IMG/VR virus record: IMGVR_UViG_3300025671_000028
Span: 1 to 33,707 of that record
Length of the DNA: 33,707 bases
DNA from: a virus
Strand: one strand, 5' to 3'
The position numbers and the translations under genes are program-made. This document shows, in pieces, positions 1-33,707 of this stretch. The notes under the pieces were generated by a model. The model searched no databases. It had not been told where the DNA came from and worked only from the letters and a program-made list of their open reading frames with translations. Each line of letters starts with the position of its first letter. Within the stretch, counting starts at the first letter, position 1.

Positions 1-66
1 GCCTTCGTGACGCCGGACGCTCCGCAGTTATGGAGCAGGGCGTCGTTGGATTGCTTAATCGCGGCG
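1..66. repeat. 66-bp terminal direct repeat, left copy
   Basis: These 66 bases are identical to the last 66 bases of the window (33642-33707). The reading frame that runs off the right end continues in phase across the join, so the two copies are the same piece of one circular molecule. A repeat this short is more likely an assembly overlap of a circular or circularly permuted genome than a true packaged terminal repeat, but the sequence alone cannot separate the two. Confidence 0.95.
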
Positions 67-1079
67 CTTGGCAAGACGCGCGCGCCTTGCTTTTAGACAA
101 CCCGGTCCTTGGAAAATATCTCGACTCGTCAAAAAGAGATCAATTCAACAGCCAGATAGCTAATTTTGCACAGGCTGAAAACAAAACTCGCGTTGAAATG
201 GCTGGGCGTGAGGCCACGGTTAATCGTCTTGTCGCAAGCGGCTTTCCAATTGATTCGCGCAAAGCCATGAATTTTGTGGTGGGAACAGACCTTGCTCCTG
301 ATGCAACGCTGGGCGAAAAAATTAGGCGTAACGCAGCCGGTCTTGGCATTAGCGACGAAGAACTTAGCAGGATGCCTCTTGCTCAAAGAATTGGGCTGGC
401 TGGTGATCCAAATATTAAATTTGATGTTCCGGTGGTTGACTACACCAAAGACCGACTTCCTGACGGGAAACTTTCAGTTCAAGGCGCTCACAAAGAGGCT
501 GAAAAATGGCTTTCTCCTGTTTTGGATATGTACAAAAACATGGCCAGTGTGCAATCACAATATGATGCGTGGAAAGCTGGAAACAAATCATCTGGGCTTG
601 GTGTTCTGAATTTTTATCTTAAAATGATCGATGATGGCGCAGTTGTGCGAGACTCTGACATTGAGTTAGCTAGCACAACGCTTTCTGCGTCAACTAGATT
701 TAGGTCATATATAAACTCTCTGACCCAAGGCGAAGCAGTTGCGGACAACCTAGTTGAAGAAGCGTTCGCAGCGTCTCAGGCGTTCAAAGAAGTTGGCCTT
801 GATCTAACAAAGGGCATCATAGATGACCTTTTGGCGGAAACTGGATACAAGCCAAGCGAAATTGGTATGCGAGGACAAACATATCAGGTTCTTTTTGAAG
901 GTGTAAGAGCCACTCCGAGAGTTCTTCCCAACGGCGCCCCCGCCGCTGCCCCTGCTGCTACCGCCGCCGGAGCACAGCCACCCGCCGCTGCCCCTGCTGC
1001 TACCGCCGCCGGAGCACAGCCACCCGACGTTGTGGTTATAACGCGAAATCCTGACGGCACGCTAAAAATAGGCAACTGA
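1..1079 (+). CDS. Internal virion (ejection) protein, C-terminal part; continues from 33059-33707
   Basis: This is the C-terminal two thirds of a gene split by the window ends. Joined to 33059-33707 across the 66-bp overlap it gives one uninterrupted protein of 553 aa. It lies between a gp14-like and a larger gp16-like gene and after tail tubular A and B, the T7 gene order, so its position matches T7 gp15, an internal core protein ejected into the host. T7 gp15 is 747 aa, so this one is shorter. I see no catalytic motif; the sequence is mostly helical and polar. The last about 50 residues are a Pro/Ala/Thr/Gly-rich tail with a 14-residue unit repeated twice. The ATG at 30 is an internal methionine, not the start. 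The role is inferred from gene order. Confidence 0.75.
   Translation, partial: LRDAGRSAVMEQGVVGLLNRGAWQDARALLLDNPVLGKYLDSSKRDQFNSQIANFAQAENKTRVEMAGREATVNRLVASGFPIDSRKAMNFVVGTDLAPDATLGEKIRRNAAGLGISDEELSRMPLAQRIGLAGDPNIKFDVPVVDYTKDRLPDGKLSVQGAHKEAEKWLSPVLDMYKNMASVQSQYDAWKAGNKSSGLGVLNFYLKMIDDGAVVRDSDIELASTTLSASTRFRSYINSLTQGEAVADNLVEEAFAASQAFKEVGLDLTKGIIDDLLAETGYKPSEIGMRGQTYQVLFEGVRATPRVLPNGAPAAAPAATAAGAQPPAAAPAATAAGAQPPDVVVITRNPDGTLKIGN
941..1024 (+). repeat. 42-bp tandem repeat, two exact copies, inside the ejection protein gene
   Basis: Bases 941-982 and 983-1024 are identical. 42 is a multiple of three, so the duplication adds 14 residues (an Ala/Pro/Thr/Gly/Gln unit) to the C-terminal tail without shifting the frame. 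Two perfect copies suggest a recent slippage or recombination event. Confidence 0.9.
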
Positions 1080-1083
1080 TAAC

Positions 1084-3411
1084 ATGGCAGAGCCGCAAAC
1101 CTTAGACCTTCTTGGTGGTCAAATTGGTGTGGATCAGGTTGCTGGTGCGCTTTCTGCGTTAATCCCGCAGCAGCAAGCCGAGGCATTGCCAACCGCAGAA
1201 GCGGGTGCTGCTCAAGTAGCGCCTGCCGAAGTTCCTGTTGAACAGGCACCTGCGGAACCTGCGCCAACAGAACCCGCTTCTGTAGAGCCAGCGCCTGTAG
1301 AACCAACGCCTGTTGCACCAGCCGCAGTGCCGCAAGTGAAGATATTTGAATATGAAGGGCAAAGGTTCCGTGTTCCGGCAAATGTGACTCAAGAAGAGCT
1401 TGAGCAAATCATCTCCCAACACGAAAGCACCCCAGCATATGCCGCCAAAAAGGCCCAGGCAGACAAGTCTTGGGAACGGGAAAATATTGACAGCGAAAGC
1501 GGTGCGCCAGCTAAGGTTCGCGCGGTGGTCGGACCTAGCGGTGAACTATCCGAGGACGATAGACTTGCGACTTTAAGAAATTACTATCCTGACGCAGTGC
1601 CTTACGGTGAGGATAATTTTCTATTCTTTGATAAGGACTTAGGTAAATTTACGCTGTTCAATCCGCCGGGTCTTGATGTAGGCGACGCAGCCGAATATTT
1701 GAAAGCAGTTTTTGAAACAACCGGCGGAACGCTTGGCGGTCTTGGCGGAAGTGTATTAGGTCCAGGCGGGACTTATGGCGGAATAATTGCTGGCACTGAG
1801 TTTACAGCGAGAGCGTTTGACACCCTAACGGGAATTTTCGCTGGACGTGTCAGAACGCCTAAAACTATCGCAGGCGAATTTGCGGAAAGCGGGACCCGTG
1901 CTGCCTTAACTATTGGCGGCGAAGTTGTGGGGCGCGGTGCTGCCGAAGTTGGCAAGCGTGTTTTGACGGGAGTTTCGCCCACAGTCCGTAACGCAACTTC
2001 TGATTTGATTGCAAAGTTCGAATCTCTTGGAATTGAGCCGGTCGCCGCTGCGGTTGGCCGCAAGGGTGTGCTTGGGCGAACGGGCGCGGGTCTTGAGCAA
2101 CGGATGGCCGCCGGGCCAATTATGCAAAGACAAGCTGAGAAGGTTGTTGTTCAGCTGGATGACGCCTTGCGTGCTATTGCGTCCAAAATGGGGCAGGTGC
2201 GAACACCTAATGAAGCCGGTGCGGCGGTAAAGGCATCTGTTGAGGTCGCAGAAAAGCGCGTTAGAGATGGTTTTTCGAAAAAATATGATGAGGTATTTAA
2301 CGAAATCGGGGCCGACACGCCCGTCACAGAGATGCCGTCGGTAAACACAATCCTGCAACCTTTTCTTAAGCAAATCGCAGAACTTCCAGCAGATGCACAG
2401 CCTACAGGTCAGTTGTTGGCGTTAGTTAAAAAATATGATGCGTTAAGCAAACTTGCTGAAACAGGCAATATGACATTCCAACAGTTGAGGGATTTAAGAA
2501 CACAACTTCGGTTGATTAGAAGCAAAAAGACATCAGGCACTCAAGGCGATTATGATCGCATGGTAGATGATATTTATAAGGGAATTACTGATGACCTTGC
2601 TGTTGCCGCGAATTCTGTTCGACCAGACCTTGGCGGTAAATTGAAAGCCATCGACACTGAGCGGGCTATTTTTGCGGATACAGCGCAGAAGACTTTTGAT
2701 AAAATTAGAAAATTTGACGCCGACAATCAGGCTTATGACTACATCATGACTTCCGCCAAAGGCACGGGCCCAGAGGGCATCAAAGCACTTCAGCGCCTTC
2801 GGGATAACTTTACTCCAGAAGAGTGGGGAGATGTTGCTGGTTCCGCCCTTTATAACCTTGGTCGTGAGAATGTTGGGGCGCAGGTGGGAGATGTTGCAGA
2901 GTTTAGCGTTGCGACGTTTATGAAAAACCTATCGCAAATTAAGAAAAATGGCCCCGAGGGAATGGAGGCACTGTTCGGCGGCACTCAGTTTGCCGAGGTG
3001 TCTAAAGACCTGATGAATCTCGTTGATGTTGTGGGGGCGCTCAAAGAGGTAAAACGCTTCACGAACTTTTCAAACACTGCTGGCACTCTTGACCAGATGG
3101 TGTTCTGGGGGTCATTAACACAAGCGGGGGAGCGCGTAATAGCTGGCGAACCCGGGCTAGCTGCTGCCATCGTCACCGGAACTATTCTTGCCCCGGCGGG
3201 CGCAGCCAAACTTATGACAAACTCCAACTTCGTCAAATGGCTGGCAACACCGGCCTCCGAAATATCCAAGGACGTGACGGCACATATGGGCAGGCTCGCA
3301 GCCCTTTCGGTGTCAGAGCCTGAAATACAAGAGGAACTGCGTCAATATTACAGCGCAATTCGATCATATACGGGCTACAGTGAGCCAGCGAACGAAGGAA
3401 CCGCACAATGA
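1084..3411 (+). CDS. Large internal virion / DNA-ejection protein (T7 gp16 position)
   Basis: 775 aa, the largest protein of the ejection block, starting 4 bases after the previous stop. By order (tubular A, tubular B, gp14-like, gp15-like, this gene, fibre) it sits where T7 gp16 sits. It has no recognisable transglycosylase motif and is much shorter than T7 gp16 (1318 aa). Visible features are a Pro/Glu/Val/Ala-rich low-complexity segment at about residues 45-85, a stretch at about 90-115 (YEGQRFRVPANVTQEELEQI) resembling short virion-protein motifs, a glycine-rich hydrophobic segment at about 210-240 that could contact membrane, then long helical regions with a second hydrophobic patch near 690-710. 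A role as an ejected virion protein is inferred from context and composition. Confidence 0.65.
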   Translation: MAEPQTLDLLGGQIGVDQVAGALSALIPQQQAEALPTAEAGAAQVAPAEVPVEQAPAEPAPTEPASVEPAPVEPTPVAPAAVPQVKIFEYEGQRFRVPANVTQEELEQIISQHESTPAYAAKKAQADKSWERENIDSESGAPAKVRAVVGPSGELSEDDRLATLRNYYPDAVPYGEDNFLFFDKDLGKFTLFNPPGLDVGDAAEYLKAVFETTGGTLGGLGGSVLGPGGTYGGIIAGTEFTARAFDTLTGIFAGRVRTPKTIAGEFAESGTRAALTIGGEVVGRGAAEVGKRVLTGVSPTVRNATSDLIAKFESLGIEPVAAAVGRKGVLGRTGAGLEQRMAAGPIMQRQAEKVVVQLDDALRAIASKMGQVRTPNEAGAAVKASVEVAEKRVRDGFSKKYDEVFNEIGADTPVTEMPSVNTILQPFLKQIAELPADAQPTGQLLALVKKYDALSKLAETGNMTFQQLRDLRTQLRLIRSKKTSGTQGDYDRMVDDIYKGITDDLAVAANSVRPDLGGKLKAIDTERAIFADTAQKTFDKIRKFDADNQAYDYIMTSAKGTGPEGIKALQRLRDNFTPEEWGDVAGSALYNLGRENVGAQVGDVAEFSVATFMKNLSQIKKNGPEGMEALFGGTQFAEVSKDLMNLVDVVGALKEVKRFTNFSNTAGTLDQMVFWGSLTQAGERVIAGEPGLAAAIVTGTILAPAGAAKLMTNSNFVKWLATPASEISKDVTAHMGRLAALSVSEPEIQEELRQYYSAIRSYTGYSEPANEGTAQ

Positions 3412-4604
3412 CGATTTCCAGCACCACGAACACAGTTTCCTACACTGGAAACGGCAGCACGACGGCGTTCGCTGTGCCCTACGTGTTCTTCGGCACCGGC
3501 ACGACCTCTGAGATTCAGGTTGTTGAGGTGGTTATCGCGACCGGTGTGGAAACCGTGAAATCAAACGGTTCTGACTTCACTGTTTCCGGCGGTTCCGGCA
3601 CGACCGGGACGGTAACAGCGGCCACGGCGCCGGCGAGCACGGTCAAATGGGTAATCAACCGGGCGACTACGCAGACGCAGGAAACCGATTATGTCGAGAA
3701 CGATCCGTTTCCGGCGGAGAGCCACGAGGAAGCGCTTGATCGGCTGACGGCTATCGACCAGGAGCAACAGCGCGCGCTGGATCGCACGGCGCAGCTCCCC
3801 GATGGCTACACCGGCAGCTTTGATCCGACGCTGCCGACAGCCATTACAGGCAGCACGGTTCTCGCGTTTAATGCAGGCGCGACTGCTTTTGAAATTGGCC
3901 CGACTACCGCCGCGATTAGCGCTGCTGCGGCAGAGGCTGCTGCTGCGGCGGTTTCCGCAAATGATGCCGCAGCGAGCGCAGCAGCAGCAGCGACTAGCGA
4001 GACAAACGCTGCAAACAGCGAGACCGCCGCAGCGGCGTCGGCGGCATCAATCGGCCTAACCACACGCGGCGATCTGCTTACACGCGGTGCCAGCGCGAAC
4101 GAGCGCTTGGCTATTGGCGGTGCAGATACCGTGCTATTAACGGACGGCACTGACCCGGCTTGGGGTCAGGTCAGTCTGACTGCTGGCGTTACGGGGACCC
4201 TGCCACTTGCAAACGGTGGTACTGGCGCTACTGTAGCCGCCACTGCGCTGTCTAATCTTGGTGGTATCAGCCCATCCGCTACATCAAACCTCACCGCTGG
4301 CTTCACTACCGACCTAAACGCCATCGGAAACAGCGGAACTGGGACCCAGACTGTTAGCCTGACACTTGAGTGTCTCCAGACCCTGACGATCAACGGCAGT
4401 TTCACGTTGGCACCGCCTGCGTCTGGCAACGGAATCGCAATTATCTACGCCACCAATGACGGGACCGGCGGATATACGATGACAACCAGTGGATTCACGA
4501 AGGTGACGGGGACTTATAACTCTACAGCCGCTGCCGTGAACCGCCTCCAAGTCGAGAAGGTCGGCGCTCTGACTACTCTTATCATCACGGACCTGACGCC
4601 ATGA
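3408..4604 (+). CDS. Tail fibre / adaptor protein
   Basis: 398 aa; its ATG overlaps the previous stop as ATGA. The N-terminal about 130 residues (starting MTISSTTNTVSYTGNGSTTAF) match the pattern of phage tail-fibre N-terminal domains that attach fibres to short tails, with a Phe-Pro-Ala-Glu-Ser-His-Glu turn followed by a helix near residues 100-125. Residues about 165-220 are an Ala/Ser/Glu-rich helical stalk typical of trimeric fibres. The C-terminal about 170 residues are Gly/Thr-rich and beta-strand-like. It is followed with overlap by the large spike gene, so it may act as the adaptor between tail and spike. No enzymatic motif is seen. Confidence 0.75.
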   Translation: MTISSTTNTVSYTGNGSTTAFAVPYVFFGTGTTSEIQVVEVVIATGVETVKSNGSDFTVSGGSGTTGTVTAATAPASTVKWVINRATTQTQETDYVENDPFPAESHEEALDRLTAIDQEQQRALDRTAQLPDGYTGSFDPTLPTAITGSTVLAFNAGATAFEIGPTTAAISAAAAEAAAAAVSANDAAASAAAAATSETNAANSETAAAASAASIGLTTRGDLLTRGASANERLAIGGADTVLLTDGTDPAWGQVSLTAGVTGTLPLANGGTGATVAATALSNLGGISPSATSNLTAGFTTDLNAIGNSGTGTQTVSLTLECLQTLTINGSFTLAPPASGNGIAIIYATNDGTGGYTMTTSGFTKVTGTYNSTAAAVNRLQVEKVGALTTLIITDLTP

Positions 4605-7375
4605 TCCAGCCATCGTTCTTATCTTCTCCCGGCGGCGCGGCGGTATTCGATACCACGCTGATCGAACGGTCTGCTTGGTTTGATGGGGCTGCTGACTATA
4701 TGGCTCGCCAGAACGGCTCTGCTTTTATAAACACAAAAGAAGCTATTTTTTCCTTCTGGATAAGGCGCTGCAAATTTAGTACTCAACAAGCGTTCTTTGG
4801 GAGTGTTGAGGGTGGGAATGGATTTATCCTCCAGTTCACCAGCGCAGATAAGTTGGAAGTGTACGCCGCTGGTGCCACCAAGAAAGTAAGTACACAGGTC
4901 TTCCGAGACATTGCTTACTACCATATTATTGTTAGCTTTGACACCAGTCAGGCCACGGCGACTGACCGTATCAAAGTCTGGGTCAACGGTGAGCAGATTA
5001 CTTCATGGACAACCGATACCGCCATGACGCTGAACGGGGATATTGGTGGTCTGGTAGGTGCGCAGACCGGTGCTGAAACAATGCATATTGGAAACTATAA
5101 CAATACAGCAAGTAACTTCTACTTCTGGAACGGATATATAGCACAAGCATGTATGCTGGAGAGTGTATCCATTCAGCAAGGGGACTATGCTGTTTCTGAT
5201 TTTCTAGATACCTACACCTTCGGGGCTAACGGCTTTCAGTACGTTCCGAGGGCTGATGCTGCTGTAGCCGCTCTGGCCACGGCAGCAGGAGGTAATTCCT
5301 TCTGCCTGACTACAGCCATTGGTGACGGGACAGATGCCAGCGGCCTACCCCAATTCACCAGCTTCGATACGCCCGGAGGTAATATGACAGGCGGTGGCGG
5401 GGTGGCCGCTGCGTTTGATGGTAATCGGAACCAGAGTTCAGGTCAGGGGGCATACACGGCTTCCGGCACTACTGGCTACGTACAGGTTGAGAATTGTAAC
5501 GGTGCCGCTCTTACTATGTGCCGTGCGTGGCGACCTAACGAGACAGGTTACGATGGTGCCGCTGGTGGTGGGACTATTACATTTACCATAGAGACAAGTG
5601 CCACAGGTGCTTGGGCTGGCGAAGAGACCCAGCTAGGTACAGATACTGCCATTGATTACGATGGCGCACGTAGCAGTTACGCCTATAAAGATATAACGCT
5701 ATCCGGGACGGTGTTGGAGTTTGTCAGGCTAGTCATTTCAACTTCAGCCAGCGGTGGCGTAAGGCTTTGTGAGTGCGAGTTCTTCACCGGCACAGGGAAA
5801 GTACCAAACACCTTCACCCCGACCAGCATGAGCGACGCTGCCAATGGAACAGCCGATACGCCTTCGCTGGTTTATCCGGTACTCAGTTTTATAGACAACG
5901 AAGGATATGTTGCCGGTGGTGGTAATTTTTTCGAGGGTAATAAAGGTTGGCAAGGAACATCTGCTGGATATAGTGGACCTATATCTACGCAATGGTTGAA
6001 CCCTGCATCCGAAACAGGCGGATTCTACGTAGAGGCAAAGCTATACAACGCTACTAATATAAATGTAAACACTGTTGGTTTGTTGAATGAGTCTTTTGAT
6101 AGAAACCCAAATCAATATCTGGGTTCAACTGCAGGATCATGGGGTATAGACGGCTACGCTAGATTCTATGCAGAAGCAATTTCTATTTTTGACAGCACTA
6201 ATTTGACAACAGCAAGTGTAGTTCAATTTTATTTTGAACCTAGTGAAGGAAAATTGTGGATTGGTATCGATGATAGTTATTGGAATGGTAGTTCATTAAC
6301 AACCTTTAGCGCCGCGTCTCCGTCTGTTAGTGGGTTGCCTACTGACCAGCTTTACGCTTTTGGGATTAGGGGCGGAAACAGCGGCGGATGGTATATGTAC
6401 TTTGAAGAACAAGACTGGACCTATTCACCACCAGCATCTGGTGTACCTATAAATTCAGCTAACCTCGGTACGCCCAGCTTCCAAGGGGCTGACTACTTTA
6501 CAGTCACGCTGGCGCAAGAAGCTGATATTGAAGCAGACGTTGCGAGTGCAGTTGCTGATTGGTCCTCCAACGTCACGCTATACAAAAATCTGGCGGCAGC
6601 AGAGAGTTGGATACATCGCTTTTCCAGCGATGCCAGTAATGAGTATCTGACTGGAGACAATACGTCACCGACGTATCAACCCACCAGTACTTTGGCAGGT
6701 ACGAATGCTTGGGTAGCATTCTCGTTCAGGACAGAAGGTCAGGCTTATCAACAGACCGGCATCAGCCATACGAATGGCGCAGTTACCACGGTCACGCATA
6801 ATTTAGGCAACGCTGATGCGATGATCCTTTTGTATAATCGTTCTGGGACCGGGAACATTTTTATCTACGCTCCGCAGCTTACTGCCGGAAAATTAGTGAC
6901 GCTGAATACCAACGCTCCTGAAGCGGTAGATACCAGCATCCAGAATGTTCTGGCAAACTCGTTTGATATTGGGTCTACTCAAGCCACAGGTACCTATGAT
7001 GTTTTTATCCTGCTGAACGGTGATGTATTTGGCGTAACATCTTACATAGGCAACGGGGCAACAGACGGGGCGTTCCTGCCTCTCTCGTTCAAGCCGCAAT
7101 TCACGTACATTAGACATATAAATGTGACTAACGACGGTCCTTTCTTTGATACCACTAGGGACGATACGGGGAATGTTACTAACGACGCGCTATTCATTAA
7201 TCTAAACGATGTGGAATATCCAGACATTTCCTCTTACAACCAAGATTTTCTTTCAGGTGGATGGAAAGCTCGAACTACCAACGTGTCATTCAACGCCTCA
7301 TCAGTTAAGTATTTTGTTTTGGCCATTGCAGACATTGCAGGTGGTGGCGACCTACCACCGATTTACGGGAGATAG
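4601..7375 (+). CDS. Large tail spike / receptor-binding protein with LamG-like and SPRY-like domains
   Basis: 924 aa, ATGA overlap with the fibre gene. Residues about 20-210 have the LamG/concanavalin-A-like pattern (WFDGAADYM, FSFWIRR, HIIVSFD, VWVNGEQ, MHIGNYN). Residues about 424-620 look like a SPRY/B30.2-type sandwich. The last about 300 residues resemble the domain annotated DUF7483 in marine phage proteins. These are carbohydrate- or protein-binding folds, so the gene probably encodes the receptor-binding spike. No hydrolase motif is visible. Bases about 5870-6460 (the SPRY-like part) are clearly more AT-rich than their surroundings, which suggests a swapped domain. Domain names are from recognition of patterns, not from a search. 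Confidence 0.75.
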   Translation: MIQPSFLSSPGGAAVFDTTLIERSAWFDGAADYMARQNGSAFINTKEAIFSFWIRRCKFSTQQAFFGSVEGGNGFILQFTSADKLEVYAAGATKKVSTQVFRDIAYYHIIVSFDTSQATATDRIKVWVNGEQITSWTTDTAMTLNGDIGGLVGAQTGAETMHIGNYNNTASNFYFWNGYIAQACMLESVSIQQGDYAVSDFLDTYTFGANGFQYVPRADAAVAALATAAGGNSFCLTTAIGDGTDASGLPQFTSFDTPGGNMTGGGGVAAAFDGNRNQSSGQGAYTASGTTGYVQVENCNGAALTMCRAWRPNETGYDGAAGGGTITFTIETSATGAWAGEETQLGTDTAIDYDGARSSYAYKDITLSGTVLEFVRLVISTSASGGVRLCECEFFTGTGKVPNTFTPTSMSDAANGTADTPSLVYPVLSFIDNEGYVAGGGNFFEGNKGWQGTSAGYSGPISTQWLNPASETGGFYVEAKLYNATNINVNTVGLLNESFDRNPNQYLGSTAGSWGIDGYARFYAEAISIFDSTNLTTASVVQFYFEPSEGKLWIGIDDSYWNGSSLTTFSAASPSVSGLPTDQLYAFGIRGGNSGGWYMYFEEQDWTYSPPASGVPINSANLGTPSFQGADYFTVTLAQEADIEADVASAVADWSSNVTLYKNLAAAESWIHRFSSDASNEYLTGDNTSPTYQPTSTLAGTNAWVAFSFRTEGQAYQQTGISHTNGAVTTVTHNLGNADAMILLYNRSGTGNIFIYAPQLTAGKLVTLNTNAPEAVDTSIQNVLANSFDIGSTQATGTYDVFILLNGDVFGVTSYIGNGATDGAFLPLSFKPQFTYIRHINVTNDGPFFDTTRDDTGNVTNDALFINLNDVEYPDISSYNQDFLSGGWKARTTNVSFNASSVKYFVLAIADIAGGGDLPPIYGR

Positions 7376-7377
7376 AT

Positions 7378-7995
7378 ATGAAGTACGTAGTCACCAAGAA
7401 CCGCGATGGTGCCAAGGTTTACGGCCCATCCTCTTGGACTGCTCGGCTGGCCGAGTTCATGGGGCTGACGGGGAACGCCGCGCCGGCGCCACCGTTTGAC
7501 AACGGCGAGCATACGCTGCGCGAAGTTGTCACCGACCGAGCTGTGCTGCTGGATTATCAGGAGGCGCAGGCCGACGCTGGCGCGCTAGACGGCGATGTGT
7601 GGCGGGTCACGGAGACAGCCGTGGATATGCCGCTGGAGCAGGCCGTTAATAGAGCAAAAGCGGACGTTGACCAGCGCCAGGCGGCGGCGTTAAGTGGCGG
7701 GATTGATGTAGACGGGACGGTGGTCGATGTGACGATTGATGCCCGGACGCAGATCGCTGAGGTCCAATCGCGTGGAGGCGAGCAGAAGCTGGTAACGCGT
7801 CGTGGCCAAGCCGTCATTTTGACGCCAGAGTCTTGCGTCTCCACTATCGCTGCAATCGATGCGCACCGTAGTGCTGCGGCAGAACGCTCTTATGATCTGT
7901 ATGTGGCGGTCAATGCAGCCGCAGACTTGGACGCGTTGCGTGCCATCGACATCGCGGTCGGCTGGCCCCCAACGGTAGAAGAAGACTTGACATGA
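7378..7995 (+). CDS. Tail-fibre-associated protein, DUF4376-like
   Basis: 205 aa, starting 2 bases after the spike stop. The central and C-terminal parts (IDVDGTVVDVTIDARTQI, then AIDAHRSAAAERSYDLYVAV and LDALRAIDIAVGWP) have the layout of DUF4376 proteins found after phage tail-fibre genes: a conserved short beta segment followed by a helical region and a terminal GWP motif. Such proteins are often small tail components or fibre-assembly factors. Function is not established. The end overlaps the holin start, so it is transcribed with both tail and lysis genes. Confidence 0.6.
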   Translation: MKYVVTKNRDGAKVYGPSSWTARLAEFMGLTGNAAPAPPFDNGEHTLREVVTDRAVLLDYQEAQADAGALDGDVWRVTETAVDMPLEQAVNRAKADVDQRQAAALSGGIDVDGTVVDVTIDARTQIAEVQSRGGEQKLVTRRGQAVILTPESCVSTIAAIDAHRSAAAERSYDLYVAVNAAADLDALRAIDIAVGWPPTVEEDLT

Positions 7996-8156
7996 CAGAC
8001 GAAATCAAAAGCGCGGTTGACGTTGCTGCCGTCTCCGCTGGGATAGGATCATGGCTCGCGATCCTGCCGGATATCGCTGCGCTGTTGTCGATCATCTGGC
8101 TGGCGCTGCGCATCTGGGAGACAGAGACTGTGCAGCGGCTGCTACGGCGCAGGTGA
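7992..8156 (+). CDS. Small single-span holin
   Basis: 54 aa. The ATG overlaps the previous TGA (ATGA) and the stop overlaps the next start (GTGA). A polar N-terminus is followed by a hydrophobic segment at about residues 16-41 (WLAILPDIAALLSIIWLALR) and a basic C-terminus ending RLLRRR. The LP-x-IAA-x-LS-x-I-W pattern followed by ETETVQRLL is one I recognise from small phage holins of short-tailed phages. It sits at the head of a lysis cassette with a lysozyme three genes on. It would form or trigger inner-membrane holes at the end of infection. Confidence 0.75.
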   Translation: MTDEIKSAVDVAAVSAGIGSWLAILPDIAALLSIIWLALRIWETETVQRLLRRR

Positions 8157-8509
8157 CTGTGGAACTCTCGGCATCCACGATCCTCACCCTTGCCGGAATG
8201 GCGATCTCTGTGATCGCCGCCGCTGCCATAGCGAAGCAGCGGTTGGCGTCGGTAATCGAGCAGCTAGGCGATATTGAGACGCGGTTGAGAAAGATCGACC
8301 AGCGCGTAGATCGCCACGAAACGCAGGTCGAGATGCAGGCGCAGCGCACGTCTGTCCTTTCCGGCATGATGTCGCCGGACATTCAGGAGCGGCGCCACCG
8401 CGAGATAGCCACGCTGACCGCTGACGTTTCCAGCATCAGGACTCAGGTCGATAAGCTGCTCTCGATGCATAATGGGCGGCATCCTAACACCGCCGCAGCA
8501 GGGAAATAG
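8153..8509 (+). CDS. Membrane-anchored coiled-coil protein of the lysis cassette (possible spanin-like)
   Basis: 118 aa if started at the GTG that overlaps the holin stop (GTGA). A single hydrophobic helix at about residues 8-27 is followed by a long charged coiled coil (about 30-105, SVIEQLGDIETRLRKIDQRV and onward). That topology, N-terminal anchor plus periplasmic coiled coil, is that of an inner-membrane spanin (Rz-like), and the place between holin and lysozyme fits. I see no embedded lipoprotein partner (Rz1), so a holin-accessory role is equally possible. The start is chosen because it keeps the membrane segment and couples to the upstream stop; no strong ribosome site is visible. Confidence 0.6.
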   Translation: MTVELSASTILTLAGMAISVIAAAAIAKQRLASVIEQLGDIETRLRKIDQRVDRHETQVEMQAQRTSVLSGMMSPDIQERRHREIATLTADVSSIRTQVDKLLSMHNGRHPNTAAAGK

Positions 8510-8512
8510 AGC

Positions 8513-9010
8513 ATGGACTGGAAATCAATTATCGGCACGGTCGCACCGCTTCTCGGCACCGCAATAGGCGGTCCGGTCGGCGGCATCGCTGTTAAGGCGA
8601 TCACATCTGCGCTGGGCTTAGACGACGGCGCGTCGAATAAAGAGATCGACGCGGCGTTGAAGAACGCCACGCCGGATCAGTTAGCGGCAATCAAAAGGGC
8701 AGAGGCTGACTTTAAGGTCCAGATGAAAAAGCTGGACATCGACCTGGAGGCGATACATCAGCAGGATCGGGACAGCGCACGCAGGCGCGAGATGGCGACC
8801 GGCGACAGGATCCCGGCGGTGTTGGCCATCACGACGATGCTCGCATTTTTTGGCTACATAGGCGGCGTCACATTCTTTCCGGCTGCGACGATGGATATTG
8901 CTTTTATTAATATCGCGGTCGGCTGGCTGGGCGGCACGGCATCGACCGTGATTGCGTACTATTTTGGGTCGAGCAGCGGCCAGGACAAACAGATCGGGAT
9001 GCAAAAATGA
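8513..9010 (+). CDS. GTA-type three-helix holin-like protein
   Basis: 165 aa. The N-terminal glycine-rich hydrophobic segment (residues 7-33, VAPLLGTAIGGPVGGIAVKA), a central NATPDQLAAIKRAEADFKVQ helix, the RDSARRREMATGDRIP motif and two C-terminal hydrophobic helices (about 104-125 and 131-152) match the family annotated as three-TM holin for gene transfer agent release, common in alphaproteobacterial phages and GTAs. It would sit in the inner membrane and help release the endolysin. It overlaps the lysozyme start by ATGA, so it is translated just ahead of it. Confidence 0.8.
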   Translation: MDWKSIIGTVAPLLGTAIGGPVGGIAVKAITSALGLDDGASNKEIDAALKNATPDQLAAIKRAEADFKVQMKKLDIDLEAIHQQDRDSARRREMATGDRIPAVLAITTMLAFFGYIGGVTFFPAATMDIAFINIAVGWLGGTASTVIAYYFGSSSGQDKQIGMQK

Positions 9011-9435
9011 ACTACAGCCGGCTGACCACATCGCTGCGCAAACACGAAGGCTTTCGCGCCACGGCCTATACCTGCCCGGCGGGTAAACTCACAATAGGAA
9101 TCGGGCGCTGCATCGACATCAGTGTGGCGGGCGCGGGCATCACGCAAGACGAAGCAGAATACCTGCTGCGTCAGGACATCAACCGTTTCACCGCCATGAC
9201 GCGCGGGCTGATCGTGACGTTCGATTCCCTTGATGAGGTGCGGCAGGAAACGCTAGTTGAATTGTGCTTCAATATGGGGCCTGCGAATCTGGGTAAATTC
9301 ACCCGTATGCTGGCCGCAATCGACGTGAATGACTGGGACACCGCCGCGGCTGAACTACTCGACAGCAGATACGCAGCGCAGGTCGGACAGCGCGCAATCA
9401 CCTTGGCCGATCAGCTTAGATCAGGGTCGTATTAA
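9007..9435 (+). CDS. GH24 phage lysozyme (endolysin)
   Basis: 142 aa. The N-terminus carries the T4-lysozyme-type active site: Glu14 in HEGF, the position equivalent to T4 Asp20 occupied by Cys23, and Thr29 in LTIGIG, giving the E-8X-C-5X-T spacing known in a subset of GH24 endolysins. NMG at about residue 90 and the C-terminal helices also fit. It cuts the MurNAc-GlcNAc bond of peptidoglycan. No signal peptide or signal-anchor is apparent, so it should depend on the upstream holins. It is the last gene of the forward late transcript here; the next gene is on the other strand, convergent. Confidence 0.9.
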   Translation: MNYSRLTTSLRKHEGFRATAYTCPAGKLTIGIGRCIDISVAGAGITQDEAEYLLRQDINRFTAMTRGLIVTFDSLDEVRQETLVELCFNMGPANLGKFTRMLAAIDVNDWDTAAAELLDSRYAAQVGQRAITLADQLRSGSY

Positions 9436-9477
9436 GGTTTAACACTCTACCAGCTGTGATACGCCGACTCATCCCCT

Positions 9478-9864
9478 CTACGAAAACAACCTGCGGAACT
9501 GGTTTTTCACCGGATACACAAAGCCATCCTCGCGGCGCCGCCGCGGGCGATAGCACTTCGCATGATGCACCTCGCAGTACGAACTGCTCACCTTCACAAT
9601 GTCGCCGCAGAACTTGAACTCCGGCTCGCCGACAGCGCCAATCGGATATTGGCAATGCCGAAAGTCCGGCGTCTCAATATCGCGGTACGGCGGGCGATAA
9701 ACTTCAACAGGCGACGTGCTGTTAGGATGCTCAAGGCCGAGCCTGCCCGCCTTACCAATAACCTGATTCTTCGTCATCCCAAGTTCAGCCGCAATGCGGC
9801 GCGTCAGCATGCCAAGCGCATACAATTCGCGCAGGACCGCGATATTCTCTTCATTCCACGTCAT
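9478..9864 (-). CDS. gcrA: GcrA-family transcription regulator
   Basis: 128 aa from the ATG at 9864, which overlaps the end of the upstream gene by 14 bases and has a GGTGGA-type ribosome site. The start MTWNEENIAVLRELYALGM followed by RIAAELGMTKNQVIGKAGRLGL is the GcrA DNA-binding helix-turn-helix. The C-terminal part (CQYPIGAVGEPEFKFCGD, then YCEVHHAKCY) matches the GcrA sigma70-interaction domain. In Caulobacter GcrA binds sigma70 and activates promoters with methylated GANTC sites. A phage copy could steer host or phage promoters. It is the last gene of the reverse accessory operon. Confidence 0.85.
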   Translation of the reverse strand: MTWNEENIAVLRELYALGMLTRRIAAELGMTKNQVIGKAGRLGLEHPNSTSPVEVYRPPYRDIETPDFRHCQYPIGAVGEPEFKFCGDIVKVSSSYCEVHHAKCYRPRRRREDGFVYPVKNQFRRLFS

Positions 9865-10129
9865 CGTCTTCCACCTTCGCACATTCAGAGCCGGTCGCTG
9901 CATACCCGGCAAGGTCCACCCAGCTATCCTGATGATCCGGCGTTGCGGCCAGCCGGGCCAGCTTTAACGCCGCCATCATCATTGCAACCTGCGGCGCGCT
10001 AATCGACACCCCAAGCAGTATTGTCCACATGGCAGCAATGCGATCATGATTGTCCCTGACACTGCCATACACTGCTCCGCGATCTGTCATGACATCACGC
10101 GCTGCGGTCAGCAATTCAAACCGATTCAT
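9851..10129 (-). CDS. DUF6378-like phage protein
   Basis: 92 aa from ATG 10129, chosen because a GGAG lies 7 bases upstream of it and would be too close to the ATG at 10135. The core (VYGSVRDNHDRIAAMWTILL, then APQVAMMMAALKLARLA and DSWVDLAGYAATGSE) is the pattern of DUF6378, a small helical phage protein of unknown role seen near replication or regulatory genes. It reads into the gcrA start by 14 bases, so the two are probably translationally coupled. Confidence 0.7.
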   Translation of the reverse strand: MNRFELLTAARDVMTDRGAVYGSVRDNHDRIAAMWTILLGVSISAPQVAMMMAALKLARLAATPDHQDSWVDLAGYAATGSECAKVEDDDVE

Positions 10130-10181
10130 CGTCATTCTCCAGCTTGCCGCCGCCGCCGCAGGGGGCGCATGTTGCCCACAT
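10116..10181 (-). CDS. Candidate 21-aa zinc-ribbon-like micropeptide
   Basis: The ATG overlaps the TAA of the upstream membrane peptide (TAATG). The peptide contains C-A-P-C-G-G-G-G-K-L, the half zinc-ribbon (CxxCxGxGK) seen in tiny phage proteins, and ends inside the next gene's start region. It contains the ribosome site of that gene, so translating it may couple the genes. With only two cysteines it would have to pair or dimerise to hold zinc. Support is from position and motif only. Confidence 0.4.
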   Translation of the reverse strand: MWATCAPCGGGGKLENDDESV

Positions 10182-10246
10182 TATACCGCCACCCACAAAA
10201 CGAGCAGCAGCGCCATCACTAGAAAATAGCCTATTGCGTCGGTCAT
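10181..10246 (-). CDS. Candidate 21-aa membrane micropeptide
   Basis: Reads MTDAIGYFLVMALLLVLWVAV: five polar or small residues then one short hydrophobic helix to the end. The ATG overlaps the TGA of the upstream gene (ATGA) and its own stop overlaps the next micro-ORF start (TAATG). Tiny single-helix peptides of this type are known in phages as membrane modulators or superinfection-exclusion factors, but no function can be assigned here. Confidence 0.5.
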   Translation of the reverse strand: MTDAIGYFLVMALLLVLWVAV

Positions 10247-10458
10247 CGCTTCGCCTCTATCCGCCTGCCTGTTGTGTCGTGCTTCATATCCTCCGCGCGT
10301 AGCCGCGTCAGGATGGCATTGCCTGCCATAACGTCGTACCAATCTGGATCGTGCAGGCTTGCAAAAGTGTGCCCCCATATGTGGCCGGAAACGGGCATAC
10401 CGTTGCGGCGCACTGTTACCGGATCACCTAATGTAAAATTAGTTATGCTATTTTTCAT
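10243..10458 (-). CDS. Small hypothetical protein, possible SH3-like fold
   Basis: 71 aa from ATG 10458, chosen over an in-frame ATG at 10473 because the GGAGGGGG ribosome site lies between them. The N-terminal part (FTLGDPVTVRRNGMPVSGHI) looks like the first strands of a small beta-barrel (KOW/SH3-like). The middle is tryptophan-, histidine- and aspartate-rich and the C-terminus is basic. The ATG overlaps the previous gene's stop (ATGA). I do not recognise the family. Confidence 0.6.
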   Translation of the reverse strand: MKNSITNFTLGDPVTVRRNGMPVSGHIWGHTFASLHDPDWYDVMAGNAILTRLRAEDMKHDTTGRRIEAKR

Positions 10459-10724
10459 CGCGGCCCCCTCCACTCATCCTCATGCTGCCGGTCGGCAGCG
10501 ACTTGCAGCGCACGCGCCTTCGCTTGAAGAAAGGCGTCGTATTCGCGCATAAAGCCGCGCTCGCATATCTGTGTCGTGATGTGCCCTCCTTTATTTTCCG
10601 CCAAGGCAATGGCGTCAAGAAACTCGTCCTCTTCGTTGTCTAAATATTGAGACGTGTAATCGAGCGACAGCGCGTCGCCAAGAACGCGCCAGTATGTCAC
10701 CTGGTAAAACGTTTCGTATTTCAT
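10455..10724 (-). CDS. Small acidic hypothetical protein
   Basis: 89 aa from ATG 10724, with a GAGGGAGG ribosome site 5 bases upstream. It has an aromatic N-terminus (MKYETFYQVTYWRVLG), an acidic middle (DNEEDEFLDAIALAEN) and a helical, Ala/Arg/Gln-rich C-terminus. The frame stays open upstream to 11153 through the repeat region, giving a possible 232-aa Ala-Pro-Thr fusion, but the strong ribosome site and the hairpins between favour the short form. Family not recognised. Confidence 0.65.
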   Translation of the reverse strand: MKYETFYQVTYWRVLGDALSLDYTSQYLDNEEDEFLDAIALAENKGGHITTQICERGFMREYDAFLQAKARALQVAADRQHEDEWRGPR

Positions 10725-10742
10725 TTTTGCCTCCCTCAAGTT

Positions 10743-10850
10743 CCCCGGCGGCGGAAGCGTATGAATTCTTGACGCCGCCGGGGTGTCCAGCAGACCATTC
10801 CGCTGGCAACCCTTTGGCCCGGCAGTGACCGTCATAGTCACGTACCGGGC
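10743..10850 (-). other. Structured spacer with two hairpins
   Basis: The 148 bases between the glycine-repeat gene and the next start hold two strong inverted repeats. The first has perfect 11-bp arms at 10743-10753 and 10773-10783 around a 19-base loop, 19 bases upstream of the next start codon. The second pairs 10817-10822 with 10845-10850 and 10825-10829 with 10837-10841. Neither is followed by a U-tract, so they do not look like intrinsic terminators. They may be mRNA stabilisers, an attenuator or a cis-regulatory RNA. Confidence 0.6.
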
Positions 10851-10872
10851 TGGATGGAAAAGGAGTGTGGTG

Positions 10873-11160
10873 TCATCCGTAGCCGGAACCGTCGGCGTAG
10901 CCAGAGCCGTCGCCGTCGCCGTCGCCGTCGCCGTAGCCGGAGCCTGAGCCTGAGCCGAAGCCGGAGCCGTGGCCGGGGCCGGAGCCGTGACCGTCGGCGT
11001 AGCCGGAGCCGGGGCCGTGGCCGTCGCCGTAGCCGGAGCCGAAGCCGAAGCCGGAGCCGGAGCCGGAGCCAGAGCCGAAGCCGGGGCCGTAGCCGTGACC
11101 GTCGCCGGAGCCGTGGCCGTCGCCGGAGCCGGAGCCGGAGCCGGAGCCGTCATGCTTCAT
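10873..11160 (-). CDS. Glycine-X dipeptide repeat protein
   Basis: 95 aa: MKHD followed by 91 residues in which almost every second residue is Gly. The alternate residues are only Ser (about 18), Asp (9), Tyr (6), His (5), Phe (4) and Pro (3). A GGAGG ribosome site lies 9 bases upstream of ATG 11160, and the start lies inside the end of the DUF6948-like gene. All repeat codons end in C and Gly is almost always GGC. The residue set is that of flexible low-complexity or phase-separating proteins and could bind metal through Asp/His, but function is unknown. My impression is that similar Gly-X ORFs recur beside DUF6948 genes in other phages; this needs a search. Other frames of the repeat are also open, so translation of this frame is probable, not certain. 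Confidence 0.6.
   Translation of the reverse strand: MKHDGSGSGSGSGDGHGSGDGHGYGPGFGSGSGSGSGFGFGSGYGDGHGPGSGYADGHGSGPGHGSGFGSGSGSGYGDGDGDGDGSGYADGSGYG
10880..11150. repeat. Degenerate hexanucleotide repeat, about 45 units
   Basis: On the minus strand the unit is GGC-N-N-C. The two middle bases vary (TC, GA, TA, CA, TT, CC) while the other four hardly change; the few exceptions include GGT for GGC, and TCA or TCT for TCC. Because the unit is six bases, gain or loss of units never shifts the frame, and all six frames stay open over most of it. Confidence 0.9.
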
Positions 11161-11515
11161 GGCTTTTGGCCTCCATAATTGACTTCTGTGCGGATGAACT
11201 GCACATGATGATTTCGCAATTCTCGGTCAATTCGATTTCGACCGGACACCCTACTTTGCTCTCAGAATGCAGACCCTCAGAAGCCACGCCAGACAAAAAC
11301 GCTGCATTGTTCGCAGGCTTCCAGTACCAAAGCCTCCTGGCGTCTTTAAGAACGCAATTCCGCCCTGATGCCGAAACAAGAACTCCTGCATGAACGCCCG
11401 CGTCTTTGCACCGGACAATCACGTATTTACCAATGAACGGGCTTTCTGTTTTTTTTTCACCGAACGCTGCCGCAATTCGTTTGATGTCGCCTAGTGTCAT
11501 TGAATCAAAATCCAT
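11150..11515 (-). CDS. DUF6948-like phage protein
   Basis: 121 aa from ATG 11515 with GGAG 8 bases upstream. The core (IGKYVIVRCKDAGVHAGVLV, then DARRLWYWKPANNAAFLSGV and CEIIMCSSSAQKSI) is the DUF6948 pattern. It is a small, probably beta-rich phage protein of unknown function, found widely in tailed phages of different hosts. Its stop lies within the start of the glycine-repeat gene (11-base overlap), so the two are probably made together. Confidence 0.75.
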   Translation of the reverse strand: MDFDSMTLGDIKRIAAAFGEKKTESPFIGKYVIVRCKDAGVHAGVLVSASGRNCVLKDARRLWYWKPANNAAFLSGVASEGLHSESKVGCPVEIELTENCEIIMCSSSAQKSIMEAKSHEA

Positions 11516-11542
11516 CTCGTTATCTCCATGCGCTGTATGTTG

Positions 11543-11589
11543 CACCCCAGAAGCCCGCAGGGCGCACCTAGCGGGCTTGGGGCGGGGTG
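11543..11589 (-). other. Nested hairpin between two accessory genes
   Basis: Two stems stack on each other. The outer arms are 11543-11548 and 11584-11589 (6 bp); the inner arms are 11552-11558 and 11571-11577 (7 bp), all perfect and GC-rich. It fills most of the 79-base gap upstream of the DUF6948-like gene. No U-run follows, so it is not a typical terminator. It may modulate translation or RNA stability. Confidence 0.55.
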
Positions 11590-11594
11590 GTTTG

Positions 11595-11861
11595 TTAAGC
11601 CGCCCACTCATCCGGCAACTGTATGTTGATCGTGTGACATTTCCCGTCCCTCCAGTCGAAAACAACCTTCCAAGAAGCTGACAGGCGCTCGGCAGCGTAC
11701 CGTGCTGCGCCCGGAAGCGACATAACTTCAGTATCGCTGCCGTCGTTGTAAACGCCAACGATTTCGCGGTTTTCGCCAGTGGCATAAAGCCCAGCGCAAA
11801 CCTTGTTGGCGAACTCGCGGCGTTCGCTGTTGCGGATCGAAGAAGGAAGGAAAAAAGCCAT
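11595..11861 (-). CDS. Hypothetical protein, first gene of the reverse accessory operon
   Basis: 88 aa, ATG 11861 with GGAGG 5 bases upstream. Basic N-terminus (SSIRNSERREFANKV), then an alternating segment ending in a tryptophan-rich strand pair (WKVVFDWRDGKCHTINI). No known family recognised. It is the promoter-proximal gene of the operon that runs to gcrA and so is probably expressed early. Confidence 0.6.
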   Translation of the reverse strand: MAFFLPSSIRNSERREFANKVCAGLYATGENREIVGVYNDGSDTEVMSLPGAARYAAERLSASWKVVFDWRDGKCHTINIQLPDEWAA

Positions 11862-11908
11862 CAGAACCTCCAGGCGTTGGCGGGCGGAATTGCCCTGCTG
11901 ATAACCTA

Positions 11909-11937
11909 TATATATTCATATTATTTGAAGGTTACAA
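11909..11937 (-). promoter_or_regulatory. Reverse promoter with GTAACC operator-like sites
   Basis: On the minus strand a -35 TTGTAA (11937-11932) is followed after exactly 17 bases by a -10 TATATA (11914-11909), pointing into the accessory operon. The -35 overlaps GTAACC (11935-11930), and a mirrored copy, AGGTTATC, lies just downstream of the -10 (11907-11900), giving an inverted pair that would block RNA polymerase if bound. The same hexamer makes up the array at 19221-19338. Confidence 0.65.
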
Positions 11938-11969
11938 CACTAAAATGCAAACTTTCTGAAATTAATTTA

Positions 11970-11998
11970 TTGCGCTTTAATCCGGCTGAACGTATATT
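11970..11998 (+). promoter_or_regulatory. Forward promoter for the small repressor, probably leaderless
   Basis: TTGCGC (11970-11975), 17 bases, TATATT (11993-11998). The expected start of transcription, about 7 bases after the -10, falls on the ATG at 12005. There is no ribosome site in the six bases between. This is the arrangement of a leaderless mRNA, as known for lambda cI made from PRM. Confidence 0.65.
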
Positions 11999-12004
11999 CT
12001 GAGC

Positions 12005-12223
12005 ATGAAAACAGTCAACGACATAGTCAAAATCTTAGGCGGAACCGGGAAAACGGCGGATATCGTCGGCGTTCTGCCCTCTGCGGTTTCGAATTGGAAG
12101 CGGTCCAAATTCATACCGTCTCGCCATTATTTTAAAATTTACAGAGAATGTGAAAATCGCGGGTACATCATACCCGATGAACTTTTCATAGACTATAGCC
12201 GCCGCGCTGGTCGTGCGGCATGA
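12005..12223 (+). CDS. Small helix-turn-helix regulator (Cro/CI-like)
   Basis: 72 aa. Residues about 5-45 (VNDIVKILGGTGKTADIVGV, then SAVSNWKRSKFIPSRHYFKI) form a helix-turn-helix of the Cro/YdaS type: a first helix, a turn with Gly, and a recognition helix beginning PSAVSNWK. It lies divergent from the accessory operon and next to GTAACC operator-like sites, so it may bind them. It is too short for a LexA-like cleavable CI repressor. The start has no Shine-Dalgarno and probably uses a leaderless mRNA. Confidence 0.75.
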   Translation: MKTVNDIVKILGGTGKTADIVGVLPSAVSNWKRSKFIPSRHYFKIYRECENRGYIIPDELFIDYSRRAGRAA

Positions 12224-12256
12224 ACACAATTCGGCGCGCCTCCCTGCGCCGCACTC

Positions 12257-12305
12257 GCCGGGCTGCTGGCTTGTCCCCCCTCGCCGCGCCCGGCACCTTT
12301 TTTTT
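12257..12305 (+). terminator. Likely intrinsic terminator after the small repressor
   Basis: GCCGGGC (12257-12263) pairs with GCCCGGC (12288-12294) and is followed by ACC and eight Ts (12298-12305). The loop is long (24 bases), which weakens the call, but position and T-run fit the end of the monocistronic regulator transcript. The remaining gap, 12306-12374, shows a short GC-rich palindrome (CGCG-AA-CGCG type on the minus strand) before A/T bases that could help end the opposing transcript, and no gene. Confidence 0.6.
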
Positions 12306-12374
12306 AAAAACGCCCGCGTTCGCGACAGCGTAGGGCGGGGCCGGGGAAGTGGCCACCACCGCTGACCCGGCCCA

Positions 12375-12698
12375 CTAATCAGATTCGAGAATCTTGCGTC
12401 TCGCGTCCTCACAGCCATGCGCGACAATCACGCAATCGCCAATCGACACTAAATAATCAAGCCAACTGCGTTGCACGGTGGAAACCTTGCCGCCGTCCGC
12501 CGTCTTCATTTCAACCCACATGCGCCATTCTGGGATGTATAAATCAGGCACGCCAGGGCTGACGCCTTCGACCTTGAGTTTCGCACCGACAGATCGGCTG
12601 CGCGCACCGCCATTCGGGATGGCAAGTATTCGCACCGGGTCGTAAGTCTTCCGAAACCAGCTTACAAACTCGCGTTGTTCAATGTGTTCGGATTTCAT
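12375..12698 (-). CDS. VRR-NUC domain nuclease
   Basis: 107 aa from ATG 12698, which overlaps the helicase stop (ATGA). It has the VRR-NUC layout: an N-terminal EQREFVSWF helix, IPNGG, GVSPGVPDLYI with the catalytic Asp, then WVEMKTADGG with the Glu-x-Lys pair. Such stand-alone proteins are structure-specific DNA nucleases (Holliday-junction or flap type) of phages, usually beside SF2 helicases, as here. It is the last gene of the recombination operon. Confidence 0.85.
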   Translation of the reverse strand: MKSEHIEQREFVSWFRKTYDPVRILAIPNGGARSRSVGAKLKVEGVSPGVPDLYIPEWRMWVEMKTADGGKVSTVQRSWLDYLVSIGDCVIVAHGCEDARRKILESD

Positions 12699-14302
12699 CT
12701 CCACACCCTTTCCATTACCCGATAAAACTTGCCATCCTGTCGATACTCTATTGATTTCGGCGGTATCGCGGAATCGTTCATCGTCTTGGCTATCACGTCC
12801 AGATTATCTATGTGAAATGTACTGTATAGCCCGGAATCATGAACAACCTTCTGCAATTCCCGGCGTGATTTCTCACCGGAATATCCTTCGTGCAAAACGG
12901 TGAAATATTCTGTAACGTTTTGTGATAACGAGTGGCCGTAATATTTCACCATCAACATAGTCTTGCCTGACGTGCGGCTGGTGTGGACGAACCAGCGCCA
13001 GGACTTGACCTTCATTTCATCGGGTTCAACCGACCGGCCCATGATGTCCTGGTTATACAGCTTGACCTTTTTTGCCGGTGGCGGCGGGAATTTATAGCCG
13101 CACGCGGGACAGGTCATCACCGACAGATGCACAATCTCATGGCATTCCGGGCAGGGCTTGGCTGGCGCGTCGCCTTCACCTTCCTTGCCCGGACCCTTGC
13201 TCTTTATTCTTACATCGGTGATCGGCCCGTGCGTCTGGACCACGCCCGCAAAATCCAGCACCATGCAGTCATCGGTGTGCGATTTTATCCTCATGCCGCG
13301 TCCGGCCATCTGCACATATAGGCTAGTTGAAAGCGTAGGCCGCAGCATCGCTATCAGGTCCAGGTCGGGATGGTCAAAGCCGGTGGTCAAGACGTTGGCG
13401 TTCGTCATGGCCCGGATTTTGCCCGTCTTGAACTGATCAATAAGCATTTCGCGTTTAGCCTTCGGCGTATCCCCTGTAATACACCCGGATGAAACCCCGC
13501 GCTCGCGCAGCAGGGCCGCGATCCGGTGGGCGTGATTGACACCGACACAGAAGAACAGCCACGACTTCCGGTCGCCAGCGCGGGCGATCACCTCATCCAC
13601 GATTTTGATATTGTTGTCGGTGGTATCAACCGCCGCCTGCAATTCGCTTTCGATGTATTCGCCGCCGCGCTTGTGAACACCGTCAACAGATAGCTTGTGA
13701 TCAGTGAATTTAGAGCGCAGTGGTGCCAAATATCCGCCAGTTATTAGGCGCTCAATACTGGCGTTGTCGGGCTTTATTATTTGGGAAAACAAGGCCGGTT
13801 CATCGGTGATGTAGCCGTGTCCCAGACGATACGGCGTGGCTGTCAACCCCACGACGCGCAGGGCCGGATTGATCGCTGTCAACGCATCGATCAGTTTGCG
13901 GTATCCGCCCTCCTGCTTATGCGATATCCGGTGCGCCTCATCCACAATCACCAGATCAATATGACCTATCTGGTCGGCACGCCTCTGCACCGATTGAATG
14001 CTCGCAAATGTAATCTGCTTGGCCAGATCATGACGCCGCATCCCCGCCGAGTAAATGCCGAACGGCGCATTCGGCCAGTGCTGCAATATCTTTTCCGCGT
14101 TCTGCTCGATCAGTTCCTTGACGTGGGTCAGCATCAAAATGCGGCATTCCGGCGACGCCTGCACCGCGTCAATACATAGCTGCGCGATGATATGCGACTT
14201 GCCGGAGCCGGTGGGCATTTCCAGGCACGGATGGCCTTTGTTCTTGGACGCCCACCGGTACACATCATCGATGGCGTCGCGCTGGTATTTGCGGAGTTGC
14301 AT
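12695..14302 (-). CDS. SF2 DEAD/DEAH-box helicase with C-terminal zinc motif
   Basis: 535 aa. Motif I PTGSGKS at residues 30-36, motif II DEAH at 121-124, motif III TATP at about 153-156, and motif VI MAGRGMR near 340 define an SF2 helicase of the RadD/UvrB-like type. A four-cysteine zinc ribbon (CPEC then CPAC) follows at about residues 394-412. The C-terminal about 110 residues (MKVKSWRWFVHTSRTSGKTM) resemble a nucleic-acid-binding extension. It should unwind branched DNA in replication or recombination. ATG 14302 shares a base with the preceding gene's stop region, so translation is coupled. Confidence 0.85.
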   Translation of the reverse strand: MQLRKYQRDAIDDVYRWASKNKGHPCLEMPTGSGKSHIIAQLCIDAVQASPECRILMLTHVKELIEQNAEKILQHWPNAPFGIYSAGMRRHDLAKQITFASIQSVQRRADQIGHIDLVIVDEAHRISHKQEGGYRKLIDALTAINPALRVVGLTATPYRLGHGYITDEPALFSQIIKPDNASIERLITGGYLAPLRSKFTDHKLSVDGVHKRGGEYIESELQAAVDTTDNNIKIVDEVIARAGDRKSWLFFCVGVNHAHRIAALLRERGVSSGCITGDTPKAKREMLIDQFKTGKIRAMTNANVLTTGFDHPDLDLIAMLRPTLSTSLYVQMAGRGMRIKSHTDDCMVLDFAGVVQTHGPITDVRIKSKGPGKEGEGDAPAKPCPECHEIVHLSVMTCPACGYKFPPPPAKKVKLYNQDIMGRSVEPDEMKVKSWRWFVHTSRTSGKTMLMVKYYGHSLSQNVTEYFTVLHEGYSGEKSRRELQKVVHDSGLYSTFHIDNLDVIAKTMNDSAIPPKSIEYRQDGKFYRVMERVWR

Positions 14303-15330
14303 TAGCCCACCACCTTCGCGCCAGGAAACGCTTCCCGAACCTTGCCCGTCAGCGCGGCTGTGCAGCCACCTGGATTGGCGATGATCTCCGAACTCGCAAA
14401 GACAAACGCATCCGGCTCGCCGTTCCGAACATCCACGCCCTCGATCTCATAAACCGCCTCGAAGGCGTTCGTGCTGTCCTTGATCGGCCACGGCACCAGA
14501 TCCGGGTGCAGGACATGGCCCTCACAGCCTTTTTTCTGAAAGTCGCCGGGTATGTTCCCAGCTTCCCAGCGGGCGCACGACCATGTGCTGTCCTTTTCCG
14601 GTGTCGAGTGCGCGCACGTGCGGCAGTTGACGTGCTTGGTTAGAGGCTGTTCGTGGCAGAACGAATAGGCCGCGCAGAACTTGCACTCATACCAGCTTGG
14701 GTCGGTGGACAACGGGGGCGGCATCCGCTCGGCCAGCGCAATTTTGCGCCCGCGGTCGATCAGCGCCAGCGCCGCAGCCTCGTCATATTCCACCCGCTCG
14801 GTGTACAATCTGTCGTTATCCTTACAGACGGCGACATACAGCGCGCGGTCAATCTCCATGCCTGCCATATAAATCTGCATTTGTGCCCAGTGCATCGGCT
14901 TGGTTTTTTTGACGCCGCCCTTTTCAACCTCGTTAAATGATTTTACGGAGTGCGTCTTGAACTCTGCAATGTGGCGCGTTTTCTCCGCTCCCAGCACGCC
15001 GCTTTCGATGATGCCGTCCAGCGATCCTGAAACATGAGAACCAAAGCGAACAAACTGCTGATCCTCACCGGTGTGATGTATATCAATCCCGATGGCCTTC
15101 AGATCAGCAACAATGCTGGCTTCCTCATTGTGCCCGCGCCGAAACAAGCGACGAATGCGGCCCGAAAACTGCTCCTGAACAGCCCACCGGAACGACAACC
15201 ATATCCACCGGTCGCACTTGTGGCCCAGCCCAGACGCGCCTAGATGCAGGCGTAAGCCGTTCGGCTGCGCGGCGTGGTGGTCGTCTATCAGGCTTTCTAT
15301 GGTGGTCATTTTTTTGGGTAGTGCGGTCAC
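14302..15330 (-). CDS. PD-(D/E)XK exonuclease with Fe-S cluster motif (Cas4/AddB-like)
   Basis: 342 aa from GTG 15330, preferred because AGGGG lies 9 bases upstream; the in-frame ATG at 15309 has no ribosome site. The RecB-nuclease motifs are visible: GSLDG (Asp105), EFK (Glu123, Lys125) and QMQIY (Gln150). Cys39 together with Cys216-x2-Cys219-x5-Cys225 has the spacing of the 4Fe-4S clamp of Cas4 and AddB nucleases. A second cysteine group (236, 239, 252, 269) follows. It likely acts as a recombination exonuclease beside the annealing ATPase and ssDNA-binding protein. Confidence 0.8.
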   Translation of the reverse strand: MTALPKKMTTIESLIDDHHAAQPNGLRLHLGASGLGHKCDRWIWLSFRWAVQEQFSGRIRRLFRRGHNEEASIVADLKAIGIDIHHTGEDQQFVRFGSHVSGSLDGIIESGVLGAEKTRHIAEFKTHSVKSFNEVEKGGVKKTKPMHWAQMQIYMAGMEIDRALYVAVCKDNDRLYTERVEYDEAAALALIDRGRKIALAERMPPPLSTDPSWYECKFCAAYSFCHEQPLTKHVNCRTCAHSTPEKDSTWSCARWEAGNIPGDFQKKGCEGHVLHPDLVPWPIKDSTNAFEAVYEIEGVDVRNGEPDAFVFASSEIIANPGGCTAALTGKVREAFPGAKVVG

Positions 15331-15344
15331 GTCAATATCCCCCT

Positions 15345-15373
15345 AAAAAATGGGGCGGGGTATTACCCGCCCC
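15345..15373 (-). terminator. Intrinsic terminator or attenuator inside the recombination operon
   Basis: Perfect 8-bp GC stem (15352-15359 with 15366-15373), 6-base loop, then A and six Ts on the minus strand (15351-15345). It lies after the DUF669-type gene and immediately before the nuclease ribosome site. It would uncouple high expression of the ssDNA-binding protein from lower expression of the nuclease and helicases. Confidence 0.8.
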
Positions 15374-15378
15374 GAATA

Positions 15379-15834
15379 TTACCACGGCGCCTTGACCGGC
15401 TCTTTCGGTGCATCCGTTTTCGGCCTAGGCGGGACGCTTCCGGTAATGGCCGCGTAGCCTTTGACTTCATTGCCGGAATACTCGCCGGTGCGGACGGTCA
15501 ACTTGATGCGGCACTGGCCACCCACAAGCTGATCGGTATCATCGATGGTAGCGATGCCGCAGGCCGCGCCGAGGCGCTTGAATTCCGCCTCCGCGATGCT
15601 TTCCGCTTGCGGGTTCGGATTACGCAGATTGTAATTCGAGAACACCACCCTGCCCGCGTGCGTCGGGCCGGTGATGTTGAAACGAACGGCGGCGTATTCG
15701 CCGGTGCCCGCCTTCGTCGCGCGCATTTCCACGCTGCCGATGTCCGCTTCATACCACCCTGCCGGAAGCGGCTGAAAGTCGCCGTCTCCTTCCGGGATGT
15801 CTTTCGTGTCGTAAGTCTTATTTAGTGCAACCAT
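15379..15834 (-). CDS. DUF669-type ssDNA-binding protein
   Basis: 151 aa, GGAGG 8 bases before ATG 15834. It begins with the DUF669 signature (FQPLPAGWYEADIGSVEMRA, then GTGEYAAVRFNITGPTHAGR and NYNLRNPNPQAESIA). The C-terminus is a Pro-rich flexible tail ending KAPW, like the partner-binding tips of phage single-strand-binding proteins. DUF669 proteins are usually next to Sak4-like ATPases, as two genes away here. It probably coats single-stranded DNA during replication and annealing. Confidence 0.75.
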   Translation of the reverse strand: MVALNKTYDTKDIPEGDGDFQPLPAGWYEADIGSVEMRATKAGTGEYAAVRFNITGPTHAGRVVFSNYNLRNPNPQAESIAEAEFKRLGAACGIATIDDTDQLVGGQCRIKLTVRTGEYSGNEVKGYAAITGSVPPRPKTDAPKEPVKAPW

Positions 15835-15836
15835 GT

Positions 15837-16229
15837 TTAATCCTCCTTGGTGATCGAGACGGACACCCGCCCCGGCTTGGTCGTAATGGCCCGCAACAGC
15901 GGCTTGGTAATCGCTGCATCAACGTATTTCCATGCAGCGGTATTGATTTCTGCCTTCCACCGGAACAGCGTCCCGAGATGTTCCGAAACACCGGCATCCG
16001 TCGCCAGTTCCTGAAGCATTTCCGCATCGACCTTCCGGTTCATGCGGCCTGTGAGTTTTATCTTGTAATCGCCGTCCGTTTCGACAGTCTCGGTACCTTC
16101 CATGTCCTCCGACACGCCAATCAGGCTTAAAAGATGATCCTCCAACTTGCGGCGGCGCTCGACCGCCACCCGCTCCTGTTCCTTCGCTGCGATCCATTCG
16201 GCGGCGGTGGTGTTGATGTCGAGGTTCAT
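15837..16229 (-). CDS. DUF7173-like phage recombination-module protein
   Basis: 130 aa, ATGA overlap with the upstream ATPase gene and three bases from the next start. It has an N-terminal coiled coil (about residues 10-40, EWIAAKEQERVAVERRRKLE), then a beta segment (YKIKLTGRMNRKVD) and an aromatic centre (FRWKAEINTAAWKYV). This layout is seen in small proteins of phage recombination clusters annotated DUF7173. Biochemical role unknown; perhaps an accessory of the ATPase or nuclease. Confidence 0.6.
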   Translation of the reverse strand: MNLDINTTAAEWIAAKEQERVAVERRRKLEDHLLSLIGVSEDMEGTETVETDGDYKIKLTGRMNRKVDAEMLQELATDAGVSEHLGTLFRWKAEINTAAWKYVDAAITKPLLRAITTKPGRVSVSITKED

Positions 16230-16900
16230 TTGGCACCCCCAATCTTAGCAATAACAGTACCTAAATCAGGCATTTCCCATTGTCCCAGCTTCCCGGATCG
16301 ATCCTTTGCCAGCCACAACCCGTCACTGTCGCACATAAGCATACGTTGCGTGACTTGCTCCGCGTCCTTTTCGACACGCAGGGCCAGCACCTCGTCAAAA
16401 AAGTAAGGAAGCTGCTGGCCGATACCCCGGCCCGGCATCGATGGCGAATAGAGCATCCGGCCCATTTCGTCCTGCGATTTATCCAGCTTCGCCGTCATCA
16501 AAACATGCTTTGGCACGTCCCGGAACTTTCGGATAATGCTGGCCATGATGGTGTTCATTTCGCCATACGCGGCCCTGCCGTCTTTCGTGATTTTCTTCTC
16601 GTGGGCAAGGCAGACCTCAGCGATTTCGCTGATAGAGTCAATGGCCACACTTTTAAACGCCTTCGCCTCGTCCGATCCCGAAAGCCAATTATAAGCCTCG
16701 CGCAGATCGTCCATATTCCTGATTTCTATGAATGAAACATCGGAACTGGCGATGCTCAGAAGGCCCGCTTCTGCCGATAGAATAACGGGGCTGGGTAAGG
16801 TCGGAATCAGGGTGGTCTTGCCCGCGCCCGCCTGGCCGTAGACAAGTATCTTGATTGCGTCGCTATGCACTGACGATGTGTGTTGCAAGTTGATAGCCAT
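16226..16900 (-). CDS. Sak4-like AAA/RecA-fold ATPase (single-strand annealing)
   Basis: 224 aa from ATG 16900, with GGAG 9 bases upstream; an earlier in-frame methionine lies inside the promoter. Walker A GQAGAGKT sits at about residues 22-29, the Walker B Asp in FKSVAIDSISE near 89, and a later segment with GRMLYSPSMPGRGIG. This is the pattern of the AAA_24/Sak4 family, RecA-like phage proteins that anneal single strands with an SSB partner. First gene of the recombination operon, directly behind a strong promoter. Confidence 0.8.
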   Translation of the reverse strand: MAINLQHTSSVHSDAIKILVYGQAGAGKTTLIPTLPSPVILSAEAGLLSIASSDVSFIEIRNMDDLREAYNWLSGSDEAKAFKSVAIDSISEIAEVCLAHEKKITKDGRAAYGEMNTIMASIIRKFRDVPKHVLMTAKLDKSQDEMGRMLYSPSMPGRGIGQQLPYFFDEVLALRVEKDAEQVTQRMLMCDSDGLWLAKDRSGKLGQWEMPDLGTVIAKIGGAK

Positions 16901-16948
16901 ATTGTATCTCCTGTATCGCTGTCGGCCCGATGCCGGTTGCAATTTGTA

Positions 16949-16977
16949 TTGCGTAATATATAGTGTATACATAATAT
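16949..16977 (+). promoter_or_regulatory. Forward promoter for the Cro-like gene and primase
   Basis: TTGCGT (16949-16954), 17 bases, TAATAT (16972-16977), 22 bases before ATG 17000. It overlaps the opposing promoter almost fully, so the two compete. A GTATAC palindrome (16965-16970) lies in the middle of the overlap and GCAAT/ATTGC arms lie just upstream, both candidate operators. Confidence 0.65.
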
Positions 16978-16982
16978 GTCAA
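16955..16982 (-). promoter_or_regulatory. Strong reverse promoter for the recombination operon
   Basis: On the minus strand TTGACA (16982-16977, perfect consensus), 16 bases, TATATT (16960-16955). It faces the forward promoter, with the -10 of each lying next to or within the -35 of the other. The untranslated leader to ATG 16900 is about 48 bases. Confidence 0.7.
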
Positions 16983-16999
16983 CATAGGATGGAGCAACA

Positions 17000-17170
17000 A
17001 TGACAACGGATGAAGCACTGGAATTTTTCGGCGGGCGCAAGAGGTTAGCCGCCGCGCTGAATATCTGGCCACATTCTACAGCACGGTGGGGGAAATTCCC
17101 GCCGAAGGTCAGGCAATACCAGATTCAGGTGATTAGTGACGGGAAGCTGAGGGTTGAGGATGACGTATGA
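17000..17170 (+). CDS. Cro-like repressor
   Basis: 56 aa, GGAG 6 bases before the ATG. It starts MTTDEALEFFGGRKRLAAAL and continues NIWPHSTARWGKFPPKVRQY, the compact Cro/YdaS fold: first helix, FGG turn, helix 2 RLAAAL, recognition helix STARWG and the PxxRQYQIQ tail typical of Cro-like proteins of proteobacterial phages. It is the first gene after the face-to-face promoters and probably represses one or both, giving an early switch between the recombination operon and the primase transcript. Confidence 0.85.
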   Translation: MTTDEALEFFGGRKRLAAALNIWPHSTARWGKFPPKVRQYQIQVISDGKLRVEDDV

Positions 17171-17393
17171 TTGGGCAGACGACGCCTATAAATCGTGGGC
17201 GCTGGCAATCGACACTCTCAGGGAGGATTTTTTGAATGGTAAAAATCGTAGACCGGGACGGCAACCCGTACAAAACCATGCTGGATCACCAGGAGCCGGC
17301 AGAGGTTCAGGTGGCGCAGGCGATGGAAGCGGCGGGGATCAAGCCACCCCCGAACATACGGATCGATGGCCAGCTTCATCGCTTCCCGACTAA
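17160..17393 (+). CDS. Possible small protein overlapping cro and primase
   Basis: ATG 17160 lies 11 bases inside the end of cro with GAGGG in reach; the frame runs 77 residues and overlaps the primase by 158 bases. The first about 24 residues (MTYDWADDAYKSWALAIDTL) look protein-like, while the overlapping rest is glycine- and arginine-rich shadow sequence. An alternative is a 22-aa ORF at 17167-17235 whose start overlaps the cro stop and whose TGA abuts the primase ATG, which would be a better coupling peptide. Only one of them, or neither, may be made. Confidence 0.3.
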   Translation: MTYDWADDAYKSWALAIDTLREDFLNGKNRRPGRQPVQNHAGSPGAGRGSGGAGDGSGGDQATPEHTDRWPASSLPD

Positions 17394-19212
17394 AAACCGG
17401 GATGACAGCGGATGGTATTTGATTTTTCCTGATCAGCCTATCGCGGGCCGGTTCGGGTGCTGGCGCGATCAGATCGACTGCGTGTTCCGGGCCGAGATAG
17501 GCCGGGAATACACCGTCGCGGAACAGATGGCCGTCGCGCGGCGCCACAACGAGGCGCGGCAGCGGCGGGAGGAAGCCCGGCAGCGGAAGGCCGACGTGGC
17601 CGCCGATACCGTCGAAAAGATATGGCGTGACGCCTCGCACGCGGACCCGGCGCACCCCTATCTTGCCCGAAAGGGTATAAAGCCGAGCGGCGCCCGGATT
17701 GGAGGCGACGGAAGGTTGGTCGTGCCGCTCTATGCGCAGGACGGATCGCTTTCATCGCTGCAATATATCAGCGATACCGACAAAAAATATCATCCTGGCG
17801 GCATCGTCAAAGGGTGCCTGTGGCAATTAGGCGACCCGGACGGCGGCGTCATGTTTGTTGCGGAAGGCTTTGCCACGGCGGCGACCATCCACGAAGTATC
17901 GCAACGGCCTTGCGCCGTGGCCTATTCGGCCAATAATCTGCCGCTCGTTGTGGAGCATTTGCGCGAGAAATACGGCGCACAGCAGGAAATTGTCATCGTG
18001 GCGGATAATGACGCGTCCGGGGTTGGCAAGGCGGTCGCGGAGCAGGCATCGGCGAAATCCGGCGCGCGGATTGTCATGCCGCCAGAGGAAGGCGATGCCA
18101 ACGACTACCATCTGGCCGGTGGCGATCTGCTGGGGCTATTACTGCCCCCGATTGATAACTGGCTGGAGTCATACGCTGATTTCATAGCCGAGCCAGCGCC
18201 GATCCGGTGGCATATCAAGCACTGGTTACAGTCGGACGCGCTTGTGATGATTCACGGTCCCAGCGGCGGTGGCAAGACGTTCCTGGTTCTGGACATGGTT
18301 CTTGCCATCGCAGCCGCAAAGCCATCATGGCACGGCCACAAAACCAGGCATTGTCATGTTGCTTATCTGGCCGGCGAAGGCCACCACGGCCTGCGCGGGC
18401 GGGTCAAGGCATGGGGCCAGCATCATAATGTCAAAAATGCAGACATATTTGTGTCAAAATCAGGGCTGGACCTGAACACCCCACAAGGCTACGCGAAAAC
18501 CGCCAATGCGCTACGCAGTATGCAAACCCCGCCCGGCGTCGTGGTGGTCGATACGCTTCACAGGTTCCTTGCCGGTGATGAAAACTCGTCGGTGGACGCT
18601 AAAACCATGCTCGACGCCTGCGCCGCGATTATGGCTGAATTCCGCTGCACTGTGATTCTGGTCCACCATACCGGCGTGAACGCCGAGGCGCAGCATCGGG
18701 CGCGGGGCAGCAGCGCGTGGCGCGGCGCGCTGGATATCGAAATCTCGGTAGTGCCGGGTGCCGTTATCGAAGTCATCCAGCGCAAGTCAAAGGATGCGGA
18801 GGAAGCCGAGCCGCTTTATGTACAGCTCCAGCCGGTCGCGCTGCCGTGGACCGATGAGGATGGGGAAACCGTCACCAGCGCGGTGCTGGTGCAGGCCGAG
18901 AAGCCCGCGAAGGCCAAAAAGCCGTCCGCGCTTGAAAATTACGTCGATTATTTCCAGCGCGCCTGGTGGGAGGGCGGCGGTCTGGTGAAAGACGGCAAGC
19001 CGTATCTGGATCGGGATGTTCTGCGGGCGAAATTTGAGGCCGAAGGAAGGTCTCCCGGAACCATCCGAAACTATTTGTCAAAAAGCAATAATGGCAAGAT
19101 GATCGGCACGCTGATCGGCGCTCGATTGATAGTCGAAACGGGCAGCGATGGGTGGTCGATTATCAATGCCGAATGGGCTGGGAAATTGATCGATGAGAAA
19201 GAAAATGGATAA
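17236..19212 (+). CDS. Primase-helicase (Toprim plus RecA-like ATPase)
   Basis: 658 aa, GGGAGG 9 bases before the ATG. The N-terminal about 110 residues are a primase-like region. The Toprim domain has the catalytic Glu in VAEGFATA (about residue 210) and the Asp pair in VADNDASG (about 255). A RecA-like ATPase follows, with Walker A GPSGGGKT at about 341-348, Walker B VVVVDT near 434 and an ILVHHTG sensor near 475. The C-terminal about 90 residues (LDRDVLRAKFEAEGRSPGTI) look like a winged-helix DNA-binding domain. It should prime and unwind DNA at the phage fork, with host polymerase, since no polymerase gene is present. The GTAACC array starts 8 bases after its stop. Confidence 0.85.
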   Translation: MVKIVDRDGNPYKTMLDHQEPAEVQVAQAMEAAGIKPPPNIRIDGQLHRFPTKNRDDSGWYLIFPDQPIAGRFGCWRDQIDCVFRAEIGREYTVAEQMAVARRHNEARQRREEARQRKADVAADTVEKIWRDASHADPAHPYLARKGIKPSGARIGGDGRLVVPLYAQDGSLSSLQYISDTDKKYHPGGIVKGCLWQLGDPDGGVMFVAEGFATAATIHEVSQRPCAVAYSANNLPLVVEHLREKYGAQQEIVIVADNDASGVGKAVAEQASAKSGARIVMPPEEGDANDYHLAGGDLLGLLLPPIDNWLESYADFIAEPAPIRWHIKHWLQSDALVMIHGPSGGGKTFLVLDMVLAIAAAKPSWHGHKTRHCHVAYLAGEGHHGLRGRVKAWGQHHNVKNADIFVSKSGLDLNTPQGYAKTANALRSMQTPPGVVVVDTLHRFLAGDENSSVDAKTMLDACAAIMAEFRCTVILVHHTGVNAEAQHRARGSSAWRGALDIEISVVPGAVIEVIQRKSKDAEEAEPLYVQLQPVALPWTDEDGETVTSAVLVQAEKPAKAKKPSALENYVDYFQRAWWEGGGLVKDGKPYLDRDVLRAKFEAEGRSPGTIRNYLSKSNNGKMIGTLIGARLIVETGSDGWSIINAEWAGKLIDEKENG

Positions 19213-19220
19213 ATATTATG

Positions 19221-19338
19221 CTGTAACCTGCGTAACCAGGTTACGCTAAAGTGCACAGGTTACAGAGGTCGGCAAAAAGCGCAGAAACATTGTAACCTGT
19301 GTAACCCCGTACCTTTAGGTACGGGTTACAGGTTACAG
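19221..19338. other. Array of eight GTAACC/GGTTAC sites with large hairpin (candidate origin or operator)
   Basis: GTAACC occurs at 19223, 19232, 19292 and 19301; its complement GGTTAC at 19239, 19258, 19324 and 19331. A 16-bp unit TGTAACCTGYGTAACC is present at 19222-19237 and 19291-19306. A perfect 15-base palindrome with a single central base lies at 19231-19245, and CTGTAACCTG (19221) is mirrored at 19256. The second half folds into a long hairpin, 19291-19337, around the tip CCCGTACC-TTTA-GGTACGGG. It follows the primase-helicase and is not followed by a U-tract, so it looks like an iteron-type origin or a multi-operator rather than a terminator. The wider 19213-19393 gap holds nothing else I can name. 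Confidence 0.8.
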
Positions 19339-19393
19339 TTCTGCTGCTGCGGAAATTTGGATACGGCAAAACCATATTGAGGGAGGAAGATTT

Positions 19394-19435
19394 ATGGACA
19401 TGAAGGCGTGGATCAACGAGAGGGACGCGGCATGA
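19394..19435 (+). CDS. 13-codon mini-ORF with strong ribosome site
   Basis: A GGGAGGAAGA ribosome site stands 3 bases before an ATG that reads MDMKAWINERDAA and stops at TGA, overlapping another ATG. The strong initiation signal in front of so short a frame suggests a decayed gene start whose body was replaced by the opposite-strand genes, or a leader peptide. Not likely to be a functional protein in itself. Confidence 0.3.
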   Translation: MDMKAWINERDAA

Positions 19436-19437
19436 GC

Positions 19438-19641
19438 CTACACCATCAGATGCGACAGCGCCTTGATGCGGTTCTTCACGATGGCGCGGAGATCGGCCTG
19501 CAATCCCTCGGGCATGGGGTTTGTGCCCGCCAGCCAGCGCCGCATGGTGCGGTCGTTGACGCCAACGTCATGGGCAAGGGGCGTCTGCCAGCGGAGCCCG
19601 TAAAGCGCTTCGCCAACGGCGCGGAGGGTGTCGGGCGTCAT
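19438..19641 (-). CDS. Small helix-turn-helix DNA-binding protein
   Basis: 67 aa. The sequence MTPDTLRAVGEALYGLRWQT followed by PLAHDVGVNDRTMRRWLAGT is a classic helix-turn-helix: helix ALYG-WQTPLAHDVG, turn VNDR, recognition helix TMRRWLAG. Close relatives are common in alphaproteobacterial genomes and prophages. Its ATG directly follows the TAG of the gene before it. It ends about 100 bases from the GTAACC array, so it is one candidate binder of that array. Confidence 0.75.
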   Translation of the reverse strand: MTPDTLRAVGEALYGLRWQTPLAHDVGVNDRTMRRWLAGTNPMPEGLQADLRAIVKNRIKALSHLMV

Positions 19642-19851
19642 CTAGAATGTTCCCAGATAGTCGCGCCAGACGGCAAGTCCAGCGTCGGAGTAATTCCCGC
19701 GCCTCAAAGCCATCTCAGCCATACGCTTGCGTGCTGCGCGGTTTTTGCAATCGGATTCGAGGGTGGCAATAATCTCGCGGGCAAACTCTGGCCCCTTTTG
19801 ATATGCGCCGCTGAAGCCGGGCTGCAATCCTTCAATCGTTCGCTTCGTCAT
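19642..19851 (-). CDS. Hypothetical small basic helical protein
   Basis: 69 aa from ATG 19851, chosen for the GGAG 7 bases upstream; the longer open frame runs through the promoter. Middle region FAREIIATLESDCKNRAARK is helical and basic, and the C-terminus is GNYSDAGLAVWRDYLGTF. No family recognised. It forms a two-gene operon with the small HTH protein, behind a near-consensus promoter. Confidence 0.6.
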   Translation of the reverse strand: MTKRTIEGLQPGFSGAYQKGPEFAREIIATLESDCKNRAARKRMAEMALRRGNYSDAGLAVWRDYLGTF

Positions 19852-19902
19852 GTCGGTCTCCGTTACCAAGTGCGGCGGGCCTCGCGCCCTGCCTATGTCC
19901 TG

Positions 19903-19931
19903 TATATAGGGCACGGCGCTGGGAGTGTCAA
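19903..19931 (-). promoter_or_regulatory. Near-consensus reverse promoter
   Basis: On the minus strand TTGACA (19931-19926), exactly 17 bases, TATATA (19908-19903). It drives the two small reverse genes. A CCTGTATATAGG inverted repeat covers the -10 and may be an operator. Its -35 overlaps the region just before the methyltransferase ATG at 19935, so transcription in the two directions probably interferes. Confidence 0.75.
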
Positions 19932-19934
19932 TGC

Positions 19935-20531
19935 ATGATCGTTGCTCTGTACGAGAAAACCGGAAACATCCTGCGGCCATGGGCCGATGCCGGGTATGAC
20001 TGCATCGCGCTGGATATCCAGCACTCCGGCTGCACGAAGCGGGACGGGATATTCTACCAGCACTGGGATGCGCTGGAAACGCCAATCCCTTACGAGGCGG
20101 ATACATTCGGTGCAGCTTCCCCGCCATGCGATCACCTGGCGGTCAGTGGCGCGCGGTGGTTCAAGGGGAAGGGGCTGCGTGCGCTGGCACGGTCCATCGA
20201 ACTGTTTGCAGTGGCGGCGGAATATTTCGAGAAATCAGACGCGGCGTATTTCCTTGAAAACCCGGTCAGTACGATCAGCACGTACTGGCGCAAGCCGGAC
20301 TATACGTTCCATCCCTGGCAATACAGCGGGTTCGAACTGTCCGACGACTACACGAAGAAAACCTGCCTCTGGACTGGCGGCGGCTTTGTCATGCCTGCGC
20401 CGTTTCATGGCGAGGTTACCCCGGACGACAGAATCCACAAGGCCGCCCCAGGGCCGGAACGGGCGAACTTTCGCAGCGCGATGCCTATGGGTTTTGCGCG
20501 CGCTGTGTTTAAGGCTAACGCCCCATGCTAA
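19935..20531 (+). CDS. Short C5-cytosine DNA methyltransferase-like protein
   Basis: 198 aa, GGGAG 9 bases before the ATG. The order fits a C5-MTase: cofactor region LYEKTGNILRPWADAGYDCI and ALDIQH, the catalytic Pro-Cys in FGAASPPCDHL (Cys near 64), and the motif VI ENP in YFLENPVSTIS near 109. The usual motif I FAGIGG is replaced by a degenerate LYEKTGN-type start, and the protein is shorter than Dcm-type enzymes (often over 300 aa), with little room for a target-recognition domain. It may be a minimal phage MTase or a hypermodification relative. No partner restriction enzyme is present. Confidence 0.7.
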   Translation: MIVALYEKTGNILRPWADAGYDCIALDIQHSGCTKRDGIFYQHWDALETPIPYEADTFGAASPPCDHLAVSGARWFKGKGLRALARSIELFAVAAEYFEKSDAAYFLENPVSTISTYWRKPDYTFHPWQYSGFELSDDYTKKTCLWTGGGFVMPAPFHGEVTPDDRIHKAAPGPERANFRSAMPMGFARAVFKANAPC

Positions 20532-20601
20532 TCACACACCAAGCATGGCGCGCACGGCCAGGACTGTGCTTTTTATTGTTTTCAGGCAAAGGAGAAGCGA
20601 T

Positions 20602-20748
20602 ATGGGAACTCTGAAAAAAAAGACAAAGCGCCCCAAACTGTGGGACGGCAAGCCGGAGCGGGCGGCGCTGCCTTTGGGTCGGCTAGATGGCGTCGAAGAA
20701 AAATGGGAAAAGCTGATGCGCGGGAAATCATTCAAGAAAGATCAGTGA
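20602..20748 (+). CDS. Small basic hypothetical protein
   Basis: 48 aa, AAAGGAG 7 bases before the ATG. Lys/Arg-rich N-terminus (MGTLKKKTKRPKLWDGKPER) and a charged helical C-terminus. The TGA overlaps the next ATG (TGATG type), so it is translated with the ParB-methyltransferase. Family not recognised. The 70-base gap before it shows nothing beyond a weak stem. Confidence 0.6.
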   Translation: MGTLKKKTKRPKLWDGKPERAALPLGRLDGVEEKWEKLMRGKSFKKDQ

Positions 20749-21941
20749 TGAAAAATTGGCCAGCGGATAAAATCGAACGGCGCAAAGTGGACGCGCTGAT
20801 ACCATATGCGAGGAACGCACGAACGCATTCAGACGAGCAGGTGGCGCAGATAGCCGCCAGCATCAAGGAATGGGGCTGGACGACCCCAGTGCTGGTGGAT
20901 GAGGATGGTGAGATCATCGCAGGGCATGGCCGCGTCATGGCAGCGCGGAAGCTCGGCATCGAGGAAGTGCCAACCATGACGGCGACCGGCTGGACGAAGG
21001 CGCAGAAGCAAGCCTATGTGCTGGCGGATAATCAACTGCCGCAGAATGCCGGGTGGGACATGGATTTGCTGTCGGTGGAGATGAAAGACCTAGACACCGA
21101 GGGTTTCGATCTGAGCCTGATCGGGTTTGGCGACGATATGCTGGCAAATATGCTGGTTGATCCGACCGAGGGGCTGACAGACGAGGACGCGGTGCCTGAC
21201 GTACCGGAAAACCCGGTAACGGTGCTGGGCGACGTTTGGATACTAGGCGACCACCGGCTGATGTGCGGGGACTCGACCAGCATTGATGCGGTGGAGAAGC
21301 TGATGGGGGGCGTTACTCCGAATGCAATAGTAACCGATCCGCCCTATGGAATTGGAATTGATGGTCAAAAAAGGTCAATTTCAAAAAACCCAAAACACAA
21401 CAGAAAAGCGCACGAATTTAGAGGCTGGGATGACGAGCGGCCTAGTGCGGAGATGTTTCAATATGTGGTGGGGGTCGGTGTTCCTGCCGTCATATGGGGC
21501 GGAAACTATTTTGCTGACTTGCTGCCGCCCACAAGGGGGTGGCTTTATTGGTCAAAAGGGCAAGACGGCCTAACAATGTCAGACGGAGAACTGGCATGGA
21601 CAACAGAAAATAAGCCTCTAAGGGCCAAGACTGTCAATAGAAACGCCCTGAAAGGCAGTGTTCACCCTACGCAAAAGCCTGTTGAAATATATTCTTTTTC
21701 TATTGATTTTTTACAGGTGCCCCAAAAAGGCGCTGTTTTAGATTTGTTTGGAGGAAGCGGGAGTCTATTAATTTCTTGCGAGCAAACCGACAAAAGGGCG
21801 TTTGCAATGGAACTCGACCCCAAATACTGCGACGTGATCGTAAAGCGGTGGTGTGAATTTACCGGGAAAGATGCTACTCTGGAGGCAAATGGTAAGTCTT
21901 TTTCGGTATTAGAAAAGCGATTGGAAGCAGATGCCGCGTAA
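20748..21941 (+). CDS. ParB-domain DNA methyltransferase (beta-class, adenine-N6 or cytosine-N4)
   Basis: 397 aa from ATG 20748, which overlaps the preceding stop. Residues about 8-95 are a ParB-like nuclease-fold domain (VDALIPYARNARTHSDEQVA, then EIIAGHGRVMAARKLG). The methyltransferase follows with catalytic DPPY at about residues 197-200 and the SAM-binding FGGSG near 334, the beta-class order. HPTQKPVE lies before FGGSG as usual. Bases about 21335-21830, covering the catalytic and target-recognition part, are much more AT-rich than both flanks, suggesting a swapped specificity module. It probably protects phage DNA or alters methylation-sensitive promoters. Confidence 0.85.
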   Translation: MKNWPADKIERRKVDALIPYARNARTHSDEQVAQIAASIKEWGWTTPVLVDEDGEIIAGHGRVMAARKLGIEEVPTMTATGWTKAQKQAYVLADNQLPQNAGWDMDLLSVEMKDLDTEGFDLSLIGFGDDMLANMLVDPTEGLTDEDAVPDVPENPVTVLGDVWILGDHRLMCGDSTSIDAVEKLMGGVTPNAIVTDPPYGIGIDGQKRSISKNPKHNRKAHEFRGWDDERPSAEMFQYVVGVGVPAVIWGGNYFADLLPPTRGWLYWSKGQDGLTMSDGELAWTTENKPLRAKTVNRNALKGSVHPTQKPVEIYSFSIDFLQVPQKGAVLDLFGGSGSLLISCEQTDKRAFAMELDPKYCDVIVKRWCEFTGKDATLEANGKSFSVLEKRLEADAA

Positions 21942-22308
21942 ACCAACGGGTAAACCAACGGGCCGACCACCGTTCAAGCCAACGGACGACGAGCGAAAGC
22001 AGGTCGGGCAGATGGTGGCCGTAGGCATACCGCAGGAGCAGATTGCTATGGTGATCCGCGACGGCATCGATGCGGACACGCTTGCCAAGCATTTCAAGAA
22101 GGAAATCCGTGAGAGTAAGATATTGGCAAACGCCAAGGTCGGCGGGACGCTGTTCAACAAGGTAATGAGCGGCGACACTTCGGCGGCTATCTTCTGGGCC
22201 AAGACACAGATGGGATGGAAAGAGACAAACGTGCAGGAGCATACCGGCAGGATCGAAACCATCGAACGAGTGTTTGTTGATGGCAAAATTAACGATCCCG
22301 ACGCCTAA
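21931..22308 (+). CDS. Terminase small subunit
   Basis: 125 aa, overlapping the methyltransferase end by 11 bases and the large subunit start by 29. It begins with a basic, Pro/Gly-rich tail (MPRKPTGKPTGRPPFKP), then a helix-turn-helix (ERKQVGQMVAVGIPQEQIAM) and LAKHFKKEIRESK, the usual layout of small terminase subunits that recognise the packaging site. Assignment rests on fold pattern and on the large subunit immediately downstream. Confidence 0.8.
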   Translation: MPRKPTGKPTGRPPFKPTDDERKQVGQMVAVGIPQEQIAMVIRDGIDADTLAKHFKKEIRESKILANAKVGGTLFNKVMSGDTSAAIFWAKTQMGWKETNVQEHTGRIETIERVFVDGKINDPDA

Positions 22309-23587
22309 AGCATTCCGGCCCTTGTTCCAGCCGGATTTGCGCTATCTCGGCGCACACGGTGGCCGTGGGTCCGGCAAGTCGCACCATTTTGCGGAGCGCA
22401 TCGTGGACAGGATGATCGAAGACCCGACCATCCGCGCCGTTTGCATCCGCGAGGTCCAGAAATCCCTGCGTGAGTCGGCGTACAGATTGATCGCTGACAA
22501 GATCAACGCACTAGGCGTTGCGGACCGATTCAGGGTTATGCACGACCGGATCGAGACGCCGCAGGGCGGTGTGGTTATCTTTATGGGGATGCAGGACCAC
22601 ACGGCGGAATCAATCAAATCATTGGAGGGGTTCAGGATTGCTTGGGTTGAAGAGGCGCAAACACTCAGCGCAAAAAGCCTCGAACTGCTACGCCCAACGA
22701 TCCGCGCCCCCGGATCGCAGATGTATTTCAGTTGGAACCCGCGCAACCGTCTCGATGCAGTTGATAAGTTCTTGCGTGGCGATGACGTGCCGGAAAACGC
22801 GGCGGTGGTGCAAGTCAATTACGACAGCAACCCGTGGTTTCCGAAGGAGCTTGAGGCGGAGCGAGCGCTGGATCACCGCATGCGACCCGATCGGTATAGT
22901 CACATATGGCAAGGCGACTATGAGCCGCAAGCGGTCGGCGCTATCTGGACCATGCGCGACATCAACGAAGGGCGTCAAACCGAGGTGCCGAACGATCTGT
23001 CGCGCATCCTGATAGCCGTTGATCCGGCGGTATCAAGCCATGAGCATTCCGACAGCCACGGCGTCCTGGCGGTGGCGTCCAGCCAGTCTGGGCATGGCTA
23101 TGTCCTGGAGGATGGCAGCACCCGTGGCGCACCGGAGCAATGGGCAAGGCGTGCCATCGCCCTCTACGACCGCTACGATGCGGACGGGATCGTGATCGAA
23201 AAGAACCAGGGCGGCGATATGTGCCGCCACGTCCTGAACAGCGTCCGCCCCGGCATCAACATCATTGAGGTGCACGCGACACGGGGCAAGCACGTCAGGG
23301 CAGAGCCTATTAGTGCTCTGTACGCTCTTGGCCGCATCCACCACATCGGCACGTTCCCGCAATTAGAATCCGAGATGTGCCAGATGACAGCCGCTGGCTA
23401 CGAAGGCGATGGATCGCCCGACCGGGTTGATGCTATGGTCTGGGGATTTACCGAGCTATTCCCGAAGCTGGTCAACCGGGCCGGCGAGGTGTACCGCCAG
23501 CAAGCGGTGGCCGACATGGATTACAACGTGCTGAGCTACGAGACCAACGACTACCGAGGCCGTCAGGCCGTGGCGATTGGAGATTGA
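22280..23587 (+). CDS. Terminase large subunit (PBSX-type)
   Basis: 435 aa from ATG 22280; TTG codons just upstream are less likely starts. ATPase: Walker A GGRGSGKS at residues 27-34 and Walker B IAWVEEAQ near 112-119. Nuclease: RILIAVDPAVSSHEHSD with the first metal Asp near 252, and a late Asp in RVDAMVWG near 390. This matches the Terminase_3 / PBSX family, a packaging motor that cuts concatemers and pumps DNA through the portal. Confidence 0.9.
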   Translation: MAKLTIPTPKAFRPLFQPDLRYLGAHGGRGSGKSHHFAERIVDRMIEDPTIRAVCIREVQKSLRESAYRLIADKINALGVADRFRVMHDRIETPQGGVVIFMGMQDHTAESIKSLEGFRIAWVEEAQTLSAKSLELLRPTIRAPGSQMYFSWNPRNRLDAVDKFLRGDDVPENAAVVQVNYDSNPWFPKELEAERALDHRMRPDRYSHIWQGDYEPQAVGAIWTMRDINEGRQTEVPNDLSRILIAVDPAVSSHEHSDSHGVLAVASSQSGHGYVLEDGSTRGAPEQWARRAIALYDRYDADGIVIEKNQGGDMCRHVLNSVRPGINIIEVHATRGKHVRAEPISALYALGRIHHIGTFPQLESEMCQMTAAGYEGDGSPDRVDAMVWGFTELFPKLVNRAGEVYRQQAVADMDYNVLSYETNDYRGRQAVAIGD

Positions 23588-23588
23588 T

Positions 23589-23996
23589 ATGGGTGGAATA
23601 CCGCAACAGCAACCGAAACAACAGACTGGCCTTCGCACGCCGTACCAAAGCGAGCTTGATTATTTTAAGGCCAACCCGACAGTCACCGGAATGGCGACAG
23701 AAGATAACCGGGTCATCATCAATCCGTATTCAAATCTGACAGAAGCCGAGAAAAATAGCGTTTTCCAGAACGAAAGTGCCCGGATTATCATGAGGACGGA
23801 TGAGAGGGCAAAACCGACGTTTTCACTAACCGACGAACAGAAAAAGTTTCTAGACAGCAATACATACAAAGATGCGTCTCCGCAGGACAGGGCGGCTACT
23901 ATCGCAGCAAGGATTCTGACCGGCGATCCCAGCGCCGGTAAGCCCACTAAAGAACAACTCGAATTTGTTGATAAACTGAAAAGAATGATGAAATGA
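23589..23996 (+). CDS. Hypothetical structural-region protein
   Basis: 135 aa from ATG 23589, one base after the terminase stop. Gln/Pro-rich N-terminus (MGGIPQQQPKQQ), a central ATEDNRVIINPYSNLTEAEK segment, and a helical, Lys-rich end. The pattern NRVIINPYSxLxxxEKxxVxxNEs is one I have seen in conserved phage proteins between terminase and portal, but I know no function. ATGA overlap with the next mini-gene. Confidence 0.6.
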   Translation: MGGIPQQQPKQQTGLRTPYQSELDYFKANPTVTGMATEDNRVIINPYSNLTEAEKNSVFQNESARIIMRTDERAKPTFSLTDEQKKFLDSNTYKDASPQDRAATIAARILTGDPSAGKPTKEQLEFVDKLKRMMK

Positions 23997-24076
23997 GCGA
24001 CAACATCAAAACGCTACTGACCGAAGAATACCGCAAGATGGGCAAGGCCAAGCCCAAGAAGCCCAAAGGCAAATGA
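23993..24076 (+). CDS. 27-aa Lys/Pro-rich micropeptide
   Basis: Start overlaps the preceding stop and its stop overlaps the next start, both as ATGA. The peptide is basic, with a Lys-Ala-Lys-Pro repeat at the end (KMGKAKPKKPKGK). Similar very short basic proteins sit before acetyltransferase genes in some phage head modules. Function unknown; it may mainly couple translation. Confidence 0.5.
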   Translation: MSDNIKTLLTEEYRKMGKAKPKKPKGK

Positions 24077-24531
24077 TTCGACCCATGACCGCGCAGGACA
24101 TACCCGTCCTGATCAACATGGGCGCGGCGATGCACAAAGAAAGCAGATATGCGAAACTTGATTTTGATCCTGGGAAGCTGCGCGACCTTGGCGAAACGAT
24201 TCTGGGCAACCCTGAAGCGTGGCTTGTGCTGGTCGCTGAACGCGATGGCGGCATCATTGGATTTTGTATCGGCTACGTTGCGCCGCATTTCTTCGGCAAT
24301 GACCTGACCAGCGGCGACCTTGCGATTTATGTAATGCCAGAGCACCGGGGCGGCACGATAGGTGCGCGGCTGGTCAAGCTGTACACCAGCTGGTGTGAGG
24401 GAAAGGGCGTCAAGGAACCTATGCTGGGTGTTTCGGCGGGCATCACGCCGGAGCGAACCGGGCGGCTATACGAGCGGCTTGGATACACTGAGAACTACAT
24501 TATTTACAAAAAGCCGATTCCGGTGATATAA
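24073..24531 (+). CDS. GNAT-family acetyltransferase
   Basis: 152 aa. It starts MIRPMTAQDIPVLINMGAAM, and the acetyl-CoA motif A is at about residues 87-106 (IYVMPEHRGGTIGARLVKLY, with the R-G-G-T-I-G pyrophosphate loop). The C-terminal YERLGYTENYIIYKK strand is typical of GNAT enzymes. It lies between terminase and portal genes, where such enzymes are found in many short-tailed phages; the target could be a virion or host protein. ATGA overlap on the 5' side. Confidence 0.85.
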   Translation: MIRPMTAQDIPVLINMGAAMHKESRYAKLDFDPGKLRDLGETILGNPEAWLVLVAERDGGIIGFCIGYVAPHFFGNDLTSGDLAIYVMPEHRGGTIGARLVKLYTSWCEGKGVKEPMLGVSAGITPERTGRLYERLGYTENYIIYKKPIPVI

Positions 24532-24569
24532 CTTACCGAAGCGGCAGAACTTTTTAGAGGATTTCACAC

Positions 24570-24782
24570 ATGGGCGGCATGTTTTCAGCTCCATCAGCCC
24601 CGGCACCCCCTCCGCCACCGCCACCGCCACCTGAGAAATCGGCGGAAGAAGTGCGCGCCGCTGAACAGGACGCCCGTCGTCGCGCTGCTGGTGCAAAGGG
24701 CCGCGCATCAACGATATTGACCGGGCCAACTGGCGTTGGCGACGCAGAGACAGGCGGTAAGAAAATGCTGCTTGGTGAATAA
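24570..24782 (+). CDS. Small polyproline head-region protein
   Basis: 70 aa with a run of nine prolines near residue 13, a charged helix (EEVRAAEQDARRRAAGA) and then GRASTILTGPTGVGDAE. The GRASTILTG motif after an Arg-rich helix recurs in small conserved phage proteins upstream of portal genes of podoviruses. Function unknown. Its TAA overlaps the next ATG (TAATG). Confidence 0.65.
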   Translation: MGGMFSAPSAPAPPPPPPPPPEKSAEEVRAAEQDARRRAAGAKGRASTILTGPTGVGDAETGGKKMLLGE

Positions 24783-25357
24783 TGGTTGATACAGTCCGCA
24801 CCACAGCAACGCTGCTTTCCACTCTTTTCCAAGACGGGCAAGCGGCAAACGAAATCACCGCAAACGATATGCGGGATTTGATTGTTTCGTTGCGTCCCAG
24901 CTTCGGTGAATGCTCAATGCAAGGCAACGCCACAGCGACCACGATCACGGTCTCGGGAACCTATTACAAGATTGCCGGGACCACGGCGCTTTCGGGCAAT
25001 GAGTTGCTGTTTGACAACGACGCCACGAATACCGGGCGGCTGCGCTATACCGGCGCGCCGGATAGGCTTGTGTTGTTTAGCGCGTCCTGCTCGCTTTCGG
25101 CGGCGTCTAATAACCAAGTCTTGTCTCTAAAAGGTTGGCATTACGACGACAGCGCAACGTCCGGCTCGTTGGTGACCACCAGCCTTGTAACCCGCAAAGT
25201 CACTGCATCTGGCGAACTGGGCGCGGTCGTGGTGCAGGGTAGCGCATTGATGAGCGTGAACGATTATCTGGAGATTCACGTTACGAATGAGACAAGCACC
25301 GCTGATGTGACTGTAGAGGATTTCAATTTCCAAGCCTTCGCATTCCCAACCGTCTAA
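24782..25357 (+). CDS. Head-fibre-like structural protein
   Basis: 191 aa. The N-terminal helix (LLSTLFQDGQAANEITANDM then RDLIVSL) resembles anchor helices of phage fibre proteins. The remaining about 130 residues are a Ser/Thr/Gly-rich beta domain with jelly-roll character (TTITVSGTYYKIAGTTALSG to NDYLEIHVTNETSTADVTVE). It precedes the portal, where head fibres or decoration proteins are found in several phages. Structural role inferred. Confidence 0.6.
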   Translation: MVDTVRTTATLLSTLFQDGQAANEITANDMRDLIVSLRPSFGECSMQGNATATTITVSGTYYKIAGTTALSGNELLFDNDATNTGRLRYTGAPDRLVLFSASCSLSAASNNQVLSLKGWHYDDSATSGSLVTTSLVTRKVTASGELGAVVVQGSALMSVNDYLEIHVTNETSTADVTVEDFNFQAFAFPTV

Positions 25358-25366
25358 GGCATCCGC

Positions 25367-27010
25367 ATGATTAGTCATGAACAGGTAATTCACCTTGTCA
25401 AACGTAAGGGCAAACTAAAGGCCCAGCGCGGGACATGGGAAACGCATTGGCAAGACCTGTCCAATTTTGTTCTGCCGAACGAAGCCGACTTTAACCTGAA
25501 GCGGTCCAAGGGTGACAAGCGCACAACGCTGGTCCACGACAGCACGGGGATTCACGCCAATGAAATGCTGGCCGCTGGCCTGCACGGAATGCTCACGAAC
25601 CCAGCGTCTAACTGGTTTAGCTTGCGGGTTAAGGACGACAACCAAGGCACTGGAAGCGGCTCCGAGGCCAAGCAATGGCTTGAGGACACGACGAACGCTG
25701 TAATGGCTGAGCTATCGGCACCATCGGTGGCGTTTTCGTCGCACATCCACGAATACTATCTGTCGCTCTGCTCTATCGGCACGGCGTGCATGTTTATTGG
25801 CGAGCCATCAACCCGTGAGGGGATCAGTTTCCGAGCCATTCATATTGATGAAATCTTCATTGCCGAGAACGCTGACGGCATCATTGATACGGTTTTTCGC
25901 AGTTTCAAGATGACCGTCCGCCAGATCGTGCAGAAGTGGGGCGAGGAGTCTCTGTCTCCGCGCATCAAGCGAATGTACGAGAAGCAGGAGTTCGACAAGG
26001 AAATCGAACTTTTGCATTGTGTGTACCCGCGTGACGATGTGGACAAGGGCAAGCTGGCGGCAACCATGTTGCCCGTGGCGTCGATATATATTGACGAAAA
26101 AGAGCATCACGTCCTGGCAGAAGGCGGATTCGACGAGACGCCATACATGGTAAGTCGCTGGTCCAAAGCGGTCGGTGAGGTATTTGGTCGGTCGCCAGCC
26201 ATGACGGCATTGCCTGATATCAAAATGCTTCAGGAAATGATGAAGACCACTATTAAAGCGGCGCAGAAAGTTGTTGATCCGCCGCTTCTGGTTCCTGATG
26301 ACGGCGTGCTTGGTCCAGTTCGCACCATCCCGGGCGGTTTAAATTATTACCGTGCGTCGTCCGGTGCCAGGATCGAGCCGCTGCTTACCGGCGGCAATAT
26401 CGGCATCAGTTATGAGATGATGACAGACTTGCGTGATCGGATTCGAACCACGTTCTTCCTCGACCAATTGCAGTTCCAAGGCGCACCGCGCATGACCGCG
26501 ACGGAAGTTGTTGAGCGCACGGAGCGCACGCTACGCCTGCTGGGGCCGACGCTAGGGCGTCTTCAGTCTGAGTTCCTTGGGCCTATGATTGAGCGCATTT
26601 ACGGCGTTCTGTCGCGCGCTGGCCGCCTTCCAGAGCCGCCTGAATCCATCGCAGAACAGGAACTGAAGATTGAATATGTATCTCCGCTTGCGCGCGCGCA
26701 ACGCCAGAGCGAGACGCAGGGTATCATGCGAACCCTTGAGTTCGTTGGCCCGATTGCTGGCATGGACCCACAGGCTGCTCAGGTGATCAAGGGCGCTGAT
26801 ACCGTCCGGCATATTGCGGAGCTTAACGGCGTGCCGCCGATGCTCCTCAAATCAAACGAGGAGTTGATGGAAGAGGCCAAGGCGCAGCAAGAAGCCCAAG
26901 CGGCCCAGCAGCAGATGATGCAGGGAGCGCAAGTCATGGATATGATGCAGAAGGGCGCGAACGTAGCCAAGACTGCTGGTGATGCGGGGTTAAGCCTTGT
27001 CGGCGGTTAG
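25367..27010 (+). CDS. Portal (head-tail connector) protein, T7 gp8-like
   Basis: 547 aa, near the 536 of T7 gp8. Features of the head-tail connector family: WETHWQDLSNFVLPNEADFN near the N-terminus, GMLTNPASNWFSL, the VGEVFGRSPAMTALPDIKML clip/stem region and a helical Gln/Ala/Met-rich C-terminus. It forms the dodecameric ring at the capsid vertex through which DNA is packaged and ejected. Confidence 0.9.
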   Translation: MISHEQVIHLVKRKGKLKAQRGTWETHWQDLSNFVLPNEADFNLKRSKGDKRTTLVHDSTGIHANEMLAAGLHGMLTNPASNWFSLRVKDDNQGTGSGSEAKQWLEDTTNAVMAELSAPSVAFSSHIHEYYLSLCSIGTACMFIGEPSTREGISFRAIHIDEIFIAENADGIIDTVFRSFKMTVRQIVQKWGEESLSPRIKRMYEKQEFDKEIELLHCVYPRDDVDKGKLAATMLPVASIYIDEKEHHVLAEGGFDETPYMVSRWSKAVGEVFGRSPAMTALPDIKMLQEMMKTTIKAAQKVVDPPLLVPDDGVLGPVRTIPGGLNYYRASSGARIEPLLTGGNIGISYEMMTDLRDRIRTTFFLDQLQFQGAPRMTATEVVERTERTLRLLGPTLGRLQSEFLGPMIERIYGVLSRAGRLPEPPESIAEQELKIEYVSPLARAQRQSETQGIMRTLEFVGPIAGMDPQAAQVIKGADTVRHIAELNGVPPMLLKSNEELMEEAKAQQEAQAAQQQMMQGAQVMDMMQKGANVAKTAGDAGLSLVGG

Positions 27011-27239
27011 CAAAGAAGATTTCCAATTCGTCTTCTCGTCGGAGGAAGGCAAGCGCGTGCTTTCGCACATCTGTCGTGAATGCGGCGTTCTCAGGCCATC
27101 GTTTATACCCGGCGAAGCATTGGAAAATACCGCATTCAACGAGGGCATGAGGAACGTCGCATTGATGATTCTGACGGCCCTGGAAGAAACACCAGAACGA
27201 TTCCTCGAATTTTCACAGGAGATCATGGCTAATGCCTAA
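26997..27239 (+). CDS. Bbp19-like small structural protein
   Basis: 80 aa using a TTG start at 26997, 14 bases inside the portal end, with GGGG upstream; no in-frame ATG precedes the conserved part. FQFVFSSEEGKRVLSHICRE and the helical end RNVALMILTALEETPERFLE fit the Bbp19 family of small proteins between portal and scaffold in podoviruses. Function unknown. Confidence 0.7.
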   Translation: MSAVSKEDFQFVFSSEEGKRVLSHICRECGVLRPSFIPGEALENTAFNEGMRNVALMILTALEETPERFLEFSQEIMANA

Positions 27240-28068
27240 CGACGTCGCACCTGCCGATACGGCAGATAATGCAGAAGCGGTTAGCGTAACGGAAAAATCT
27301 ACAGATGCAGGCGGCGACTGGCGCGCATCTCTTTCGGAGGACATTAGGGAAAACCCTAGTTTCTCGAAATTTAAAGACGTAAACGGTTTAGCGGCGTCTT
27401 ACGTCAATCTGCAATCGCACCTTGGGCGAGATAAGATTGCCAAGCCGGTTACGGATAGCGATTGGGATGACGTTTACGAGTTCCTTGGTCGCCCTGAAAG
27501 CCCTGAAAAATACGAAATTGAACTGCCGGAAAACTTGCCAGAAGAAATCGCTGGTCAGTTTAACGATGAAACGCTTTCGTCGTTTAAGCAGGAAGCGCAC
27601 AAGCTGGGCCTTAATGCGGAGCAAGTCAAAAGCCTTGTAGCATGGCAAGCTGGCAACATGATTAATCAACATGAAGCCTATAAAGGTATCATTGATCAAT
27701 CTATGGAACAGGGCGAAATCGCGCTGAAAGCAGAATGGGGTCGTGCTTACGATCAAAACGTAAAGTTTGCCCACAAAGCATTTGTTAAATACGGCGGCGA
27801 ACAGTTGGCAGCCAAAATGGAAGCCAGTGGCATGGGCAATGATCCTGATGTTCTTCGGGCGTTTGCTAATATTGCCAAGACGACAATGGCCGACAAGGAT
27901 TTGGCTGGAATGTCCGGCGGAACGCAGATGGCGTTGACGCCAGAGGAAGCTAGGGCTGAAGCGGCGACAATTATGTCTCACCCGGCCTATACAGATAAGC
28001 GGCACCCGGAACATAATTCTATGGTTAAGAAAGTTCAGGCACTGTTCAATCAAGCTTATACTGATTAA
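27232..28068 (+). CDS. Capsid scaffolding / assembly protein, T7 gp9-like
   Basis: 278 aa (T7 gp9 is 307). Acidic N-terminus, then the conserved WRASLSEDIRENPSFSKFKD and GLAASYVNLQSHLG segments of this scaffold family, VPESPEKYEI-like FLGRPESPEKYEIELPENLP, and a helical C-terminus with KVQALFNQAY that could bind the capsid protein. It shapes the procapsid and leaves before maturation. It lies between the portal and the capsid gene. Confidence 0.85.
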   Translation: MPNDVAPADTADNAEAVSVTEKSTDAGGDWRASLSEDIRENPSFSKFKDVNGLAASYVNLQSHLGRDKIAKPVTDSDWDDVYEFLGRPESPEKYEIELPENLPEEIAGQFNDETLSSFKQEAHKLGLNAEQVKSLVAWQAGNMINQHEAYKGIIDQSMEQGEIALKAEWGRAYDQNVKFAHKAFVKYGGEQLAAKMEASGMGNDPDVLRAFANIAKTTMADKDLAGMSGGTQMALTPEEARAEAATIMSHPAYTDKRHPEHNSMVKKVQALFNQAYTD

Positions 28069-28070
28069 TT

Positions 28071-28217
28071 ATGGACCAATATGTCATTAAGCTAGAATGT
28101 CTGAAACTTGCTCAGACCGGAAGCCCTGATGTAACAGTGAAGGCTGCTCAGATGTATTATGATTGGGTAACTAAAACTGACAAGCCAAAGCTAGGGCGTC
28201 CGCCTAAGAAAGACTAA
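28071..28217 (+). CDS. 48-aa hypothetical protein
   Basis: Starts 2 bases after the scaffold stop. MDQYVIKLECLKLAQTGSPD and then VTVKAAQMYYDWVTKTDKPK read as two helices with a basic tail ending LGRPPKKD, an AT-hook-like GRP core. Small proteins of this kind precede capsid genes in related phages. The strong terminator follows directly. Confidence 0.6.
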   Translation: MDQYVIKLECLKLAQTGSPDVTVKAAQMYYDWVTKTDKPKLGRPPKKD

Positions 28218-28218
28218 A

Positions 28219-28248
28219 GAAAACCCCGTGTAACGCGGGGTTTTTTTT
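28219..28248 (+). terminator. Strong intrinsic terminator before the capsid gene
   Basis: A-tract, CCCCGTG stem (one G-U pair) with loop TAA and CGCGGGG, then eight Ts (28241-28248). It ends the packaging-portal-scaffold transcript so that the capsid gene can be expressed separately. Confidence 0.9.
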
Positions 28249-28253
28249 GCTAT

Positions 28254-28281
28254 TTGCACATTCACAAAAATAAGATACAAT
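28254..28281 (+). promoter_or_regulatory. Sigma70-type promoter for the capsid gene, with long leader
   Basis: TTGCAC (28254-28259), 16 bases, TACAAT (28276-28281), right after the terminator. The leader of about 115 bases to ATG 28402 contains a bulged CTTG-CGG / CCG-CACAAG hairpin (about 28313-28331) and a short TGGG/CCCA stem, with GGAG before the ATG. It probably gives capsid-level expression. Confidence 0.7.
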
Positions 28282-28401
28282 CAAGTTGCCTTTCTATAGG
28301 TGGACAATTCCTTGCGGAACCCGCACAAGCACGAAGGCAGCTTGGGCCGTCCCAGACGATAACCCTAAATTTACTGTTTCAACTTTTATTGGAGAACCCG
28401 T

Positions 28402-29277
28402 ATGTCTATCCAAGTGACAACGGCCTTCGTCGAACAGTACAGCGCCAACGTCCAGCACCTTGTCCAGCAGGACGGGTCTAAGTTGCGCGGTTCAGTTCGC
28501 GAAGAAGCCGTTACCGGCAAAAATGCCTTTTTCGAGCAGATTGGTGCCACGTCCGCACAGCGTCGGACGAGCCGCCACAGTGATACCCCCAGGGTTGACA
28601 CCCCTCACGCACGTCGTCGCGTTAGTCTTGAAGATTTTGATTGGGCTGACCTCATTGACAATGAGGACAAGGTGAGGATGCTGATCGATCCGACTTCTGA
28701 TTATGCCCGCGCAGCGGCCATGAGCATGGGTCGTGCGATGGACGAAGTTCTGATTGATGCGGCCCTTGGAAATGCCTACACCGGCGTTTCTGGCGGAACT
28801 ACCGTTGCAGGTCAGACGGCTATTGCTGCTGGTGCTACCGGACTTACGCTTGCCAAGCTGCTGTCGGCAAAAGAGACAATGGACGGTGACGATGTTCCTG
28901 AAAATGGTCGCGTCATTGTTTGTACGTCTGAGCAGATCAGCGATCTCTTGAACACGACTGAAATCAAAAGTTCAGATTTCAATACTGTCAAGGCACTTGC
29001 TCGCGGTGAGATCGATTCGTTTCTCGGATTTAAATTTATATCCGTGAACGGCAAGCGTATTGACGGCACCAAGCTGGTTCCTGTTGATGGTTCTAGTGAT
29101 CGCCGCTGTTTTGCATTCCAGAGTGAAGGTTTGCTTCTTGGCGTCGGAGCTGACATGACAACGAAGATTTCGGAACGTGCGGACAAAAACTATGCAACGC
29201 AGGTCTTTTGCTCAATGAGCATCGGCGGCACTCGCATGGAAGAAGCCCGTGTTCTTGAAATCCTTTGCGCCGAATAA
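28402..29277 (+). CDS. Major capsid protein
   Basis: 291 aa, GGAG 8 bases before the ATG. HK97-fold capsid pattern of the small podovirus type: N-terminal VTTAFVEQYSANVQHLVQQD, an Arg/His/Thr loop (TSRHSDTPRVDTPHARRRVS, the E-loop region), then DFDWADLIDNEDKVRMLIDP, an ALGNAYTGVSGG turn, and C-terminal strands FISVNGKRIDGT and EEARVLEILC. It has its own promoter and terminator. It lies just before the decoration-like and tail genes. Confidence 0.9.
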   Translation: MSIQVTTAFVEQYSANVQHLVQQDGSKLRGSVREEAVTGKNAFFEQIGATSAQRRTSRHSDTPRVDTPHARRRVSLEDFDWADLIDNEDKVRMLIDPTSDYARAAAMSMGRAMDEVLIDAALGNAYTGVSGGTTVAGQTAIAAGATGLTLAKLLSAKETMDGDDVPENGRVIVCTSEQISDLLNTTEIKSSDFNTVKALARGEIDSFLGFKFISVNGKRIDGTKLVPVDGSSDRRCFAFQSEGLLLGVGADMTTKISERADKNYATQVFCSMSIGGTRMEEARVLEILCAE

Positions 29278-29291
29278 GGAGGGCATAGAAA

Positions 29292-29711
29292 ATGACTGTA
29301 CTTTATAGCGCAGAAATGGCCGGACTCGCCGCGGTTCCGGTTAGCCTTCCGTCTGGTGGTGTTGTCGATGGTAACGTCCGCGTAAAGCGGGCCACCATCA
29401 CGCTTGCCGCTCAGACGACTTCGGACACCATCGTTATTGCGAAAGCAACCGAAGGTGAATCGTTCCTGTACGGCGTCGTTAATACCGACACGTCGCTGGG
29501 TTCGGCGCAGATTGCCATTGGCGTATCTGGCGCAGTTGCTAAATACAAAGCAGCCGCCGTTCAGACCGCTACCAATGCCCCGGCAATCTTCGGTGTAAAC
29601 GCTGCAACTGCTACGGCGACTGCAAACGAAGAAATCTTTATCACGATTTCGGCTGCAAATTTGCCAGCTTCGGGCAATCTCGTTGTGGATATGTACTTCT
29701 CCGCAACGTAA
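29292..29711 (+). CDS. Capsid decoration-like / minor head protein
   Basis: 139 aa, GGAGG 9 bases before the ATG. Ala/Thr/Val-rich, beta-strand-like throughout with regular ATITLAAQTTSDTIVIAKAT and ANEEIFITISAANLP segments and no charged clusters. Such genes directly after the capsid gene often encode decoration or cement proteins. It may cover or stabilise the head. I do not recognise a named family. Confidence 0.6.
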   Translation: MTVLYSAEMAGLAAVPVSLPSGGVVDGNVRVKRATITLAAQTTSDTIVIAKATEGESFLYGVVNTDTSLGSAQIAIGVSGAVAKYKAAAVQTATNAPAIFGVNAATATATANEEIFITISAANLPASGNLVVDMYFSAT

Positions 29712-29718
29712 TAAGGTT

Positions 29719-29738
29719 GGGGAGGCTTCGGCCTCCCC
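29719..29738 (+). terminator. UUCG-loop terminator after the capsid genes
   Basis: Perfect 8-bp GGGGAGGC / GCCTCCCC stem with the very stable TTCG loop, then ATACTTT. The T-run is weak, so it may only attenuate and leave some read-through into the tail genes. Confidence 0.75.
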
Positions 29739-29759
29739 ATACTTTAATCAGAGGTAAGT

Positions 29760-30362
29760 ATGGCGACTTCAGTTGTTCAGATTGTAAACAACGCGCTGAT
29801 CAAAATCGGCGCAAGCGCCATTTTAACTCTCACTGAAAACAGTGAAGCGGCGCGAGCCGCTAATCTCATTTATGAGCAGGTCCGCGACGCTAGTATCCGC
29901 GACCATGTTTGGAACTTCGCCATTCGCCGGGTTGAACTGGCGCAGAACAGCACGGCTCCTGCGTTTGAGTTCTCGTATCAGTATAACCTCCCATCTGATT
30001 GCCTGCGGGTTTTGCGGATGGAAGACATGGGGATGTACTACAAGATCGAGGGCGGCAAGCTGCTGACCAACGAAGGCACCGCAAAGATTCTGTATCTGTC
30101 GCGAGTTGAAGACGTGAACTTGTTCGACGCCCTGTTTGTCGAAGCGTTGTCTGCCCGCATTGCGGCGGAATTGTCCGTCACATTGTCGGAGAGCAATACG
30201 CTGTATTCGAACATGATGGAAATCTATCAGCGCAAGATCGCAGATGCCCGCTCGATGGATGCGCAGGAAAGCGGCTATCACGAAATTATTGCAGATACAT
30301 GGTTGGATAGTCGGCTAAATTACGCCGGGAGTGCTGGCGTAAGCGTTAATGGTAGACCGTAA
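29760..30362 (+). CDS. Tail tubular protein A (T7 gp11-like)
   Basis: 200 aa (T7 gp11 is 196). SVVQIVNNALIKIGASAILT, ANLIYEQVRDASIRDHVWNF and YQYNLPSDCLRVLRMED are the family hallmarks. It forms the ring between portal and nozzle. The TAA overlaps the next ATG (TAATG). Confidence 0.9.
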   Translation: MATSVVQIVNNALIKIGASAILTLTENSEAARAANLIYEQVRDASIRDHVWNFAIRRVELAQNSTAPAFEFSYQYNLPSDCLRVLRMEDMGMYYKIEGGKLLTNEGTAKILYLSRVEDVNLFDALFVEALSARIAAELSVTLSESNTLYSNMMEIYQRKIADARSMDAQESGYHEIIADTWLDSRLNYAGSAGVSVNGRP

Positions 30363-32437
30363 TGCCGCGTTCAGCGCCAATATTCACGAATTTTACTGCC
30401 GGTGAATTTTCACCGCGCTTAGAAGGCCGAGTTGACCTTGCAAAATATCCTAACGGTTGCAAGACGCTGGAGAATATGATCGTCCAGAAACACGGTCCAG
30501 CATCTCGTCGGGGCGGTTTTTATTTTTCTGCCGAAGTGAAAGATAGCAGCAAAAAGACTCGCATTCTTCCGTTCGAGTTTAGCGCCACTCAGGCTTACGT
30601 TATTGAATTTGGCGATCAGTACGTTCGGTTCTACAAAAACTATGGTCAGATTGAGTCTGGGCCGTTTGATGAGGTGTTTGCTGCAGAATTTAATGTTGGC
30701 GCAGCATACGAAATAGCAACGCCCTACCTTGAGGCAGAGCTGTTTGAGTTGGTAATCACGCAGTCTGCTGATGTCCTGTATATAGCTCACCAGAACCACG
30801 AGCCGCGCACGTTGTCCAGGTTGGGTGACACGAACTGGACGCTAGACATCATTCAGTTTCTGGACGGCCCATATGACGCCGTAAACGCCACTGACACGAC
30901 GTTCGGCCTTTCTGCCACGTCTGGCACCGGAATCACAATAACGGCCTCTGCGGTCACTGGAATCAACGATGGGTCTGGCTTTCTCTCGACAGACGTAGGC
31001 CGCCTGATCCGGTTTGAGGACGCGGCAAACAACTGGACGTATTTTGAGATCACGGCGGTAACAGATACGACGCACGTGGTCGCCGATTTCATCGGACCAA
31101 ATGCTTCTGCCACAACGGCACAGACGGGCTGGCGGCTAGGCGCGTTTTCTGAAACGACAGGCTATCCGTCAGTCGTTACGTTTTTCGAGCAGCGGCTGGT
31201 CTGGGCGGCCACGACAAGTCGCCCGCAGTCGATGTTCTTCTCTGTTTCTGCTGATTATTACAACCACGCCCCGACCGATAATGACGGGCTTGTCCTGGAC
31301 GATAGCGGGTTTGTTTACACAATTGCGACCGATCAGGTAAACACGATCCGATGGATGCGGGCCGGTAAGGTTTTGTCCGTTGGGACGGCTGGCGGTGAGT
31401 TTATTGTATCGCAAGGTGATCAAAACAGCCCGCTATCGCCCACGAATACGCGTGTCGTGCGTCAGACTACGTTTGGCAGCGCCGCAGTGACGCCTCCGCA
31501 GGTCGGCAACTCCGTGCTGTTTTTGCAACGTGCCAACCGCAAGGTCCGGGAATACGTTTACCAGTTTGAAAGCGACGCATACACCGCGCCTGACCTCGCT
31601 ATCCTTTCGGAGCACATTACGGAAGGCGGCATTGTTGATATGGCGTATCAGCAAGAACCAGACAGCATTGTCTGGCTGGTTCGGACAGACGGCGTTCTTG
31701 TCGGCATGACATATGAGCGGGCACAGGACGTCGTGGGTTGGCATCGTCACATTATAGGTGGGGCAGACGCTAAAGTTGAAAGCGTTGCGGTCATCCCAAA
31801 CACGACCGGAAGCCAAGATGATTTGTGGGCGGTGATCCAACGCACAATCAACGGCCAATCAGTTCGGTACATTGAATTTCTAACGCCGGGTATGCCTGAA
31901 GTTACAGTGAACACGACAGACGCCACATATCTCGACTCCATGCTTACTTATACCGGCGGCGGGGTTTCGGCGGTGTTTGGTTTGAGTCATCTTGAAGGTC
32001 AAACTGTTTCGGTGTTAGCAAATGGTGCAGCCCACCCAGACCGCACAGTGTCTAGCGGGTCGATAACGCTGAACGGCTCTTATGAAGTTGTCCATGTTGG
32101 ATTGCCATATACATCAACTCTGCAAACTATGCGCATTGAAGCTGGCGCAAGTGACGGCACGGCGCAGGGTAAGAAGAAGCGCATTGCCAGGGTTACATAC
32201 CGGCTTTTTGATACGCTTGGATTAAAGCACGGCCCAAGCGCAGATCGTTTGGATATTATCCCTTTCCGGTCCAGCGCAGACGACATGGATGAAGCACCGG
32301 CATTGTTTACGGGCGACAAAGAGGTGGAGTTTCCGCGCAACTGGGACAAGGACGGGTATATTTTCTTGGTGCAGGACCAGCCGCTGCCGTTTACCATTCT
32401 GGCGATTATGCCAGAACTTAATACGACGAAGGTTTGA
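30362..32437 (+). CDS. Tail tubular protein B / nozzle (T7 gp12-like)
   Basis: 691 aa (T7 gp12 is 794). It begins FTAGEFSPRLEGRVDLAKYP with NGCKTLENMIVQKHGPASRR, a strong signature of the phage stabilisation and nozzle family. A beta-propeller-like body with repeated Trp/Gly/Val strands follows and the C-terminus is basic (KKKRIARVTYRLFDTLG). It forms the tail nozzle with tubular protein A and carries the fibres. Confidence 0.9.
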   Translation: MPRSAPIFTNFTAGEFSPRLEGRVDLAKYPNGCKTLENMIVQKHGPASRRGGFYFSAEVKDSSKKTRILPFEFSATQAYVIEFGDQYVRFYKNYGQIESGPFDEVFAAEFNVGAAYEIATPYLEAELFELVITQSADVLYIAHQNHEPRTLSRLGDTNWTLDIIQFLDGPYDAVNATDTTFGLSATSGTGITITASAVTGINDGSGFLSTDVGRLIRFEDAANNWTYFEITAVTDTTHVVADFIGPNASATTAQTGWRLGAFSETTGYPSVVTFFEQRLVWAATTSRPQSMFFSVSADYYNHAPTDNDGLVLDDSGFVYTIATDQVNTIRWMRAGKVLSVGTAGGEFIVSQGDQNSPLSPTNTRVVRQTTFGSAAVTPPQVGNSVLFLQRANRKVREYVYQFESDAYTAPDLAILSEHITEGGIVDMAYQQEPDSIVWLVRTDGVLVGMTYERAQDVVGWHRHIIGGADAKVESVAVIPNTTGSQDDLWAVIQRTINGQSVRYIEFLTPGMPEVTVNTTDATYLDSMLTYTGGGVSAVFGLSHLEGQTVSVLANGAAHPDRTVSSGSITLNGSYEVVHVGLPYTSTLQTMRIEAGASDGTAQGKKKRIARVTYRLFDTLGLKHGPSADRLDIIPFRSSADDMDEAPALFTGDKEVEFPRNWDKDGYIFLVQDQPLPFTILAIMPELNTTKV

Positions 32438-32438
32438 T

Positions 32439-32987
32439 ATGTGTACACCAGAAACACTGGCCACAATGGCCTTGATGGCCAAGGGCACCGCAGCCGCAGG
32501 CACGGTTGTCAGCACTGTAGGCGCAATTCAGCAGGGCAAGTCGGCGCAGAACCTTGCTAATTACAACGCGCAGATTGCTCAGAACGAGGCCATTGCAGCG
32601 CGTCAGAAGGCCGAGTTCGACGCCAAGGCGCAGGAACGTCAGGCAAGGTTGTTTGCGGGCAGTCAGCGGGCTTCTATGGCCGCTACAGGCGGCGAATTGC
32701 TGGACATGGGCGACATTGGGGACATGAGCGCAGAAGAAGCGGAACTTGAGAACCTCGCGATCAGATACGGCGGCGAAATGGGTTACAGGGCAGGGCAGCA
32801 GGGCGCGGATTTGGCTAGATTCCAAGGAAAAGTGGCGAAACAAACGGCGCAAGGCAAAGCCGCAAGTTCGCTTCTGACAGGCGCGTCTTCGGTTGCTAGT
32901 ATGGGCGCAAAGTATTCTTCTCCGACCGCTAAACCCACAACCATTAAACCCTTAACCAATAACTATTTTGGCGTTAGCCCTTATTGA
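32439..32987 (+). CDS. Internal virion protein, T7 gp14-like
   Basis: 182 aa from ATG 32439 (T7 gp14 is 196). A hydrophobic Ala/Gly-rich N-terminal helix (residues about 8-30) is followed by Gln-rich helices with NYNAQIAQNEAIAARQKAEF and SQRASMAATGGELLDMGDIG, the gp14/DNA-ejection pattern. It would form the outer-membrane part of the ejection channel. The 71-base gap to the next gene has no clear terminator. Confidence 0.8.
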   Translation: MCTPETLATMALMAKGTAAAGTVVSTVGAIQQGKSAQNLANYNAQIAQNEAIAARQKAEFDAKAQERQARLFAGSQRASMAATGGELLDMGDIGDMSAEEAELENLAIRYGGEMGYRAGQQGADLARFQGKVAKQTAQGKAASSLLTGASSVASMGAKYSSPTAKPTTIKPLTNNYFGVSPY

Positions 32988-33058
32988 TAATTTTATTGAG
33001 ATGGGTCTTTGACAAATTAGCTGAGCGCGAAATATCTACAGAACGAGGTTTTTGAGAA

Positions 33059-33707
33059 ATGGCAATGGTTCCGAAATACACAAGCAGGGCATCTGTTCCC
33101 GGCGGTACCGGGATGCAGGCTATCCCATTGTCTCTTGCGACCAGCCCGCTTAGTGGGGCCGGTGAGGGGTTTACGCAGGTTGCCACCGCGCTTGAAGCTG
33201 CTGCAGAGCGCATTCAGAAACGTGAGGATATTATTAGCTCTGCGGTGTCTATCGACCAGTTTGAGCAAGACATGCTGAAATCCTATAATTCCGCACTTGA
33301 GGCGGGAAATATTCTCGATCCCAAAACTAACACGATAGGCAGGTTTAACGCTGAGAACGAGCAGCGGATTATGCTGGCCGTGAACAATTTCAGCGGAAGC
33401 GCAAACGCCAGGGCACAGCTTGAATCAAACCTGCGGAGCCGATCTGGTCAATACACTAATCAGATGATTCAGTATCAAAACACTGAACAGCGCAAATTTA
33501 TAACTGGGAAAGCCCAAAACGAAATCGCGCCTATTGCAGCAATGGTTGCCAGCGACCCTAAAGCCTTGCGTAGTTCGTTCGATCAGGTTGACGCTATTGT
33601 CAATAAATATGCCGAAGCGCTGGACCCCGCATCGGAACGCAGCCTTCGTGACGCCGGACGCTCCGCAGTTATGGAGCAGGGCGTCGTTGGATTGCTTAAT
33701 CGCGGCG
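33059..33707 (+). CDS. Internal virion (ejection) protein, N-terminal part; continues at base 1
   Basis: First 216 codons of the 553-aa protein whose C-terminus is at 1-1079. ATG 33059 follows AACGAGG; the second in-frame ATG at 33065 is also possible. The N-terminal MAMVPKYTSRASVPGGTGMQ segment is flexible, followed by helical, Gln- and Ala-rich sequence (ALEAAAERIQKREDIISSAV). The order after a gp14-like gene makes it the gp15 counterpart. Confidence 0.75.
   Translation, partial: MAMVPKYTSRASVPGGTGMQAIPLSLATSPLSGAGEGFTQVATALEAAAERIQKREDIISSAVSIDQFEQDMLKSYNSALEAGNILDPKTNTIGRFNAENEQRIMLAVNNFSGSANARAQLESNLRSRSGQYTNQMIQYQNTEQRKFITGKAQNEIAPIAAMVASDPKALRSSFDQVDAIVNKYAEALDPASERSLRDAGRSAVMEQGVVGLLNRG
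33642..33707. repeat. 66-bp terminal direct repeat, right copy
   Basis: Identical to 1-66. Remove one copy to obtain the circular genome. The reading frame of the split gene is preserved across the join. Confidence 0.95.

Follow-up and report, generated by a model that had tools for sequence, protein, structure and literature searches.

A glycine-dipeptide repeat protein encoded beside DUF6948, a predicted Sm-like protein, in phages

The Gly-X gene and its surroundings

The window, by which we mean the whole stretch of DNA analysed, is a viral contig of 33.7 kb. On its minus strand, at 10873..11160, lies an ORF of 95 amino acids (ATG to TGA) with counterparts of homologous position and composition in relatives. 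After an initial MKHD, glycine is encoded by GGC or GGT at 43 of the 46 'even' codons (40 GGC and 3 GGT); the three other codons in this register are two GCC for alanine, both within the sequence YAD, and a terminal GGA. The residues alternating with glycine, hereafter X (n = 45), are 18 Ser, 9 Asp, 6 Tyr, 5 His, 4 Phe and 3 Pro, which confirms the original prediction of a protein with Gly at nearly every second residue and with X restricted to S, D, Y, H, F and P. Codons ending in C account for 41 of the 45 X codons, local GDGDGDG runs occur near the C-terminus, and Tandem Repeats Finder reports a period of 6 with 45.7 copies and 78% matches.

The gene directly upstream (11150..11515, minus strand) codes for a 121 amino-acid protein of the DUF6948 family (PF22253; Pfam E-value 1.5e-26, 92.8 bits against a gathering cutoff of 27), for which the AF2 model has an Sm/LSm fold. 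Its end overlaps the start of the Gly-X ORF by 11 nt (11150..11160, minus strand), an arrangement that is kept in DUF6948-anchored loci and that we read as translational coupling. A Shine-Dalgarno-like GGAGG (11170..11174, minus strand) is located within the DUF6948 gene, 9 nt 5′ of the Gly-X ATG and, together with the overlap, it makes the Gly-X start credible. The window thus contains what we define as the module, namely a DUF6948 gene followed directly by a Gly-[SDYNFH] array that overlaps it.

In the array DNA, the five remaining frames are likewise mostly of low complexity and partly open, but it is the Gly-X frame that relatives conserve. One of them, an alternative minus-strand frame of 232 codons (10455-11153), runs with Ala/Pro/Thr repeats through the array and into the next gene, and can mislead gene callers; L001, a near relative, has a stop in this Pro/Ala/Thr frame shortly past the array. 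On the plus strand, an antisense ORF of Arg-Ser repeats (10854-11393) is a by-product of the Gly-X codons. The sole Pfam match of Gly-X, to TrAA12-like (PF22807), was rejected as a low-complexity match: it scores 20 bits against a cutoff of 30.9 and spans only positions 383-433 of the 463 in the profile.

The pair lies within a minus-strand block, between the lysis/early region and a Cro-like regulator (12005-12223). The gene downstream of Gly-X (10455..10724, minus strand; 89 amino acids, no family match) is conserved in L001 and is outside the module elsewhere, and the one upstream of DUF6948 (11595..11861, minus strand; 88 amino acids, no Pfam or PHROG match) is mentioned as context. Further along the minus strand are found a DUF6378 protein (9854-10135), labelled phosphofructokinase in PHROGs, and a GcrA-like cell-cycle regulator (9481-9864; Pfam E-value 5.9e-21), the presence of which suggests an alphaproteobacterial host. 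A perfect 42-bp repeat (939-1026, 2.1 copies) was noticed in the Pro/Ala-rich end of the 30-1079 ORF.

Linkage of Gly-X to DUF6948 across phages

With DUF6948 as anchor, a strict test placed a Gly-X ORF just downstream in 59 of 66 viral loci, in 12 of 17 genome contigs and in all 6 annotated phages. The misses that were inspected were mostly short, degenerate or distant arrays and, when the test was relaxed, nearly all DUF6948-anchored loci had a Gly-X ORF; among them, DUF6948 stands without any Gly-X clearly in L180 and also in the truncated L151. The reverse search used a DNA pattern for Gly-[Y/S/D/A] repeats, blind to DUF6948, and gave 120 viral-contig stretches. Among the distinct aromatic arrays, 64 had 600 nt or more of upstream sequence, and in 62 of these a DUF6948-type gene is present at most 1 kb upstream on the same strand, at a median distance of 38 nt. 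Iterating an HMM over the same loci had widened the DUF6948 search set, with homology and not position as the criterion, and its most divergent members depend on that step. A search for Gly-X ORFs beside DUF6948 genes, which had been proposed together with the original prediction, was strikingly positive in both directions.

In the modal layout, the start codon of Gly-X shares bases with the C-terminal Trp codon of DUF6948, read in a different frame (ATGG in 71 of 81), and SD-like motifs precede Gly-X in 55 of 81 relatives versus a background of 18%. The pair exists in cultured phages of Iodobacter, Pectobacterium, Vibrio, Chlorobiaceae and Rhodobacter and in 115 of 115 Rheinheimera Barbavirus records, and at least 22 relatives came from a pattern scan of genomes. 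On the strength of this gene order, the view that Gly-X is a near-obligate, translationally coupled partner of DUF6948 appears well supported. An N-terminal M-x-x-[ILV] of Gly-X was considered as a docking motif and was dropped, since it is largely forced by the overlap, through the DUF6948 stop (NTAG/NTAA in the other frame) and the Trp codon (ATGG).

The module has varied neighbours across 65 loci (DNA methyltransferases, RecE/RecT/ERF/Sak4 recombination proteins, ParB-like proteins, HNH and RusA nucleases); no gene family is common to these 65 neighbourhoods and the downstream genes are not conserved. This suggests that the module is a cargo of the early region and that the downstream gene is not its target. 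Many viral-contig stretches (e.g. L178, L187, L197, L202, L221) end inside or just past the array, so that assemblies may break there and the frequency of arrays may be underestimated.

Selection on the Gly-X frame and turnover of the arrays

The absence at X of the codon combinations for Leu, Ala and Val had been put forward in the original prediction as an argument for selection on this frame. Taken alone, the window provides a weak argument: under independent bases, 4.2 Ala would be expected at X and none is observed, while the expectations for Val (0.8) and Leu (0.7) are so low that their absence is uninformative. For Ala and for stops, the argument became overwhelming when 84 arrays, reached only through DUF6948, were pooled: Ala was observed 12 times versus 191 expected, a 16-fold depletion, and stops were absent versus 25 expected. 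In the codon square TCY/TAY/GAY/GCY, the usage was 683/533/472/12; Ala is one mutation away from Ser and from Asp, yet it is excluded at X. Pro is moderately depleted (3 versus 23 expected), the pooled X composition is 36% S, 27% Y and 24% D, and the test says nothing on Val or Leu. The third bases of the X codons track genome GC, with the residues unchanged.

Comparison of close relatives points in the same direction. L001 has a DUF6948 protein 95% identical to that of the window and nearly identical DNA flanks on both sides, with a rebuilt array in between: its length has changed, Pro is gone, His and Phe are nearly gone and Glu is present, but it is still a stop-free Gly-X array. In L002 the same kind of peptide is written with X codons ending in T. 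In the set of 115 Barbavirus records, members of the main group are 99-100% identical in their flanking DNA, and the arrays differ in length in 6-bp steps (210 versus 216 bp, and 240 versus 252 bp in a second species) and show Tyr/Asn swaps. Thus, as far as these sequences tell, the arrays turn over fast and in 6-bp steps, whereas the frame and the X alphabet persist. Relatives that kept the repeat with frameshifts, stops or random X residues would have spoken against the proposed selection; what is seen in L001 and in the Barbavirus arrays is a change of repeat number with the frame and the class of X residues maintained. That Gly-X is a real protein-coding gene, under selection in the Gly-X frame, appears well supported by these sequence data. 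A separate observation concerns phages with less than 40% GC (L130-L231), in which 68% of the array Gly codons are GGC versus 22% in the remaining long ORFs at those loci, although X codons there end in T; this preference for GGC may lie in codon choice or at the DNA level.

Predicted fold of DUF6948

An AF2 model of DUF6948, built on a 56-sequence alignment, has a pLDDT of 92.4 and the element order H-EEE-H-EE-H, a helix being inserted after strand 3; it displays the N-terminal helix and the five-stranded bent beta-barrel that define the Sm/LSm fold. In a Foldseek search of the PDB, all 50 matches listed were of Sm/LSm type, with a modest best E-value (0.009) and, for archaeal SmAP1, a TM-score of 0.73 over its own length. 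Sequence-based comparisons gave fainter signals. The second Pfam family matched was SM-ATX, the SM domain of Ataxin-2, below cutoff (best E-value 0.0063; 0.018 for the window protein), LSM was matched once among the 56 members (E-value 0.13), and Hfq was absent from the Pfam matches of these members up to an E-value of 10, with the reservation that matches above about 0.1 may be filtered out. With hhalign, the DUF6948 profile scored 25.3 against a small hand-made Sm/Hfq profile, versus a maximum of 16.1 for 300 column shuffles, and the alignment covered the Sm1 half only. Searching the PDB by sequence with DUF6948 gave no match, and its profile brought up nothing beyond a ribosomal match attributable to chance. 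DUF6948 is therefore predicted, on the basis of modelling, to have an Sm/LSm-type fold. The canonical RNA-contact residues of Sm proteins (Asp/Asn in Sm1, Arg-Gly in Sm2) are not conserved when the A1 and A2 alignments are inspected by eye, and for this reason we describe the fold of DUF6948 as Sm-like without assigning the protein to Hfq or LSm.

Some partners of Gly-X are divergent (RGFVYVG/RGW type), including those of Rhodobacter phage RcapNL and of the Barbavirus phages. A search of BFVD with the DUF6948 model matched a protein of Barba phage 12-9E (E-value 8.8e-4) of 104 amino acids, the length of the divergent partners, and this ties them to the DUF6948 fold.

Composition of the chain and co-variation with DUF6948

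The order of X residues within arrays is near random, with almost no autocorrelation and with run lengths as in shuffled arrays, which suggests that composition, and not a motif, is selected. From sequence, near-random order of this kind would mark a disordered chain under selection for its composition. The composition in turn follows the DUF6948 lineage: a Mantel test restricted to distant pairs gave r = 0.28, above all 500 permutations, and genome GC does not explain this link (r = 0.02). As an illustration, X is 36% Ser and 27% Tyr in the main group (A), and 9% Ser and 49% Tyr in the RGFVYVG group (C). Since the alphabet tracks the lineage despite the quick turnover of the arrays, it is presumably set by the partner, or by the lineage. 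Co-variation of charge between DUF6948 and Gly-X was looked for and was absent (Spearman -0.02), so simple electrostatic pairing is not indicated. The mean charge of Gly-X is negative, unlike that of RNA-binding RGG/GR tails.

Fusions and variant arrangements

At some gut loci, Gly-X makes up only a portion of a longer protein, where it may act as a linker. It precedes there a 155 amino-acid domain with an invariant H100 and an LTGSC motif (VYxIDxVPT ... FAHGxT ... WHHxLTGSCxxGR; L142:4510-5022, L144:4402-4866, L147:4522-4986, L082:1824-2291 and others). This domain is predicted with a pLDDT of 93.6, had no informative fold match in the PDB, and is possibly a new fold, judging from the model. 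Other arrangements were noticed. Arrays follow an N-terminal domain in L027, L041, L076, L110, L117 and L126, several with an 'AGAC-x-(D/E)GV' motif; in L056:2-739 and L087:12596-13357, Gly-X is followed by a domain ending in LHAT-x-LPxKW ... WIVAL-x-G ... GAL-x-REILGEA, with no family match; and L051:1717-2926 is a tandem of five paralogous Gly-X ORFs that share identical N- and C-termini and are preceded by a DUF6948-type gene. Fusion of DUF6948 to Gly-X has one clear case, L030, and because a second Gly-X copy follows, L030 may be a frameshifted duplicate. One profile, phrog_18306, matches both the DUF6948 and the Gly-X parts, which is suggestive only.

Comparison with known systems and possible functions

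Gly-rich or disordered tails in cis are known for SmD1 and SmD3 (Gly-Arg), SmB, LSm4 (RGG), Ataxin-2 and some Hfqs. The phage pair resembles eukaryotic Sm/LSm proteins and Ataxin-2 by the combination of an Sm fold with low-complexity Gly-dipeptide or disordered regions but, unlike the eukaryotic tails, which are basic, Arg-containing and in cis, Gly-X ranges from acidic to neutral, contains Tyr, lacks Arg and Lys, and is encoded in trans. A crystal structure exists for a Sm-like protein of cyanophage type. Phage Sm-like proteins (A0A6J5KXD6 in BFVD, 'Sm-like domain containing protein') share with DUF6948 a Sm-like fold and an origin in tailed phages; however, no Gly-X partner was found reported for them and their sequence relation to DUF6948 is probably remote. 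Glycine-alternating or aromatic sticker-spacer compositions are found in the silk fibroin heavy chain, lamprin, FG-nucleoporins and prion-like proteins, from which Gly-X differs in being viral, in excluding Ala, in its array of about 30-130 residues and in being tied to DUF6948. Another parallel is the Hfq of Acinetobacter baumannii, in which an Sm core is likewise joined to a long disordered, Gly-rich and aromatic-containing chain, here with GGFGGQ repeats, the number of which affects RNA affinity, autoregulation and fitness (PMC11617691). The Hfq repeat is a hexapeptide containing Gln/Phe and is carried in cis, whereas the phage Gly-X is a separate coupled ORF, strictly Gly-X with S/D/Y; DUF6948 itself is not an Hfq, having no Hfq match in Pfam and other conserved residues.

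The fold prediction, which had been missed in the original prediction, changes the functional reading. We propose that Gly-X would be a disordered, composition-selected polymer of low complexity, in which glycine spacers separate Tyr, Ser and Asp side chains, and that it would act together with DUF6948 early in infection, among genes of recombination, replication and DNA modification. The Sm-like DUF6948 core, probably a ring, would hold or be decorated by multivalent Gly-X chains, Gly-X being in effect a 'tail' supplied in trans. These chains may tune the nucleic-acid binding of the core, as does the disordered C-terminal domain of Hfq; alternatively, they may cross-link DUF6948 cores into a condensate. 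We regard the chances of this overall reading, a composition-selected polymer serving early on as a trans tail for an Sm-like partner, as evenly balanced; physical binding of the two proteins, the ring, the nucleic-acid ligand, and condensation or modulation are all inferred. Our preference goes to an assembly handling nucleic acids, to which Gly-X would contribute either multivalency (a condensate) or a competitor chain. A bolder version, which we offer tentatively and consider rather doubtful, is a phage-wide, two-component RNP-like organiser, in which the Sm-like ring and its fast-evolving trans tail would condense inside the cell early in infection, gathering phage nucleic acid and recombination enzymes or keeping them out of reach of Hfq and similar host regulators. 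Condensation taken by itself, one of the possibilities raised in the original prediction, is in our view also rather doubtful.

An acidic tip at the C-terminus of Hfq acts as an inhibitor at the nucleic-acid site and sets the bound time. By analogy, Gly-X could be a soluble autoregulatory or competitor chain in the nucleic-acid site of DUF6948, setting residence time without any condensate. Asp at about one quarter of X and the net negative charge of the chain would suit such a role, as would the fixed stoichiometry expected from translational coupling, and removal of the Gly-rich CTD of A. baumannii Hfq does change RNA affinity (PMC11617691). We nevertheless deem this unlikely, because Gly-X has no acidic tip (the Asp share of X only goes from 25% in the first quarter of the array to 29% in the last), Tyr is as abundant as Asp, and the charge of DUF6948 does not track that of Gly-X. 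Silkworm fibroin has a (Gly-X)n layout with X = A/S/Y. This likeness, and the annotation of the ORF as 'lamprin' in one phage record, could mean that Gly-X forms silk-like sheets or a sticky matrix with no nucleic-acid role, DUF6948 being its chaperone or anchor; but Ala, the main X of fibroin, is precisely the residue most strongly excluded, sheets would not readily stack with Asp at about a quarter of X, and the neighbours are early DNA-metabolism genes and not virion genes, which makes such a role quite improbable.

That Gly-X would be a flexible linker or tether, with an effector lost or encoded elsewhere in the Gly-X-only phages, is suggested by the several gut loci where it is fused to a confidently predicted domain, the one with H100 and LTGSC, and by the other loci with different extra domains before or after it. 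We find this decidedly unlikely as a general role, given that most members of the family, across many hosts, are Gly-X only, that a pure array is kept in 115 related phages, and that Gly-X is fused to several unrelated kinds of domain, the gut one having no informative fold match. The quick turnover of arrays between phages with 95% identical DUF6948 and the GGC preference in AT-rich phages (0.68 versus a background of 0.22) could also be understood if the GGNNNN array were a nucleic-acid element, such as a recombination hot spot or a translational brake, with the peptide as a by-product. Such an element would not account for X codons that follow genome GC while the residues stay S/D/Y, for the exclusion of Ala and stops, or for the conservation of the SD and the start; the downstream genes, moreover, are not conserved, and we give this element very little credence. 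Finally, the local GDGDGDG runs, seen here near the C-terminus, recall DxDxDG or RTX-like sites, and binding of Ca2+ or another metal by Asp-rich runs had been envisaged in the original prediction. The arrays show no periodicity or autocorrelation of Asp, the DD dipeptide is slightly depleted (0.86 of the shuffled expectation), some arrays have little Asp, and the strict Gly-X dipeptide does not follow the RTX/Ca2+ repeat consensus (a GGxGxDxUx nonapeptide or periodic Asp); metal binding thus finds no backing here and is extremely improbable.

To judge from the open-licence literature, no earlier description of the pair seems to exist; the novelty lies in the arrangement, the fold being a known one. 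In that literature we found no mention of DUF6948, a family with no assigned function, and neither the coupling to Gly-X nor the Sm fold is reported; searches with typical Gly-X peptides gave only matches with unrelated titles, and those combining glycine-rich proteins and phage were empty or irrelevant. If our reading is true, tailed phages of many bacterial phyla encode a Sm-like protein with a detachable low-complexity partner, and DUF6948 gains both a fold and a partner. The module would also be a natural minimal system for the study of how composition alone is selected in a disordered chain whose units vary in number and come in random order; many independent arrays are available, the Barbavirus collection adding very close variants on one host. 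In phage records, the Gly-X ORF is omitted (PhiPLPE), called hypothetical (Ymer) or annotated as 'lamprin' (one record), and the same reading would explain this class of skipped, hypothetical or mis-annotated ORFs.
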